Origin: an uncultured Pelagibacteraceae bacterium
GTDB lineage: Bacteria > Pseudomonadota > Alphaproteobacteria > Pelagibacterales > Pelagibacteraceae
Length of the DNA stretch: 64,000 nucleotides
Direction: 5' to 3'
Assembly: GCA_902624315.1 (NCBI GenBank)
Contig: CACNXC010000001.1
Location: forward strand, 62,001-126,000
Positions 1-64,000 of the stretch are shown here, piece by piece (position 1 is the stretch's first letter; each line of letters opens with the position of its first letter). The notes beneath the pieces were generated by a model. The model searched no databases and was not told the DNA's origin. It saw nothing but the letters and a program-made list of their open reading frames with translations. A program made the translations under genes and the position numbers.

Positions 1-201
1 TTTTTAGAAAATTTAGATACTGGAGAAAAAATAAATTATAAGATTGTAGGAAAAGATGAAGCTGATCTCAAACAAAAATTAATTTATTTTCAATCGCCTA
101 TAGGTAAAGGTTTAATAGGAAAAAATAAAAATGATTTAGTTGAAATAAAAACTCCTGCCGGGGTCAAAAATTTTGAAATTAAAGACGTAAAATATATCTA
201 A
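1..201 (+). CDS. greA: Transcription elongation factor GreA (3' end only)
   Basis: Partial gene entering from the left edge; the last 66 codons are present and end in TAA. The visible part matches the GreA/GreB C-terminal domain, which sits by the RNA polymerase secondary channel while the missing N-terminal coiled coil stimulates transcript cleavage. Recognisable elements are the SPIGKGLIGK segment, the acidic residue run after it, and a TPAG turn followed by the closing FEIKDV strand. GreB shares this fold, so GreA rather than GreB is inferred, mainly because GreA is the usual alphaproteobacterial member. The stop overlaps the end of the convergent CCA-adding enzyme gene by 4 bp, so no separate terminator can exist between them. 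Confidence 0.85.
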   Translation, partial: FLENLDTGEKINYKIVGKDEADLKQKLIYFQSPIGKGLIGKNKNDLVEIKTPAGVKNFEIKDVKYI

Positions 202-1472
202 TTGTTAACAATTTGACTTACTTGTTTATCTGAAATTTGAAAATTATTTTTTACCCATTCTTCCTCAATTATTTTTAATTTTACACCCAATTGTTTACCC
301 TCAGGAATATTGAATTTTTCCATTAAAAATTCTGCACCCACAGGCATTTTTGGTATTGTTTTATCTTTGTAGAAATCAATTAATCTTTGAATATTTTCAG
401 AATTTTTTTTTGATTTTATTAAATAATAATTGAGAATATCAGTTACAGCTTGTTTTCCATTATAATAAAAAATACCATTAAAGTTTTCCTCTCTAAAAGT
501 TTTTGGTCCAATTTTTTCCTTAAAAAAATTATCAATAATTTTAATTCTTTTTTGATCTTTTTTAGAAATATTAAATTTGTACATAAAGTAATCTGCATTA
601 TCTGTCTCATCAACAATCATTAAAGATAATAAAAAGACAAAATCAGCCTTATTAATTATTTGTTTTTTTTTTGAGTTTAATTTTGAAAAAGTTTTTAAAT
701 TATTTAATTCAGGAAAAACAATTAAAAATAATTCTGAGCTCAATTTATCATCAGCTAATTTTTCTAATATTTCTAAGTGAGTTATTTTTTTTAGCTCATC
801 TAATAGTCTCTCTTTAGATAATTTTGAGATACCACCGATATTAATTTTAAGTTTTCTGATTAATTCTGGATTATGCGGATGCTTTGAGTAATGGGCGAAA
901 AATCTTAAATATCTTAAAATTCTCAAATAATCTTCTTTAATTCTTTTATCAGCGTCTCCTATAAAATTTACGAAACCGTTTTCTAAGTCTTTTTTACCCT
1001 CAAAAGGATCGAACAAATTTCCATCTTCATCCGCGTAAATGGAATTGATGGTAAAATCCCTTCTTAATGCATCCTCTTTCCAATTTTTTGAAAATTTCAC
1101 TTTTGCATGTCTTCCATCTGTTAAAATATCTTCTCTCAATGAGGTAATCTCAAATTTGTACCCTTCTATAAGTGCTGTAATTGTTCCATGTTCAATACCA
1201 GTTTCGTAATAATCAATTTTATTTTCTTTCAAAACTTCACAAACCTTTTGAGGATCAAGATTTGTAGCCATATCAATATCATTTACTATTTCTTTATTAA
1301 TGATTTTTCTTATGCAACCTCCTACAAATCTTACTTCACTATCTGATGAATAAGAATTTATGGCTTTAAATATTTTATTTGCTGGAGTATTTTTTGTTAA
1401 ATCTCGAATACTTTGACTTATATAATTTAAATTATTTGATCTAAAAAAAATTGTATCTAAAAAATTTTTCAT
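198..1472 (-). CDS. cca: CCA-adding tRNA nucleotidyltransferase / poly(A) polymerase family
   Basis: 424 aa class II nucleotidyltransferase that builds or repairs the 3' CCA of tRNAs. The N-terminal head domain has the GG motif (VRFVGGCIRK, about residues 47-56), the catalytic DID pair (65-67), and the DALRRDFTINS motif (134-144) typical of the family. The C-terminal half is the helical RNA-binding body. Length is normal for alphaproteobacterial CCA enzymes. PcnB poly(A) polymerases share the head domain, so the exact reaction is inferred, but this would be the only such gene in the window. It is encoded just downstream of tRNA-Gln on the same strand, with 3 bp between them. Confidence 0.9.
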   Translation of the reverse strand: MKNFLDTIFFRSNNLNYISQSIRDLTKNTPANKIFKAINSYSSDSEVRFVGGCIRKIINKEIVNDIDMATNLDPQKVCEVLKENKIDYYETGIEHGTITALIEGYKFEITSLREDILTDGRHAKVKFSKNWKEDALRRDFTINSIYADEDGNLFDPFEGKKDLENGFVNFIGDADKRIKEDYLRILRYLRFFAHYSKHPHNPELIRKLKINIGGISKLSKERLLDELKKITHLEILEKLADDKLSSELFLIVFPELNNLKTFSKLNSKKKQIINKADFVFLLSLMIVDETDNADYFMYKFNISKKDQKRIKIIDNFFKEKIGPKTFREENFNGIFYYNGKQAVTDILNYYLIKSKKNSENIQRLIDFYKDKTIPKMPVGAEFLMEKFNIPEGKQLGVKLKIIEEEWVKNNFQISDKQVSQIVNN

Positions 1473-1475
1473 ACT

Positions 1476-1549
1476 TGGCTGGGGCGCTAGGATTCGAACC
1501 TAGGATGCAGGTACCAAAAACCCGTGCCTTACCGCTTGGCTACGCCCCA
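1476..1549 (-). tRNA. tRNA-Gln (anticodon TTG)
   Basis: Read on the minus strand, a complete cloverleaf can be folded. The acceptor stem is TGGGGCG/CGCCCCA, the D arm contains AGCGGTAAGGC, the anticodon loop is TTTTGGT with anticodon TTG, and the T arm contains GGTTCGAATCC. The 3' CCA is encoded in the DNA. The T-G wobble-prone first pair and TTG anticodon are typical of bacterial tRNA-Gln. The gene lies between ispE and cca on the same strand and is probably co-transcribed with one or both. Confidence 0.96.
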
Positions 1550-1582
1550 ATATTAAGTTCGTATAACACAAAAAAATCAAAT

Positions 1583-2428
1583 TTATATAGTTTTTGAGGC
1601 TATACACCAGATATTTTTGTATTTTTGAATAAACCTTTTTTTCGCACGTTCACATCTTTTTTTTGTTTGATAATATGCAACTAAAGCTGATCCCGATCCT
1701 GTCATTCTTACAAAAACTGGGTTTAGAGAATTCTCTAAATAAAGTTTCATATTTTTTAATCTTGGGTATTTTAAAAAAGCTATTGTTTCTAAGGAATTTT
1801 TCATATCTTTTAAAAAATTGATATCAAACATTTTTTTAGCTCCCTTGCCAAATTTTGCTTTATCAAACTTTCTAACCTTTGAATAAATATCCTTAGTCGA
1901 ACAACCAAAATTTGGTTTTACGATTAATGGGTAAATTTTTTTTACATTATTGAAATACTTTATTTTATTTCTTGAATTTAAAATCTTACTTTTATGATTT
2001 AAGCCTAACATCACATCTGAGCCAATTAACTTAGAAATTTTTAACATTTCCTTATTTTTGATATTGATTATTCTCTTATGAGCCAAATATCTTAGTATAC
2101 TTGCTGCATTCATTGAGCCACCGCCAAGACCAGCTTTATCAGGTATAGATTTTTTGATTTTGATTTGAAATCTTTGGTTTTTCAAAATTTTTTTTTTTTC
2201 TAAGATTTCAAATAATTTAGAAACAGTGTTTTTCCTACCTATCCTTCGAGAAAATTTTCCATTGAATGAAATTAAATGTTTTTTTGATTTAATTTCTTTG
2301 ATCAAAATTATGTCGTGCAAATCTACGAAGCTTATTATGCTCTCTATATTGTGCAAAGATTTACTTTTGCTTATAACATTTAATGCCAAATTTAATTTCG
2401 CGTGTGATTTTATTCTGGAAAAAGGCAT
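1583..2428 (-). CDS. ispE: 4-diphosphocytidyl-2-C-methyl-D-erythritol kinase
   Basis: 281 aa GHMP kinase that phosphorylates CDP-methylerythritol in the MEP isoprenoid pathway. The N-terminal AKLNLALNV segment carries the catalytic Lys (about K11). The glycine-rich ATP loop is GLGGGSMNAAS at 100-110. The catalytic Asp is in LIGSDVMLGL (about D138), and the C-terminal TGSGSA motif is present. Start ATG overlaps by one base the TAA of the TPR gene upstream, indicating an operon. A second MEP gene, ispH, lies at 18.9 kb; both feed the carotenoid genes in this window. Confidence 0.95.
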   Translation of the reverse strand: MPFSRIKSHAKLNLALNVISKSKSLHNIESIISFVDLHDIILIKEIKSKKHLISFNGKFSRRIGRKNTVSKLFEILEKKKILKNQRFQIKIKKSIPDKAGLGGGSMNAASILRYLAHKRIINIKNKEMLKISKLIGSDVMLGLNHKSKILNSRNKIKYFNNVKKIYPLIVKPNFGCSTKDIYSKVRKFDKAKFGKGAKKMFDINFLKDMKNSLETIAFLKYPRLKNMKLYLENSLNPVFVRMTGSGSALVAYYQTKKRCERAKKRFIQKYKNIWCIASKTI

Positions 2429-4113
2429 TAAGAGCTTTTAAGACCTTCGATCATCTTAATATTAATTTTTTCAATTAATTCTTTTTCAGTATCTTTCATT
2501 TTCAATACATTGGTCCAAAAATATCTAGCCTGGATTTTTCTATTGAGCTTCCACAAAATATCGCCGTAATGGTCATTCACTATCGGATCATCCGGCATCA
2601 ATTCTACGGCTCTTTTCAAAAATTTTTCAGCTCTTGGATAATCATCAGTTAAATAATAAGCCCAACCAATAGAGTCTATTATATATGGATCATCACTCTC
2701 AAGTTCGTAGGCTGTTTCAAGCATTTTAATCGCTTCATTAATTTTATAATCCCTCTCAAGCCATGAATAAGCAAGGTAATTTAGTATATAAGCATCGTCA
2801 GGTGTAATTTGCAGTGCATCAATTAAATCTTTATCGGCTTTTTCATAATTTTTAATTCGTTCATATGTACCTCCTCTTCGATAAAGAATATCTGACTTGA
2901 TATCCGAATTATCATCCAAATTTTCAATAATTTTAGAGTAATAACTTATTGCTTCTTCGTAATTTTTTGCTTTTTTATAAAAATTAGCAACATCAAATAA
3001 TATTTTTTCATTTGGATTTTCAATTTTATCAAAATTAAATTTGATAAAGTTAAGAGACTCTTGATTATTTCTCTGCGCTGAAATTATTTGCGCTTCTTTT
3101 TTTAATCTAAACCAATAATAAAAATCATCATCCTTTTTAAATTTTTTAAGAACCTTTTTTGCCTTTTCATAATCTTTATTAAAATAATGATTTTCCGCAA
3201 CAAGTGATAAATTAAATACAAATCTTGGATTAAGAAAATTTGATAAATTTAAGTAAAAATTTGACATCTCGTAATTGTCTTGTGCAGAATACAGATTTGA
3301 TATTAAAAACAAAAATTCAGCAATTAAATCATTATGATTTTTACATGAAAAGACCTCTTTAAATTTTTGCAAGTTTCCATTGTCAATCCAACTTTTACCT
3401 TGTGATAGTAGCAATGTTGAATTTAAAAATTCTATTTCATCGGTAATTACTTTTGCTTCGTTTATGTTACCATTTTCAACTAAGTAACTTATATAAAAAT
3501 AAATATACCTAGTAAAATCCGATTCAGAATCATTAATCAATTTTGAGAAATATCTCCCTGTATTAGGATCATCCAAATAACACTTTTGAAATGTTTCTGA
3601 AATATAAGATAGTCTTCCAAAGTTTTTCTTATCGTCTAAAAATTTTTTTTCTTTAAAGAGGTAAACATATTGTTTTAAGCTTTCTAAAATTGCTAAATTA
3701 AACCTGTCCTGTTCTGCAAAGTTATTTGCAATAGAAATGTATTCATAGGCAATGTCTAAGTCATTTTTTTTTAAACTATCAATTATTAATAATAAATAAG
3801 AGTCGAAAAAATCTATATTTTCATTCTCATAATTTTGTTTAATAATTTGTATCGCTTGCAATACTTTATTCTCCAATACTAATGAAGATACATACCTCTT
3901 TAAAAATGGATCATGAGCATTAATCAAAATTTTAGATGAATTGAAAAAATCTAAAGCTTCAGAATTTTTTTTATTACCAAAAGCAACTATACCTGAAAAA
4001 TATTTTGATAAATTTTTAGAATCAATTTTTTCAAAAGAATTACTTTTCGTAAACAAAGTGTTCTGATAAAATAATATTATAATAAGTATAAATTTTATAT
4101 TTTTAAGGACCAT
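2428..4113 (-). CDS. Tetratricopeptide repeat protein, probably exported
   Basis: 561 aa. Residues 1-22 form a hydrophobic stretch after a short Lys tail, looking like a signal peptide or N-terminal anchor. The rest is alpha-helical with degenerate TPR units. The clearest lie in about residues 375-540, with repeats of the type ILYRRGGTYERIKNYEKADK, AYILNYLAYSWLERDYK, YIIDSIGWAYYLTDDYPRAE and PIVNDHYGDILWKLNRK. This C-terminal arrangement resembles alphaproteobacterial TPR proteins encoded next to ispE. A scaffold role in the envelope is likely, but partners are unknown. Translation ends 1 bp into ispE. Confidence 0.75.
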   Translation of the reverse strand: MVLKNIKFILIIILFYQNTLFTKSNSFEKIDSKNLSKYFSGIVAFGNKKNSEALDFFNSSKILINAHDPFLKRYVSSLVLENKVLQAIQIIKQNYENENIDFFDSYLLLIIDSLKKNDLDIAYEYISIANNFAEQDRFNLAILESLKQYVYLFKEKKFLDDKKNFGRLSYISETFQKCYLDDPNTGRYFSKLINDSESDFTRYIYFYISYLVENGNINEAKVITDEIEFLNSTLLLSQGKSWIDNGNLQKFKEVFSCKNHNDLIAEFLFLISNLYSAQDNYEMSNFYLNLSNFLNPRFVFNLSLVAENHYFNKDYEKAKKVLKKFKKDDDFYYWFRLKKEAQIISAQRNNQESLNFIKFNFDKIENPNEKILFDVANFYKKAKNYEEAISYYSKIIENLDDNSDIKSDILYRRGGTYERIKNYEKADKDLIDALQITPDDAYILNYLAYSWLERDYKINEAIKMLETAYELESDDPYIIDSIGWAYYLTDDYPRAEKFLKRAVELMPDDPIVNDHYGDILWKLNRKIQARYFWTNVLKMKDTEKELIEKINIKMIEGLKSS

Positions 4114-4124
4114 TACTACATTGT

Positions 4125-4841
4125 ATGATTAAAAAGACTTTAAATCAAAATGCTAAATATGCTCAAGAATTCATGAAAACAATTGAAACTGATTTTATTT
4201 TTAGCGATAAACCAATCAATAGATTTAAAGTCAATTTAGCTGAAAATAAAAACACCTTAATTAATAAAAATAAATTGCTGAATGATCTTAAAACAAAGAT
4301 TAATTCAATTGAAAATTGTAATTTAAAAAATAATTCTAAGAATTTGGTCCTGGGCGAAGGTAACATTAATGCTGATGTGATGTTAATTGGAGAAACTCCA
4401 GGCGAAATAGAGGATGAAACAGGTTTATGCTTTCAAGGAGAAGTGGGCAATCTCTTAAACAAAATGTTACTAGCAATCAATATAAAAAGAGAAAATATTT
4501 ACACTACCTACTCAATTAATTTCAGACCACCAGAAGACAGAAAACCCACCGGACAGGAGATAAAACGTTATGCAATATTTTTAAAAGAACACATTGCAAT
4601 AATAGATCCAAAAATTTTAATTTTAATGGGCAGCACAGCGATGGAGGCAATTACAGGATTAAGCAAAATATCTAATGAAAGAGGTAAGTGGAAAGAAATA
4701 ATTTTAAAGAACAAAACTATTCCTATCATGATTTCTTTCAGCCCCTCCTATCTAATTAGATTTCCAGAAAATAAAAAATTTTCGTGGGCAGATCTAAAAA
4801 AAATTAAACAAAAAATTCAAGATTTAAATATTAGGATTTAA
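4125..4841 (+). CDS. Uracil-DNA glycosylase superfamily protein (family 4-like, atypical)
   Basis: 238 aa. The GETPGEIEDETG motif (89-100) matches the GExPGxxED motif of family 4 uracil-DNA glycosylases, and FRPPEDRKPT and FSWADLKK also align with the family. Two departures are visible. The whole protein has only two Cys (65 and 102), so the four-Cys iron-sulphur cluster of canonical family 4 enzymes cannot be formed. The usual HPS motif near the C terminus reads SPSYLIR, with Ser in place of His. It may still excise uracil or be a divergent relative. It overlaps rnhB by 1 bp, so both act plausibly in DNA repair. Its start is 11 bp from the divergent TPR gene. Confidence 0.8.
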   Translation: MIKKTLNQNAKYAQEFMKTIETDFIFSDKPINRFKVNLAENKNTLINKNKLLNDLKTKINSIENCNLKNNSKNLVLGEGNINADVMLIGETPGEIEDETGLCFQGEVGNLLNKMLLAINIKRENIYTTYSINFRPPEDRKPTGQEIKRYAIFLKEHIAIIDPKILILMGSTAMEAITGLSKISNERGKWKEIILKNKTIPIMISFSPSYLIRFPENKKFSWADLKKIKQKIQDLNIRI

Positions 4842-5401
4842 TGAAAACTATTGCTGGTGTTGATGAAGTTGGCAGGGGTAGCTTAATTGGACCTGTTTAT
4901 GCAGCAGCCGTAATATTAAACAAGACTATTAATAAGAAGTTATTAAAAGACTCAAAAAGTTTAAAAAAAAATAAACGAGAATTTTTAGCTAAATACATTA
5001 AAAAAAACTCTATTTGGGCTACTGGTAAAGCCTCTGTCTCAGAAATTGAAAAAATAAATATTCTTCGTGCTAGCCTATTAGCTATGGAAAGAGCGATTAA
5101 AAAACTCAAAAAAAAACCAAAACTGATTTTGATCGATGGAAATAAAACACCAAATTTAAAAAATTATAAACTTCAATCAGTCATTAAAGGTGATCAAAAA
5201 ATACCATCAATTTCTGCAGCATCAATCATAGCAAAAGTTACACGTGATAAAATGATCTCTAAGTTAGGGAAGAAATTTAAAAATTATTACTGGAGTAAAA
5301 ATTATGGATATGGAACTAAACAACATCTTAAAGCTATAAAAAAATTTGGGATTACTTCTCACCATAGAAGAACCTTTTCACCGATCAGCAAGTTAAAATA
5401 G
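4841..5401 (+). CDS. rnhB: Ribonuclease HII
   Basis: 186 aa enzyme that nicks RNA-DNA hybrids and removes misincorporated ribonucleotides. The N terminus GVDEVGRGSLIGPVYAAAV contains the first acidic pair (D8, E9). LILIDGNKTP supplies the third acidic residue, and ISAASIIAKVTRDKMI the fourth region. Length is normal. The ATG overlaps the TAA of the preceding glycosylase gene by one base, so the two are translationally coupled. A second RNase H (type I, rnhA) is at 20.8 kb. Confidence 0.96.
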   Translation: MKTIAGVDEVGRGSLIGPVYAAAVILNKTINKKLLKDSKSLKKNKREFLAKYIKKNSIWATGKASVSEIEKINILRASLLAMERAIKKLKKKPKLILIDGNKTPNLKNYKLQSVIKGDQKIPSISAASIIAKVTRDKMISKLGKKFKNYYWSKNYGYGTKQHLKAIKKFGITSHHRRTFSPISKLK

Positions 5402-5520
5402 GTTTCACGTAGAAACACCAGATGTAGTTGTTGTGAACCACCATCATACAAATGGAGTCCGAATAATTCAATCCTAGGTTGACCCAAGAATCTTTTTGGA
5501 GTCTAATTTATTTTTATAAA
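5402..5520 (+). promoter_or_regulatory. ccrM upstream region with three GANTC sites
   Basis: This 119-bp region between rnhB and ccrM holds three GANTC sequences: GAGTC at 5455-5459, GAATC at 5488-5492 and GAGTC at 5499-5503. They are 62, 29 and 18 bp upstream of the chosen ATG. GANTC is the target of CcrM-type enzymes, and in Caulobacter GANTC sites in the ccrM leader take part in its control, so methylation feedback is inferred here. Near the left end GTTTC and GAAAC arms (5402-5416) flank ACGTA. No convincing -35/-10 pair could be chosen. Confidence 0.6.
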
Positions 5521-6591
5521 ATGAATTTGGACTTTAAAAACAAATTAATAAATGGAGATAGTTTAAGGGAACTTAAAAAAATCCCTTGTGAGACTTTTGA
5601 TTTAATTTTTGCTGACCCTCCTTACAACTTACAGTTAAGAAATGAACTTATAAGACCCGATAGGTCTAAGGTAAATGCAGTCAATGATGAATGGGATCAA
5701 TTTAAAAATTTTAAAAAGTATGATGAATTTACCTACTCGTGGTTAACAGAATGTAAAAGAATTTTGAAAAAAAATGGCGCTATTTGGGTGATCGGCAGTT
5801 ACCATAACATTTTTAGAGTTGGCACCGCTATTCAAAATTTAGGTTTTTGGATTTTAAATGACGTCATCTGGAATAAAAAAAATCCTATGCCAAATTTCAG
5901 AGGGACACGTTTTACTAATGCGCATGAAACCTTGATTTGGGCATCAAAATCAGAAAAATCAAAATACACTTTTAATTATCAATCTTTGAAATGTTTAAAT
6001 GATGATCTTCAAATGAGATCGAACTGGGAGTTGCCAATTTGTAATGGTTCTGAAAGACTTAAAAAGAACGGTAAAAAGGTGCATTCTACTCAAAAACCTG
6101 AAGCTCTACTTCACAGAATTTTATTAGCAACCTCAAACAAAAATGATTTAGTTTTAGATCCTTTTTTAGGATCAGGAACAACAGCAACAGTTGCAAAGAA
6201 ATTGGGTAGAAATTATTACGGAATTGAAAAAGAAAAAAACTATTATAAGGCAGCTGAACAACGACTTAAAAATACAAAACCTATAGAAGATGATTATTTA
6301 GATACTTTGCAAAATGGTAGATCAAAGCCAAGAATACCTTTTGGGTCATTAGTTGAATTAGGAATAATTAAACCAGGCACCATTATTTTTGATAATAAAA
6401 AGAAAATCAGTGCAAAAATTATGGCTGATGGAAGTATAAAACATGCCAAAAAAGAGGGCTCTATTCACAAGGTAGCTGCATCAATATTGGGAGCAGAAAG
6501 TTGTAATGGCTGGACTTATTGGCATTATAATCTTAACGGGCAAATAGTGCCTATAGATAATTTAAGGCAAAGATTAATTTCAAAAAATTAA
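5521..6591 (+). CDS. ccrM: CcrM-type adenine DNA methyltransferase (predicted GANTC specificity)
   Basis: 356 aa from this ATG; an in-frame TTG at 5479 would add 14 residues, but the family normally begins just before the NGDSLREL segment. It is a beta-class N6-adenine methyltransferase: catalytic DPPY at about 32-35 (ADPPYNLQLR) precedes the SAM-binding DPFLGSGTT at about 213-221. The C-terminal roughly 95 residues form the extra domain of CcrM proteins, beginning near LVELGIIKPGTII and ending with the NGWTYWHY aromatic cluster. In alphaproteobacteria CcrM methylates GANTC and couples gene expression to the cell cycle. No partner restriction enzyme is encoded nearby, so it is best read as solitary. 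Its 3' end overlaps the next gene by 4 bp. Confidence 0.93.
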   Translation: MNLDFKNKLINGDSLRELKKIPCETFDLIFADPPYNLQLRNELIRPDRSKVNAVNDEWDQFKNFKKYDEFTYSWLTECKRILKKNGAIWVIGSYHNIFRVGTAIQNLGFWILNDVIWNKKNPMPNFRGTRFTNAHETLIWASKSEKSKYTFNYQSLKCLNDDLQMRSNWELPICNGSERLKKNGKKVHSTQKPEALLHRILLATSNKNDLVLDPFLGSGTTATVAKKLGRNYYGIEKEKNYYKAAEQRLKNTKPIEDDYLDTLQNGRSKPRIPFGSLVELGIIKPGTIIFDNKKKISAKIMADGSIKHAKKEGSIHKVAASILGAESCNGWTYWHYNLNGQIVPIDNLRQRLISKN

Positions 6592-7730
6592 TTATCATAA
6601 ATTTTACCTAAATAAGAGTCTAAAAACTTTTTGTTTTTAATAAATTTTTTCAAAAAAATATTTCTAAAAAAAACGGCCACAGGATTAGACAAATGAAATA
6701 CGAATTGATTTAGTTTAGATCTTCTATTAACCATTTTAGTTTTACTAACTCTATTTTTAAAGAAATCCCCTTCTGATTTATTTTCAATACTTTTAAATAA
6801 TTCATAAGCACCCTCTATGGATTGAGATGCCCCTTGAGCAAATGAAGGTGGAAAAGCAAAAAAAGCATCACCTATAAAATTAATTTTATTATTATTTGTT
6901 TTAAAAAAGTCCTTGCTAACAAATACTGGGAATATTTTTAATTCCTTAATTTTGTCAAAAAATTCTTTATTTTCTTTTGGAACCTTTTCTAAAACTTTTC
7001 TAATGAAGGAATTTTCTTTGAATAAAGAATAATTTTTTTGTTCTTCTAGAGTAAGTTCATACCTCATAATTGCTATAAAATTTAAGTCTTCACTTTGAGT
7101 TACTGGATAAATTACCTGATGAAAATCAGAGCCTAAAAATAATGAAATATTTTCATTATCAATTTTAGAAGAATTTGTTATCTTTCCTCTAATCGCTAGT
7201 GTGTTGTTGTATTTTGGTGGACTTTTATTGTTGGAAATCAAGCTTTTACTTTTTGAAAAAACTCCATCTGAAATAATTAAATAATCACATTCAAAAGTTT
7301 CATTGTTCTCAAAAGTAAGTTGAATTTTCTGATTTTCTTTATCAATACCTGAAACATTATGATTAAATTTAATTAAATTTTCTATATCCTTTTTCAAAAA
7401 ATTTATTAAATCAGATCTTTTTAAAGTAGTGTACTGACAATTCTCTGAATTAAAATCAGAGATATTAAAATCACATATCTTTTTGAAGTTTTTAGATGAA
7501 AAAAAAATTATTTTTTTTGGATTAAACTTTCTTGCATTTTCAAATTTATTAAATTCAATTTCATTTAAAAGCTTCACACTATTGACAGATAATTGAATTC
7601 CGTAACCTTCCTCAAGATTAATCGAATTATTTTTCTCATAAATTACCACTTGATAGTCTGAGTTTTTCTTGAATAAATTAGCAATAAATAATCCTGAAAT
7701 ACCAGCTCCAATAATAGCTACTTTCTTCAT
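6588..7730 (-). CDS. FAD-dependent monooxygenase, UbiH/salicylate hydroxylase-like
   Basis: 380 aa flavoprotein. The N terminus VAIIGAGISGLFIANLF is a GxGxxG dinucleotide fold, followed by an acidic residue at the end of strand 2 (VVIYEKN). A mid-protein DYLIISDGVFSKSK segment corresponds to the DG motif of aromatic hydroxylases. INFIGDAFFAFPPSFAQGAS near residue 290 is the second FAD-contacting GD motif. The substrate is not evident; ubiquinone ring hydroxylation is one possibility. It lies in an apparent minus-strand pair behind mutY, overlapping its stop by 1 bp. Confidence 0.8.
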   Translation of the reverse strand: MKKVAIIGAGISGLFIANLFKKNSDYQVVIYEKNNSINLEEGYGIQLSVNSVKLLNEIEFNKFENARKFNPKKIIFFSSKNFKKICDFNISDFNSENCQYTTLKRSDLINFLKKDIENLIKFNHNVSGIDKENQKIQLTFENNETFECDYLIISDGVFSKSKSLISNNKSPPKYNNTLAIRGKITNSSKIDNENISLFLGSDFHQVIYPVTQSEDLNFIAIMRYELTLEEQKNYSLFKENSFIRKVLEKVPKENKEFFDKIKELKIFPVFVSKDFFKTNNNKINFIGDAFFAFPPSFAQGASQSIEGAYELFKSIENKSEGDFFKNRVSKTKMVNRRSKLNQFVFHLSNPVAVFFRNIFLKKFIKNKKFLDSYLGKIYDN

Positions 7731-8710
7731 TAATTTTTCTCTAAAAATTTTACAATTTTTTTTGTAAATGAAGGCAACATGTAGTTGTCTAATTTTTTTT
7801 CATCTATCCAATGTGGTGACTTAAATTTTTCATATTTTTTTAAATATTGAATTTTAATGTTCATATTCATATTAGACATTTTGAAATTTATATTTTTATT
7901 GAAATTTTTTGGTTTGGACGTTTCCTCCATTGGAAATATCTTTAAATTTTTCAAAAAATTAAATTTAGTATTTTTAATTAATAAATATCTTTGTTTTTTT
8001 TTATAAACCTGAAGTATAAAATATTTATCTTTATTTTTTTTATTGTTCTTCGTAATACTAAAATCTTTTTTTTTGTAAGATTTACAACTCTCATTTACAG
8101 GACATTGAGAACAAACTGGATTATTTGGCTTACAAATTAATGCTCCTAATTCCATGAGCGCTTGAGCATAATCACTTGATCTTAATGATTTACCAAAAAT
8201 ATCTTTTTTTTTTATAAGATTTTCTTTTTGTATTTCACTTTGTTTTTTCAAATAAAGATATCTTTTTAAAACTCTTTCGATATTTCCATCTAGTGGAATG
8301 TATGGTTTGTTGAATGCAATTGCTAAAATAGCACTAGCAGTGTAATTTCCAACACCAGGTAATGTAATTAATTCCTCAAAATTATCTGGAAGTTTTCCAT
8401 TAAAATTTTTGATTACAATTTTGCCTGTTTTTTTTAGATTTCTTGCTCTAGAATAATAACCAAGTCCCTCCCAAAGTTTTAAAAGTTTTCTATTTTCAAC
8501 TTTTGCAAGACTATGAAAATTTGGAATTTGTTTTATAAATTTATTGAAATATGGAATGACTGTAGCAACTTGAGTTTGTTGCAACATAAATTCACTTAAC
8601 AACGTATAATATTGTTTTTTTGAGGGTGAGATTTTTTTTCGCCAAGGCAATTTTCTCTTATTAAAATCATACCAATTAAGAATTTTTTTTGTTAATATTT
8701 GCTCTTTCAT
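7730..8710 (-). CDS. mutY: A/G-specific adenine DNA glycosylase
   Basis: 326 aa from the ATG at 8710; an upstream ATG at 8755 would extend it by 15 residues into the divergent gene. It removes A mispaired with 8-oxoG. Visible are the KLPWR start, the LLSEFMLQQTQVATVIPYF helix, the helix-hairpin-helix LPGVGNYTASAI with the catalytic Asp in PLDGNIERVL, and the iron-sulphur motif Cx6Cx2Cx5C (CKPNNPVCSQCPVNESC). The C-terminal NUDIX-like 8-oxoG recognition domain is short and divergent. The start codon directly abuts that of the divergent DUF721 gene. Confidence 0.95.
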   Translation of the reverse strand: MKEQILTKKILNWYDFNKRKLPWRKKISPSKKQYYTLLSEFMLQQTQVATVIPYFNKFIKQIPNFHSLAKVENRKLLKLWEGLGYYSRARNLKKTGKIVIKNFNGKLPDNFEELITLPGVGNYTASAILAIAFNKPYIPLDGNIERVLKRYLYLKKQSEIQKENLIKKKDIFGKSLRSSDYAQALMELGALICKPNNPVCSQCPVNESCKSYKKKDFSITKNNKKNKDKYFILQVYKKKQRYLLIKNTKFNFLKNLKIFPMEETSKPKNFNKNINFKMSNMNMNIKIQYLKKYEKFKSPHWIDEKKLDNYMLPSFTKKIVKFLEKN

Positions 8711-9199
8711 ATGCAATTTAAGAAATATTCTAAGCAGAGAGGTGGTAGCATTCAAGGATTAAGATCTCTTAAAGACACTTTACCAACAAACGTTAGGAGA
8801 GTAATAAATAAAAGAGGCCATATTTATTCTGAAACGCTTAATAATTGGAGATATATAGTGGGTGAAAAATTATTTAAAGTTTGTTATCCAAAATCTTTTA
8901 AGAATACCAACAAGTTCAGTGTAAGCACGCTCTTAATAATGGTGCAAAGAGGTCATGAAGTTGAGTTAGAATATTCAAAAAAAGAAATTATGGATAGAAT
9001 GAATGCTTTTTTTAAAGATGAAGTTGTTAAACGGATTAAATTTACAAGTTTTAATGATGAGAATAAAATAGATAATCAAAAAATAATTCAGAATAAACCT
9101 GTGACAAACAATAAATATAAAAATAAACTTAATGATGTTAAAAATGAGCAAATCAAAAATTCATTGATTGAATTAACAAAAGTTTTTAAAGAAAAATGA
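8711..9199 (+). CDS. DUF721 / DciA-like protein
   Basis: 162 aa from the ATG at 8711; an in-frame TTG at 8699 would add four residues inside mutY. The region ETLNNWRYIVGEKLFKVCYP followed by LLIMVQRGHEVELEYSKKEIMDRMNAFF is the DUF721 core. This family includes DciA, the widespread replicative helicase operator of bacteria lacking DnaC or DnaI. The C terminus is low-complexity and Asn/Lys-rich. The mutY-DUF721-dsbA-smc order is conserved in alphaproteobacteria. A DciA role is inferred from family membership, not proved by sequence. Its stop overlaps the next start (ATGA). Confidence 0.8.
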   Translation: MQFKKYSKQRGGSIQGLRSLKDTLPTNVRRVINKRGHIYSETLNNWRYIVGEKLFKVCYPKSFKNTNKFSVSTLLIMVQRGHEVELEYSKKEIMDRMNAFFKDEVVKRIKFTSFNDENKIDNQKIIQNKPVTNNKYKNKLNDVKNEQIKNSLIELTKVFKEK

Positions 9200-9771
9200 A
9201 AAAATTATTTCTATTTTTAATACTAATTTTTGGATTTAGTACTGTTGCTAGCGCAGAAATAAAGAGGATAGTTTCAGGAAATCAAAATGCAAAGATTACC
9301 ATAATTGCCTACGAGTCTTTAACATGTAGCCACTGTGCAAATTTTCATAAAGATGTTTACCCCTCTCTTAAAAAAGATTTCATAGATAAAGGACTAGTCA
9401 AAATAGAATTTCGACACTTTCCTTTAGATATTGCTGCTTTAAATGCTTCAAAAATTTCTCTTTGTAAACAAGATCAAAGCCTAGAAATTTTGGAAAAACT
9501 TTATTCTAATCAACAAGCTTGGATAAAAGGTAAGGAAATAGAAGATGTAAATAATAATTTAAAAGAATTTCTAAAAAACGCTGGGTTCGATATTGATTTT
9601 GAAAAGTGTATCAACAACAAAGAAATAGAAGATTATGTTTTAAATGATCGAATCGAGGGGACAAAAAATTTTAAAGTTAATTCTACTCCTACGATAATAA
9701 TTAATAACGAAAAGTTCGAAAAATCTCTTAATTATAAAAATTTAAAAAAAACATTAGAAAAACTGATATAA
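9196..9771 (+). CDS. DsbA-family periplasmic thiol-disulfide oxidoreductase
   Basis: 191 aa. Residues 1-20 are a typical signal peptide ending ASA before EIKR. The thioredoxin active site is CSHC (C44-C47) in YESLTCSHCANFH, and the cis-Pro region is FKVNSTPTIIINNEKF. Two more Cys (near 90 and 130) could form a structural or substrate disulfide. The protein resembles the DsbA/DSBA-like oxidoreductases that sit between DUF721 and smc in alphaproteobacteria. It is translationally coupled to DUF721 by a 4-bp overlap; smc follows after 8 bp. Confidence 0.9.
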   Translation: MKKLFLFLILIFGFSTVASAEIKRIVSGNQNAKITIIAYESLTCSHCANFHKDVYPSLKKDFIDKGLVKIEFRHFPLDIAALNASKISLCKQDQSLEILEKLYSNQQAWIKGKEIEDVNNNLKEFLKNAGFDIDFEKCINNKEIEDYVLNDRIEGTKNFKVNSTPTIIINNEKFEKSLNYKNLKKTLEKLI

Positions 9772-9779
9772 GTTAATCC

Positions 9780-12176
9780 ATGGAGTTTAAAAAAATCCAA
9801 CTCAATGGATTTAAGTCATTTGCAGATAAAACTAATTTCTTAATTGAAAATGGTTTGACAGGTATTGTGGGCCCAAATGGTTGCGGTAAATCAAATATTG
9901 TTGAGTCTTTGAGATGGGTAATGGGCGAAACATCTGCAAAAAGCATGCGAGGATCAGGCATGGAAGATGTTATATTTTCAGGAACATCAAACAAACCTTC
10001 TAAAAATATTGCTGAAGTTTCAGTAACTGTAGCTAATGAAAATAACGAGGGTCCAGTGCAATTTAGAGAGTTAGATGAAATAAATGTTAGAAGAAAAATA
10101 GAAAAAGATAAAGGTTCGAAGTTTTATATCAATGATAAAGAAGTTAGAGCAAGGGATGCTCAAATGTTTTTCGCAGATTTATCAACTGGAGCTCACTCTC
10201 CATCAATGATTAGTCAGGGCAGAATTGGTGCCCTTGTTACTGCGAAACCTACTGATAGAAGAGCAATTTTAGAGGAGGCTGCAGGAATTTCTGGGTTACA
10301 TGTTAGAAGACATGAGGCTGAACTAAGGTTGAGCGCTGCAGAAAATAATCTAAAGAGAGCTGATGAATTAAGAAGGCAACAGGAAAGGCAATTAGCAAAT
10401 TTACAAAAACAGGCTGAAGAGGCTACAAAATATAAAAATATTTCTGATGAAATAAAAAAAATTGAAGCAGGACTATATTATCTAAAATTACTAGAGATCG
10501 ATAAAGAAATTAAAATAGAAAATGAAATTAATATAGAAGCAGAAACTGAAGTCAGTGGTTTTAATAATAGAATTAACGAATTAGAGAAACTAATTAAAAC
10601 TGAGGTTGATAAAATAACTCCTCTACGAGAAAAAAATATTGAAAATTTATCGAAGATACAAAGGCTAAACTTAGAACTTAAAAGTCTAGATGAGGAAAAT
10701 AGTAGAATTCAAGACGAAATAGAAAATGTAAAAAAATCTCTACAAACAATAGATGATGATATTAGCAGGGAAAGAGGGATAGTGATTGATGCAAACTCAA
10801 ATGAAAAAAGACTGAAAGAAGAAAAAAGCGAACTTATTGAAATCGACTCAAAATATTATCAAACTGAGAAACAATCGAATGAAGATTTGGAAAATAGTAA
10901 GAATAAATTAAAATCAGAAATTGATAAAATTAAACAATTAATTAATTCACAAAAAAATGATGATGCAATTAAATCACTAGATGATTGCCAATTTGTCATC
11001 GAAGAATATGCAGATAGTTATAGTAAAAATCAAAATATAAAAAGAGAGTCTGTCAAAAGAAATGAGAGAATTGCAATAATTGATAAAGAGATAGAGAGTT
11101 GGAAAAATCTTTTATCTAATTCGGAAAAAATGGTAGCAGAATTAAGTGATAGAAAAAATAAACTTAATGTGCAACGAGATAAACTTGATAATCAACCAAA
11201 ATTTCAGGCTGAAAAAAAAGGGCAAATTTCAGAAAATTTAAGAATTTCTGAAAATGAAAAAAATGAGAATGAGGAAATTATCAATTCCACAGATGAAAAA
11301 ATTGATACTCTTAGAAATCAACTTAACGAGATACAAGAACAATCTATTCAGATAAGAGAACGAAAAGCAAGTTCAGGTGCAACAATTGAGGGACTAAAAA
11401 AAAGAAAAAATGATTTAGTTGATAGAGTTATTTCTGAGCTAAATCTTACAGAAGAAAACATTTTAGAAAATTCAAATTTATTTGGTGTCGAAGAATTGCC
11501 TGATGCTGTTAATCAAGAAGACTTATTAGATAAAAAAAAACAAGAGAGAGAAAAATTAGGCTCGGTTAACCTAAAGGCTGACGAAGAGACCGTAAAATAT
11601 GAAACAGAAATTAAGAAAATGGAACAAGATAGAGCAGACTTAGTTACAGCAATTGTAAAACTCAAAGATAGTATTAATGAGTTAAATCAAAAAGGAAGGG
11701 AAAGACTAATTGAGGCCTTTGATAAGGTTAATAGAAAATTTAATGAGGTTTATACAAAATTATTTAATGGAGGAAATGCTAAGCTTGAATTAGTTGACTC
11801 CGATGATCCTTTAGAAGCTGGTTTGGAAATGTTAGTAAGTCCTCCAGGAAAAAGACTCCAATCAATAACTTTATTATCCGGAGGTGAGCAGGCTTTAACT
11901 GCACTATCTTTGATTTTTGCTGTTTTTCTAACTAACCCCTCGCCAATATGTGTTTTGGACGAGGTTGATGCACCCTTAGATGATGCCAATGTAACAAGAT
12001 TTTGTGGCTTGCTTGAGGAACTTATAAAAATTACAAATACCAAATTCATCATTGTTACTCACCATGCTTTGACAATGTCAAAAATGAATAGACTTTATGG
12101 CGTCACCATGCCTGAAAAGGGAATAAGTCAGCTTGTGGCTGTTGATTTACAAAAAGCAGAAAGCATGGTTGCTTAA
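9780..12176 (+). CDS. smc: Chromosome partition SMC ATPase, short form apparently lacking the hinge
   Basis: 798 aa, against about 1150 for usual bacterial SMC. The N-terminal ATPase lobe is intact: Walker A GPNGCGKSN at 31-39 and the RRAILEEAAGISGL segment near 160. The C-terminal lobe is intact too: signature LLSGGEQALTALSL near 697, Walker B ICVLDEVDAPLDD, and a final ITNTKFIIVTHH switch region. Between them lie about 500 residues of polar coiled coil (Glu/Lys/Asn/Ile-rich). No globular, glycine-containing hinge domain of about 150 residues was seen in the centre; the only break in the heptads is around 400-425 (KNDDAIKSLDDCQF). The reading frame is open throughout, so this is not a frameshift artefact. 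ScpA and ScpB genes are not in the window. Confidence 0.93.
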   Translation: MEFKKIQLNGFKSFADKTNFLIENGLTGIVGPNGCGKSNIVESLRWVMGETSAKSMRGSGMEDVIFSGTSNKPSKNIAEVSVTVANENNEGPVQFRELDEINVRRKIEKDKGSKFYINDKEVRARDAQMFFADLSTGAHSPSMISQGRIGALVTAKPTDRRAILEEAAGISGLHVRRHEAELRLSAAENNLKRADELRRQQERQLANLQKQAEEATKYKNISDEIKKIEAGLYYLKLLEIDKEIKIENEINIEAETEVSGFNNRINELEKLIKTEVDKITPLREKNIENLSKIQRLNLELKSLDEENSRIQDEIENVKKSLQTIDDDISRERGIVIDANSNEKRLKEEKSELIEIDSKYYQTEKQSNEDLENSKNKLKSEIDKIKQLINSQKNDDAIKSLDDCQFVIEEYADSYSKNQNIKRESVKRNERIAIIDKEIESWKNLLSNSEKMVAELSDRKNKLNVQRDKLDNQPKFQAEKKGQISENLRISENEKNENEEIINSTDEKIDTLRNQLNEIQEQSIQIRERKASSGATIEGLKKRKNDLVDRVISELNLTEENILENSNLFGVEELPDAVNQEDLLDKKKQEREKLGSVNLKADEETVKYETEIKKMEQDRADLVTAIVKLKDSINELNQKGRERLIEAFDKVNRKFNEVYTKLFNGGNAKLELVDSDDPLEAGLEMLVSPPGKRLQSITLLSGGEQALTALSLIFAVFLTNPSPICVLDEVDAPLDDANVTRFCGLLEELIKITNTKFIIVTHHALTMSKMNRLYGVTMPEKGISQLVAVDLQKAESMVA

Positions 12177-12189
12177 ATTATTAATTAAA

Positions 12190-12465
12190 ATGTCCAAAGA
12201 TCCATTTAAAACTCGCTTAGAGATTGCAAAGAAAAAAGTTTCAAGAAGAGATCTAGAAAATAAAAAAGATAATCAATCTCCAATTGGTACTGCTTTTAAG
12301 CTAAGTACTGAGCTAGTTTCAGCAGTCGCTGTAGGGACAATTATTGGGTTTCTTTTGGACAAGACCTTTGGTACTAAACCCTGGTTAATTTTAATATTTT
12401 TTTTTGTAGGGGTAGTTGCAGGGATAATTAATGTAATTAGATCCGCAAAAAAAATGCAAAAATAG
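12190..12465 (+). CDS. atpI: ATP synthase protein I (AtpI/AtpZ family)
   Basis: 91 aa from the ATG at 12190; an earlier in-frame start would overlap smc. A basic N terminus is followed by two transmembrane helices, LVSAVAVGTIIGFLLDKTF and WLILIFFFVGVVAGIINVI. This is the topology of the small AtpI/AtpZ proteins that precede atpB in alphaproteobacterial F0 operons and help c-ring assembly or Mg supply. The GFLLDKxFGTKPWL junction between helices is characteristic. atpB begins 10 bp downstream. Confidence 0.88.
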   Translation: MSKDPFKTRLEIAKKKVSRRDLENKKDNQSPIGTAFKLSTELVSAVAVGTIIGFLLDKTFGTKPWLILIFFFVGVVAGIINVIRSAKKMQK

Positions 12466-12475
12466 ATAAGGATTT

Positions 12476-13210
12476 ATGGCAGCTAACCCAATGACACAAT
12501 TCGAAGTTTATAGAATTGGTCCAGAAATAAAAGTAGGCGCATTTGATATTTCTTTTACCAACGCTAGTTTATTCATGGTCATAAGTTCTCTTGCGATTTT
12601 AATAATATTCAACCTTGGTTCAAAGAAAAATTCAATACTTCCAAATAAGATCCAACTCTTAGCTGAATTGAGCTATTCATTTGTATCAAAAATGATCAGC
12701 GATACCGCTGGTTCAAAAGCTAAGCCATATTTTTCATTTATCTTTTCATTATTTATGTTTGTTTTGTTTTGTAACATGTTCGGCATGATACCTTACACTT
12801 TTACAGTGACTAGTCATATCATTGTGACTTTCATATTAGCAGCTTTTATTTTTATTGGAGTTACAGTTATTGGTTTTATAAAACATGGCTTTGGTTACTT
12901 AAAACTATTTGTTCCAAGTGGTGTCCCTATCGTACTTTTACCATTAATTGTGGTCATTGAAATTATTTCATATTTAAGTAGACCTATCAGCTTATCAGTA
13001 AGATTGTTTGCAAACATGATGGCTGGACACACTATGATGAAGGTTTTCGGGGGCTTTGTAGTAAGCCTCGGAATTGTTGGTGGATGGCTTCCACTGAGTT
13101 TTTCAGTTGCTTTAACTGGTTTGGAGATACTAGTTGCTTTTCTTCAAGCTTATGTTTTTGCAATTTTAACATGCATTTATTTAAATGATGCATTAAATTT
13201 ACACCATTAA
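12476..13210 (+). CDS. atpB: F0F1 ATP synthase subunit a
   Basis: 244 aa integral membrane subunit forming the proton half-channels next to the c-ring. The essential Arg is in LSVRLFANMMAGH (about R176). The C-terminal helix LEILVAFLQAYVFAILTCIYL carries the conserved Gln. About six hydrophobic segments are present and the length is normal. It is second in the atpI-atpB-atpE-atpF'-atpF cluster. As in other alphaproteobacteria the F1 genes (delta, alpha, gamma, beta, epsilon) are not adjacent. Confidence 0.97.
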   Translation: MAANPMTQFEVYRIGPEIKVGAFDISFTNASLFMVISSLAILIIFNLGSKKNSILPNKIQLLAELSYSFVSKMISDTAGSKAKPYFSFIFSLFMFVLFCNMFGMIPYTFTVTSHIIVTFILAAFIFIGVTVIGFIKHGFGYLKLFVPSGVPIVLLPLIVVIEIISYLSRPISLSVRLFANMMAGHTMMKVFGGFVVSLGIVGGWLPLSFSVALTGLEILVAFLQAYVFAILTCIYLNDALNLHH

Positions 13211-13215
13211 CTTAT

Positions 13216-13222
13216 AAGGAGG
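13216..13222 (+). promoter_or_regulatory. Strong Shine-Dalgarno for atpE
   Basis: AAGGAGG sits 5 bp before the atpE ATG. Most genes in this window have weak or no visible Shine-Dalgarno sequence, so this near-perfect one stands out. It fits the need for many c subunits per enzyme, and probably sets the higher expression of atpE inside the operon. Confidence 0.85.
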
Positions 13223-13227
13223 ATATA

Positions 13228-13455
13228 ATGGAACTAGAAGCAGCAAAAATGATTGGAGCAGGACTTGCAGCTATAGCTTTAGCTGGAGCTGGAGTAGGTA
13301 TCGGAATAATTTTTGGTAATTATTTATCTGGTGCAATGAGAAATCCATCTGCAGCCCAAAAACAATTTCCTAATTTACTTTTAGGATTTGCTCTTGCAGA
13401 AGCAACAGGACTATTTGGACTAGTTGTTGCATTGATTATTCTTTTCGCGTTTTAA
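13228..13455 (+). CDS. atpE: F0F1 ATP synthase subunit c
   Basis: 75 aa hairpin of two transmembrane helices. Helix 1 has the glycine-rich packing pattern (AGAGVGIGIIFG), and the polar loop AMRNPSAA contacts F1. Helix 2 carries the proton-binding Glu at about E58 in GFALAEATGLFG. No extra Na+-liganding residues are obvious next to E58, so proton coupling is inferred. The gene is preceded by an unusually good Shine-Dalgarno sequence. Confidence 0.98.
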   Translation: MELEAAKMIGAGLAAIALAGAGVGIGIIFGNYLSGAMRNPSAAQKQFPNLLLGFALAEATGLFGLVVALIILFAF

Positions 13456-13458
13456 TTA

Positions 13459-14049
13459 ATGTTTAAAAAACTATTTTTATATTTATTAATTGCAAATTTC
13501 TTTTTTACAAATAAGATTTTTGCAGCGGAGAGTGGAGGAATGCCTCAATTAGATCCAGAGTTTTGGATTTCACAAATTTTCTGGCTCGTACTCACTTTTG
13601 GATTTTTGTATATTGTTTTATCTAAACTTATACTGCCAAAAATAAGTGCAAACTTAGAATTAAGAAAATCACAAATACAAGAAAATATTGAGGCAGCTGA
13701 AAAGCAAAGAGAAGGCAGTGAAGCTAAACTTAAAGAATTTGATGGGATTATCCTTAAAAGTAAAATTGAAGCAAAGAACATTTTTAAAGATGCTAGAGAA
13801 AAAGTAATCAAAAATATTAATTCTAAAAAAGAGATTTTAGATAAACAAATTGATGATGAAATTAAAAAAGCTGAAGTAGAAATAGATACTTTAAGACAAA
13901 GTGCTCCAGAAAAAATTAATAAAATTGCAGTTGTAACATCTACTGAAATTTTAAAAAAATTAATTGGAGCAGAAGTTAATAATAGCAGTATCTCTGCGAT
14001 TGTTGATGATCTAGTAAAAAAAAATGGAGATAAATATTATGGTCATTGA
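13459..14049 (+). CDS. atpF': F0F1 ATP synthase subunit b'
   Basis: 196 aa. An N-terminal hydrophobic stretch (1-22, ending IFAAE) resembles a signal sequence. The membrane anchor FWISQIFWLVLTFGFLYIVL follows at about 32-51. The remainder is a long charged helix forming the peripheral stator stalk with subunit b. Paired b and b' genes are typical of alphaproteobacteria and photosynthetic bacteria. The 3' end overlaps atpF by 11 bp. Confidence 0.9.
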   Translation: MFKKLFLYLLIANFFFTNKIFAAESGGMPQLDPEFWISQIFWLVLTFGFLYIVLSKLILPKISANLELRKSQIQENIEAAEKQREGSEAKLKEFDGIILKSKIEAKNIFKDAREKVIKNINSKKEILDKQIDDEIKKAEVEIDTLRQSAPEKINKIAVVTSTEILKKLIGAEVNNSSISAIVDDLVKKNGDKYYGH

Positions 14050-14536
14050 TTCAACTTTTTGGGTCGCAGTCTCTTTTGTAATATTTTTTGGGGGTCTAAT
14101 ATATTTAAAAGTACCTCAAAAAATTAATACTATTCTTAATAAATTAATCTCAGACATAAAAAATGAGATTGATGAAAGTGAGAAACTGAGAAGTGAAGCA
14201 AAGGTATTATTAGATAATGCTCAGAAAAAATTAGATACAGCGCAATCTGAAAGTAAAGAAATACTTGATCAAGCAAAGAAAGATGCTGATAAATTAATCA
14301 TTGAGCTTAATGACAAATTTCATAAATCTTCAGAAATTAAGAAAAATTTGGCTAAAAATAAAATTAATCAAATGAGAGAGGTAGCGATTAAAGAGATTAA
14401 AGATGCATCTGTTAAAATAGCTATAGACTCTGTAAAGAAAATAATAACAACCTCAGTTGATAAATCTAAACTTGATACGCTGTTTCAGAAAAATTTAGAA
14501 GAAACTAAAGAAGAGTTAAAAAAAATTAACTCATAA
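14039..14536 (+). CDS. atpF: F0F1 ATP synthase subunit b
   Basis: 165 aa from the ATG at 14039; an alternative start 15 bp upstream is possible. MVIDSTFWVAVSFVIFFGGLIYL is the single membrane anchor. It is followed by a coiled-coil stalk rich in Lys, Glu and Asp, ending in amphipathic helices that bind delta. It partners the b' subunit just upstream. It is the last F0 gene; the carotenoid operon begins 37 bp further on. Confidence 0.92.
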   Translation: MVIDSTFWVAVSFVIFFGGLIYLKVPQKINTILNKLISDIKNEIDESEKLRSEAKVLLDNAQKKLDTAQSESKEILDQAKKDADKLIIELNDKFHKSSEIKKNLAKNKINQMREVAIKEIKDASVKIAIDSVKKIITTSVDKSKLDTLFQKNLEETKEELKKINS

Positions 14537-14541
14537 TACTT

Positions 14542-14568
14542 TTTACAATTTATCCAAAAAAATATAAA
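14542..14568 (+). promoter_or_regulatory. Possible promoter of the carotenoid/retinal operon
   Basis: TTTACA (14542-14547) and TATAAA (14563-14568) are spaced by 15 bp in the short gap between atpF and crtI. The spacing is shorter than the ideal 17. If used, transcription would begin at or next to the crtI ATG, giving a leaderless message. This is a weak call in an AT-rich background; read-through from the atp genes is an alternative. Confidence 0.3.
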
Positions 14569-14573
14569 TTATC

Positions 14574-16037
14574 ATGATGAATTCTGTAGTTATAGGTTCT
14601 GGTTTTGGTGGTATAGCGGCCGCTCTTCGCCTTAAAGCTAAGGGTCACAATGTTACATTAATTGAAAAACACAAAGACCTAGGTGGTAGAGCAAGAGTTT
14701 TTAAAAGGAATGGGTTCATTTATGATGGTGGTCCAACAGTAATTACGGCTCCATACTTAATTAACGAATTGTTTGAATTATTTCAAAAAAATCCAAATGA
14801 TTATATTAAATTAACACCTCTTAAAGTTTGGTATCAATTCATTTTTGAGGATAAATCAAAGTTCAATTACTCTGGTGACGAAAGTGAAATGAAAAGACAA
14901 ATTGAGCTTATAAATAAAGAGGATGCTCAAGGATATGAAAAACTTGTTAATTTCACTAAAAAAATTTTTGACAAAGGTTTTACAGAACTGGCTGACGTAC
15001 CCTTTGACAAGCCTTCAGCGATGATGAAACAATTACCCTCATTACTCAAACTTAAAAGTTATAAGTCAGTATATTCACTGGTATCGTCTTATATTAAAAA
15101 TGAAAAATTAAGAAGAATGTTGAGCATGCATCCTCTTTTAGTTGGTGGAAATCCATTTACCACAACCTCCATATATGGATTGATTTTATACTTAGAAAAA
15201 AAATGGGGCATTCACTATTCTATGGGTGGAACAGGAAATATCATAAGTGGTTTTGAAAAATTAATGAACGAAGAAGGTATCGAGGTAATAAAAGGATCTG
15301 AGGTAACTCAAATAATTTCAAATCAAAATGAGATTACTGGGGTTCAATTAGACAACTCAAAAAAAATAAATGCTAACAAAGTTGTTTGTAACGCAGATCC
15401 ACCAGGTGTTTATGAAAAAATGTTAAATGGCCAGAGTAATAATTCTTTTATGTTTAAATGGAAAAAAAATAGAATGGAATATTCAATGGGTTTATTTGTT
15501 TATTATTTTGGAACCAAGAAAATTTACGATAACGTTGAACATCATACCATTAAATTTGGCGATAAATATAAAGAGCACCTTGATGACATTTTTAATAATA
15601 AAAAATTAAACAACGATATAAGTTATTATCTACATAGACCCACTGCCACTGATAAATCCATGGCACCAGATGGACATGATTGTTTCTATGTTCTAGTTCC
15701 TGTTCCCAATAACCAATCAAAAATTGATTGGTCGTTAGAAGGTGAAAAAATGAAAAATTTAGTGGTAGATAAAATGGAGAAAGATTTAATGCCAAACCTA
15801 AAAGAAAATATTGTCGAAGATTTTTATTTAACACCAGACTACTTTGAAAAAGATCTCAATACAAAATATGGTTCTGGTTTTTCTATACAACCAAAATTCT
15901 CACAATCTGCTTACTTTAGATTTCACAATAAATCTGAAATTTATAACAATTTATATTTTGTTGGCGCGGGCACTCATCCTGGGGCAGGTGTACCTGGAGT
16001 ACTTTCCTCAGCAAAGGTTTTAGATAAAATTTTATAA
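14574..16037 (+). CDS. crtI: Phytoene desaturase (CrtI type)
   Basis: 487 aa FAD enzyme that converts phytoene to lycopene in successive desaturations. The N terminus VVIGSGFGGIAAALRLKAKGHNV carries the dinucleotide fold, followed by GGRARVFKRNGFIYDGGPTVI, which is diagnostic for CrtI-type desaturases. The C terminus YFVGAGTHPGAGVPGVLSSAKV is the conserved bacterial carotenoid dehydrogenase signature. It begins the crtI-crtB-crtY-blh cluster, and its stop overlaps the crtB ATG by one base. ATG codons at 14574 and 14577 are both possible starts. Confidence 0.96.
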   Translation: MMNSVVIGSGFGGIAAALRLKAKGHNVTLIEKHKDLGGRARVFKRNGFIYDGGPTVITAPYLINELFELFQKNPNDYIKLTPLKVWYQFIFEDKSKFNYSGDESEMKRQIELINKEDAQGYEKLVNFTKKIFDKGFTELADVPFDKPSAMMKQLPSLLKLKSYKSVYSLVSSYIKNEKLRRMLSMHPLLVGGNPFTTTSIYGLILYLEKKWGIHYSMGGTGNIISGFEKLMNEEGIEVIKGSEVTQIISNQNEITGVQLDNSKKINANKVVCNADPPGVYEKMLNGQSNNSFMFKWKKNRMEYSMGLFVYYFGTKKIYDNVEHHTIKFGDKYKEHLDDIFNNKKLNNDISYYLHRPTATDKSMAPDGHDCFYVLVPVPNNQSKIDWSLEGEKMKNLVVDKMEKDLMPNLKENIVEDFYLTPDYFEKDLNTKYGSGFSIQPKFSQSAYFRFHNKSEIYNNLYFVGAGTHPGAGVPGVLSSAKVLDKIL

Positions 16038-16888
16038 TGTCCTCTAAAAATTATTTATCTATTTACGCAAAATCATTTAATTGGGCTGGTTTTTTTTTAC
16101 CAAAAAAAACCTATAAAAATTGTTCTTATTTATACGATTTTTGTAGAGTTGTAGACAATATTGCAGATGATGAAGATGAAATAGAAATAAAAAAAATAAA
16201 ATTCCAAAAATTTGTAAGTGATTTTAAACAAAAAAATTTTGAGAATCCTGTTATTCAAAATATGTGGAATATTATTAATGAATTCAATATTTCTCTGGAA
16301 ATAATTTATGATTTATTTGACGGGATAGAGTCGGACATAAAACAAAATGTAAAAATAGATACTAGAAAAGATCTTTTAATTTATTGTTATAGAGTAGCTG
16401 GAACAGTCGGGCTGATGATGGCAAAAATTTTAAATGTGAGCAAAAAACAATCTCTTAAATCTGCAATCGATCTTGGTATAGCAATGCAACTCACCAATAT
16501 ATCAAGAGATGTAATTGAGGACTCAAAAAAAAATAGATCTTATATAAACAGAAATTTTGAGGAAATTAATTCAACTATTAAACTTGCAGATACATTTTAT
16601 AAAAATTCATTTTATTCCATAAGAGAAATCCCACTAAGCTTAAGATTTAGTATTTTGGTTGCTAGAAGAATATACAGAAAAATTGGATATAAAATTTTGA
16701 AAAAGAAAACCTTTGAAAATTATAGTAAATCTGGAAAAATTTACGTTTCAAACTTTGAAAAAGCATTAGAGACGATTTTATCAATTTATGATCTAATTAT
16801 ACTTTCTTTATTAAATAAAAATGATGACCAAATTGAACATGATCATTTATTGATTAATAAAGAAATTAATCTTGATGAAAGAATTTGA
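16037..16888 (+). CDS. crtB: Phytoene synthase
   Basis: 283 aa squalene/phytoene synthase family enzyme joining two GGPP molecules. The first Asp-rich motif is DFCRVVDNIADDEDE near 35-49. The second is QLTNISRDVIEDSKKNRSYI near 150-170. The YRVAGTVGLMMA helix between them is typical. GGPP synthase (crtE) is not next to it, unlike many carotenoid clusters, so GGPP must come from a gene elsewhere. Overlaps crtI by 1 bp and crtY by 14 bp. Confidence 0.94.
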   Translation: MSSKNYLSIYAKSFNWAGFFLPKKTYKNCSYLYDFCRVVDNIADDEDEIEIKKIKFQKFVSDFKQKNFENPVIQNMWNIINEFNISLEIIYDLFDGIESDIKQNVKIDTRKDLLIYCYRVAGTVGLMMAKILNVSKKQSLKSAIDLGIAMQLTNISRDVIEDSKKNRSYINRNFEEINSTIKLADTFYKNSFYSIREIPLSLRFSILVARRIYRKIGYKILKKKTFENYSKSGKIYVSNFEKALETILSIYDLIILSLLNKNDDQIEHDHLLINKEINLDERI

Positions 16889-17942
16889 TTACATAATTAT
16901 TGGTGGTGGTTGTGCTGGCTTATCTCTAGCTTATGAATTGGAGATCCATAATAAATTAGAAAATAAAACCTTAGCAATTATCGAACCTCGACATGAATAC
17001 AAAAGAGATAAGACCTGGTCTTTTTGGAAGGTATCTGAACATAATTTTGAGGATTGTGTCATAAAAAATTGGAAAAATTTTTCAGTTAATGCGCCAAATA
17101 AAACTAATTTTCTTGAATGTGAAAATTATCCATATCAAAGCATCGATAGTGGTTTGTTTTATGAGAAAATAAATAATTCATTAAAGAAAAATAAAAATAT
17201 CTTTTTTTTAAAGGAACTGAAAGACATCAACATCAAAAATTCATTTATATTCAATAGTGTTCCTTCTATCAAAAAAGATTTTAGAAATTTATGGCAACAC
17301 TTTTGTGGAGTTGAGATAGAGACAGAGAACAATTATTTCGATGAAAACATTTTTAATCTTATGGATTTTGATTGTGATCAAAGGGAAAGTGTCCATTTTT
17401 TTTACACACTTCCCTTTTCGAAAAATAAGGCATTGATTGAAAGTACCTGGCTCTCAAAAATAAATGATGATTCTCAAAAAGATTATGATCAACAAATTAA
17501 AGAATATATCGAAAAGAAATTAAATTTAAAAAATTATAAAATTACATATGAAGAAATAGGTGCAATTCCACTTTTTTATCCATCATTTAAAAATGAAAAA
17601 AATAAAATTAATATTGGAACTGCTGGTGGTATGACAAGATTAAGTACAGGATATACCTTTTTGAATATACAAGAACATAGTAAATTTATTAGAAAAAATA
17701 TTGAAAATATTCATAATGCTAAAAAATTTGAAATCGGTAAAAAGTATCAATTTTTGGATGAAATATTTTTACGTGTTCTTGAAAAACATCCACAAAGAAT
17801 GTCGGAAATTTTTTTTAAAATGTTTCAAAGTTCACCTAAAACAATTATCAAATTTCTATCAAATAAGAGTAATTTCCTTGAAGATTTGACTATAATTTTA
17901 AAAATGCCAAAATGGATTTTTATCAAAGCTTTATTTTACTAG
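16875..17942 (+). CDS. crtY: Lycopene beta-cyclase (CrtY type)
   Basis: 355 aa from the ATG at 16875; a TTG one codon earlier is less likely. It turns lycopene into beta-carotene. The N terminus DYIIIGGGCAGLSLAYEL is the dinucleotide fold, DKTWSFW and LIESTWLSK are CrtY/CrtL motifs, and GTAGGMTRLSTGYTF near 255 is the conserved cyclase segment. The start overlaps the end of crtB by 14 bp and blh follows after 6 bp, so the cluster is one operon. Confidence 0.92.
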   Translation: MKEFDYIIIGGGCAGLSLAYELEIHNKLENKTLAIIEPRHEYKRDKTWSFWKVSEHNFEDCVIKNWKNFSVNAPNKTNFLECENYPYQSIDSGLFYEKINNSLKKNKNIFFLKELKDINIKNSFIFNSVPSIKKDFRNLWQHFCGVEIETENNYFDENIFNLMDFDCDQRESVHFFYTLPFSKNKALIESTWLSKINDDSQKDYDQQIKEYIEKKLNLKNYKITYEEIGAIPLFYPSFKNEKNKINIGTAGGMTRLSTGYTFLNIQEHSKFIRKNIENIHNAKKFEIGKKYQFLDEIFLRVLEKHPQRMSEIFFKMFQSSPKTIIKFLSNKSNFLEDLTIILKMPKWIFIKALFY

Positions 17943-17948
17943 ACCTGA

Positions 17949-18893
17949 ATGAATATTAACTTAAAAAAAATTAATCTTAATCATTCTTTCATTTTTTTTT
18001 TATTTTGTAATATTTTTTCTCTAATTATATTTAAATTCAGTAATTTTACACTATCACCGCTATTGTGTTTATTTTTAATTTTAGTTATCGGCGTATCACA
18101 CGGCTCTTTAGACCACTTAAAAGGAGAGAAACTTTTTAAAATTTTAAAAATAAATAATGTTTCTCTTTTTTATTTTACATACACATTAATAGCATCGATT
18201 GTGATAGTCTTTTGGATTTTAATTCCTTCTATTTCATTAATAATATTTTTATTTGTTGCCTCATACCATTTTGGAAAAGAAGATACTCAATTTTTAATTA
18301 TTAATGAAACATTTTCAATTCAAATATTATATTTTTTAAAAGGAAGTCTAATAATTTTAGCACCTATTTTTTTTCATTTTGACGAAACCATATCTTTGTT
18401 TAAATTATTACTTGTTGATAATGAAAATTTTTACTCAAGTTTGGGGTATATAGAAAATAACAAATTAATACTCTTAGGAATAATTATAAGTTCTATTGCA
18501 AGTATTATTTTGTTCGTAAAAGAATTCAATTTTAAGAATTTAACTATTTTTTTTGATTATTTTTCTATTTTGATCCTAAATTATTATCTATCACCTTTAG
18601 TCGCGTTTACTGCCTATTTTTGTTTTTTACATTCAATAAGACATAGCATTTCATTAATAGATGAATTGGATGGTGATAATATTAAAAATGGCTTGAAAAT
18701 TTTTATAAAGAAAGCACTACCTCTAACTATTTTAACTGCTTCTTTTTGTTTAATATGTCTATATTTGCTTAATTATAAATTTGATTTTAATAGTTCAATT
18801 ATTAAAATCATTTTTATAGGTTTGGCGTCTTTAACTTTTCCGCATATATTGCTGGAATATTTAATTGAAAAAAATGAAAAACAAAGAAATTAA
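17949..18893 (+). CDS. blh: Beta-carotene 15,15'-dioxygenase, Brp/Blh family
   Basis: 314 aa integral membrane protein with about eight hydrophobic segments. It cleaves beta-carotene into two retinal molecules. The family His motifs are visible: GVSHGSLDHLKG, ASYHFGKED, CFLHSIRHS and FPHILLEYL, which should form the iron site. Its place directly after crtY completes a phytoene-to-retinal pathway, the standard supply for proteorhodopsin in marine bacteria. The rhodopsin gene itself is not in the window. The 3' end overlaps ispH by 20 bp. Confidence 0.93.
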   Translation: MNINLKKINLNHSFIFFLFCNIFSLIIFKFSNFTLSPLLCLFLILVIGVSHGSLDHLKGEKLFKILKINNVSLFYFTYTLIASIVIVFWILIPSISLIIFLFVASYHFGKEDTQFLIINETFSIQILYFLKGSLIILAPIFFHFDETISLFKLLLVDNENFYSSLGYIENNKLILLGIIISSIASIILFVKEFNFKNLTIFFDYFSILILNYYLSPLVAFTAYFCFLHSIRHSISLIDELDGDNIKNGLKIFIKKALPLTILTASFCLICLYLLNYKFDFNSSIIKIIFIGLASLTFPHILLEYLIEKNEKQRN

Positions 18894-19818
18894 AATACTA
18901 TTATCTGCTCCAAGAGGTTTTTGTGCTGGTGTTGAAAGGGCAATAGAAATTGTAGAAAAAGCTATACAAAAATATGGTGTTCCAGTTTATGTACGCCACG
19001 AGATTGTTCATAATAAATTTGTTGTTGATGACTTAAAAAAAAAAGGTGCCATATTTGTCGAAGAACTAGAGGAAATAAAAGATAAAACAAGACCTGTGAT
19101 TTTTTCTGCACATGGCGTTCCAAAAAAAGTTCCCTCTGAAGCTGAAAATTTTAAGATGACATACGTTGATGCTACCTGTCCATTAGTATCTAAAGTTCAT
19201 AGAGAAGCTGAAAATCTTTATAAGATGGGTTATCACTTAATTCTTATTGGACATCAAAATCATCCCGAAGTAATTGGCACAATGGGACAATTACCAGAGG
19301 GATCAATAGATCTCATTCAAAATGAAGAGGAAGCTAAAAAATATAAATTTGAAAAAAATAAAAATTTAGCATTTGTTACTCAAACAACTTTATCTGTTGA
19401 TGATACAAGAGATATAATTGAGGTTCTAAAAGAAAGGTTTCCTGGTATTCGTGAGCCACAAAAGGAAGACATATGTTACGCTACAACAAATAGACAAATG
19501 GCAGTAAAAAATATTGCGAAAAATTGTGATATGTTTTTTGTAATAGGAAGTAGAAATTCCTCAAATTCAGTAAGGCTTGTAGAAGTTGCAAAAAAATCAG
19601 GTTGTCTTAACGCTCACCTTATTCACTCTCAAAGTGAAATACCATATGATTTAATTGAAAATTCAAACACTATTGGAATTTCTTCTGGGGCCTCTGCGCC
19701 TGAAATACTTGTAGAAAACTTCATAGAAAACCTAAAAAAGAAATTTAGTGTCTCCATAGATGAAGTGGAAATAATTAAAGAAGATGTTGTTTTCAAAGTT
19801 CCTAAAAAATTAAATTAG
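18874..19818 (+). CDS. ispH: 4-hydroxy-3-methylbut-2-enyl diphosphate reductase
   Basis: 314 aa from the ATG at 18874; a TTG three codons upstream is the alternative. This last MEP-pathway enzyme makes IPP and DMAPP. The three cluster-binding Cys lie in APRGFCAGVERA (C17), VDATCPLVSKVHREA and DICYATTNRQMAV. The His residues in RHEIVHNKF and GHQNHPEV are conserved substrate contacts. It overlaps blh, so precursor synthesis and retinal formation share an operon. thrB starts immediately after its stop. Confidence 0.96.
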   Translation: MKNKEIKILLSAPRGFCAGVERAIEIVEKAIQKYGVPVYVRHEIVHNKFVVDDLKKKGAIFVEELEEIKDKTRPVIFSAHGVPKKVPSEAENFKMTYVDATCPLVSKVHREAENLYKMGYHLILIGHQNHPEVIGTMGQLPEGSIDLIQNEEEAKKYKFEKNKNLAFVTQTTLSVDDTRDIIEVLKERFPGIREPQKEDICYATTNRQMAVKNIAKNCDMFFVIGSRNSSNSVRLVEVAKKSGCLNAHLIHSQSEIPYDLIENSNTIGISSGASAPEILVENFIENLKKKFSVSIDEVEIIKEDVVFKVPKKLN

Positions 19819-20784
19819 ATGGCCGTCTATACTAAGATTAATAAAAAGGATTTATCCTTTATAAATAAAAAATTTGATATTGAAAATTTTCAATATTTCA
19901 AAGGAATAAAACAAGGTATTGAGAATACGAATTATTTACTCAAATCAAAAAATAAAAAATATATTCTCACTATTTTTGAAAAAAGAGTATTAAAAAAAGA
20001 AATACCTTTTTTTATGAAATTGATGGATCAACTAAATGATCTAAAGATAAGATGTCCAAAACCATTGAAAAATCGTGATGGGAAATATCTATTTAAAATC
20101 AAGAATAAGGTAGCTTGTGTTGTTTCATTTCTTGATGGAAAAGATAAAAAAAATCTCACTTTGAAAAATTGTTATGATATTGGAAAAACTGTAGCTCAAA
20201 TGCACTCATCCTCAAAAAAAATAAAATTGTTTAGAAAAAATTCAATGAACATAAAAAATTTAAATCCATTATTAAAAAGTATTAAATTTAAATCAAAAAA
20301 ATTTATTAATTTAGAAAAATTTCTAAAAAGTAATTTTAGAGAAATTAAAAATAAATGGCCTAAAAAATTGCCAAATGGAATAATACATGGTGATCTTTTT
20401 ATAGATAATATATTTTTTAAAAGAAATAAGATCTCTGGAATTATTGATTTTTATTTTGCCGCAAATGATTATTTTATGTATGAAATAGCAATATGTATCA
20501 ACGCTCTTTGTTTTGATAAGAAAAAATCGCAATTTAAATTAAATAAAAAAAAGGTTAAAAATTTAATTAGAGGATATGAGGGTATTAAAAAATTCTCTAT
20601 TATCGAGAAAAAATCATTGAATATTTTATGCCGAGCTGCTGCGATAAGATATTTTCTTACAAGACTTTACGACTACACAAATACTCCAAAAACTGCTTTG
20701 ATAAAAATTAAGGACCCAAGAGAATATTATCAAAAAATGGTAATTCACAATAATTTAAAAAACTATAGGGATTATTTAATTTAA
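19819..20784 (+). CDS. thrB: Homoserine kinase (ThrB, choline kinase-like fold)
   Basis: 321 aa. This is the aminoglycoside/choline-kinase-type homoserine kinase of alphaproteobacteria, not the GHMP type. GIENTNYLL near 36-44 and the catalytic loop IIHGDLFIDNIFF followed by GIIDFYFA are diagnostic. It phosphorylates homoserine for threonine synthase; thrC is in the window at 22.5-23.8 kb on the other strand. It starts directly after ispH, and its stop overlaps rnhA by 1 bp. The ispH-thrB-rnhA order is common in alphaproteobacteria. Confidence 0.94.
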   Translation: MAVYTKINKKDLSFINKKFDIENFQYFKGIKQGIENTNYLLKSKNKKYILTIFEKRVLKKEIPFFMKLMDQLNDLKIRCPKPLKNRDGKYLFKIKNKVACVVSFLDGKDKKNLTLKNCYDIGKTVAQMHSSSKKIKLFRKNSMNIKNLNPLLKSIKFKSKKFINLEKFLKSNFREIKNKWPKKLPNGIIHGDLFIDNIFFKRNKISGIIDFYFAANDYFMYEIAICINALCFDKKKSQFKLNKKKVKNLIRGYEGIKKFSIIEKKSLNILCRAAAIRYFLTRLYDYTNTPKTALIKIKDPREYYQKMVIHNNLKNYRDYLI

Positions 20785-21206
20785 TGATTAAAATTTATAC
20801 TGATGGTTCATGTCTTGGTAATCCTGGCAATGGTGGTTGGGCAGCAATAATATTAAATGACGGGAAAAAAACTGAACTCAAAGGAAGTAAAAAAGATACG
20901 ACAAATAATCAGATGGAATTATTAGCACCTATAGAAGCTCTTAAAAAAATTCCAAAAGGAAGTAAAGTTCAAATTTTTACTGACTCTAAATATGTAAAGT
21001 CTGGAATAACAGAATGGATACACAATTGGAAAAAAAATGGATGGAAAACTGCAAACAAAAAAGAGGTAAGCAATAAAGCACTTTGGACAGAATTAGATCT
21101 ATTAAATAATGAGTTTGAAATAAGTTGGAACTGGGTAAAAGCCCATTCAACTGATGAATTGAATAATGAAGTAGATTTACTTGCTAGAGATGCTGCCAAC
21201 TTGTAA
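20784..21206 (+). CDS. rnhA: Ribonuclease HI
   Basis: 140 aa. The catalytic DEDD residues are seen in IYTDGSCLGNPGNGGWA, NNQMELLAPIEAL, IFTDSKYVKSGI and ELNNEVDLLARDAA. The basic handle (IHNWKKNGWKTANKKEV) is present, so substrate binding should be normal. It removes RNA from RNA-DNA hybrids. It is the last gene of the plus-strand run that begins with the retinal operon; a GC-rich repeat starts 3 bp after its stop. Confidence 0.97.
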   Translation: MIKIYTDGSCLGNPGNGGWAAIILNDGKKTELKGSKKDTTNNQMELLAPIEALKKIPKGSKVQIFTDSKYVKSGITEWIHNWKKNGWKTANKKEVSNKALWTELDLLNNEFEISWNWVKAHSTDELNNEVDLLARDAANL

Positions 21207-21209
21207 TTG

Positions 21210-21233
21210 GGCACCTGGCAACAGAACGCCCCT
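21210..21233 (+). repeat. GC-rich direct repeat, copy 1
   Basis: A 24-bp element starting GGCACCTGGCAACAGAAC that matches copy 2 (21963-21986) at 20 of 24 positions in the same orientation. It is far richer in GC than its surroundings. GGGC at 21209-21212 can pair with GCCC at 21228-21231, leaving a 15-nt loop. It lies just after rnhA and downstream of the lipoprotein gene. Function unknown. Confidence 0.7.
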
Positions 21234-21325
21234 TCTCATTTGTTAATTTAGTTTGCAGTATCAACGTCATTTGAAAAATACAACTAAGGGATTCGGAATG
21301 TGTTCAGAATTAAAATTTTAAATTT
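21234..21325. other. Intergenic region between copy 1 repeat and lipoprotein gene
   Basis: About 90 bp with no ORF. One GANTC site (GATTC, 21290-21294) is present. The AT-rich right end contains AATT/TTAA-type runs but no stem followed by a T-tract, so no terminator can be supported for either the plus-strand rnhA or the minus-strand lipoprotein transcript. Confidence 0.5.
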
Positions 21326-21829
21326 TTATCTTGGATATGTTAATGGACAAATAGAAGTTGAGCTTACTGTTAATGCTTTCGGTCCACCCATTGCATTAGG
21401 ATAACTACATATTTTGGTAAAACCAGAAATGTTATGATTATGAGTTAATGGACATATTGACGTTGAAGGCACAGTAATTGCAGATTGCCCGCCAACACCA
21501 TTATAATAACAAACTTTTGTAAAACCTGTTGAGGTTGAATATCCGGTGCTTGTAGTTGGTGTTGGAGTGCTTAATGCTTGACCTAAGCTTATTAATCCTT
21601 CTGTAACTCTTTTGTCTCTTAAAGCTTTTGCCATGTATGGAGAACAATCAAGATTTCTTCTCATAATTGATGCTCTTCTATCAGGTTGCCAAATATTATA
21701 ATCAGGTAAATTAAAATAGTCATAGCAAAGTTTAGATGCAGGCTGAGAGTCATATTTCATAGCTGCTTCTTGTGCAGTCATGCAGCCATTAAGACCTAAA
21801 AAAATTATTACTAAAAGTAATTTTCTCAT
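21326..21829 (-). CDS. Putative lipoprotein with two C-terminal Cys-containing repeats
   Basis: 167 aa from the ATG at 21829, chosen because MRKLLLVIIFLGLNGC is a clean lipoprotein signal with lipobox LNGC; an ATG five codons upstream is possible. The mature N-terminal half contains YDYFNLPDYNIWQPDRRASI, not recognised beyond lineage-type hypothetical proteins. The C-terminal half has two 28-residue tandem units, GFTKVCYYN...STSICPLT and GFTKICSYPN...STSICPLT, each with two Cys that could form a disulfide. A Thr/Ser/Pro linker separates the halves. The gene stands alone between direct repeats, with three GANTC sites just upstream. Function unknown. Confidence 0.75.
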   Translation of the reverse strand: MRKLLLVIIFLGLNGCMTAQEAAMKYDSQPASKLCYDYFNLPDYNIWQPDRRASIMRRNLDCSPYMAKALRDKRVTEGLISLGQALSTPTPTTSTGYSTSTGFTKVCYYNGVGGQSAITVPSTSICPLTHNHNISGFTKICSYPNAMGGPKALTVSSTSICPLTYPR

Positions 21830-21861
21830 GAATAATTTTACCAACTTAAAAGTTAAATTAC

Positions 21862-21883
21862 GAGTCGATTTTGACTCAGAATC
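21862..21883 (-). promoter_or_regulatory. Cluster of three GANTC sites upstream of the lipoprotein gene
   Basis: GAGTC (21862-21866), GACTC (21873-21877) and GAATC (21879-21883) lie within 22 bp, 33-54 bp upstream of the lipoprotein ATG. The first two form an inverted repeat, GAGTC-gatttt-GACTC. By position this is the promoter region. Since the window encodes a CcrM-type enzyme, methylation-sensitive transcription is a reasonable inference. Confidence 0.5.
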
Positions 21884-21962
21884 TATTCAGAATTATTGCA
21901 AAATTCACGTAATTTAATTACTGCTAATTGCTGAAATATAAGGATTATTGAAACAAAGTTCA

Positions 21963-21986
21963 GGCACCTAACAACAGAACTGCCCT
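21963..21986 (+). repeat. GC-rich direct repeat, copy 2
   Basis: Second copy of the 24-bp element, starting GGCACCTAACAACAGAAC. The differences from copy 1 are in the loop (AA for GG) and at positions 19-20, where a GGCA/TGCC stem replaces the GGGC/GCCC stem of copy 1, so the hairpin potential is kept. It lies 2 bp from the end of the minus-strand peroxiredoxin gene and upstream of the lipoprotein gene. Confidence 0.7.
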
Positions 21987-21988
21987 AC

Positions 21989-22478
21989 CTAGATTAAATT
22001 ATTTAATAAGTTTTCTGCTGAAGTTAAACCACATTCTTTAGTTTCTTTTTCAACATGGATATTAACAACTGTAAAATTTTCAATCACCATTAAATAACGA
22101 TTTGATCTAATTCCCATTCCTTTTGAATTACGATCAACTTCCGCGCCAATTGCTTTCGTAAATAACAAATACGGATCAGATAACATTTTAATTTTATCTC
22201 CAGTATTATTAACCTCCCCCCAGCCATTCATCACATAAGGATCATTTACTGATAAACAAAATATATTTTGTATTCCTTTTGCTTTGATTTTATCTGCATT
22301 TGTTACAAAACCTGGTAAGTGAAGTTTGGAGCAAGTTGACGTAAATGCCCCAGGTAAACCAAATAAAACAACTTTACCATCACCAATAGTTTCCCTTAAT
22401 TTGTTTTTTTTGAGGCTCTCCATCAACAAGTTGAAAAATTTCTGTATCTGGAAGTTGATCTTTTATTTTAATTTTCAT
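21989..22478 (-). pseudogene. Peroxiredoxin (Prx5-like) with a frameshift in an A8 run
   Basis: Translation from the ATG at 22478, which overlaps the thrC stop as ATGA, gives MKIKIKDQLPDTEIFQLVDG, a normal peroxiredoxin N terminus. After the run of eight A (complement of 22404-22411) this frame leaves homology. The +/-1 frame continues as KLRETIGDGKVVLFGLPGAF and contains the peroxidatic Cys motif GAFTSTCSKLHLPGF, running to the stop at 21989. Seven or ten A would restore one frame. Downstream motifs (SVNDPYVMNGW, MLSDP) are intact, so the gene looks otherwise functional. Sequencing or assembly error, recent mutation, or slippage on the A-run are all possible. The unshifted downstream ORF starts at 22429. 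Confidence 0.85.
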
Positions 22479-23848
22479 ATCGAATTCATTACATATTTTT
22501 TAACTTTTTCAATATCATTTGAAAGAAGTTCAAATTTTTCTTTTCTGTCATTAACATATTTAAGACTTTCTGGTAAATTTTCAGTTTTTGATATTGCATC
22601 TTCTATTGCTTTTGGAAATTTACATGGGTGAGCAGTTGATAATACAACACAATTTTTTTCCAATCCTAATTTTCTTACAGCACCAATACCTACTGCAGTA
22701 TGCGGATCCACTACCATCTGATGTTCATCATTGATAGTTTTTATCATTTCAACAGTTTCTTTTTCATCAAGCATTTCAGATATAAAATTCTTTTTAATTT
22801 TATCTAAGTCGTTTTTATCAATTTTATAAGTGTTATTTTTTATTTCGCCCATTACATCTTTTGTAACTTCTGAGTTACAATCTTTGACGTCGTATAAAAG
22901 CCTCTCAAAATTACTTGCTATTTGTATATCCATACTTGGAGTATTTGTTTCCTCTACTTTCTTTTGACTATAATCACCACCAGATATAGCTCTGTGCAGT
23001 ATGTCATTTTTATTAGTAGCTACGATTAGTTTATCAATTGGAAGACCTAGTTTTTTGGCTAAATAACCAGCGTAAATATCACCAAAGTTTCCTGTTGGAA
23101 CAGAAAAAGATAGTGGTTGGCCGTTTCCAATTTTAAAGTAAGCATAAAAATAATACACCGATTGAGCAACTATTCTTGCCCAATTAATTGAATTTACACC
23201 CGACATATTAATTGCTTTAGAAAATTTTTCGTCATTAAACATTGCTTTTACTAAATTTTGGCAATCGTCAAAATTACCCTCCACTGCAATGTTAAATACA
23301 TTTCTCTCTTCATGTATTGTCATTAATCTTCTCTGTACTGGCGAAATTTTATTGTTGGGATGTAAGACAAAAACATTTAAATTATTTTTTCCCTTTAAAG
23401 CGTCTATGGCAGCAGCACCCGTATCACCTGAAGTTGCAACAATTATATTAATTTTTTTTTGATCACGGCCTAAATGATATTGATAAAAATTACCTATTAG
23501 TTGCATTGCAATATCTTTAAATGCAAGTGTAGGTCCATGAAATAATTCTAATACTTTTAAATTTCCTAGATCTGATATTTTAACAACATCGTCGGATCTG
23601 AAATTTGAATATGATTTTGAAATCAAAGAGATTAGATCATTTTTAGACATGAAATCTCCTATAAATGGATAAATTATTTCAGCAGCCAAATTATTGTAAC
23701 TCAGGTTTTTTAGATTATCTAATTCTTCCTTTTTAAGGGGTTTAATTAATTTAGGAACAAATAATCCCCCATCATCTGCCAAACCTTTGAGGAAAACATC
23801 TTTAAAAGTAAAGTTTTTCTGATTATTTCTTGTACTGATATAATTCAT
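22475..23848 (-). CDS. thrC: Threonine synthase
   Basis: 457 aa PLP enzyme that converts phosphohomoserine to threonine. The PLP Lys is in LELFHGPTLAFKDIAMQ (about K111). ATSGDTGAAAIDAL is the Ser/Thr phosphate-binding loop and FSVPTGNFGDIYAGYLAKK the cofactor glycine loop. It belongs to the long (fungal/E. coli-like) type by length. It follows surf1 directly in the cytochrome oxidase operon, as in other alphaproteobacteria, and its stop overlaps the peroxiredoxin start by 4 bp. Homoserine kinase is at 19.8 kb. Confidence 0.96.
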   Translation of the reverse strand: MNYISTRNNQKNFTFKDVFLKGLADDGGLFVPKLIKPLKKEELDNLKNLSYNNLAAEIIYPFIGDFMSKNDLISLISKSYSNFRSDDVVKISDLGNLKVLELFHGPTLAFKDIAMQLIGNFYQYHLGRDQKKINIIVATSGDTGAAAIDALKGKNNLNVFVLHPNNKISPVQRRLMTIHEERNVFNIAVEGNFDDCQNLVKAMFNDEKFSKAINMSGVNSINWARIVAQSVYYFYAYFKIGNGQPLSFSVPTGNFGDIYAGYLAKKLGLPIDKLIVATNKNDILHRAISGGDYSQKKVEETNTPSMDIQIASNFERLLYDVKDCNSEVTKDVMGEIKNNTYKIDKNDLDKIKKNFISEMLDEKETVEMIKTINDEHQMVVDPHTAVGIGAVRKLGLEKNCVVLSTAHPCKFPKAIEDAISKTENLPESLKYVNDRKEKFELLSNDIEKVKKYVMNSI

Positions 23849-24502
23849 TTAATAATTCTTTTTTCTAAAATATAGATATAGCAAAAGAATTGAAATCGCT
23901 AATGAAAACCATGTCATTGCATATTTTTTATGATTGTTAGAAATATTAGCGGTAATTTTTTTTGGTCTAGGAAACTGATAATTTCCATCTAAATATATTA
24001 TGTACTTAGAAAATTCTTTACCAGTAAATTTAGAGATATCTTCTCTATTCAAACTAAACCAGTAATTTTCTTTTATATCATTATCTGGTTTAAATATATT
24101 TTTTCTTCCCTGTGTTTTAAGAGTTCCTTCTATATTATTTTGATCGATAATATTTATCTCTGGCGTGTCTTTTTTTTCAAATGGTATCCATCCTCTATTA
24201 AGTAAATAATTTTCACCATCTATTAAAATTGGATTTAAAACTTCAAACCCGGGTGTTCCAGAGTCATTTAAATTATATAAGTAAATTTGTTTCTCAAAAT
24301 CAACGCGACCTGACGTTTTGATTTTGAGAAAATTTTGTTGATTAGATTGTGAAAGTTGAACTGGTGGATTTTTTAATGAATTTTCAATTTCTAATATGAG
24401 ATTGTTCTTCCAATTTAAACGAATAATCTGCCAAGTGCCTAAAGCAATAAAAACAAAAATAAAAAATATGATAAAAACTGAAAATAAAAATTTATGTTTC
24501 AA
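23849..24502 (-). CDS. SURF1 family cytochrome oxidase assembly protein
   Basis: 217 aa with the typical two-anchor layout: one transmembrane helix at about 5-22 (LFSVFIIFFIFVFIALGTWQ) and one at about 193-212, with a soluble loop between them. GTWQIIRLNWK, LLNRGWIPF and the C-terminal KKYAMTWFSLAIS are SURF1 signatures. SURF1 (Shy1) helps insert haem a into subunit I of cytochrome c oxidase, matching its place after ctaE. thrC starts immediately after its stop. Confidence 0.93.
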   Translation of the reverse strand: MKHKFLFSVFIIFFIFVFIALGTWQIIRLNWKNNLILEIENSLKNPPVQLSQSNQQNFLKIKTSGRVDFEKQIYLYNLNDSGTPGFEVLNPILIDGENYLLNRGWIPFEKKDTPEINIIDQNNIEGTLKTQGRKNIFKPDNDIKENYWFSLNREDISKFTGKEFSKYIIYLDGNYQFPRPKKITANISNNHKKYAMTWFSLAISILLLYLYFRKKNY

Positions 24503-24511
24503 GGTTCAAAA

Positions 24512-25300
24512 TTAGCTTCCCCAAATATAGATCGCAGCGAATAAGAATAGCCAAACTACGTCAACAAAATGCCAGTACCATGCTGCCGCCTCAAAACCAA
24601 AATGATGATCTTTGTTAAAATGACCTAACCTTCCTCTCCACAAACATACGGCCAAAAAAATTGTGCCCACAATCACATGGAAACCATGAAATCCTGTTGC
24701 CATGTAAAATACTGAACCGTATATGTGATCTGAAAAAGCAAATGTTGCATGATGATATTCGTAAGCTTGTAATGCGGTAAAACAAGCACCTAATATTACT
24801 GTAAAAACCAATCCCTGAATAAATCCTTTTCTATCATCCTCTAAGAGAGCGTGATGAGACCAAGTCACAGTAGTTCCAGATAACAAAAGAACCAATGTAT
24901 TTATTAATGGTATATCCCAAGGATCAAAAGTTTCTATATCTTTTGGTGGCCATACATTTCCAACAAAGTCATTTGGGAAAAGACTCACATCAAAGTATGC
25001 CCAAAACCAAGCAACAAAAAACATTACCTCAGAGGCAATGAACAAAGTCATTCCGTAGCGATGATGTATTTGAACCACAGGTGTATGATGTCCTTGATGC
25101 TCAGCTTCAATAACAACATCTCTAAACCACATGTATGCTCCATAAATTAATAAAGCAAATCCAAGGTACATTCCCCATGAAACTTCATAATGCATGTAGT
25201 AAACAGCGCCAACAGCTAAAACTAAACATGAGAATGAAACATAGATAGGCCAAGGACTTGGGTCTACTAAATGGTAATCATGTTTTTTTTCAGCTGACAT
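24512..25300 (-). CDS. ctaE: Cytochrome c oxidase subunit III
   Basis: 262 aa, seven predicted transmembrane helices. WPIYVSFSCL, the ASEVMFFVAWFWAYF motif, GFHGFHVIVGTIFL and the C-terminal WYWHFVDVVWLFLF are classical subunit III motifs, including the conserved Glu in helix III. It belongs to the aa3-type terminal oxidase with ctaD and ctaC upstream in the same minus-strand operon. It follows ctaG after 10 bp. Confidence 0.97.
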   Translation of the reverse strand: MSAEKKHDYHLVDPSPWPIYVSFSCLVLAVGAVYYMHYEVSWGMYLGFALLIYGAYMWFRDVVIEAEHQGHHTPVVQIHHRYGMTLFIASEVMFFVAWFWAYFDVSLFPNDFVGNVWPPKDIETFDPWDIPLINTLVLLLSGTTVTWSHHALLEDDRKGFIQGLVFTVILGACFTALQAYEYHHATFAFSDHIYGSVFYMATGFHGFHVIVGTIFLAVCLWRGRLGHFNKDHHFGFEAAAWYWHFVDVVWLFLFAAIYIWGS

Positions 25301-25310
25301 ATTTTTTGAA

Positions 25311-25844
25311 TTATGATTGTTTATAGTAATCTGTCGAGAAAAAAGTATACGACATAGTTACATCCTGTAAATTTTTTACAGTTGAGTCGTTGACCATTTC
25401 TGGGTCTAAATAAAAAGTCATCACGTAAGTGGCTGTTTCACCAGCTTTTAATTCTTGTTTTTCAAAGCAAAAACAACCAAGTTTACTATAATATTTTCCA
25501 AAACTTGAGGGTGAAACATTAAAACTGGCTACACCAGCAGTTGGTTCATTACTATAATTAGTTACCTCAAACTCAATTTTGTTTACTTGGCCAACTTTAA
25601 CATCCATAACATTAGATTTTGCTTTAAAATCCCATGGTAAATTATTAACATTAGTGTCAAATCTTACACTAACTACTTTATCTAAAACAATTTTCGGAGC
25701 TTTGTCTGCTACTTGAGTAGTTCCTCCAAAACCAGTAACTTTACAAAAAATTTCATAAAGAGGGACTGATGCGTATGACAAACCTAACATCAAAACAAAG
25801 ATCCCAGCTAGAACTAATGGTGTTAATTTCTTTTTTTCTATCAT
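25311..25844 (-). CDS. ctaG: Cytochrome c oxidase assembly protein CtaG/Cox11
   Basis: 177 aa copper chaperone for the CuB site of subunit I. It has one N-terminal transmembrane helix (about 9-27), then YEIFCKVTGFGGTTQ with the first conserved Cys (C34). The copper-binding CFCF motif is at 124-127 (KLGCFCFEKQ), and the immunoglobulin-like beta fold ends in TMSYTFF. Its start overlaps by 4 bp the stop of a 41-codon coxF-like gene. Confidence 0.95.
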   Translation of the reverse strand: MIEKKKLTPLVLAGIFVLMLGLSYASVPLYEIFCKVTGFGGTTQVADKAPKIVLDKVVSVRFDTNVNNLPWDFKAKSNVMDVKVGQVNKIEFEVTNYSNEPTAGVASFNVSPSSFGKYYSKLGCFCFEKQELKAGETATYVMTFYLDPEMVNDSTVKNLQDVTMSYTFFSTDYYKQS

Positions 25845-25966
25845 ATCGATCTATCAAATACGCCCGTGTTATATAAAGTAAAAAAGAAAAGAAATATCAT
25901 AAACGCAATAATTGCTAGGGCGGTGATAAGATTTTTTCTTTTTGTTTTTTTATCTGGTGTAATCAT
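25841..25966 (-). CDS. CoxF-like small membrane protein of the oxidase operon
   Basis: 41-codon ORF joined by 4-bp ATGA overlaps to both ctaB upstream and ctaG downstream, strong evidence that it is translated. It has a basic N terminus (MITPDKKTKRKN), one transmembrane helix (LITALAIIAFMIFLFFFTLY) and a short tail NTGVFDRSI. In other alphaproteobacteria the same slot between ctaB and ctaG holds coxF, a small protein of this topology linked to oxidase assembly or structure. Homology is inferred from position, size and topology. Confidence 0.8.
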   Translation of the reverse strand: MITPDKKTKRKNLITALAIIAFMIFLFFFTLYNTGVFDRSI

Positions 25967-26874
25967 ATTATTTTATCAATCAAAAAGAAAACAAAAACTA
26001 AGAATAAATACAATATTGAATATCCAAAGATAGCTTTTGCTTTCTTAGAGTCAAATCTATTTTTTTTAAAATTAAATAATTCATAACATAAAAAATTGTA
26101 ATAAAAAGTTAATAGCAATGTTGGAATTAAAAATGTTAAGCCAACAAAGTTAATAAAATATGGAAAAATAATTACCGGTATCATCAATAAGGAATAAATA
26201 AATATATTGATTTTGGTACTTTCTATTCCATTGGTTAGTGGCAACATTGGTATTTTGGCTTTTTTGTAATCATCAGATTTGTATAAACTGAGCGCCCAAA
26301 AATGAGAGGGTGTCCAAAAAAATATTATTAAAAAAAATGTTAATGGTTCAAGTGATATTGAGCCTGTAGCAATAGTCCATCCAATAACTGGAGGAAAAGC
26401 ACCAGCTGCTCCACCAATAACTATATTTTGCGGAGTTCTTCTTTTTAACCAAATTGTATAAACAAAAACATAAAACAATATTGTTAATAATAATATTGCA
26501 GCAGAAACTCTGTTTGTAAAATAATCTAAAGCTACAACCGAAACTATTGATAATGTAATACCAAATATTAAAGCCTGATTTCTATTAACTTTCCCTGTCG
26601 GGATTGGTCTTAAACAAGTTCTGGTCATTAAAGCATCGAGATCAGACTCATACCACATATTTAAAGCACCAGCTGCTCCGGCACCTAATGAAACAAGAAG
26701 AATTCCAATAATTGCATCTTTAGTTGATACAATGTTGGGTGCTTTTAACAAACCAACAGCACAGGTAAAAATTACCAATGACATAACTCTTGGCTTCATC
26801 AACTTAAATAATTCTGAAAGATTAAACAAATCCTCTTGGCTTAAGCTTCTTTTTTTTAGCCTTGAATTATCCAT
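25963..26874 (-). CDS. ctaB: Protohaem IX farnesyltransferase (haem O synthase)
   Basis: 303 aa UbiA-superfamily membrane enzyme that adds a farnesyl chain to haem B on the way to haem A. The Asp-rich site LNMWYESDLDALMTRTCLRPIPTG (about 82-105) and the second motif SLYKSDDYKKAKIPMLP are present with about eight to nine transmembrane segments. It lies between ctaD and coxF. Haem A synthase (ctaA) is not in the window. Confidence 0.96.
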   Translation of the reverse strand: MDNSRLKKRSLSQEDLFNLSELFKLMKPRVMSLVIFTCAVGLLKAPNIVSTKDAIIGILLVSLGAGAAGALNMWYESDLDALMTRTCLRPIPTGKVNRNQALIFGITLSIVSVVALDYFTNRVSAAILLLTILFYVFVYTIWLKRRTPQNIVIGGAAGAFPPVIGWTIATGSISLEPLTFFLIIFFWTPSHFWALSLYKSDDYKKAKIPMLPLTNGIESTKINIFIYSLLMIPVIIFPYFINFVGLTFLIPTLLLTFYYNFLCYELFNFKKNRFDSKKAKAIFGYSILYLFLVFVFFLIDKII

Positions 26875-26897
26875 CAGTTCTTAATGCTCTTATTTTA

Positions 26898-28532
<1,635 letters not shown>

Positions 28533-29345
28533 TTATTTACTTGCTAATTTAAGTTTATCATTTTCAATTTCCTCTTTTGCAAATTTCACTCGTGCCTCTG
28601 ATAACCATTCTTGATATTCATCTTCACTAACTACTTTTACTGCAATAGGCATAAATGCGTGTTTTATACCACAAAGTTCTGAACATTGACCATAATAAGT
28701 TCCAACTTTTTCAGCCTTAAACCATGTTTCGTTAATTCTCCCAGGCACTGCATCTCTTTTTACTCCAAATGAGGGTAAAGCCCATGCATGTAAAACATCA
28801 TTCGCTGTAATTAAAACTTTAACTACTTTACCAACTGGAACAACAACTTCATTATCTACAGCTAATAATCTTGGTTGATTTGCTTTTAAATCTTTTTCTT
28901 CAATCATATATGAGTCAAATTCCAAATTTTCATCTGGATATTCATAACCCCAATACCATTGATAACCTATTGCTTTAATTGTTAAATCTGCTTTCGGAAT
29001 AGTATCTTGCTTATACAAAATTTTAAATGATGGGACCGCCATTACAATTAATATTAAACATGGAATTAAAGTCCATAAAACTTCAACAGTAACATTGTGT
29101 GTTCTCTTTGAAGGATTAGGATTTGCTGAGGCTCTAAATCTTACACAAGCATAAAGCATTAAAAATAGAACGAATACACTTATTGCAATAATTATTGGTA
29201 ATAACAAATTATTGTGAAAAGCTACAATATCTCTCATCGATTCTGATGCCGCTTTTTGGAAACCTAATTGCCATTCAGCTGGTTGATTTGCAAAAGCATT
29301 TTGAGAGATAAGAATACTTGAAAATATAAATAAAATTTTTTTCAT
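28533..29345 (-). CDS. ctaC: Cytochrome c oxidase subunit II
   Basis: 270 aa. A signal peptide of about 19 residues (ending AFANQPAEW) is followed by two transmembrane helices and a periplasmic cupredoxin domain. The CuA site is complete: the first His in VLHAWALPSFG and the CSELCGIKHAFMP loop with both Cys, Glu, His and Met. GYQWYWGYEYP is the aromatic electron-entry patch. As the first gene of the oxidase operon it should follow the promoter in 29346-29405, where no clear -35/-10 pair was identified. Confidence 0.98.
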   Translation of the reverse strand: MKKILFIFSSILISQNAFANQPAEWQLGFQKAASESMRDIVAFHNNLLLPIIIAISVFVLFLMLYACVRFRASANPNPSKRTHNVTVEVLWTLIPCLILIVMAVPSFKILYKQDTIPKADLTIKAIGYQWYWGYEYPDENLEFDSYMIEEKDLKANQPRLLAVDNEVVVPVGKVVKVLITANDVLHAWALPSFGVKRDAVPGRINETWFKAEKVGTYYGQCSELCGIKHAFMPIAVKVVSEDEYQEWLSEARVKFAKEEIENDKLKLASK

Positions 29346-29405
29346 TTTTATTAGCTATATAAAGCCCTTTTGTAAAAATTACACTTTAGTTTTCGCGACA
29401 ATTTA

Positions 29406-30107
29406 TCAATTAATCACATAATTTATGATCGAAATAGTAGATATCACTGCGGTTTCTGATCTTAAAATATTATCATTAATTTTAAATGCTTGGACTCCTT
29501 TAAAAGAGAGAATCTCCTGCCTTTCATGTTCTGAAAAGTCTCCCTCTGGGCCTATAACGATACAAATAGGTTCATCTGAAAAATTTTTTTTTTCAATTTT
29601 TTTATTGTCTGAATTTAAATCTGTAAAAATTAAATTCATTGAATTAGAATTTAAAAAACTTTTTAAATTTTGCGCTTGCTCGATTGATGGGATACCAATT
29701 CGATTTGATTGCTCACATGCTTCTATAACTATTTTTTCTAATCGGTCTTTATTAATTTTTCTTACAATAGTTCGATCAAAAATGATTGGTAAAAATTTTG
29801 AAATACCTAATTCAGTTGCTTTTTGAATCATAAAGTTTTGGTAATTTGATTTGATAGGAGAAAAAGCTAACCATAATTCTTTTTTATTTTCTTTTTGTCT
29901 TAATTGTTTGGTTGATTTAAACTCAACAAAATCTTTTGTAATATTCAAAATTTTTGCTTCCCACTCACCGGTTTTATTAAATAAAGAAAAAATATCATTT
30001 TTTTTTAGTCTCATTACTTTCGTCAAATAATGAGATTGAGATTTATCTAATTTATCAATCATATTTTTTGATAATGTATTCGAAAAAAATAATCTTATAT
30101 TACTCAT
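29406..30107 (-). CDS. rsmE: 16S rRNA (uracil-1498-N3)-methyltransferase
   Basis: 233 aa SPOUT-fold enzyme. An N-terminal PUA-like domain (HYLTKVMRLKKNDIFSLF) is followed by the knot region: LAFSPIKSNYQNFMIQKATELGISKFLPI, CIVIGPEGDFSEHE and ILRSETAVISTISII. The last two form the SAM-binding trefoil knot characteristic of RsmE. It is divergent from the HAD gene with 17 bp between the start codons, and lies 60 bp upstream of the oxidase operon on the same strand. Confidence 0.94.
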   Translation of the reverse strand: MSNIRLFFSNTLSKNMIDKLDKSQSHYLTKVMRLKKNDIFSLFNKTGEWEAKILNITKDFVEFKSTKQLRQKENKKELWLAFSPIKSNYQNFMIQKATELGISKFLPIIFDRTIVRKINKDRLEKIVIEACEQSNRIGIPSIEQAQNLKSFLNSNSMNLIFTDLNSDNKKIEKKNFSDEPICIVIGPEGDFSEHERQEILSFKGVQAFKINDNILRSETAVISTISIINYVIN

Positions 30108-30124
30108 ATATGTTAAATTAATTT

Positions 30125-30787
30125 ATGAAAAATATTAAAGCAATAATTTTTGATGCTTATGGAACGTTGTTTGATGTCAACTCAGCTGCTGAAAAATGCA
30201 GAGATCAAATTGGAGATAAATGGGAAAGATTTGCAAATTTTTGGAGGACCACTCAATTAGAATATACTTGGCTTAGAAGTTTAATGAGTAGACACAAAGA
30301 TTTTTGGCAAATTACGGAAGATAGTTTAGATAAATCAATGAAAACTTTTGATATTGATCCTTCAATGAGAAATGAATTATTGAATTTATATAAAGTGCTG
30401 TCACCTTTCAAAGAGGTTCCGGATACTTTGAAAGCTTTAAAAGAAAAAAAATTTAAATTAGCTATTTTATCAAATGGCACTCCATCACTTCTGGATGAAT
30501 TAGTAAAAAGTAATGATTTGGAAAATTTATTTGATGATATATTTTCTATAGAACAAGTTGGCGTTTATAAACCAAGTTCTAGAGTTTATGATATGCCTAT
30601 TAAAAAATATAATATAAGTAAAAGTGAAGTTGCATTTTTAAGTGCTAATACTTGGGATGTTTCCGGTGGTGGAAATTATGGTTACCAATCTATTTGGGTA
30701 AATAGAAATAATAATATTTTTGACAACTTAGATTTTAAACCAAAATATCAAATTACAGATCTTAATAAATTAATTCAATTAATTTAA
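30125..30787 (+). CDS. Haloacid dehalogenase type II-like HAD hydrolase
   Basis: 220 aa. The HAD nucleophile is Asp10 in IIFDAYGTLFDV. ILSNGTPSLLDEL is motif II, YKPSSRVYDM carries the motif III Lys, and SANTWDVSGGGNYGYQSIWVNR matches the S-x-N-x-W-D segment of L-2-haloacid dehalogenases. This points to hydrolytic dehalogenation of short 2-haloalkanoic acids, though related HAD phosphatases share much of the pattern. The gene is separated by 94 bp from the DoxX cluster and may not be co-regulated with it. Confidence 0.85.
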   Translation: MKNIKAIIFDAYGTLFDVNSAAEKCRDQIGDKWERFANFWRTTQLEYTWLRSLMSRHKDFWQITEDSLDKSMKTFDIDPSMRNELLNLYKVLSPFKEVPDTLKALKEKKFKLAILSNGTPSLLDELVKSNDLENLFDDIFSIEQVGVYKPSSRVYDMPIKKYNISKSEVAFLSANTWDVSGGGNYGYQSIWVNRNNNIFDNLDFKPKYQITDLNKLIQLI

Positions 30788-30854
30788 TATTTAAGAAATT
30801 AAGACCTAAAGTGACAAAATTTTTTTTATACTTGCAAACAAGGCTCGAATCCGC

Positions 30855-30870
30855 CATTGTATCTACAATG
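30855..30870. promoter_or_regulatory. Perfect 16-bp inverted repeat upstream of doxX, candidate operator
   Basis: CATTGTA-TC-TACAATG is an exact palindrome with 7-bp arms, ending 11 bp before the doxX ATG. Its right arm contains TACAAT, one mismatch from a -10 hexamer, so a bound repressor would block the promoter. No T-tract follows, which argues against a terminator. The binding protein is not encoded in the immediate neighbourhood. Confidence 0.6.
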
Positions 30871-30881
30871 ATTAATATAAC

Positions 30882-31250
30882 ATGATTAAAGCATTAGATT
30901 TATTTGGTAGAGTTTTAATATCTGCATTATTTTTTTTAAATGGAATTTTTAAAATCAATAATTATGAGGGAACTATAGGTTGGATGGAAAGTTTTGGTTT
31001 GCCTGGTGTTTTAATTATACCTGCAATTGCTCTTGAAATAATTGGACCCATTCTAATTGTAATTGGCTATCAAACTAGAATTGCTGCTGCGGCTTTAAGT
31101 TTATTTTGTTTTGCAACAGCTATTATTTTTCACAATGATTTTGCTGATCAGGTACAGCTTACTGCTTTTCTTAAAAACATTGCTTTAGCTGGTGGTTTTT
31201 TATTATTAGTAGTTAATGGTGCTAAGGGTTTTTGTTTAGATAAAAAGTGA
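30882..31250 (+). CDS. DoxX family membrane protein
   Basis: 122 aa with four predicted transmembrane helices. FGRVLISALFFLNGIFKI is the DoxX N-terminal signature, and LEIIGPILIVIGYQTRIAA is the second conserved segment. DoxX proteins are often found with pirins and quinone or thiol redox enzymes and are linked to oxidative or thiol stress in some bacteria; the biochemical role here is unknown. It is first in a cluster with a pirin and a quinone oxidoreductase, and has a candidate operator just upstream. Confidence 0.88.
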   Translation: MIKALDLFGRVLISALFFLNGIFKINNYEGTIGWMESFGLPGVLIIPAIALEIIGPILIVIGYQTRIAAAALSLFCFATAIIFHNDFADQVQLTAFLKNIALAGGFLLLVVNGAKGFCLDKK

Positions 31251-31286
31251 TCTTGAAATTAATAATTAATTCGTTAATTAAAGCGG

Positions 31287-32123
31287 ATGAAAAATATTGA
31301 AGTAAAACAAATCATCGATCCGATCCCAGCTTCGGATGGAGCTGGAGTAAAATTAAAAAGAAGTATTGGAGTTGAACCCAATTACTTTGATCCTTTTTTG
31401 ATGTTAGACGAATTTGGCTCTGAAAATAGTGATGATTATGTTGCTGGTTTTCCCCCACACCCCCACCGAGGAATTGAAACAGTGACTTACATGCTTGCTG
31501 GTGATTTTGAACATAAGGATAGTACAGGCGGTGAAGGTAAAATGACTGCTGGTGATGTCCAATGGATGAAAACTGGAAGTGGTATTATCCACTCAGAGAT
31601 GCCTGCAATGAAAGAGGGGAAACTTCATGGATTTCAGCTATGGATTAACATGCCAGCAAAATTGAAAATGAGCCAACCTGAGTATATTTATATTGATGCA
31701 GATAAAATGAGCGTACATAAAGATGATGATAAAAAAGTAAAGGTTATAGCTGGTAAGTTTGAAAAGGCAGAAGGTCCAGTAAAAGGTCACAATGTTGAGC
31801 CAGTTTATTTTGATGTCGAACTAAATAAAGATAAGAATTTTAATTATCGTCTCCCATCTACACACAATAGTTTTATTTATTTAATAGATGGCGAAATAAA
31901 GATTGGTGAGCAGAAACATGGAAATGTTAAAGATAGCACCTTGATATTACTTACAAGAGGTGAAAATTTGAGAGTGAAAGCTTTGTCAAAGGCTAAATTT
32001 TTAGTCATTTCTGGAAAACCAATAAATGAAGAAATTGCAAGAGGTGGTCCGTTTGTAATGAACACTAAAGCAGAAATATTGCAGGCCGTTCAAGATTATC
32101 ATAACGGCACATTTGTAAAATAA
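31287..32123 (+). CDS. Pirin family protein
   Basis: 278 aa bicupin. The metal ligands of the N-terminal cupin are conserved: H58 and H60 in PPHPHRGIETVTY, H102 and E104 in GSGIIHSEMP. MKTGSGIIHSEMP and FQLWINMPAKLK are pirin motifs. Some pirins have quercetinase activity, others act as redox-dependent regulators; neither can be decided from sequence. It follows doxX after 36 bp, and the oxidoreductase gene starts 3 bp after its stop. Confidence 0.93.
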   Translation: MKNIEVKQIIDPIPASDGAGVKLKRSIGVEPNYFDPFLMLDEFGSENSDDYVAGFPPHPHRGIETVTYMLAGDFEHKDSTGGEGKMTAGDVQWMKTGSGIIHSEMPAMKEGKLHGFQLWINMPAKLKMSQPEYIYIDADKMSVHKDDDKKVKVIAGKFEKAEGPVKGHNVEPVYFDVELNKDKNFNYRLPSTHNSFIYLIDGEIKIGEQKHGNVKDSTLILLTRGENLRVKALSKAKFLVISGKPINEEIARGGPFVMNTKAEILQAVQDYHNGTFVK

Positions 32124-32126
32124 AAA

Positions 32127-33098
32127 ATGAAATCAATACAAATTGAAAAATTTGGTGGACCAGAGGTTTTGGTTATTAAGGATATAGATATAGAAAAACC
32201 AGGTCCAAAAGAGGTTTTAATTAAAAACAAATCAATAGGTCTAAATTTTATAGATGTTTATCACAGAACAGGTCTCTACCCTATTCCATTACCCAGCGGT
32301 ATTGGTCTTGAAGCTAGTGGAGTTATTGAAGAAATAGGATCTGATGTAAAATTATTTAAAGTTGGTGATAGAGTTACTCATGCATCAATGCCAATTGGTG
32401 CATATTCAGAAAAACAAATTATGCCCGAAGAAAAATTAATTTCTGTTCCAGATGGTATTTCTGATGAGGTAGCATCTTGTATAACTCTAAAGGGTATCAC
32501 TGCAGAATATCTTTTACATAGAGCTTATCCATTAAAAAAAGGTGACAAAGTGCTTTATCATGCTGCGGCTGGAGCTCTCGGTCAAATCCTATGTCCATGG
32601 GCTAATTCTTTAGGTGCAGAGGTAATTGGAACAGTTGGTTCAAAAGTTAAAGAAGAAATTGCTAAAAAAAATGGTTGTCACCATGTAATTAATTATTCTG
32701 AAAAAAATTTCTCAGAGGAAGTTGAAAAAATTGTAGGAAAAAACGGTATTGATGTTGTTTATGATGGTGTTGGGATAAAAACATTTAAAGGTTCAATTGA
32801 AACATTAAAAGTAAGAGGAATGATGGTAGCATTTGGTAATGCATCTGGATACGTTGATACGATTGATGTAAAAAAAGATATTAATGCTAAAGGATTATTT
32901 TTTACTCGACCATCCATTGCACATTATACAATTAAAAGAGAAGAGTTAGTTGAGTCAGCAAAAAAAGTTTTCGATGCAATTTTATCTAATAAATTTAAGG
33001 TAGAAATTTCAAAAAAATACTCTTTAGAAGATGCTGCTCAAGCTCACAAAGATTTAGAGGCAAGATTATTAACTGGTCCAGCAGTAATTATTCCTTAA
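32127..33098 (+). CDS. qor: NADPH:quinone oxidoreductase (zeta-crystallin/Qor type)
   Basis: 323 aa zinc-free MDR-family reductase. SIGLNFIDVYHRTGLYP and GLEASGVIEEIG are Qor motifs. The nucleotide site YHAAAGALGQILCPWANSLGAEVIGTVGS lies near 148-176, followed by NYSEKNFSEEV. It reduces quinones by one electron using NADPH. The structural and catalytic Zn Cys of alcohol dehydrogenases are absent. It is third in the DoxX-pirin-qor cluster, and its 3' end overlaps the convergent DUF2721 gene by 11 bp. Confidence 0.92.
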   Translation: MKSIQIEKFGGPEVLVIKDIDIEKPGPKEVLIKNKSIGLNFIDVYHRTGLYPIPLPSGIGLEASGVIEEIGSDVKLFKVGDRVTHASMPIGAYSEKQIMPEEKLISVPDGISDEVASCITLKGITAEYLLHRAYPLKKGDKVLYHAAAGALGQILCPWANSLGAEVIGTVGSKVKEEIAKKNGCHHVINYSEKNFSEEVEKIVGKNGIDVVYDGVGIKTFKGSIETLKVRGMMVAFGNASGYVDTIDVKKDINAKGLFFTRPSIAHYTIKREELVESAKKVFDAILSNKFKVEISKKYSLEDAAQAHKDLEARLLTGPAVIIP

Positions 33099-33495
33099 AT
33101 TGAATATCCATATCAGAAAGGTGAAGTCTGAGAGCTTTAGTTGAGATCTGAATTTCAATTATAAAAAATACGATTGAGATCATCATTGATAAGCAACATG
33201 AGCCAAAAATTATTCTTGCAATAAAAAGTTCTTCTAAATAAAGCCCAAAAACAGTGAGCATGTTGAACAAAAATCCAAAAGCAGCAAATAAAATACTTAA
33301 TTTCAAAACGCCTATTCTCTTTTCAAGATTTATTAATTGATCTTTCCATTCGGGTGGAGTGTGTTTTTCAAAAACATACTCATCATGTATTTTTCTTATC
33401 AAAGAACTAAGAGTATGGAATCTGTTGGAATATACACCCATTATTAATGGGATTGCAGGAAACATTAACGCAGTAACTGTGTAATCAATATTCAT
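33088..33495 (-). CDS. DUF2721 family membrane protein
   Basis: 135 aa from the ATG at 33495; another ATG 7 codons upstream is possible. It has three hydrophobic segments (about 4-20, 67-88 and 95-118). FPAIPLIMGVYSNRFHTLSSLIR and the WKDQLINLEKRIGVLKLSIL region match the DUF2721 pattern. The function of the family is unknown. It stands alone on the minus strand between qor and ubiA. Confidence 0.75.
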   Translation of the reverse strand: MNIDYTVTALMFPAIPLIMGVYSNRFHTLSSLIRKIHDEYVFEKHTPPEWKDQLINLEKRIGVLKLSILFAAFGFLFNMLTVFGLYLEELFIARIIFGSCCLSMMISIVFFIIEIQISTKALRLHLSDMDIQFKE

Positions 33496-33547
33496 ACGAA
33501 TCAATTTGATTATCAATCTTGCCTTTGTTATTTACAAGTAAAATTTT

Positions 33548-34414
33548 ATGAGCCAACTAAACTTATTTATTGAACTGACAAGGCTAAAAAAGCCGATTGG
33601 ATATCTGTTACTATTTTGGCCATGTGTATGGGGACTAACCTTAATTTATGATTTCACTGGTAGTTTAAATATTTATTTTTTTTATATTTTGCTTTTTTTT
33701 CTTGGTTCAGTTTTGATGAGATCTGCCGGATGTATAGTTAATGATATCTTAGATAGAAAATTTGATAAAAAAGTTAAAAGAACAAAAAATAGACCTATCG
33801 CTTCTGGAAAAATTAAAGTTCAAACTGGATTTTTATATGCTTTTATTCTCTGCTTGCTCGCTTTTTTAGTTCTTATAAATTTCAATTATTTTACAATTAT
33901 AATTGCTCTTGCTTCTATGCCATTAGCTTTCACATATCCCTTGATGAAACGATTTACATATTGGCCTCAGCTTTTCCTGGGAATTACATTTAATTATGGA
34001 TTAATACTTGGTTGGACGTCAATCTCAGAACAATTAGGCATAGTACCAATCATTTTTTATCTTGGAGCCATATTTTGGACACTAGGCTACGACACAATAT
34101 ATGGATTCCAAGATATTAAAGATGATGAAATTATAGGAGTAAAATCGACTTCAATAAAATTCAAGGGAACGGCCAAAATTTTTTTAATATTATGTTATTT
34201 ATCTTTAGTATCATCGCTTGTAATTGGGGGATTAATGATGAATTTTAATTCAATATATTTTCTATCAATTGCAATTCCAATCATACATTTATTTTTTTAT
34301 CAAATAAATAATTTTGACTCCAAAAATCCCGCCTCTTGTTTAAAAATTTTTAAAAGCAATAATTATTTAGGGATAATTATATTTTTTAATATCTTAGTAG
34401 GAAGGTTTTTTTAA
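33548..34414 (+). CDS. ubiA: 4-hydroxybenzoate polyprenyltransferase
   Basis: 288 aa membrane prenyltransferase of ubiquinone synthesis, attaching the isoprenoid tail to 4-hydroxybenzoate. The first Asp-rich motif is AGCIVNDILDRKFDKKVKRTKNRPIASG near 61-88. The second is YDTIYGFQDIKDDEIIGVKSTSI near 180-202. About eight transmembrane helices are present. Its stop overlaps the msbA start by 1 bp, so quinone synthesis leads into a lipid A operon here. UbiA orthologues occur across alphaproteobacteria. Confidence 0.95.
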   Translation: MSQLNLFIELTRLKKPIGYLLLFWPCVWGLTLIYDFTGSLNIYFFYILLFFLGSVLMRSAGCIVNDILDRKFDKKVKRTKNRPIASGKIKVQTGFLYAFILCLLAFLVLINFNYFTIIIALASMPLAFTYPLMKRFTYWPQLFLGITFNYGLILGWTSISEQLGIVPIIFYLGAIFWTLGYDTIYGFQDIKDDEIIGVKSTSIKFKGTAKIFLILCYLSLVSSLVIGGLMMNFNSIYFLSIAIPIIHLFFYQINNFDSKNPASCLKIFKSNNYLGIIIFFNILVGRFF

Positions 34415-36150
34415 TGAACAAGACAAAAATTCTTAAAAGACTCTATAAAGATTATACAAAAAAATATCTCAAACAAATTTTTTTAGCTATATTTTTTTCA
34501 TTACTAGTAGCTGGAAGCACTTCTGCAATTGCTTGGCTTTTAGACCCAGCGATAGATAAAATTTTTATTCAAAAAGATCAATCATTATTAATTTTAATAC
34601 CTTTGCTAATTATTTTAGCATTTACAACAAAAGGTGTATCGCTCTATTTGGCGAAGGTGATGATGATAAATGTTGCTGAAGAAATAAAAAAAAAACTACA
34701 AATAGATATGCTGGGTACTTTGATAAATGCCGATACCCAATCTATAGACGAAAAACATTCAGGAAAATTTATCTCTAATTTAACTTATGATGTTCTTCAC
34801 ATAACAAATCTATTAAGCAATGGAATACTTAATCTGTTCAAAGATAGTTTAACTTTGATTGGTTTGCTCACTGTAATGTTTTTACAAAATTGGAAACTTT
34901 CATTAATTGCAATAATTTTGATACCGATCGCCAGCACGGCTGCAAGATCACTTGGTAAAAGAATGGGTAAAGTTACAACTCAAGCTCAAGAAAAATCAGG
35001 CTTCTTGACAAGATATTTAGTTGAACTTTTTAAAAATCATAAATTAACTAAAATTTTCCAAAAAGAAAAATATGAAACTAACAGAGCAAATGATTACTTA
35101 GATCAGCTTAAAGAAAAAAATAAAAAAATTGGAATTGTAATTGTAAGAATATCACCAATTATGGAAATTCTTACCGGATTTATGATTGCCATTTTAATCT
35201 TTTATTCTGGAAAATTAATTGCCAGTAATCAGCTAAGTGTAAACAATTTTTTTTCATTTCTAGCAGCAATGATGCTAGCATATCAACCAGTAAGATCCCT
35301 TTCGACATTAAATATCATAGTCAATCAAGGTCTATCTGCTGCTGGTAGAATTTTACCAGTTGTTGATACAAAAAACTTTATTAAAAATAATGAGAATGCT
35401 AAAGAAATTCACATTAAAAATGCAAACATCAAATTTAAAGATGTATTGTTTAGTTATAAAAATTCTGACGGCGATGTTTTAAAAGAAATCAATTTAGATT
35501 TTGAGGGAGGAAAAATGACTTCGCTAGTTGGTCATAGTGGTTCGGGTAAATCTACTATTTTAAATCTTATTCCTAGGTTTTATGATTGTAAATCTGGTGA
35601 TATCTCAATAGATAATCAATCAATTTATGATGTAACATTACACTCGTTGAGAAAGAGTATTTCTTTAGTTAGTCAAGAAACAACTCTTTTTGATGATACA
35701 ATTAAAAACAATATTAAATATGCTAATTTAGATGCAAGCGATGAAGAAATTTTTGAAGCAGCTAAACTTTCACATTGTGAGGAGTTTATAAAAAATTTAC
35801 CTGAAAAGTATGAGACTTTAATTGGTGAAGATGGCGTAAGATTATCTGGAGGAGAAAAACAAAGAATTTCAATAGCAAGAGCAATGCTAAAAAAAAGCTC
35901 AATTATTCTATTGGATGAAGCAACTTCCTCTTTAGACTCAGAGACTGAAACAAAAATACAAGATGCTTTAAAAATCTTAACAAAAGATAAAACCACGATT
36001 GTTATTGCTCACAGACTTTCTACTATTTTAAACTCAAACAAAATATTTGTCATAGACTCTGGAAAAATAATTGATTATGGAAAACATGAAGACTTATTAA
36101 TTAATTCAAAAATTTATAAAAATTTTCATGATAAACAATTTCAGAGGTAA
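34414..36150 (+). CDS. msbA: Lipid A export ABC transporter MsbA-like, ATP-binding/permease
   Basis: 578 aa half-transporter: six-helix permease domain (about 1-310) then an ABC ATPase. Walker A is GHSGSGKST near 374, the signature LSGGEKQRISIARAM near 480, Walker B IILLDEATSSLDSE, and the H-loop IVIAHRLST. Its position with waaA, lpxK and lpxL supports flipping of lipid A-core across the inner membrane. Without this context it would be only a type IV ABC exporter. Confidence 0.9.
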   Translation: MNKTKILKRLYKDYTKKYLKQIFLAIFFSLLVAGSTSAIAWLLDPAIDKIFIQKDQSLLILIPLLIILAFTTKGVSLYLAKVMMINVAEEIKKKLQIDMLGTLINADTQSIDEKHSGKFISNLTYDVLHITNLLSNGILNLFKDSLTLIGLLTVMFLQNWKLSLIAIILIPIASTAARSLGKRMGKVTTQAQEKSGFLTRYLVELFKNHKLTKIFQKEKYETNRANDYLDQLKEKNKKIGIVIVRISPIMEILTGFMIAILIFYSGKLIASNQLSVNNFFSFLAAMMLAYQPVRSLSTLNIIVNQGLSAAGRILPVVDTKNFIKNNENAKEIHIKNANIKFKDVLFSYKNSDGDVLKEINLDFEGGKMTSLVGHSGSGKSTILNLIPRFYDCKSGDISIDNQSIYDVTLHSLRKSISLVSQETTLFDDTIKNNIKYANLDASDEEIFEAAKLSHCEEFIKNLPEKYETLIGEDGVRLSGGEKQRISIARAMLKKSSIILLDEATSSLDSETETKIQDALKILTKDKTTIVIAHRLSTILNSNKIFVIDSGKIIDYGKHEDLLINSKIYKNFHDKQFQR

Positions 36151-37394
36151 TGATTTTTTTTATTTATCAATTTTTACTCTCTATAATTCTTTGCTTCTCT
36201 CCTATAATAATCATTGTAAGAATTTTTAAAAATAAAGAAGATAAATTTAGATTTAAAGAAAAATTTTGTTTTTTTTCTAAAAAAAGAGGAAATGGAAAAC
36301 TAATTTGGTTTCATGGATCTAGCGTAGGCGAGATATTGAGTGTTATTCCAGTGATAAAAAAATATGATAACGATAAATCAATAAGTAAAATATTAATAAC
36401 ATCTAGCACAGTGAGTTCATCAAAAATATTAGAAAAAATTAAATTCAAAAAAACTATTCATCAATTTTATCCAATAGACCATGTATTTTTCTCAAAAAAA
36501 TTTTTGAATTACTGGAAACCAGATGTGGCAATTTTTTTAGAGTCTGAAATCTGGCCAAGTATGTTTAAATTTATTAAAAATAGAAATACTCCTTTAATCT
36601 TACTTAATGCTAGAATTACTAAAAAATCTTTTGATCGTTGGAATAAAATAAAAAAATTTTCTTACTCTATTTTTAGTTTAGTAGACAAAGCATATTCACA
36701 AAATTTGGAGACAAATTATTATCTTAAAAAATTGAATGTTAAAAATATAATGTCTATTGGGAATTTAAAATTTATCGAACATGATAGTTTTGAGACTAAT
36801 CAAACAGATCAAAAATTATTCTCACAATTTAGAAAATATAAAACTTTTGTGGCAGCAAGTACTCATAATACAGAAGAATTATTTGCAGCCAAAACGCACA
36901 TTTTATTAAAAAAAAAAGTAAAGAATATAATTACAATTATAATACCAAGACATATTAATCGGGTTAACCAGATTATTTCACAAATTAATGAACTTGGGTT
37001 AAATGCAATTTCTCGTAGATCAAATAAAAAAAAATTAAATAATATTGATATTTACATAGTTGATACTTTTGGAGAGTCAAAGAAATTTTACAAATTTGCA
37101 ACAACTGTTTTTTTAGGTGGGTCAATTATTAAAAGAGGTGGTCAAAATCCACTAGAACCTGCTCGATTCGGTGCAAAAATATTACACGGACCTAATATTG
37201 ATAATTTTAGAGATGTTTACAAATATTTAAATCAATTAAAAATATCATCTTCAATCAACACTCCTCAACAATGTGCAAATTCAATAATCTTTAAAAAAAA
37301 CATGAAAAAAGTAAAAAAAATGAAATATCTTAGTACAACAATACTTAAAAAAACCTTAAATGAGCTAGATAAATCAATTCATAATGAAATTTAA
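36150..37394 (+). CDS. waaA: 3-deoxy-D-manno-octulosonic acid (Kdo) transferase
   Basis: 414 aa GT30 enzyme adding Kdo to lipid IV-A. An N-terminal membrane anchor (about 1-22) is followed by the Rossmann-like domain with WFHGSSVGEILSVIPVI, including the conserved Glu. ILITSSTVSS, FYPIDHVFF and FLESEIWPSMF follow. The C-terminal donor site includes FLGGSIIKRGGQNPLEPARFG. It overlaps lpxK by 11 bp and msbA by 1 bp. Whether it adds one or two Kdo units cannot be told. Confidence 0.93.
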   Translation: MIFFIYQFLLSIILCFSPIIIIVRIFKNKEDKFRFKEKFCFFSKKRGNGKLIWFHGSSVGEILSVIPVIKKYDNDKSISKILITSSTVSSSKILEKIKFKKTIHQFYPIDHVFFSKKFLNYWKPDVAIFLESEIWPSMFKFIKNRNTPLILLNARITKKSFDRWNKIKKFSYSIFSLVDKAYSQNLETNYYLKKLNVKNIMSIGNLKFIEHDSFETNQTDQKLFSQFRKYKTFVAASTHNTEELFAAKTHILLKKKVKNIITIIIPRHINRVNQIISQINELGLNAISRRSNKKKLNNIDIYIVDTFGESKKFYKFATTVFLGGSIIKRGGQNPLEPARFGAKILHGPNIDNFRDVYKYLNQLKISSSINTPQQCANSIIFKKNMKKVKKMKYLSTTILKKTLNELDKSIHNEI

Positions 37395-38325
37395 AAAACC
37401 CAAATTTTGGGATTACAAAAAACCTAGCATTCTCTCTTATTTATTTTTCCCAATATCATTATTGGTCAAAATTTTAAAATATTTAAAAAACTTTACGAAA
37501 AAAAAAAAGAAATATTCAAAAATTAAAACTATTTGTGTAGGAAATATTTATCTAGGAGGTACAGGCAAAACCTCTTTAAGCTTGAAGATTAATGAAATGT
37601 TAAAAGATAAAATAAAAACTTGTTTTATTAAAAAATATTATTCAGACCAAATTGATGAACAAAAAATATTATCAAATCACGGAAAATTATTTAGACTCAA
37701 AGATAGATCTTCTTCTATTAAACAAGCAATTGACGAAAATTTTGAACTTGCAATTTTTGATGATGGTTTGCAAGATCCATCAATTGATTATGATTATAAT
37801 ATCGTTTGCTTTAATATAGATAATTGGATTGGTAACAGTTTTACTATTCCATCTGGACCACTCAGAGAAAATATCAAAAGTTTAAAAAAATATAAGAATG
37901 TTTTTCTAAACGGAAATAATGAAAATATTGATGATATCACAGAGTATATTCGTAATATAGATCCTAATATAAATATTTATCAAGGAGAGTATGTTCCACT
38001 GAACATAAATGAGTTTGATAAAAGCGAGAAATATTTAGTTTTTTCAGGTATAGGAAATCATAAGACTTTTATATCAATGTTAAAAAAAAATAATATAAAC
38101 ATCATTAAAGAAATTGAATTTCCTGATCATTATAGATACTTACAAAAAGAAATTGATGACATCATATCAATATCTGAAAAATTAAATTGTAAAGTAATGA
38201 CTACTGAAAAAGATTACATGAGACTAAACAACAACAATAAAATTATTTATATTAAATCAGAATTAAAGATTATAAACCAAGAAGCTTTTATTAATGATAT
38301 TTCAAAAGTTTATGAAAATAATTAA
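37384..38325 (+). CDS. lpxK: Tetraacyldisaccharide 4'-kinase
   Basis: 313 aa membrane-associated P-loop kinase of lipid A synthesis. An N-terminal hydrophobic helix (about 15-33) precedes the nucleotide loop VGNIYLGGTGKTSLSLKI near 55-72. AIFDDGLQDPSIDYDYNIVC is the LpxK DDGxQ motif, and IPSGPLREN is also family-specific. The C-terminal FPDHYRY and MTTEKDYMRL are conserved. It lies in an overlapping run with waaA and lpxL. Confidence 0.94.
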   Translation: MKFKKPKFWDYKKPSILSYLFFPISLLVKILKYLKNFTKKKKKYSKIKTICVGNIYLGGTGKTSLSLKINEMLKDKIKTCFIKKYYSDQIDEQKILSNHGKLFRLKDRSSSIKQAIDENFELAIFDDGLQDPSIDYDYNIVCFNIDNWIGNSFTIPSGPLRENIKSLKKYKNVFLNGNNENIDDITEYIRNIDPNINIYQGEYVPLNINEFDKSEKYLVFSGIGNHKTFISMLKKNNINIIKEIEFPDHYRYLQKEIDDIISISEKLNCKVMTTEKDYMRLNNNNKIIYIKSELKIINQEAFINDISKVYENN

Positions 38326-39172
38326 ATACTTTATACAATTTATCATAATTTTCATTTTTTACGGGATATTCAAAATTATTGGGGTTAATCTCTCGTCTTT
38401 TCTAAGCGGAAAATTATTTGAAATTATTGGCCCAATTTTTAGATCAAAAAAAATAATTAATAATAATATAAAAAAAGCTTTCCCAGATTATAATTCTAAA
38501 GAATTTAATGAAATTAAATCTTCAATGTGGAATAATTATGGGAGAGTTTTTGCAGAATATCTTTATATGAAAAGTTTTAGAAATGGTAATCTTAGTAAAA
38601 ATATTTCTATAGAAGGCAAAGATATACTTTTAAAAATTAAAGATCAAAATCAAAGTGTCGTTTTTATATCAGGGCATTTCAGTAACTTCGAACTTATGGC
38701 AATGCAGATAGACAAATTAGGTATTAAAATTGGAGCAATCTATAGACCACTAAATAATATTTTTTTAAATAAATTCATGGAGCGAATTAGAAAAAAATAT
38801 ATCTGCAACAATCAAATTAAAAAAGGAATCGGTGGGTTAAAGGAATTAATAAAACTTAATAAACAAGGTTTTTCAACAGCACTTATGATAGATCAGAGAG
38901 TTTCTCAAGGTATAAAATCAAATTTTTTTAATGAGAAAGCGTTTACTACTACTATTCCAGCACAATTAATAAAAAAATTTAATATGCCTGTTGTACCTAT
39001 CTTTATAGAAAGATATGAGGGTATTAAATTTAAAATGAAAGTTCATAAACCAGTTCACTTCTCAAACGAGGATACTATTGAAAAAATTACAAACGAATTA
39101 AATAAGACTCTTGAGAAAATGATACTTGCTAATCCTAATAACTGGATATGGTCCCATAATCGTTGGAAATAA
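38312..39172 (+). CDS. lpxL: Lipid A biosynthesis acyltransferase (LpxL/HtrB family)
   Basis: 286 aa from the ATG at 38312; a start six codons upstream is possible. It has one N-terminal membrane anchor. The acyltransferase HxxxxE motif is HFSNFE near 120, preceded by VVFISG. LMIDQRVSQGIKSNFFNEKAFTT is the second conserved block and WIWSHNRWK the typical C terminus. It adds a secondary acyl chain to Kdo-lipid A. LpxL versus LpxM specificity cannot be assigned. Confidence 0.9.
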   Translation: MKIIKYFIQFIIIFIFYGIFKIIGVNLSSFLSGKLFEIIGPIFRSKKIINNNIKKAFPDYNSKEFNEIKSSMWNNYGRVFAEYLYMKSFRNGNLSKNISIEGKDILLKIKDQNQSVVFISGHFSNFELMAMQIDKLGIKIGAIYRPLNNIFLNKFMERIRKKYICNNQIKKGIGGLKELIKLNKQGFSTALMIDQRVSQGIKSNFFNEKAFTTTIPAQLIKKFNMPVVPIFIERYEGIKFKMKVHKPVHFSNEDTIEKITNELNKTLEKMILANPNNWIWSHNRWK

Positions 39173-39174
39173 TC

Positions 39175-39372
39175 CTATTTATTGCCTAATTCCTCTTTTT
39201 TTTTCGAAGCTTCAACATATGAATAATACGGTTCTTGAAGTTCCACGTTCCAGTAAGTCAAATTTTCAAGACTGATTGCCTTACCCGAAACTGCACAAAT
39301 CACATGGTCACCTTTTTCAATTACTTGGAAATTATTTGGTAAATATTTTACTTTTGCTAATTTTTTATTCAT
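39175..39372 (-). CDS. DUF2093 family small protein
   Basis: 65 aa. LAKVKYLPNNFQVIEKGDHVICAVSGKAISLENLTYWNVELQEPYYSYVEA matches the DUF2093 pattern, a small family largely restricted to alphaproteobacteria. The lone Cys sits in a CAVSGK turn. There is no signal peptide or transmembrane segment. Function unknown. It stands alone, convergent with lpxL (2 bp gap) and divergent from purD (21 bp). Confidence 0.8.
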   Translation of the reverse strand: MNKKLAKVKYLPNNFQVIEKGDHVICAVSGKAISLENLTYWNVELQEPYYSYVEASKKKEELGNK

Positions 39373-39393
39373 TTATAGTTTATATGTTTATAC

Positions 39394-40659
39394 ATGATTG
39401 TAGGGATTATAGGAAGTGGGGGAAGAGAGCATGCCATTTGTCATGCATTAAATAAATCAAAAAAAATTGATAAAATTTATTGTTTTCCTGGTAACGCTGG
39501 CACTGATGCAATAGCTGAGAATATTGACCTAGACATAAATAACTTTGAGGAAATTAAAAATTTCATTCTTTCAAAAAAAATAAAATTAGTTGTGATCGGA
39601 CCAGAAAAACCTTTGGTTGATGGTTTAACAGATTACTTGGAAAGTTTTGAAATTAAGGTCTTTGGACCTAGTAAAGTAGCCTCACAGTTGGAAGGATCTA
39701 AAATATTTACAAAAAACATCTGTAAAAAATATAATATTCCAACTGCAAACTTCGGTGTATTTAATGACATTATTCAAGCTAAAAATTTTTTAGATAAATC
39801 AAATTTTCCTATAGTCATTAAAGCAGATAATTTGGCTGCAGGGAAAGGTGTTTATATTTGTGAAAATAAAGAAGAGTCTTATCTAGCAGTTAAGGAAATA
39901 TTTGATGGAAAGTTTGGTGCTGCTAAAAATGTTCTTATTGAAGAATTTTTAGAAGGTGAAGAAATGAGCTTTTTCATTTTAAGTGATGGAATTACTTACA
40001 AAAATTTCGGTACAGCTCAGGATCATAAAAGAGTTCAGGAAGGTAATAAAGGGAAAAATACTGGTGGTATGGGTGCTTATTCACCATCAAGATTAATAAA
40101 TGAAGAGCTCGAAAAAAAGATTTTGAATAATATAATTGATCCAACCTTAAGAGCACTTAAAGATTTCAAATCATCATATAAAGGCTTTTTATATGCGGGG
40201 CTCATGATAAAAAATAATGAACCTTATTTAATTGAATACAATGTGAGAATGGGTGATCCAGAATGTCAAACTATTCTTCCTATGCTAAATACAGATTTCG
40301 GTGAAATTATTGACTCATGCTGTAATGGAAGATTAAATGAAAGCAAAATTAATTGGAATGATAAAAAAAGTATATGTGTTGTCTTGTGCTCAAAAGGTTA
40401 CCCTGAAACCTACCAAAAGAACATTGAAATAAAAAATATCAATAAAATTGAATTAAATACTGATGATCATTTATTTCATGCTGGCACTATTAAAAGAGGT
40501 GATGTTACTTTAGCGGTAGGTGGACGAGTTTTAAATTTTGTTTCATTATCAGATAGTTTTGAAGAATCAAGAAATAGGATTCATGAACTTCTCAAAAATC
40601 TAAATTGGTCAGATGGTTTTTTTAGAAAAGATATTGGTTATAAAGTAATAAAAAAATGA
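39394..40659 (+). CDS. purD: Phosphoribosylamine-glycine ligase
   Basis: 421 aa ATP-grasp enzyme, second step of purine synthesis. GSGGREHAICHAL near 8-20 is the N-terminal signature. PIVIKADNLAAGKGVYI is the ATP-binding loop. QDHKRVQEGNKGKNTGGMGAYSP is the PurD-specific segment, and EYNVRMGDPECQ the metal-binding motif. The length is normal. The stop overlaps the rsmD start (ATGA). Confidence 0.97.
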   Translation: MIVGIIGSGGREHAICHALNKSKKIDKIYCFPGNAGTDAIAENIDLDINNFEEIKNFILSKKIKLVVIGPEKPLVDGLTDYLESFEIKVFGPSKVASQLEGSKIFTKNICKKYNIPTANFGVFNDIIQAKNFLDKSNFPIVIKADNLAAGKGVYICENKEESYLAVKEIFDGKFGAAKNVLIEEFLEGEEMSFFILSDGITYKNFGTAQDHKRVQEGNKGKNTGGMGAYSPSRLINEELEKKILNNIIDPTLRALKDFKSSYKGFLYAGLMIKNNEPYLIEYNVRMGDPECQTILPMLNTDFGEIIDSCCNGRLNESKINWNDKKSICVVLCSKGYPETYQKNIEIKNINKIELNTDDHLFHAGTIKRGDVTLAVGGRVLNFVSLSDSFEESRNRIHELLKNLNWSDGFFRKDIGYKVIKK

Positions 40660-41219
40660 GAATAATTAGTGGAAAATTTAAAGGAAAAAAAATTTTACAA
40701 CCAAATGACAAAGAAACAAGACCCTTAAAGGACTTAGCAAAAGAATCTATTTTTAATATTATTAATCACTCAAACAAATTTAAGATTAATATTGAAAATT
40801 CAATAGTTTTAGATCTATTTGCAGGTGTTGGCTCATTTGGTTTAGAGTGTCTCTCAAGAGGAGCTAAACATGTTACTTTTGTAGAAAAGTATAATGGTGT
40901 TCTACCAATTTTAAAAAGTAATCTAAATAATTTAAATATGAGAGAAAAATATGAGATTATTGAGGAAGACTTACTATCTAATTATTTTTTGAAAAAAATT
41001 CAGCTTAAATTCAATATCATATTTTTGGATCCTCCCTATAAAGAAAAAAGATTATCAAATATTATTGATAATATTTTTCAAGAAAAAATTCTCAATAAAG
41101 ATGGGGTAATTATTGTGCATAGACATAAAAAAGAAAATGATGAATTTTCAAAAAAATTTAGAATTCTAGATGAGAAAAAATATGGAATATCGAAAATTAT
41201 ATTTGGTGATTTAAACTAA
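40656..41219 (+). CDS. rsmD: 16S rRNA (guanine-966-N2)-methyltransferase
   Basis: 187 aa SAM-dependent enzyme. MRIISGKFKGKKI and TRPLKDLAKESIFNII form the RNA-binding start. VLDLFAGVGSFGLECLSRGAKHVTFVE near 49-76 is the SAM-binding motif I. The catalytic LDPPY motif is in IIFLDPPYKEKRL. It is translationally coupled to purD, and its 3' end overlaps the convergent pgi gene by 9 bp. Confidence 0.94.
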   Translation: MRIISGKFKGKKILQPNDKETRPLKDLAKESIFNIINHSNKFKINIENSIVLDLFAGVGSFGLECLSRGAKHVTFVEKYNGVLPILKSNLNNLNMREKYEIIEEDLLSNYFLKKIQLKFNIIFLDPPYKEKRLSNIIDNIFQEKILNKDGVIIVHRHKKENDEFSKKFRILDEKKYGISKIIFGDLN

Positions 41220-42365
41220 AATTTTTTTAGTCTCTTTTTTAATTAACTCAACAGCAGGTTGATCGTAAGGATTTATTTTTAAAGATCTTCCAATTAAAAT
41301 AGTTTCCAACATAAAAAAGCAAAATAATTCACCTAAAGTTTTTTCATCCCTTTTTTTTATTTCAAAGCTTCTAAAAGGTATATTTTTTTTTGTAAAAACA
41401 TTTTCAGTAGCTTTTTTTTGAGCGTAAGTAATATTTTGAATATTTTTGTTTTTAAGAAAATTTTGTGAGGGTAAAATAAATTTATTATCTATTTTGGAGG
41501 TATTATTTTCATGGACATAAAAAAACGTATAAAAATTATTATTAAAACCATCCAAATAAAGCTGCATAACGCTATGATTATCTCTTGGCATGTTAGATAC
41601 GACTGGCAATAAACCTTTTCCCTTTTTACCCAAACTTTCAGCTACTAGTTGTTGATACCATGAAAAAAAATTTTGAGATTTTTCATCATAATTTATAATA
41701 ATTGAATTAAATTTTCTTTTTTTAATTAAATTTATTGTAGATTCCACATTAGATACGAGCGCATTTAAATATTTTTGATTTTTAATTAAATTATTAAATT
41801 GCCTAAAACTTTTTGAATTAAGACCCATTAACTCTGCAGGCAACATTCCAACTTCTGATAAAACTGAGTATCGGCCGCCTATAAAATTATTGTGATGAAC
41901 AATCTCTGATTTTAGTTTATGTGCTAATGAATATAAATAATTTTTTTTATTTTCTGTGATGCAAATATTTTTATCACTTTTTTTGATAAGAATATTAGAA
42001 TTAACTATTGTCTCTAAAGTATTGCCTGATTTAGAGATGATTAAATTTAAATGTTTTTTATTTCCAGATTTTTTGTTGGAAGGTGATAAATTATCATAAA
42101 ATGATACATTCTTTTTAATTTTATCTTTAAGAAAGCTATAAATAGTTTTCGTACCCAATGACGAACCACCAATTCCAATTATACGAATATCGTTAAATCT
42201 TTTAAAAATCTTTAAATTTTTGATCTTAAATTGGTCTTTATAATTTTTACTAAAAGATTGAAGGATTTGACTATTTTCTTTAATTAATTTTTTAAGATTT
42301 TTTTTTATTTTAAAATTTTGTTTACTACCCTTAAAATTTTTAAAAAAAATTCCTGATGTTATCAT
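41211..42365 (-). CDS. pgi: Glucose-6-phosphate isomerase, short form
   Basis: 384 aa, well below the roughly 450-550 aa usual for PGI. The core motifs are kept: RIIGIGGSSLGTKTIYSF, LIISKSGNTLET, FIGGRYSVLSEVGMLPAELMG, the conserved His in PRDNHSVMQLYLDG, and the C-terminal DQPAVELIKKE with the base-assisting Lys. The missing length is mainly before GIGGSSLG and in peripheral helices. It should interconvert glucose-6- and fructose-6-phosphate, but the reduced size deserves testing. It is the last gene of the HAD-ribF-ileS-lspA-DUF3035-pgi run. Confidence 0.88.
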   Translation of the reverse strand: MITSGIFFKNFKGSKQNFKIKKNLKKLIKENSQILQSFSKNYKDQFKIKNLKIFKRFNDIRIIGIGGSSLGTKTIYSFLKDKIKKNVSFYDNLSPSNKKSGNKKHLNLIISKSGNTLETIVNSNILIKKSDKNICITENKKNYLYSLAHKLKSEIVHHNNFIGGRYSVLSEVGMLPAELMGLNSKSFRQFNNLIKNQKYLNALVSNVESTINLIKKRKFNSIIINYDEKSQNFFSWYQQLVAESLGKKGKGLLPVVSNMPRDNHSVMQLYLDGFNNNFYTFFYVHENNTSKIDNKFILPSQNFLKNKNIQNITYAQKKATENVFTKKNIPFRSFEIKKRDEKTLGELFCFFMLETILIGRSLKINPYDQPAVELIKKETKKILV

Positions 42366-42688
42366 TAATTATTTTTAATTTTTTCTAAAATGGAATTTTC
42401 AAAATTTGTGTTTTGATTAGCGTTTTGATTATCTAAATCTGAGTCCTTGTTATCAGTAAGTAATGATTTAATATCTGTATTCTCTTCATTCTCAGTTGCT
42501 TGATTAGTTTGCTGCGGTAATGGCAATTCATTGAAGTCTGGGGGCATTACTAAAGGTGATTTCTTTTCAACCAAAAATTCATCTATACTATTTTTTTTCT
42601 GTGAACTAAAACCTTCTCTAATAGTTCCACATGAATTTAAAGCTAAAATTGAAATTATAATTGTTGTTAGTTTAAATATTTTTTTCAT
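42365..42688 (-). CDS. DUF3035-like lipoprotein
   Basis: 107 aa from the ATG at 42688, chosen because MKKIFKLTTIIISILALNSC is a lipoprotein signal with lipobox ALNSC; an ATG 8 codons upstream is possible. The segment KNSIDEFLVEKKSPLVMPPDFNELPLP is the hallmark of DUF3035 proteins of alphaproteobacteria, which occur after lspA. The C-terminal half is Asn/Asp/Gln-rich and probably disordered. Function unknown; an outer-membrane location is inferred. Confidence 0.8.
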   Translation of the reverse strand: MKKIFKLTTIIISILALNSCGTIREGFSSQKKNSIDEFLVEKKSPLVMPPDFNELPLPQQTNQATENEENTDIKSLLTDNKDSDLDNQNANQNTNFENSILEKIKNN

Positions 42689-43178
42689 CAATTTTACTTT
42701 TTTGATTATCAATTATTTCAAAAATAATCAAAAATAATACTCCTAATGAAATAAATATATCCGATACATTAAAAATAAACCAATGAAAATTTCCGATATG
42801 AAAATCAATAAAGTCTGGTACAGCCTTAAAAAAAATTCGATCATATAAATTACCTAGGGCTCCGCCAAATATCATTAAAAGTGAATATTTTTTAAGACCA
42901 TTACTTTTTAAAGTCATAAAAAAAATAATTAAGATTACAGCTGCAATTAAAATTGTTAAAATATTGTACATATGACTTTGATCAAATGATAATAAACCAA
43001 ATGCTATTCCTTCATTATAAATTAAATTGATATTTAAAAATTTTGATACAAATAGTTCAGATGATAAATTTTTTTCATTTTCAGAAATCACATAGACTTT
43101 GGTAAATCTATCGAGACCAAAAATACTTAAAATTATAAAAAGATTAGCGATAAAACTTTTATTAAAATATTTAGACAT
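42672..43178 (-). CDS. lspA: Lipoprotein signal peptidase (signal peptidase II)
   Basis: 168 aa aspartyl membrane protease that cuts lipoprotein signal peptides. It has four transmembrane helices. The catalytic Asp pair is in GGALGNLYDRIFFKAVPDFIDFHIG; LNINLIYNEGIAFGLL is the substrate-binding segment. It lies between ileS and the DUF3035 lipoprotein gene, which is itself a likely substrate. It overlaps ileS by 1 bp. Confidence 0.95.
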   Translation of the reverse strand: MSKYFNKSFIANLFIILSIFGLDRFTKVYVISENEKNLSSELFVSKFLNINLIYNEGIAFGLLSFDQSHMYNILTILIAAVILIIFFMTLKSNGLKKYSLLMIFGGALGNLYDRIFFKAVPDFIDFHIGNFHWFIFNVSDIFISLGVLFLIIFEIIDNQKSKIDEKNI

Positions 43179-45895
43179 TATTGAGGATGTCGCTCACAAG
43201 GCTCAACACTTATTTTCCAACACACAGGACATTTATCACCCAAGGCTTTCTTAGTTTCAACTAGAATATCTGAACCTTCATCAAAATTAATTTGTGTTTT
43301 TGATACGATACAAAGCTCTGATAAATCAATCTTTGAGATTATATCTTTATATTTCTCATTTAATTTGATTTTGAGTTCTGCTTCTAAGCTTGAACCAATT
43401 TCTTTATTAGCTCTTTTTTCCTCAATACTTATGTTACATACATCTCTAATTTTTATTAATTGAGACCATCTTTCTGTAAGCTGTTCATTTTGAAATTTAT
43501 CTGGAAAAGTAAGAAATTTTTCTAAATGGATGCTTTTAGTATTCTTTGATATCAGTTGATGTATTTCCTCAGTTGTAAAAGACAATATTGGAGCAAACCA
43601 TCTGAGTAAAGATTTTAATAAAACATTCAAAATTGTAACACAAGATTTTCTTTTCTCAGAATTAATTGGATCACAATATAAAGTATCCTTTCTTATATCA
43701 AAATAGAATGCTGACAAATCTGTTGTGCAAAAATTTAACAATTCTTTGTAAAGATTGTGAAAATCATATTTTTTAAAATAATTTTCGAATTTGCTGTTAA
43801 GAGAATGAATCTTACTTAACATAAATTTCTCTAGCTCCGGCAAGCTTTCAACGTCAATTTTATCTAAATTAATATCTTCATATTTGTCATTTATATTTCC
43901 TAATAAATATCTAAATGTATTTCTAATTTTACGATAAGACTCAGAATGCTGGTCCAAAATAGAATAATCTATTCTTAAATCTTCAGCATAATTTGATGCA
44001 GCAACCCAAATTCTTAAAATATCAGCACCATATTTTTTCAAAATATCCTCAGGTGCAATTACATTTCCAAGAGATTTTGACATTTTAAGACCTTTTCCAT
44101 CCACAACAAACCCATGAGATAATATAGACTCGAAAGGTGCCTTACCTCTTGTTCCACATGACTCTAATAAAGAGGAGTGAAACCAACCCCTATGTTGATC
44201 AGAACCCTCTAAATACATTGATGCAGGCCATTTAAGGTCTTTTCTCTTCTCGAGTACAAAAGAGTGAGTTGATCCACTATCAAACCAAACTTCAACAATA
44301 TCGCTAAGCTTTTCAAAATCTTCCGCTTTATATTTACTACCTAAAAATTTTTGAGGGTCATCTGAAAACCAACAATCAGAACCTTCTTTCTCATAAATTT
44401 TAGCAATATTTTCAAATACTCCATCGTCTATTAAAATTTCATTAGACTTTTTATTTACAAAAATAGGAAGTGGTACACCCCAAACTCTTTGTCTTGACAC
44501 ACACCAATCTGGCCTTGTCTCGATCATTGATTTTAATCTTTCTTTACCTTTGCTTGGATAAAAGGTCGTATCATCTATTGCTTTTAAAGCTTTACTTCTC
44601 AGTTTATGACTTTCCATAGAAATAAACCATTGTGGTGTCGCTCTATGAACTAATGGTGCTTTTGATCTCCAAGAGTGAGGATATGAATGAACTAATTCAC
44701 CATTTGAAAGAAGTTTATTTTGATCTTTCAATTTCTCAATCACAACTGGGTTAGCCTTAAAAATGTGCAAACCTTCAAACAGAGAAACATTATTTGTATA
44801 TTTTCCATCATCATCCACTGTCTCAATAGCCTTTATTCCGTTATTTAAACAAAGATTAAAATCGTCAGGTCCATGACTTGGCGCACAATGAACAATTCCT
44901 GTTCCTTGTTCAGTGGTTACAAAACGTGCTTCTAACATTGGAATATCATAATCATACCCTAAATCAAAAAATGGATGATTGCAGGTGGTATCCTTTAAAT
45001 CTTTACCTTTAAATTTCTTAAGGTTTTTAAATTCTTTAATCTCACAATCTTTTAAAACTGAGTCTAGTAACGCCTCAGCGATAACAATTTTTTTATTTTT
45101 AAAATTTCCCTCATCATTAATTTGAATTATTACGTAATCTAAACTCTCATTGTATGCCAAGGCTTTGTTGGCTGGTATCGTCCATGGAGTGGTTGTCCAT
45201 ATAACAATATTACAATCATTAAGTTCTTTAATTTTTGATGATTTAACCTGAAAACAAGCATAGATCGTATCAGATTTATGATCTTGATATTCAACCTCGG
45301 CATCAGCCAAGGCAGTTTTTTCTACAGTTGACCATAAAACTGGTTTAAATCCTCTGTAAAGACTTCCTTCTTTTAAAAATTTTCCAAGCTCTCTTACAAT
45401 TTGTGCCTCTGCATCATAACTCATTGTTGAGTAATAGTTTTCCCAATCACCAACAACACCTAATCTTTTAAATTGGTCTTTGTGAACCTCTATCCATTTT
45501 TCAGCAAAAGTTCGGCATTCTTTTCTAAATTCTACAATCGGAACATCGTTCTTATTTTTTTTATTTTTTTTGTATTGTTCCTCAATTTTCCATTCAATAG
45601 GTAAACCATGACAATCCCAACCTGGAACATAAACAGAGTCTTTACCATCCATTTGATGAAACTTTACGATAATATCTTTTAATATTTTATTTAATGCAGT
45701 GCCCATATGTATATTTCCATTTGCATATGGGGGACCGTCGTGGAGAACAAATTTTTCCTCTCCTTTTCTTGAATTCCTTAACTCTTTGTAAAGATCAATT
45801 TTTTTCCAAAGTTTTAAAATTTCTGGCTCTCTAATTGGTAAATTAGCTTTCATTGAAAAAGCTGTTTTAGGTAAATTAATTTGGTTTTTACTCAT
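43178..45895 (-). CDS. ileS: Isoleucyl-tRNA synthetase
   Basis: 905 aa class I synthetase. The HIGH motif is GNIHMGTALNK near 59-69. The KMSKS loop is GLKMSKSLGN near 610. WSTVEKTALADAEVEY is typical of the bacterial type. The CP1 editing domain contains ILVWTTTPW-like WTTTPWTIPANKAL and the TEQGTGIVHCAPSHGPDD region. The C-terminal zinc finger is KCPVCWK with CERHPQ. It overlaps ribF by 4 bp and lspA by 1 bp. Confidence 0.98.
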   Translation of the reverse strand: MSKNQINLPKTAFSMKANLPIREPEILKLWKKIDLYKELRNSRKGEEKFVLHDGPPYANGNIHMGTALNKILKDIIVKFHQMDGKDSVYVPGWDCHGLPIEWKIEEQYKKNKKNKNDVPIVEFRKECRTFAEKWIEVHKDQFKRLGVVGDWENYYSTMSYDAEAQIVRELGKFLKEGSLYRGFKPVLWSTVEKTALADAEVEYQDHKSDTIYACFQVKSSKIKELNDCNIVIWTTTPWTIPANKALAYNESLDYVIIQINDEGNFKNKKIVIAEALLDSVLKDCEIKEFKNLKKFKGKDLKDTTCNHPFFDLGYDYDIPMLEARFVTTEQGTGIVHCAPSHGPDDFNLCLNNGIKAIETVDDDGKYTNNVSLFEGLHIFKANPVVIEKLKDQNKLLSNGELVHSYPHSWRSKAPLVHRATPQWFISMESHKLRSKALKAIDDTTFYPSKGKERLKSMIETRPDWCVSRQRVWGVPLPIFVNKKSNEILIDDGVFENIAKIYEKEGSDCWFSDDPQKFLGSKYKAEDFEKLSDIVEVWFDSGSTHSFVLEKRKDLKWPASMYLEGSDQHRGWFHSSLLESCGTRGKAPFESILSHGFVVDGKGLKMSKSLGNVIAPEDILKKYGADILRIWVAASNYAEDLRIDYSILDQHSESYRKIRNTFRYLLGNINDKYEDINLDKIDVESLPELEKFMLSKIHSLNSKFENYFKKYDFHNLYKELLNFCTTDLSAFYFDIRKDTLYCDPINSEKRKSCVTILNVLLKSLLRWFAPILSFTTEEIHQLISKNTKSIHLEKFLTFPDKFQNEQLTERWSQLIKIRDVCNISIEEKRANKEIGSSLEAELKIKLNEKYKDIISKIDLSELCIVSKTQINFDEGSDILVETKKALGDKCPVCWKISVEPCERHPQ

Positions 45896-46821
45896 TTTGT
45901 TTTTTTTGCAGTTACTAAATCAATTTTAATTTGTTTTTTTAATTGATCTATATTTTTGAATTTTTTTTCAGCTCTTATAAATTTTAAAAATTCTACTCTT
46001 AAATACTTATTATATAAATTTCCAGAAAAATTAAATAAATGAACTTCTAATAATATTTTTTTTCCATTAAATGTAGGTCGATATCCTAAATTGGCTATTC
46101 CTTTAATATATTTTGAACTTTTTATTTTCTTAGCTTTGACAGCATAAACACCTGGTTTTGCTAAAACATAATCTTTGATATCTATGTTGGCTGTTGGAAA
46201 ACCAATCTTTTTTCCTAGTTGTCTACCTTTTTGAACTTTTCCATCAATTGACCATTTTCTATCTAAAAGTTTATTAACTTTATTAAGTTTCCCATTCTGC
46301 AAATATTTTCTTAACAATGAAGATGAAATAATTTGTTTTTTAATTGATAAAGGTTGTGGTTTAACAATTTTATAATTACATAATTTCTCGTGATTGATTA
46401 ATTGCTTTACGTTTCCTTCTCTTTTGTTTCCAAATCTAAAATTATTACTTACAAAAATAAATTTAGGACTAAGTTTTCTACCTAAAGTTTCTTTAATAAA
46501 TGAAATTGATTTTGTTTTTGAAAATTTACGATTAAATTTCTTAGTAATAACAAAATCAACATTAAGCTTACGTAAATTTTCAATTTTTTGGTTTAAATTA
46601 GATAATCTAAAATTTTTTAAATTGGAGTTAAAAAACATTTTTGGCATCGGCTCAAAAGTCAAAACACCAATCTTTGAAGAATGTCTTTTTTTATATTTTT
46701 TCGCTAATCTAAATAATTTTTGATGTCCAAGATGAAGTCCGTCAAAATTACCAATTAAAATAATTGAATTTTTATGATTTTTTTTAATATTAAAACTATT
46801 ATATAATTTCATTTTCACCAT
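45892..46821 (-). CDS. ribF: Bifunctional riboflavin kinase / FMN adenylyltransferase
   Basis: 309 aa. The N-terminal FAD synthetase domain has ILIGNFDGLHLGHQKLF (HIGH-like). IFVSNNFRFGNKREGNVK and ISSSLLRKYLQNGKLNKVN continue it. The C-terminal riboflavin kinase domain has GKKIGFPTANID and GVYAVKAKK. It makes FMN and FAD for the many flavoenzymes here. The first ATG (46821) overlaps the HAD gene by 7 bp; the ATG at 46812 would start just after that stop and is equally plausible. Confidence 0.93.
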   Translation of the reverse strand: MVKMKLYNSFNIKKNHKNSIILIGNFDGLHLGHQKLFRLAKKYKKRHSSKIGVLTFEPMPKMFFNSNLKNFRLSNLNQKIENLRKLNVDFVITKKFNRKFSKTKSISFIKETLGRKLSPKFIFVSNNFRFGNKREGNVKQLINHEKLCNYKIVKPQPLSIKKQIISSSLLRKYLQNGKLNKVNKLLDRKWSIDGKVQKGRQLGKKIGFPTANIDIKDYVLAKPGVYAVKAKKIKSSKYIKGIANLGYRPTFNGKKILLEVHLFNFSGNLYNKYLRVEFLKFIRAEKKFKNIDQLKKQIKIDLVTAKKTK

Positions 46822-47636
46822 TTTAAATCTGATTGTATATAGTTACAGATTGTTTCATAAGATTTTGCGGTTGCTTCAATTCCTTTTTCTTTGATTTCAT
46901 TTTTATGAATACCATTTGAAATAATTAATGAGTCATAATTTAAAAGATTTGCACCTTTAATATCAGTATTTAAATTATCACCAACAGAAAGAATTTTTTT
47001 ACCTTTGTTATTAATAGATAAATTATAAACCTCAGGATATGGTTTCCCAAAATATACTACCTTACCACCCATTTTTTCAAAAACCATGGCAACTGATCCT
47101 GCACAAAGTTCTCTTTTGTCGCCTCTATCCACAATTAAGTCAGGATTAGTGCAAACCATCTCTTTATCTAAATTTTTTTCAAATAAATGTTTATAATAAT
47201 TCAAATCTTTTTCAAATTTTTCAAATAACCCAGTACACAATATGTACTCTCCATCATCAATATTGTCTGACTTCATTTTTGCGAAGTCATTAAACAAATC
47301 AAAATCACGTGGTGGCCCAACATGAAAAAATTTTTTAATGGATAAATTTTTCTTAAGATAATTTAACGATGCTTGACCAGATGTAAAAACATGGTCTCTA
47401 ATTTCTTTTTCCATGCCCATTTTTTCTAAAAAGGATTTAACAACATCATTAGGTCTTGGAGCATTTGTAAGTAGAATGTATTCTTTGCCTTTTTTTGTGA
47501 TTTCTTTTAAAACGTTGATTGCTTCTTTGTGAAGGTTTATTCCATTATGAATAACACCCCATAAATCGATATAAAAAAGCTGGTAATTATCAACGATGGA
47601 GCAGAAACCATCTTTGTCTAAATTTTTAGTCATCAA
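46815..47636 (-). CDS. HAD-superfamily class IIA hydrolase (TIGR01459-like)
   Basis: 273 aa. The first catalytic motif is YIDLWGVIHNGI, with Asp then Trp in place of the usual DxD spacing of other HADs, as in the alphaproteobacterial TIGR01459 group. ILLTNAPRPNDVV is motif II; FGKPYPEVYNL has the motif III Lys; SVGDNLNTDIKGANLL has the final acidic motif. The substrate is unknown, likely a small phosphate ester. It is first in the minus-strand run and is divergent from groES across a 121-bp gap. Confidence 0.85.
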   Translation of the reverse strand: MMTKNLDKDGFCSIVDNYQLFYIDLWGVIHNGINLHKEAINVLKEITKKGKEYILLTNAPRPNDVVKSFLEKMGMEKEIRDHVFTSGQASLNYLKKNLSIKKFFHVGPPRDFDLFNDFAKMKSDNIDDGEYILCTGLFEKFEKDLNYYKHLFEKNLDKEMVCTNPDLIVDRGDKRELCAGSVAMVFEKMGGKVVYFGKPYPEVYNLSINNKGKKILSVGDNLNTDIKGANLLNYDSLIISNGIHKNEIKEKGIEATAKSYETICNYIQSDLKW

Positions 47637-47702
47637 AATAATCTATAACCCAAAAAATCCACAATTTCCTACCTTTTTTAATAAACTAAATATCAACTAT
47701 AT

Positions 47703-47753
47703 CTTGAAATAGTATTACCAATCTCTATATGAACTCCATATTTATATAGGAGA
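47703..47753 (+). promoter_or_regulatory. Candidate heat-shock promoter and RBS of groES
   Basis: CTTGAAA (47703-47709) and CTCTATAT (47723-47730) resemble the alphaproteobacterial RpoH promoter pattern (CTTG, about 17-18 bp, then a C/T-rich TAT box). AGGAGA (47748-47753) is the ribosome-binding site 4 bp before ATG. The CIRCE inverted repeat (TTAGCACTC-N9-GAGTGCTAA) is absent from the whole 121-bp gap, so RpoH rather than HrcA control is inferred. Confidence 0.6.
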
Positions 47754-47757
47754 ATAT

Positions 47758-48048
47758 ATGAAATTTAGACCGTTACATGACAGAGTTTTAATAGAAGTTT
47801 TAGATAGCAGCGAAAAAACTGCTGGAGGAATAATCATACCAGATACTGCACAAGAGAAGCCTCAAGAGGGAAAAGTTGTTGCTGTAGGTGGTGGTGCAAA
47901 AACTGAAGATGGGAAAAAAATTCCAATGGATGTTAAAGTTGGAGACAAAGTTTTATTTGGCAAATGGTCAGGAACTGAAGTCAAAATTGATGGTAAAGAA
48001 TACAGCATAATGAAAGAGTCGGACATTATGGGTATTTCAAGTAAATAA
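47758..48048 (+). CDS. groES: Co-chaperonin GroES
   Basis: 96 aa. The N terminus [38 protein letters not shown] contains the mobile loop that docks on GroEL (about 17-32). [23 protein letters not shown] and the closing [10 protein letters not shown] are typical. It caps GroEL during ATP-driven folding. groEL follows after 23 bp. The RBS AGGAGA is clear. Confidence 0.98.
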
Positions 48049-48053
48049 TATAA

Positions 48054-49733
<1,680 letters not shown>

Positions 49734-49758
49734 TCCCCATTAATCTCAAACAAAAATT

Positions 49759-49790
49759 CAAAAAGGGCAGTTTTTACTGCCCTTTTTTTT
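49759..49790 (+). terminator. Rho-independent terminator of groESL
   Basis: AGGGCAG (49764-49770) and CTGCCCT (49777-49783) form a perfect 7-bp stem with a six-base loop, extended by A-T pairs, followed by a run of eight T. It starts about 25 bp after the groEL stop. It is the only textbook terminator recognised in the window. Confidence 0.93.
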
Positions 49791-49822
49791 CTTTAAAAAA
49801 TTTGTAATATTGATCTATTTTT

Positions 49823-49939
49823 ATGTCGAAAAGGTATAGCGGAAAATCATTTAAAGACTCTAGTATTAAGAAAAAACCTAAATTAAGTTTTAAAGAAAAA
49901 AGAAAACTAAAACGCGAAAAGCGAAAAAACGCAAATTAA
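49823..49939 (+). CDS. Putative 38-aa highly basic peptide
   Basis: An ATG-initiated 38-codon ORF between the groESL terminator and typA. It encodes MSKRYSGKSFKDSSIKKKPK followed by a tail of the type KEKRKLKREKRKNAN; close to half the residues are Lys or Arg. It could be a small RNA-binding or ribosome-associated protein, or a chance ORF in A-rich DNA. A TAATAT box at 49805-49810 might serve as a -10. No Shine-Dalgarno is seen. Coding status is uncertain. Confidence 0.45.
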   Translation: MSKRYSGKSFKDSSIKKKPKLSFKEKRKLKREKRKNAN

Positions 49940-50024
49940 AAAGAGAGTACTTAATTTTTTCAAGCCTAGTGTAGTTTTTTTTAAGTTTTCAAAAGTGTTT
50001 AAATATGTATAAGAACCCAGATTT

Positions 50025-51851
50025 ATGAATAATACTATAAGAAACATCACCATAATTGCCCATGTTGATCACGGCAAGACAACCTTAATTGATAATTTAA
50101 TGAAGCAAAGTGGATCATTTAGAGAAAATGAGGTTGTTGATGAAAGGCTGATGGACTCTGGAGAATTAGAGAAAGAAAGAGGAATTACAATATTAGCTAA
50201 ACCTGCATCGATTAATTGGAAGAATTCAAGAATCAATATAATTGATACGCCCGGCCATAGAGATTTTGCTGCAGAAGTTGAAAGAGTGCTAAGTATGGCT
50301 GATGGAGCTTTATTACTCATAGACTCTGCTGAAGGAGTAATGCCTCAAACAAAATTTGTTTTAGCAAAAGCATTAAAACAAGGTTTAAAGCCAATTGTGG
50401 TTATAAATAAATTGGATAAATCAGATCAAAGAGCTAATGAAGTTTTAGATGAAACATTCGATTTATTTGTAAGTCTAGATGCTAATGAAGAACAACTAGA
50501 TTTCCCAGTATTATATGCTAGTGGAAGATCTGGATGGGCAGATCTTGAAGTTGATGGTCCAAGAGAGAATCTTAATCCACTTTTAAATAAAATTATAGAC
50601 CATGTTAAACCAGCTGAATTAGACAAATCAAAACCTTTTGCTATGCTCTCTACACTTCTTTATGCTGATAGTTTCTTAGGAAGAAGTTTAGTCGGTAGAA
50701 TTTCACAAGGAACCGCAAAAGCTAATCAAGCAATTAAGGCAATCAACTTAAATGGGGAGAAAGTTGATGAAGGTCGATTAACTAAAATTTTTAGATACGA
50801 AGGTACCAAAAAGGTTCCAATTGAAGTTGGTGAAGCTGGAGATATTGTAGTTGTTGCAGGTTTAGAAAAAGCTAACGTTGCAGATACTATTTGTGATCTT
50901 GAAGTTAACGATCCAATAGAAGCTACTCCTATAGATCCTCCAACTATGTCAATTACCATCACTGTAAATACATCGCCTTTGGCTGGTACAGAAGGTAAAA
51001 AACTTACAAGTACACAAATTAGAGATCGATTAGTTCAAGAAGCACAAAATAATGTTGGAATTACATTTACTGAAAATGAGGGAAATGATTCTTTTGTAGT
51101 TAGTGGTCGGGGTGAATTAATGTTGGAAATTTTACTTACTCAAATGAGAAGAGAAGGTTTTGAAATGACAGTGAGTCCTCCAAAAGTTCTCTATAAAAAA
51201 GATGAAAATGGAAATAAACTTGAGCCAATAGAAGAAATTACTATGGATCTTGATGAAGAACATTCATCAAAAATAATTGATTCAATGAATAGAAGAAAAG
51301 GTAAATTAATAGAATTAAAAGATACTGGTAAAAATAAAAAGAGACTTATATTTCATGCACCAACAAGAGGTTTAATGGGATATACAAGTAGATTTTTAAC
51401 ACTAACAAAAGGAAATGGTGTTATTAATAGAATTTTTCATGAATATGGTCCATTTGAAGGGGAAATGGAAGGCAGAAGAAATGGTGCTCTAATTTCTATG
51501 GAGCAAGGAAAGGCAGTTGCTTTTGCAATCTTTAATTTACAGGCTAGAGGAGAAATGTTTGTAACTCATAACGATCCAGTTTATCCAGGAATGATTGTAG
51601 GTCTATCACCTAAGCCAGGAGATATGATTATTAATGTTATGAAAGGAAAAAAATTAACTAATATGAGAACACAAGGTACTGATGAAAATGTTGTCTTAAC
51701 TCCTGTAAGAAAAATGTCGATTGCTGAACAATTAAGTATGTTAAACACAGATGAAGCTTTAGAAATTACCCCAGAATCTTGTAGATTAAGAAAAGCTATT
51801 CTTGATCCTCATGAAAGAAAAAGAAGTGAAAAATCAGGCGCTGCTGCTTAA
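50025..51851 (+). CDS. typA: Ribosome-associated GTPase TypA/BipA
   Basis: 608 aa translational GTPase. G1 is AHVDHGKTTL (about 12-21), G2 lies in ERGITI, G3 is DTPGHRDF and G4 NKLDK. The C-terminal VSPPKVLYKKDENG and GRLMGY-like RGLMGYTSRFLTLTKGNG regions are characteristic of BipA. It acts in 50S assembly and stress adaptation, including cold. The first ATG gives the normal N terminus (NTIRNITIIAHVDHG). The 3' end overlaps the convergent membrane-protein gene by 4 bp. Confidence 0.97.
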   Translation: MNNTIRNITIIAHVDHGKTTLIDNLMKQSGSFRENEVVDERLMDSGELEKERGITILAKPASINWKNSRINIIDTPGHRDFAAEVERVLSMADGALLLIDSAEGVMPQTKFVLAKALKQGLKPIVVINKLDKSDQRANEVLDETFDLFVSLDANEEQLDFPVLYASGRSGWADLEVDGPRENLNPLLNKIIDHVKPAELDKSKPFAMLSTLLYADSFLGRSLVGRISQGTAKANQAIKAINLNGEKVDEGRLTKIFRYEGTKKVPIEVGEAGDIVVVAGLEKANVADTICDLEVNDPIEATPIDPPTMSITITVNTSPLAGTEGKKLTSTQIRDRLVQEAQNNVGITFTENEGNDSFVVSGRGELMLEILLTQMRREGFEMTVSPPKVLYKKDENGNKLEPIEEITMDLDEEHSSKIIDSMNRRKGKLIELKDTGKNKKRLIFHAPTRGLMGYTSRFLTLTKGNGVINRIFHEYGPFEGEMEGRRNGALISMEQGKAVAFAIFNLQARGEMFVTHNDPVYPGMIVGLSPKPGDMIINVMKGKKLTNMRTQGTDENVVLTPVRKMSIAEQLSMLNTDEALEITPESCRLRKAILDPHERKRSEKSGAAA

Positions 51852-52495
51852 TCAAAAATTTTATCAACTAAAAATAAACCTAGAGCAACGCATGGACCAA
51901 TACCAAAAGCGAATAAAAGAGTTCCAACCCCTACTGTTCCACCTAAATACCAGCCAATACTTACAACAGAAATTTCTAAAAAAGCTCTAACGGCTGCCAC
52001 TGGTAAGTTAGTTACTTTTTGTAAACCAATCATTAATCCATCTCTTGGTCCTGCACCAAGATTAGAAACTAAATAAATGCCTCCACCTATTCCAACCATC
52101 ATTACAGAAATTACTGCTAGGATTAATTGATTAAGATAATTAGACGGGGTTGGTACAAACTTAATACAAAGATCAATCATAAAGGCTATTATTAAGGCAT
52201 TAAATATTGTGCCCATTCCTGGTTTTTGACCCAAAGGAATCCATAAAATTAAGACAGCAATACTTATTAGAAGAGTAATTGTTCCAATACTTAAATTAAC
52301 ATTTAAGGAAATGCCTTGAGCTAAAACACTCCACGGAGAAGCGCCTGTGAAGGAAACAATCAATAACCCTTCACCAAGACCAAACATCGTTAGACCAAAG
52401 CATAAAAAAAAGAAAGTAGAAAATTTTGGTTTAAAATTATATGGCTTGTCAGAACTCCAATTAACTTTTGGTATTTTCTTTATTTTTAAAAACAT
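51848..52495 (-). CDS. YczE/YyaS/YitT-family membrane protein
   Basis: 215 aa with five to six transmembrane helices. LCFGLTMFGLGEGLLIVSFTGASPWSVLAQG and VSNLGAGPRDGLMIGLQK are the two glycine-rich repeats seen in YczE-like proteins, which look like an internal duplication of a transporter-like fold. Members are of unknown or loosely defined function. The start codon lies 50 bp from the divergent DUF6134 gene. No operon partners. Confidence 0.8.
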   Translation of the reverse strand: MFLKIKKIPKVNWSSDKPYNFKPKFSTFFFLCFGLTMFGLGEGLLIVSFTGASPWSVLAQGISLNVNLSIGTITLLISIAVLILWIPLGQKPGMGTIFNALIIAFMIDLCIKFVPTPSNYLNQLILAVISVMMVGIGGGIYLVSNLGAGPRDGLMIGLQKVTNLPVAAVRAFLEISVVSIGWYLGGTVGVGTLLFAFGIGPCVALGLFLVDKIFD

Positions 52496-52545
52496 TTTAA
52501 TAAGTTATTTCTATTATAGATAAAGTCCACTAATGTAATTGCTAA

Positions 52546-53226
52546 ATGAGAAAATTTATAGCCATTTTGTTTATTGTAATTTTTCCAGTTATTTCCATGG
52601 CACATATGGGTCACTACAATAAATATAACAAAATTGAAATGGAGATTTTTAGAAATGGTGAACTAATTGGATACAATTATTATTTTTTTGAAAGAAATGG
52701 TGAAGAAACTATTATTACAAATCAATTAAAATTTTCTGTTGATCTATTGGGAACTACAATTTTTCAGGTTGAGTCATATGGTGAAGAAAAATATATCAAA
52801 GATCAATTGATATCTTTTAATTCTAAAACTCTTCAAAATGACAAAGAAAAATTTGTAAATTTAGAATTAAATAAAAAGACTAGAAAATATGATATCAAAG
52901 GCTCCTCATTCAATGGCGAAGCAACAACTAATAATGTTATTGGAAATTGGTGGAATCATAAAATTTTGCAAGCAGGATCTCAAATAAGTCCAATATCTGG
53001 AAGTATTAAAGAACAGGTAGTTACTTTTATAGGAAAAGAAAAAATTGACCTTTATGGAAAAATTTATGATGTTGATCATTTTACACTTAAATCTAAGGAT
53101 ATGAATATTCCAAAAGATAAACGATTAGACTTTGATATTTGGTACGATCAAAAAAATTTAAGAATTTTAAAAGTGTCTTACTCAAGAATGGGAAATTGGG
53201 AATACAGATTGAAAAACTTTGAGTAA
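52546..53226 (+). CDS. DUF6134-like exported protein
   Basis: 226 aa. Signal peptide at about 1-19 (FIAILFIVIFPVISMAH). The mature protein is beta-rich: IGYNYYFFERNGEETIITNQLKFSVDLLGTTIFQ, NWWNHKILQAGSQISPISGSI and DFDIWYDQKNLRILKVSY. This pattern resembles DUF6134/DUF3108-like periplasmic proteins, probably a lipocalin-like barrel that binds a hydrophobic ligand or sits near the outer membrane. There are no Cys in the mature part. It ends 1 bp before the convergent flavoprotein gene. Confidence 0.7.
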   Translation: MRKFIAILFIVIFPVISMAHMGHYNKYNKIEMEIFRNGELIGYNYYFFERNGEETIITNQLKFSVDLLGTTIFQVESYGEEKYIKDQLISFNSKTLQNDKEKFVNLELNKKTRKYDIKGSSFNGEATTNNVIGNWWNHKILQAGSQISPISGSIKEQVVTFIGKEKIDLYGKIYDVDHFTLKSKDMNIPKDKRLDFDIWYDQKNLRILKVSYSRMGNWEYRLKNFE

Positions 53227-53227
53227 T

Positions 53228-54199
53228 TTATCTCGAAATTTTTTTAAATAAGTCCTGTGCACTTATCCATCCGGACTCTAGTCTTGGCCCGACAAACCAA
53301 TCAGCACAAACACCTATTTTTTTCTTTGGATCCCAAAAACTTTTTATCTTAAAAGGTTTTGAATTAGAGGAGTATTTCCAACCATGATTAAGAGAGAAAT
53401 TAATTTTCGTTTTTTTAATATTTGAAAGTTGAAAGAACTTATCAATCATAATTTTTGAATTCTCTTTCTTATTATTTTTATTTTGATTAATTTTTTTATT
53501 TGCCCACTTAAATGTACTTTGAAGAGTCCATAAATCATATTTTGATTTAAATCTTTTTTTCGAGTTTTCATTACCCGCCCAACCAAGAATTGGATCTTCG
53601 AAAAGATAGCTACTATTTGATTTCTTGTTTTTTTTTATAGCAATCATAGTAGTTATATTTGCATCCATTTTAATTGATTTTTTTAAAAAAGAATTATTTA
53701 TGAATCTTTTAGAGAGTTTTTTTAATTGCGGAAAAGGACAGGTCAAAATAATACTTTTAAAAGATCTCAATTTTCCATCAGCAAATGATAAATGCCAAAG
53801 TTTGTTTTTATAATTAATTTTTTTTAATTCACTTTGATAGTTACAATTGATTTTTTTTAATAAGTACTTGCTAATATCATTGTTTCCATTTTTACCTATA
53901 ATTTTCAGATGTTTTTTATTTTCTTTTTTTTTGGAGTTAAGAAAAATGTGTTTACCGCCCCAAACCTTTAAAATTTTTTTTTTGATTAAATCTTTGGTAA
54001 ATTTTTTAAATTCTGGGGTTTTTGGCGAAAAGTATTGAGTGCCATGATCAAAGCCTATATTACCTTTCATTCTTTTGAAAGATGCACGTCCTCCTGGACC
54101 TCTCGCTTTATCAAATAGGATTACTGAATTTTTTTTATTAAGAAGATTCGCAATTGTAGCTCCAGAAATACCTGAGCCGATTACGCAAAATTCACTCAT
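53228..54199 (-). CDS. Renalase-like FAD-dependent amine oxidase/oxidoreductase
   Basis: 323 aa. FCVIGSGISGATIANLL is the FAD fold, followed by DKARGPGGRASFKRMKGNIGFDHGTQYFSP, matching renalase-like NAD(P)/FAD oxidoreductases. The C terminus KKIGVCADWFVGPRLESGWISAQDL is the second FAD contact and family signature. Bacterial renalases oxidise wrongly reduced dihydro-NAD(P) isomers, so metabolite repair is plausible. The start overlaps the tldE stop by 4 bp, a tight link to the TldD/TldE pair. Confidence 0.8.
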   Translation of the reverse strand: MSEFCVIGSGISGATIANLLNKKNSVILFDKARGPGGRASFKRMKGNIGFDHGTQYFSPKTPEFKKFTKDLIKKKILKVWGGKHIFLNSKKKENKKHLKIIGKNGNNDISKYLLKKINCNYQSELKKINYKNKLWHLSFADGKLRSFKSIILTCPFPQLKKLSKRFINNSFLKKSIKMDANITTMIAIKKNKKSNSSYLFEDPILGWAGNENSKKRFKSKYDLWTLQSTFKWANKKINQNKNNKKENSKIMIDKFFQLSNIKKTKINFSLNHGWKYSSNSKPFKIKSFWDPKKKIGVCADWFVGPRLESGWISAQDLFKKISR

Positions 54200-55512
54200 T
54201 TACCAGCAACAACCATTCCCTCAATCATCATGGTTGGTGAATTGGTTGAATATTTAAACTCTAAATCATTTGCGAGAGTAATATTCTTAAACATGTCTTT
54301 AAAATTACCTGCAATAGTAATTTCATTTATAGGATACTTAAACTCTCCGTTTTCCACTAAAAAACCTGTTGCACCTACAGAATAATCACCAGTTACAATA
54401 TTACTTCCGTGTCCTATAGTTTCTGTAATATAGAGACTTTTTGATTTTGAATTCAATAAATCTTTAAAACTAATATTTCCATTTTCAAAATAAAGATTGC
54501 TTGTCCCTCCACATCTTCCATTTGATTTAAGGTTTAATTTTTTTCCATTGTAAGTATCAATCAAATAATGTTTTAAAATTCCTTGGTCTACTAATTTAAG
54601 AGTATCAGTTTTAACCCCCTCGCTATCAAAATTTCTTGAGCCTAAACCTTTGAGTATATCCGGTTTATCTAAGACATTAATTTTATCAGAAAAAATTTTT
54701 TGGTTAACTTTATCTTTTAAAAAAGAAGTTCCTCTTGATATCGCTGATGATGAAATCGCACTTGCAAAAGTACTTAGTATTCCCTTAGCAATTCTTTTGT
54801 CAAAAATTATGGCAATTTTTTCACTACCTATTTTTTTCGGGCTTAATTTTCTAATTGTTTGATCAGCAGCTTGTTTACCTAATTCTCCTGCGTCATCCAA
54901 GTCTTTCAGAAAACATTTACTAGAATATTCATAATCTCTCTCCATACTTTTTTCATCTTTGGCAACTGTGACGCTCGAAGCTGTAAACGAAGATGTTTTA
55001 TAGCCAGCACAAAAACCTTCACTATTGGCTAAAATAAAATTTGATTTATTTTGAGTAAAACTAGATTCTGTATTAACAATCTTTTTATCATTGGAAGCAG
55101 CAAATTCTAATTTTTTCAAATAATCTATTTTTTGATCGTTTTCTATATGGGTATCGTCATAAAGATCTAAATCCTTAACTTCTTTGGCCAATAAATCTTT
55201 ATCTGGTAATGAATTAAATTCATCTTCAGGAGTATTTTTTGTTGTCTCAACACATTTTTCAATCAAAATGTTTAGATTATCATCAAGTAAATTAGAAGAA
55301 GATATTGATGACTTTTTTTTTCCAATGTAAGTGGTAATGCTTATTCCAAGATCATCTGATCTATTAGACTCGTCTAGTTTTTTATTTCTAAAATTAACAG
55401 TTTCAGATACAGAGTTATTAACAATCACACTGGACTCGGTTGCGCCTAATTTCTTAGCTAAACCTAAACAATATGATGCTTTTTTTTCTAAAAATTCTTG
55501 ATCTTTGACCAT
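54196..55512 (-). CDS. tldE: Metalloprotease TldD/PmbA family, E subunit
   Basis: 438 aa. This is the non-catalytic partner (PmbA/TldE). It has the family N-terminal ATESSVIVNNSVSETVNFRNKKLDES and the C-terminal IGHGSNIVTGDYSVGATGFLVENGEF, but lacks the HExxxH zinc motif found in TldD. The pair forms a heterodimeric protease that unfolds and degrades peptides. It begins directly after tldD with 0 bp between, and overlaps the flavoprotein gene by 4 bp. Confidence 0.93.
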   Translation of the reverse strand: MVKDQEFLEKKASYCLGLAKKLGATESSVIVNNSVSETVNFRNKKLDESNRSDDLGISITTYIGKKKSSISSSNLLDDNLNILIEKCVETTKNTPEDEFNSLPDKDLLAKEVKDLDLYDDTHIENDQKIDYLKKLEFAASNDKKIVNTESSFTQNKSNFILANSEGFCAGYKTSSFTASSVTVAKDEKSMERDYEYSSKCFLKDLDDAGELGKQAADQTIRKLSPKKIGSEKIAIIFDKRIAKGILSTFASAISSSAISRGTSFLKDKVNQKIFSDKINVLDKPDILKGLGSRNFDSEGVKTDTLKLVDQGILKHYLIDTYNGKKLNLKSNGRCGGTSNLYFENGNISFKDLLNSKSKSLYITETIGHGSNIVTGDYSVGATGFLVENGEFKYPINEITIAGNFKDMFKNITLANDLEFKYSTNSPTMMIEGMVVAGK

Positions 55513-56934
55513 TTAAAGTTTTGTGCCACCAACAGTCATCTTGTTAATTAGTATAGATGGTTGAGCAACGCCTACGGGAACACCTTGGCCAGCTTTTCCA
55601 CATGTTCCAATACCAGGATCCATCATCATGTCATTCCCAACCATAGAAACTTCTTTTAAAATTGAAGGACCATCTCCAATAAGTGTCGCGCCTTTAATTG
55701 GAGATCCAATTTTACCATTAACAATCTCATAAGCTTCAGTACAATTGAATACAAATTTTCCAGAGGTAATATCAACCTGTCCGCCACCAAAACTCACAGC
55801 AAAAATACCTTTATCGACAGCTTTAATCATCTCATCTTGAGTCTGATTACCACTCAGCATCATCGTATTTCTCATTCTTGGAAGAACAATATGTCTATAG
55901 TTTTCTCTTCTTCCACTACCAGTAGATTTGGTTTTCATTAAACGAGCGTTTAGACGATCTTGCATAAAATTTTTTAAAATCCCATTCTCAATTAAAACAG
56001 TTTTTTCTGTCGGAGTTCCCTCATCATCAATCGTAAGACTACCTCTTCTGTTATCAATGGTGCCATCATCAACAATTGTAACTCCCTCACTTGCAACTTT
56101 TTGGCCCATTAAATTATGAAAAGCTGAGGTTTTTTTTCTGTTAAAATCCCCTTCTAAACCATGACCAACAGCCTCATGAATTAATATTGCCGGCCAACCA
56201 GGTCCTAGCACAACTTTCATTTCACCAGCTGGTGCAGGTTTACTTTCTAAATTTACCGAAGCTATTCTCAAAGCCTCATCACAAACGCTTTTCCAGTTAT
56301 CATCTTTTAAATAAGAGTCATAAGATTGTCTTCCCCCAACACCATACACACCCGTCTCTTTTCTCCCATTTTTCTCAAGCATAACGGATACATTGAATCT
56401 TATTAAAGGACGAACATCAGTCAAAGTTTCTCCACCAGATCTAATTATTTCAACCGATTTTTGTTCTCCCAAAAAATTAGCAGTAACTTGTTTAATGTTA
56501 TCATCTTTTGAACGCAAATAATTATTTACTTCATTAAGTATTTTAATTTTTTCATTAAGAGATTTTTGTTCAATAGGGTTGATGTTCTCATAATATTTCT
56601 TATTAGATTTAGGAATTTCATGATTATAGGTACCTTTGACAGATTTAAGTGTCGATTTTAAATTTTCTGAAGATTGCTTTAAGGAGTTTTTTGAAATTTC
56701 ATTAGAGTGAGAATAAGCAACTACTTCATCAGAGATAGCTCTAAACCCAAATCCTAAATCTGAATTATAACTAGAATTTTTTATCTTGTTATCATCTAGT
56801 AAAATTGACTCAGATTTAGAATTTTCTAAGTACAACTCACCATCATCACATTTTTGAAGAGCATCCGAAATAATATTTTCAGCCTCACTTCTTGATAGGT
56901 CAGATTTTTCAAAGAAATTACTCATAGAAGACAT
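55513..56934 (-). CDS. tldD: Metalloprotease TldD
   Basis: 473 aa. The zinc site is LIHEAVGHGLEGDFNRKKTSAF (HEAVGH near 246-251). GTIDNRRGSLTIDDEGTPTEKTVLIENG and MVGNDMMMDPGIGTCGKAGQGVPVGVAQPSI are TldD signatures. It works with TldE. In other bacteria the pair matures modified peptides or takes part in protein quality control. No peptide precursor is seen nearby. The start codon MSSMSNFF has two possible ATGs. Confidence 0.95.
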   Translation of the reverse strand: MSSMSNFFEKSDLSRSEAENIISDALQKCDDGELYLENSKSESILLDDNKIKNSSYNSDLGFGFRAISDEVVAYSHSNEISKNSLKQSSENLKSTLKSVKGTYNHEIPKSNKKYYENINPIEQKSLNEKIKILNEVNNYLRSKDDNIKQVTANFLGEQKSVEIIRSGGETLTDVRPLIRFNVSVMLEKNGRKETGVYGVGGRQSYDSYLKDDNWKSVCDEALRIASVNLESKPAPAGEMKVVLGPGWPAILIHEAVGHGLEGDFNRKKTSAFHNLMGQKVASEGVTIVDDGTIDNRRGSLTIDDEGTPTEKTVLIENGILKNFMQDRLNARLMKTKSTGSGRRENYRHIVLPRMRNTMMLSGNQTQDEMIKAVDKGIFAVSFGGGQVDITSGKFVFNCTEAYEIVNGKIGSPIKGATLIGDGPSILKEVSMVGNDMMMDPGIGTCGKAGQGVPVGVAQPSILINKMTVGGTKL

Positions 56935-57019
56935 TAAATAGATTGTTTCAAAGATTTTTCAACTAGAGTATTTTACGCATGTACATATATGGGACAAATT
57001 AGTAATAAAACATCTAATT
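56935..57019. other. Divergent intergenic region between tldD and DCC gene
   Basis: An 85-bp gap that must hold promoters for both directions. ATGTACAT (56982-56989) is a short palindrome in its centre. AT-rich hexamers compatible with -10 boxes exist for each side, but no -35 partner can be chosen with confidence. Confidence 0.4.
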
Positions 57020-57376
57020 ATGAAAGTTTATTTTAATAATTCTTGTAAAATTTGTAAGGCAGAAATTGATCTCTATAAGAAGGAAGAAATAGAGGAAATT
57101 GATTGGGTTGATATTACAGATAATGAATTAGCAGAACAAGAAACGTCTAAAGATAGTAAACAACTTTTGAGAAGACTGCATGTCAAAGATGGTGAAAAAG
57201 TTATTGGAGGTGCGGAAGCTTTTTTATTATTATGGAAAAAAATGCCAAAATATAAATTTCTTTATAAATTTTTTAGGTTACCAATCATCTTTAATATATT
57301 TTCAATTGTATATGAAATAGTAGCTTTTTTTCTTTACTTGAAAAATAAAAAGCAACTTAAAAAATCTAACTTGTAA
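57020..57376 (+). CDS. DCC family thiol-disulfide oxidoreductase (DUF393)
   Basis: 118 aa. A CxxC site near the N terminus (FNNSCKICKAEIDLYKK) followed by RRLHVKDGEKVIGGAEAFLLLWKKMPKYKF is the DCC pattern (a D/N, then C, C). A C-terminal hydrophobic helix (FRLPIIFNIFSIVYEIVAFFLYL) may attach it to the membrane. It is presumed to be a redox protein. It overlaps the convergent membrane-protein gene by 11 bp. Confidence 0.85.
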   Translation: MKVYFNNSCKICKAEIDLYKKEEIEEIDWVDITDNELAEQETSKDSKQLLRRLHVKDGEKVIGGAEAFLLLWKKMPKYKFLYKFFRLPIIFNIFSIVYEIVAFFLYLKNKKQLKKSNL

Positions 57377-57659
57377 AAAATAATAAAAATTTACTTAATA
57401 AAGACATAGAAGATACAAACATCACTAGGACTATTGAGTACATTAATAAAATAATTTTATTCTTTTTTCTTCTTAATCTAACAAAGTCCTTATCATCCAA
57501 ATCAGAGATATCTCTCTCACCAACTACTGGATAATCATACGTAAACCGCCATGTACTATCACCAAGTCTTGGGTCCAAATTATTAAAATATGTGATCCAC
57601 GCAATAATGTATCTGAAAATTAAATATAAAATTATTAAAAAGGCAGATCCTAAAATCAT
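57366..57659 (-). CDS. Hypothetical two-helix membrane protein
   Basis: 97 aa. Two transmembrane segments lie at about 3-22 and 70-95. Between them is a polar loop with RLGDSTWRFTYDYPVVGERDISDLDDKDF. Not recognised. It lies 30 bp downstream of the Lys-rich coiled-coil gene on the same strand and could be co-transcribed with it. Its 3' end overlaps the DCC gene. Confidence 0.6.
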   Translation of the reverse strand: MILGSAFLIILYLIFRYIIAWITYFNNLDPRLGDSTWRFTYDYPVVGERDISDLDDKDFVRLRRKKNKIILLMYSIVLVMFVSSMSLLSKFLLFFTS

Positions 57660-57689
57660 TTCAGATAATACCTAATTTAATATAAATGT

Positions 57690-58886
57690 TTAATTATTAT
57701 TTTTGGCTCTTTTCCTTGCAATGAGTTGCGTTAAAGAGTCTACCATTGTATCTGAGGCTTTGAAGATATCTACATTTCTAAACTCATGTGAAAGATTTTT
57801 TTCAGGATTAGTTTTATCTTCAATAACAATTCCTTCATCTGGAGAATTATTTTTAATATAAATTAATAATAACCAGTCATCATCTTGTGACTCATCCCAT
57901 TTAATAAAAACTTCACCTGTTTCAAATCTTCTGTCTATACAACGAAAAATAGACATGTCCCGGGTGATATGTCTTTTATTTAACTGAAATACTAGGCTAC
58001 TTGCACTTCTGTAAAAACTTTCTAATGCAAATTCAATTTTTTGTCTTGCTAAAGTATATTCTTTTTCTTTTTCTAATAAGGTTTCTCTATCTTCATCACC
58101 TTGAAGTTTAACCCCTAATGCTTCAACTCTTTCTTTAATTTTTTGATCTCGAAGTAACCGATATTTTTCCTTAAGTTTATCAATTCTTTCTTGTAAGCCT
58201 GCATAGTCTTCTCTTTTTTCTTTTAAAGAAATTTTCTCAAGTTTTTCTAGTTCCTTGACTTCTCTAATTCTGAATTTTTCAATTTGTTTATCTAGTCGTA
58301 ATTGTTTTAAAAACTGTTTTTGTTTTTCAGCTTGCTCAATTCTCAAAAGTGCTTGCTCTTTTCTTAGGAATAATTTTATATCTTTTACTCGTTGTTTTTC
58401 TAATCTAGCTTCTTCTTTAAGTGTTTGTTCTTTTAGTTTAACTCTGAGAGCTTGTTCTTCCTCTTTTTGTTTAGCCAACTCAATTTTTTCTGCCCTTTCT
58501 CTTTCAATTTTTTCAATCTTAATTCTTCTTTTTTCATCACGTTTTAAAACTTTATAACTTGAAATTGTCTCTGAAATTTTGTCAAAAAAACCTTGAATAT
58601 GTTTTTCTAAACTAAAATTAAATTTAAAATTGAATTGAGGTTTTAGGGATAGCTGTAATTTAACTAATTTTAAAACTATACTTTCGTTTTGGGTTTTTTT
58701 AATTTGTTTTAAATGATTAGTTTTTTTTAATTTTTTAGCCTTCTTTTTCTTTTTTTTGATAACTCTTTTTTTTTTAAATCTTTTAACAACCCTTTTAGTT
58801 TTTTTACCTTTTCTTCGAAACTTATAGGATTTGACTTTTTTTAATACTTTTCTTTTTTTTTTTGATTTTTTTTGTTTTTTTTTCAT
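57690..58886 (-). CDS. Lys-rich, coiled-coil hypothetical protein
   Basis: 398 aa in three parts. Residues 1-70 are extremely basic, mostly runs of Lys and Arg (e.g. KKVKSYKFRRKGKKTKRVVK). Residues 80-280 form a long Glu/Lys/Leu/Arg coiled coil. Residues 280-398 are a folded-looking, acidic domain with CIDRRFETGEVFIKWDESQD, DDWLLLIYIKNN and HEFRNVDIFKASDTMVDSLTQLI. No signal peptide or membrane helix. The basic tail suggests binding to nucleic acid, polyphosphate or an acidic surface. The family was not recognised. The ORF is long, with no stop, and in-frame features argue it is real. Confidence 0.65.
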   Translation of the reverse strand: MKKKQKKSKKKRKVLKKVKSYKFRRKGKKTKRVVKRFKKKRVIKKKKKKAKKLKKTNHLKQIKKTQNESIVLKLVKLQLSLKPQFNFKFNFSLEKHIQGFFDKISETISSYKVLKRDEKRRIKIEKIERERAEKIELAKQKEEEQALRVKLKEQTLKEEARLEKQRVKDIKLFLRKEQALLRIEQAEKQKQFLKQLRLDKQIEKFRIREVKELEKLEKISLKEKREDYAGLQERIDKLKEKYRLLRDQKIKERVEALGVKLQGDEDRETLLEKEKEYTLARQKIEFALESFYRSASSLVFQLNKRHITRDMSIFRCIDRRFETGEVFIKWDESQDDDWLLLIYIKNNSPDEGIVIEDKTNPEKNLSHEFRNVDIFKASDTMVDSLTQLIARKRAKNNN

Positions 58887-58915
58887 TTCTGAGAAGAAAT
58901 GATTCTATCAATAAT

Positions 58916-60103
58916 TTATTGATAAATATAGTCTCTAGTCACAGGGGTTGATCTATAATTTTTAGTGAGTTGAAATTGATAAACAACTTGATCACCCCAC
59001 TTAAATGCCATTTCACAACCAGCGAGATAAAACTCCCACATTCTAAAAAATTTTTCATCGAACATTTGGATTATTTTATCTTTATTTTTTAAACAGTTTT
59101 CTTTCCAGTGTCTTAAAGTATGAGCATAGTGAAGTCTTAAAACTTCAATGTCGGTTACAATTAAGCCAGCTTTTTCAATAGGATTCGTTACTTCACTTAA
59201 GCTTGGTGTATAACCACCAGGAAAAATATATTTTGTAATCCAAGGATGAGGATCTCTTGGTGGGTTAACAGACCCAATAGTGTGAATTAACGAAACTCCA
59301 TCATCTTTCAACAATTTTTCAATTTGTTTAAAAAACTTTTTATAAAATTTCCTTCCAACATGTTCAAACATGCCAACACTCACTATTCTATCAAATTTTT
59401 CATCCAGCTCTCTATAGTCCATCAGTTTAAATTTTACTTGGTTCTGTAAATTCATTTCTTTTGCTTTTTGATTACAATAGTTTAGTTGATTTTCTGATAG
59501 GGTTATTCCTGTAACTTCACACTTAGCATTTTTAGCAATATCAATTGCTAACGATCCCCAGCCACATCCTATGTCTAAAACTTTTTGGTCAGGTTTAATA
59601 TTTAATTTTTTAATTATATGTTGAATCTTATTATTCTGTGCAGTTTCAAGACTATCATTTTCATTTTTAAAATAAGCACATGAATATTGTCTTTTAGGAT
59701 CTAAAAACAAATCATAAAGATCATCTTTGATGTCATAATGATGTGAAACATTCATTTTAGATTTTTTGATAAAGTTAAAATTGGTAAGATATCTGTAAGA
59801 CCCCCTTAGTTTATTTAAAAGATAACTAAAAATGTTTAACTCGTTTCTTCCAATATTCATCAATGCTAGATCTAAAAAATCTGTAAGAGATCCATTTTCG
59901 ATAACAATATCTCCATTTGTATATGCCTCCCCAAAGTAAAGATCTGGATGGAATAGTAATTTATAATGAAGTTTCTTATTTAGAATTTTTAATTTAATAG
60001 GATCATCAGTTGGCTGACCAATAATATAATCCTTGGAGTCAGCATCGGTAAGGATAAACCCTCCTTTTTTAAACACTTTATTAAGAAATCTTGCTAAATA
60101 CAT
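58916..60103 (-). CDS. cfa: Cyclopropane-fatty-acyl-phospholipid synthase
   Basis: 395 aa from the ATG at 60103, which follows the DapA-family stop by 1 bp; an ATG 10 codons upstream would overlap it. The SAM-binding motif is KVLDIGCGWGSLAIDIAKN near 169-187. VTGITLSENQLNYCNQKA follows, and FDRIVSVGMFEHVGRKFY and the C-terminal VTDIEVLRLHYAHTLRHW are CFA synthase signatures. It adds a methylene bridge to unsaturated membrane lipids. The family also includes related lipid methyltransferases, so product identity is inferred. Confidence 0.9.
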   Translation of the reverse strand: MYLARFLNKVFKKGGFILTDADSKDYIIGQPTDDPIKLKILNKKLHYKLLFHPDLYFGEAYTNGDIVIENGSLTDFLDLALMNIGRNELNIFSYLLNKLRGSYRYLTNFNFIKKSKMNVSHHYDIKDDLYDLFLDPKRQYSCAYFKNENDSLETAQNNKIQHIIKKLNIKPDQKVLDIGCGWGSLAIDIAKNAKCEVTGITLSENQLNYCNQKAKEMNLQNQVKFKLMDYRELDEKFDRIVSVGMFEHVGRKFYKKFFKQIEKLLKDDGVSLIHTIGSVNPPRDPHPWITKYIFPGGYTPSLSEVTNPIEKAGLIVTDIEVLRLHYAHTLRHWKENCLKNKDKIIQMFDEKFFRMWEFYLAGCEMAFKWGDQVVYQFQLTKNYRSTPVTRDYIYQ

Positions 60104-60104
60104 C

Positions 60105-60989
60105 TCAAGCTGCCAATTGTGATTTTGTTTCAAAATTTAAATCTTTTAAACTCTGCAAAAGATTTCTCTCATCAACTTCGCTTAGTAGACTTAAAGGTGG
60201 TAATAAATTTCCATAAATTTTGTTCTCTTTTGAAAACAAAGTATGAAGAGCTGAAATTAAATTATATTTTTCAAAAGTATTTCTGACATTAACTAATTTT
60301 CGGTTTAAAGAATGATCTTTCTTTTCTTTAAAATCATCGTAAACTTTTCGAGCTAATTGAGATGTAGCATTACAAGTTGCAGTAATAATACCTGAGCAAC
60401 CATTTTCTAATCCTTTAAGTAATTTTGACTCTGAACCTGGCATAACTGAAAAATTTTCCAACTTTAACTTTTCAAATAAATTGTAAGAACTATCCTTTAC
60501 ACCTATAATTTGATCAGGAAATTTGTGAACCAATTTTTCCACACATTCAATACTAAATTTATATCCACACAATTTCTCAAAATTATATAGTATAATTTTA
60601 GAGTCTGGTATTGCATCAATGATTTTTGTGTAAAAGTTTATTACATCCTTGTCTTGATATTTATAATAAGCTGGTGGCATGATTAAAAATTTTTTAAAGT
60701 TTAGAGAAACTGAAATTTTCATCAAATTAATTGTTTCATTTAAAGAATTTAATCCTGTTCCAATTAAATGTTTCTCTTTGTATTTACTTTCTGAAAGGTG
60801 ATTTAGTAATTTAATCTTTTCAACGATAGGAATTAATTGTGCTTGGCCAGTGCTTCCAAATATTGCAGTGCCATGACAACCTTGGTCAATTAAATTTTCT
60901 GCATGTGATATGGTTTTTTCAATATTTAAGCTCAAATCAGAGTTCAGAACTGACATCGAAGCTGCATATATCCCACTTATTTTTGTCAT
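60105..60989 (-). CDS. DapA/NanA-family aldolase
   Basis: 294 aa class I aldolase fold. The Schiff-base Lys is in IIGVKDSSYNLFEKL (about K160), and KIILYNFEKLCGYKFSIE holds the conserved Tyr of the DHDPS/NAL superfamily. TAIFGSTGQAQLIPIVEK is the phosphate/carboxylate-binding loop, but differs from the usual GTTGE of true DapA, so an exact substrate cannot be named. Dihydrodipicolinate synthase, N-acetylneuraminate lyase or another pyruvate aldolase are options. It runs into cfa. Confidence 0.82.
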   Translation of the reverse strand: MTKISGIYAASMSVLNSDLSLNIEKTISHAENLIDQGCHGTAIFGSTGQAQLIPIVEKIKLLNHLSESKYKEKHLIGTGLNSLNETINLMKISVSLNFKKFLIMPPAYYKYQDKDVINFYTKIIDAIPDSKIILYNFEKLCGYKFSIECVEKLVHKFPDQIIGVKDSSYNLFEKLKLENFSVMPGSESKLLKGLENGCSGIITATCNATSQLARKVYDDFKEKKDHSLNRKLVNVRNTFEKYNLISALHTLFSKENKIYGNLLPPLSLLSEVDERNLLQSLKDLNFETKSQLAA

Positions 60990-61039
60990 AATAAAAATTT
61001 ATATAAAATATAAAAATTAGTAAAGTTTATAAATCGAAT

Positions 61040-62002
61040 ATGAAAATATTAGCTGTCCAAAATAGAATGGGTATTGGCGATACAGTAATCTTTTTACCCT
61101 TTATTAAGGCAATATCAAAAAAATATAATTCACCAGTAAGTCTCTTGGTGAGAGAAAATTCTAAAGCTGCAGAATTCTTACATCAAACTAATTACATTAA
61201 TGAAATTCTTATCTTAGAAAGAGATAAAAAATTAAGCAATAAACATGGTGGTTTTTTTGGAACTTTAAATTTGATGAAAGAATTAAAAAAACAAAATTTT
61301 GATAAAATTTTCATTTTTAATTCTTCTCTTAGGTTTAACTTAATAGCAAAATTATCAGGAATAGCCGAAATTTATCAGTATCCATTATTTAGTAAAACTG
61401 ACCAGCACATTATTAATACGCCAAAAAAATTTTTAAAAGATAAACTAAATATTACAGAAATTGAAGATCCTGAAATACATATTGATGATGAAACTATTTC
61501 AAAATCAGTTGAAAAATTTAATATTGATAGAAATAAAATTAATATACTCTTAGGAATTGGCGGCTCAGGCCCAACGAAAAGAGTTCCCTCAAGAATATTT
61601 ATTAATTTTATGGAAAAAATTTCAAAAATTAAAAAATGTAAGTTTTATCTTGCGACTGGTAAAAATAATGATGAGCAAATTATTCTTAATGAAATACTTC
61701 AGTCTAAATTTAAAGACACATGTTTACCTTTAGATGATTTATCGATTAAAGAAATTTTGCCGATCATAAAAAACTGCAATCTGTCTATTTGTAATGACTC
61801 AAGTTTTAGTCACTTATCTGCGGCATTGGGGACTAAAACTATAACTTTGATGGTCGATACTCCAATTATTTACGGAAATTATAATACTAAAATGTTCCCT
61901 GTAATTCCAGATGGTGAGGAAACTGTTAAACATCATACCTCTGGAAAAGATAGAATAAATCCGCAGAAAATATTTGATAAAGCTTTAGAGATTCTAAATT
62001 AA
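61040..62002 (+). CDS. Glycosyltransferase family 9 (heptosyltransferase-like)
   Basis: 320 aa. ILAVQNRMGIGDTVIFLPFIKAISKKY is the GT9 N-terminal nucleotide-sugar fold. LLGIGGSGPTKRVPSRIFINFMEK near 173-196 and LSICNDSSFSHLSAALGTKTITLM near 250 are donor-site motifs of heptosyltransferases (NDSGxxHLAAAL). A role in LPS core or another surface glycan is likely, but the sugar is not known. Its 3' end overlaps the convergent J-protein gene by 4 bp. Confidence 0.85.
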   Translation: MKILAVQNRMGIGDTVIFLPFIKAISKKYNSPVSLLVRENSKAAEFLHQTNYINEILILERDKKLSNKHGGFFGTLNLMKELKKQNFDKIFIFNSSLRFNLIAKLSGIAEIYQYPLFSKTDQHIINTPKKFLKDKLNITEIEDPEIHIDDETISKSVEKFNIDRNKINILLGIGGSGPTKRVPSRIFINFMEKISKIKKCKFYLATGKNNDEQIILNEILQSKFKDTCLPLDDLSIKEILPIIKNCNLSICNDSSFSHLSAALGTKTITLMVDTPIIYGNYNTKMFPVIPDGEETVKHHTSGKDRINPQKIFDKALEILN

Positions 62003-62502
62003 GAGATATCGTTCAAAACTATATCTTTTGCTTCATTTACAATTGAAGACAATCTAGCAGTCTCAGGTGAAATATCCGGATGGATTTTTTTTTGTATTTT
62101 AACATAAGCTTTATTTACGTCTTCTTTTGTAATTTTTTTATTCATATCTAAATTTAATATTTTATATGCTTCAGTCACTGAAATTGAAGATGAGTTATTT
62201 AGGTTCGATTGATTAAAAGAAAATCTTCCTGATCTTCTCAAAGTTTGAATTAATCTATAAAGAGATATTAATTGAAAAATAGATAGGCCCTTTAATTTTA
62301 ATAATGCAAGACTAGCTAATGTAAAAGGCAACGTTAATAAAAAACGCCCACCTATGGCAAACAAAATTGCTAATACAATAAATCCAAGTATTAATAAAAT
62401 CCTTAGACCTTTTGATATTTTTTTTGAGGAAATCTTAGTTATAAATTTCAATAGAAAGTATAAAATAGTCAAAATGACTAATGTATAAATTATGATATTC
62501 AT
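61999..62502 (-). CDS. Membrane-anchored J-domain protein (TIM14/DnaJ-like)
   Basis: 167 aa. Transmembrane helices lie at about 3-22 and 35-69, then a C-terminal J domain with VTEAYKILNLDMNKKITKEDVNKAYVKIQKKIHPDISPE. The HPD tripeptide needed to stimulate DnaK ATPase is intact. Membrane anchor plus C-terminal J domain is the layout of mitochondrial Tim14/Pam18 and its alphaproteobacterial relatives. It presumably recruits DnaK to the membrane. The start codon is 16 bp from the divergent oligopeptidase gene. Confidence 0.85.
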   Translation of the reverse strand: MNIIIYTLVILTILYFLLKFITKISSKKISKGLRILLILGFIVLAILFAIGGRFLLTLPFTLASLALLKLKGLSIFQLISLYRLIQTLRRSGRFSFNQSNLNNSSSISVTEAYKILNLDMNKKITKEDVNKAYVKIQKKIHPDISPETARLSSIVNEAKDIVLNDIS

Positions 62503-62518
62503 ATAGTTCTTCTTTTTT

Positions 62519-64000
62519 ATGAAGGTACCACAACTTAGAAAAAAACTGGAAATAAAATCTTGTCACAACACAAGTTGGGAAGATAATTACAGCTGGATAC
62601 ATCAAAAAGATATTCTTGAAGTCTTAAAAGATAAAAATAAATTAAATCCAGAAGTAAAAAAATACTTGATTGAAGAAAACAATCACACTGACCATCATCT
62701 TAAAGATACTAAAGACTTACAGAAAAAACTTTTTGATGAAATAAAGGGGAGAATAAAATTAGATGATGAGTCTCTTCCTTTTAGAGACCATACTTATGAT
62801 TATTGGACAAAAACCACAACAGAAGGAAATTATTCTATCAAACTACGTAAAAAAATTAATACAGATAATGTTGAAGAAATTTGGAACGGAGATAAAGAAA
62901 AAAAGAAATTAGGTGTTGAATATTTTGGAGTGGGGGATTTAGAGGTAAGCCATAACGATAAGTTACTTGCATATTCTCTCGATACCAAAGGATCAGAGTA
63001 TTACAAAATCTTCATAAGAGATATTTCAACAAATAAGTTGGTCACAAAAGAAATAACGGACACATCTGGTAGTATTACTTTTAGTCTAGACGATAAATAT
63101 ATTTTTTACTCAAAATTAGATGAAAATCATCGTGCCCGAAAAATATATAGACATAAAATTGGAGACCATTTAAGTGAGGATTATTTGGTCTTTGAAGAAA
63201 AAAGTGAAGCTTTTACAGTTGGAATAAGCTTAACTTCTGATGAAAAATATTATCTAATAACAACTTCTGATCACAACACATCAGAGCAATACTATTTTGG
63301 TGTTGATGAAATAACTCCAAAACCAAAATTAATCATTAAAAGACAAAGAGGAATTTTATACTCTATAAATTCTTGGGCTAACAATTTTTACAATCATACA
63401 AATAATGATGCTGAGGATTTTAAGATTGATATCTCATCAAGCTTAGAGAACCAAAATTGGAAACCTTTTGTACCTTCAAAAAATGAAGTTTTAATTGGTG
63501 GTTGTGTATTTTTAAAAAATTGGATAATTCGATCAGAAACTTCTGATGCATTAGATAAATTATTCATTAGAAATATATCAACAAATTTTGAGGAAGAATT
63601 ACTTTTTTCAGATGAAAAAGTATACGTACCAAATATTTCTCTTAAACAAAAAGATCGAAACACAGACGAAATTTACCTTGGATATTCATCGCCGAAAACT
63701 CCTTCAAGAGTTTATTCATATAATCTTTCAGATAAATCTAAAAAATTAGTTAAAGAACAAGAAATTCCATCAGGCCATAATTCAGAGGATTATATCGTAG
63801 AGAGAATTGAATATAAATCTCATGATGGAAGAATGGTTCCTTTAACGATAACAAGACATAAGAAAACCAAGATTGATGGAACTGCAAATGTCTTATTGTA
63901 CGGTTATGGTTCATACGGAAATTCAATGAGCCCCAGTTTTTCATCTACACGTTTAAGTTTGATCAACAGAGATATCATCTGGGCTACAGCTCATATTAGA
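62519..64000 (+). CDS. ptrB: Prolyl oligopeptidase family, oligopeptidase B-like (5' part)
   Basis: 494 codons from the ATG at 62519, open to the right edge. The N-terminal beta-propeller contains LDDESLPFRDHTYDYWTKTT and YSLDTKGSEYYKIFIRDIS, typical of oligopeptidase B, a serine peptidase cutting after Arg or Lys. The start of the catalytic alpha/beta domain is present: RMVPLTITRHKK and LLYGYGSYGNSMSPSFSS, then RDIIWATAHIR at the edge. The catalytic Ser-Asp-His triad lies beyond the window. Confidence 0.92.
   Translation, partial: MKVPQLRKKLEIKSCHNTSWEDNYSWIHQKDILEVLKDKNKLNPEVKKYLIEENNHTDHHLKDTKDLQKKLFDEIKGRIKLDDESLPFRDHTYDYWTKTTTEGNYSIKLRKKINTDNVEEIWNGDKEKKKLGVEYFGVGDLEVSHNDKLLAYSLDTKGSEYYKIFIRDISTNKLVTKEITDTSGSITFSLDDKYIFYSKLDENHRARKIYRHKIGDHLSEDYLVFEEKSEAFTVGISLTSDEKYYLITTSDHNTSEQYYFGVDEITPKPKLIIKRQRGILYSINSWANNFYNHTNNDAEDFKIDISSSLENQNWKPFVPSKNEVLIGGCVFLKNWIIRSETSDALDKLFIRNISTNFEEELLFSDEKVYVPNISLKQKDRNTDEIYLGYSSPKTPSRVYSYNLSDKSKKLVKEQEIPSGHNSEDYIVERIEYKSHDGRMVPLTITRHKKTKIDGTANVLLYGYGSYGNSMSPSFSSTRLSLINRDIIWATAHIR

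Follow-up and report, generated by a model that had tools for sequence, protein, structure and literature searches.

The window, that is, the whole stretch of 64,000 nucleotides analysed here, contains an open reading frame of 798 aa at positions 9780–12176 of the forward strand, which starts with ATG and is free of internal stops. The frame, the two genes upstream of it, and the parts of the encoded protein are as follows.

8699–9199, forward strand: dciA, the upstream neighbour, used as a synteny anchor (PF05258 DciA, 51.9 bits)
9196–9771, forward strand: DsbA-like thioredoxin gene directly upstream of smc, a second synteny anchor (PF13462, 124 bits)
9780–12176, forward strand: smc, encoding a hinge-less SMC of 798 aa (open reading frame, SMC profile, and hinge profile)
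9780–10295, forward strand: N-terminal ATPase lobe, residues 1–172, with its end placed at the LEEAAGISG motif (profiles and marks)
9870–9896, forward strand: Walker A stretch GPNGCGKSN, residues 31–39 (invariant in 39 aligned rows)
10296–10946, forward strand: ascending coiled-coil arm, residues 173–389 (AlphaFold2 helices 171–247 and 255–389)
10938–10988, forward strand: tip motif LI-x7-A-x3-L-x2-C, residues 387–403 (comparison of 798- and 857-aa proteins)
10947–10955, forward strand: predicted hairpin turn, residues 390–392, at the usual hinge site (AlphaFold2)
10956–11759, forward strand: descending coiled-coil arm, residues 393–660 (AlphaFold2 and common marks)
11760–12173, forward strand: C-terminal ATPase lobe, residues 661–798 (profiles and marks)
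11874–11891, forward strand: ABC signature LSGGEQ, residues 699–704 (39-row alignment)
11946–11984, forward strand: Walker B and D-loop ICVLDEVDAPLDD, residues 723–735 (39-row alignment)

The window protein scored 673.3 bits against the NCBIfam profile SMC_prok_B (TIGR02168), which exceeds the curated cut-off of 567.35 bits. Residues 31–39, 699–704, and 723–735, which we take to be the Walker A, ABC signature, and Walker B/D-loop motifs, respectively, were invariant or almost invariant among the 39 aligned relatives, and the two ATPase lobes are complete. Among solved structures, the closest in sequence were bacterial Smc heads. A fold search with the monomer model returned the heads of SMC, Rad50, and MukB, as expected, and did not inform on the tip.

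The hinge is regarded as a basic part of the ring formed by the chromosome-organising protein SMC, in which it is the dimerization site, a proposed DNA gate, and a DNA-binding surface. The Pfam profile SMC_hinge (PF06470) gave no match to the window protein, even at E values up to 10. This silence is weak evidence because PF06470 matched in merely 64 of the 192 genomes of the class, and its use as the sole hinge test was dropped. We therefore built a class-tuned profile from 54 alphaproteobacterial hinges and scored 195 SMC rows, comprising 105 hinge-bearing, 86 hinge-less, and 4 viral-contig rows. The hinge-bearing rows (102 distinct) scored 61.7–217.8 bits, and the lowest among them (61.7–106.7 bits) were outside the training set of the profile. 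The 86 rows from Pelagibacterales and MarineAlpha6/SP38, a second marine lineage of Alphaproteobacteria, (78 distinct) scored −28.7 to −6.0 bits, that is, the hinge was absent, and the viral-contig rows, which were kept out of both groups, scored −8.3 to 2.6 bits. A hinge hidden inside the longer forms of 857–891 codons was ruled out, as every one of them scored below 0 bits. The class-tuned profile is decisive and confirms that the hinge of the window SMC is missing and not merely diverged.

The AlphaFold2 monomer model (39 rows) consisted of a helix at residues 255–389, a turn at residues 390–392, and a helix at residues 393–554, which together form a long helical hairpin; the pLDDT was 80–87 across residues 371–410, and the overall pTM was just 0.48. 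By common marks, the ascending and descending arms of the window protein were 217 and 269 residues long, respectively, versus means of 349 and 397 residues for canonical SMC (35 rows over 1100 aa), which indicates that approximately 130 residues are missing from each arm. In the profile alignment to canonical SMC, the heads and head-proximal arms were matched on both sides, and the distal arms and hinge of the template were unmatched, save for 23 residues of the tip that were loosely aligned close to where the hinge begins. The tip was one of the more variable regions (mean pairwise identity of 0.53 at residues 381–400 in 11 rows), and its hydrophobic density in the 798-aa form was no higher than that of the arms. 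The tip therefore carries no strong sequence sign of an interface. A hydrophobic-rich bundle at the tip was considered and is unsupported for the 798-aa form; the 857-aa form described below has one richer stretch, at residues 428–441.

These results bear out the preliminary description, made from the letters alone, of a 798-residue SMC that has its two ATPase lobes but apparently no hinge, as neither profile matched and the monomer model has no hinge fold at residues 380–470. That description had named a short break at residues 400–425 as the only candidate turn; a turn exists, but it is predicted at residues 390–392, just before that break. The Rad50-like turn that it had envisaged agrees with the hairpin shape of the monomer model but not with a zinc hook, as the CxxC hook of the Rad50 type was found in none of the 78 distinct hinge-less proteins. 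Residues 420–441, beside the tip, are punctuated by basic residues and include a Trp that does not vary (W441); their conservation is above that of the tip, and their counterpart in the alignment to canonical SMC is the distal arm.

The clade of the window genus comprised 46 distinct proteins, of which 18 had a length of precisely 798 aa and 28 a length of precisely 857 aa; no intermediate lengths were present. The dimorphic region extends over residues ~379–470 of the 857-aa form and residues 379–405 of the window protein (loci L013–L025 and L154–L195). The tip motif, which was defined post hoc with the rows already seen, was present in all 18 distinct 798-aa proteins and in 24 of the 28 distinct 857-aa proteins, and ML replaced LI in the remaining four. 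The motif lies at residues 387–403 in the former and 416–432 in the latter, and thus the 59 extra residues are divided into 29 and 30 on the two hairpin strands. AlphaFold2 again gave a hairpin for the 857-aa form, with a break at residues 446–447 and a turn at residues 419–421, which matches the place of the turn in the 798-aa form; the tip confidence of this model was low (only 54–79). In a tree computed without the tip columns, the two forms alternated, with at least 4 length switches, 3 of them forced by well-supported branches. The recurrence of the paired change at identical size is suggestive, at the sequence level, of two tip alleles that may be swapped by recombination. Amino-acid differentiation between the length forms peaked in the interval spanning the tip (0.36, with a background of mostly 0–0.3), residues 1–24 reached 0.34, and third codon positions at the tip showed little differentiation (0.12 vs 0.03–0.11). 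The scan leans weakly toward tip-allele recombination.

The dciA and DsbA-like genes also lie upstream of smc in Bartonella (L206), which has a canonical SMC, in MarineAlpha6 (L190), in an alphaproteobacterium with short SMC arms (L138), and in the sister family of the order (L184). This shared neighbourhood indicates that the window gene is an ordinary alphaproteobacterial smc by descent. In a tree of the heads only, built with no actinobacterial rows, the order fell inside Alphaproteobacteria, and the 13 Pelagibacterales rows formed a single clade (100/100). The MarineAlpha6/SP38 rows were placed apart on a long branch, which implies two changes; a topology forcing all 15 hinge-less rows together was not rejected (AU p 0.355). 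Phage and viral origins were considered and rejected: the phage records gave 14 partial matches, each of them below 60% identity and spanning less than 80% of the query, and the viral contigs gave 10 weak matches.

We detected smc in 57 of the 58 Pelagibacterales genomes, several of which are single-contig, and found no smc gene in G019 (91% complete). The longest Pelagibacterales smc open frame among those listed was 891 codons. The 80 named loci included 43 complete frames of Pelagibacterales and MarineAlpha6/SP38, which were 798–864 aa long and in which the hinge motif was absent; L160, L186, and L193 were incomplete at contig ends, L179 and L181 were without a complete frame, and L197 had no sufficiently long frame. 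MarineAlpha6_Bin4 and SP38 (L189 and L190) possess an SMC of 817 aa, which is also hinge-less. In the Pseudomonadota set, 72 of the 120 genomes gave an SMC match, and among the frames listed only that of the window's own genome was short (799 codons), the others being 1148–1523 codons; the smc gene of G315 was split across two contigs. Small alphaproteobacterial genomes, e.g., G061, G062, G066, G073, and G074, gave weak matches to the SMC model (E values of 4e-8 to 7e-4), and such genomes may perhaps be without smc. The survey that included them covered the best rows only, so short SMCs may escape it, and 18 genomes were re-examined.

In regards to the partner proteins, ScpA and ScpB were each found in 52 of the 58 genomes of the order, and the same six genomes (G012, G016, G040, G043, G049, and G053) gave no match to either. 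ParB was found in 55 of the 58 genomes, without a match in G008, G031, and G051. We read these absences as presumed assembly gaps. The genome that contains the window carries scpA and scpB side by side on a different contig (G000:C3), flanked by nagZ-like and tatC-like genes, which were named from reading their translations. ScpA was also present in both MarineAlpha6/SP38 genomes and in two of the four other named Pelagibacterales genomes tried. The retention of ScpA, ScpB, and ParB indicates that the hinge was lost without loss of the complex. The main reading of the preliminary description, a hinge-less and perhaps streamlined condensin, is thus supported by the profiles, the monomer model, the presence of scpA and scpB in the same genome, and the relatives, since every frame listed for the order is in the same state and no close relative has a full-length SMC. 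Its view that the gene is not an assembly error agrees with the occurrence of smc across the order, including single-contig genomes.

The absence of a hinge, the intact ATPase lobes, and the conservation of ScpA, ScpB, and ParB make a functional Smc-ScpAB condensin the most likely reading. Judged from its sequence, the window protein is very probably a hinge-less SMC that works with ScpAB. The full explanation, to which we give a probability of about three in four, is that an orthologous smc lost its hinge together with about 130 residues of each arm and now encodes the hairpin-ended subunit of Smc-ScpAB.

Condensins of this type are recruited through ParB-parS; ATP brings their heads into engagement, and ScpA forms an asymmetric bridge between the two heads. 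By this established biology, the hinge-less SMC would be recruited by ParB, its two heads would be engaged by ATP, and ScpA would bind one SMC at its head and the partner SMC at its neck. Lacking a hinge, the SMC pair would hold together through the kleisin, which acts at the heads, and through interactions of one coiled coil with the other, including those at the hairpin tips. The outcome would be a compact clamp or ring with no globular hinge gate. We consider the chances even that the two subunits are kept together in this way. The exact lengths of 798 and 857 aa, kept by 18 and 28 distinct proteins, respectively, favour constrained arms, and the less conserved tip, its ordinary hydrophobic density, and the pTM of the model count against the proposed dimer. 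The facts published on Bacillus subtilis Smc, as given in the accessible text of PMC5344682, make a hinge-free dimer formed through ScpA and arm contacts plausible. According to the part of PMC5526789 available to us, B. subtilis can grow on an Smc whose hinge has been exchanged for a Rad50 zinc hook.

A possible but doubtful alternative is that the hairpin tip is a new dimerization module, in which a pair of tips would form a small helical bundle and replace the hinge in the manner of the Rad50 zinc hook. The tip motif is common to the 798- and 857-aa forms despite their 29 and 30 differing stalk residues, the predicted turns occur at matching places, and unrelated dimerizers can replace hinges (PMC5344682, from the accessible text). 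However, the motif is a post hoc one, the identity and hydrophobic density of the tip are ordinary, tips from other genera and from the sister family look dissimilar by eye, and the 857-aa model has low confidence at its tip. Rather unlikely, in our estimate, is an open-ended clamp with unassociated tips, whose arms would be joined only via ScpA and the ATP-engaged heads and which would grip DNA but form no closed SMC ring. The absence of both hinge and hook from the sequence and the presence of the kleisin and kite partners agree with such a clamp, but the arm length is fixed to the residue in each form, which a free, unanchored end would not obviously need, and arm-arm contacts have been reported for hinge-mutant B. 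subtilis Smc (PMC5526789, in the part available).

A hinge provided in trans by a separate polypeptide is very improbable. A six-frame search of whole genomes with a 17-row hinge alignment gave no clear separate hinge gene in 20 Pelagibacterales genomes, and nothing positive speaks for one apart from a lone chance-level match of 13.9 bits in G011 (E value of 0.03, in a frame of 217 codons); the other 19 genomes gave none. The hinge was found in all seven control genomes (E ≤ 1e-40), four of which had supplied rows to the profile and three of which had not, and a further search was negative in six additional hinge-less genomes and positive in its single control. A tip-binding partner without homology to the hinge is possible. 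A Rad50/SbcC-type repair protein shares the general shape, two ATPase lobes on a coil that ends in a hairpin instead of a hinge, and is scarcely credible here; the window protein is a far better match to SMC_prok_B (673 bits for TIGR02168 vs ≤45 bits for the Rad50 models), it lacks CxxC, its synteny is that of smc, and its nearest solved structures are SMC heads. An assembly error, frameshift, or decayed gene, for which only L179 and L181 could be cited, is already refuted by the conserved architecture in 57 of 58 genomes and 43 complete named loci with strongly conserved heads, and its probability is negligible.

The window SMC resembles the canonical alphaproteobacterial Smc (~1150 aa) in its ATPase lobes, head-proximal arms, ScpA/ScpB partners, and gene order (dciA, DsbA-like gene, smc) and differs from it in the absent hinge and the shorter arms. 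A hinge-less SMC without CxxC was described in a marine actinobacterial clade by Sussfeld et al. (2025), who placed these proteins, annotated as from Actinomycetes, near the base of actinobacterial SMC (PMC12153180, in the part of the text available). Both types have SMC heads on an antiparallel coil, are marine, and are known from AlphaFold predictions; they are likened here by description and not by sequence, and the heads and gene order of the window are alphaproteobacterial. The available main text of PMC12153180 makes no mention of SAR11, Pelagibacter, ScpA, or kleisin. The SAR11 protein is a real, order-wide hinge-less Smc, and the hinge-less state has been published once already, for another phylum. 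No report of a hinge-less SMC in SAR11 was found in the open-licence literature searched.

The engineered B. subtilis Smc proteins that carry a Rad50 zinc hook or have had their arms shortened likewise function without the SMC hinge fold and show a constrained arm length; in contrast to the window protein, they are artificial and still have a dedicated dimerization domain (PMC5344682, accessible text). The term hinge-less in the available parts of PMC8327961 and PMC5526789 refers to engineered or mutant proteins, and the reverse swap, the MukB hinge placed in Rad50, is described in PMC6969161 (partial text). The arm lengths of prokaryotic SMC have modes at 238, 341, and 515 aa in the accessible text of PMC5344682; the SAR11 mean arm of 243 residues is near the first and the canonical mean of 373 residues is above the second, with arms defined differently in the two studies.

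It appears that an order of very abundant marine bacteria runs its condensin without a hinge and with the other subunits kept. Whether a condensin requires a hinge can thus be asked of the SAR11 SMC as found in nature, and loop-extrusion or DNA-entrapment experiments with SAR11 Smc-ScpAB would directly address, on a natural system, the long-standing question of the purpose of the hinge. Together with the report on marine Actinobacteria (PMC12153180, as far as its text was available), the SAR11 case would indicate repeated hinge loss in marine lineages. We put forward, as a conjecture with the odds somewhat against it, that natural condensins need no hinge: SAR11, MarineAlpha6/SP38, and, independently, marine Actinobacteria would each have shed it and would operate Smc-ScpAB as a clamp with short arms, closed by the kleisin and coiled-coil tips, with arm length as the conserved quantity and with tip alleles of the SAR11 genus, 29/30 residues apart, exchanged between lineages by recombination.

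The word streamlined in the preliminary description suits the small genomes of the order but is not sufficient as a cause. The small alphaproteobacterial genomes G082 (L137) and G191 (L138) encode SMC proteins of 864 and 881 aa, respectively, with much shortened arms that are similar in length to those of the window protein by common marks; unlike the window protein, both retain the hinge (145–147 bits, both rows being within the training set of the profile). A small genome alone therefore does not dictate hinge loss. The opposite extreme occurs in the same class, in G078 and G188, whose SMC open frames are 1523 and 1531 codons long.
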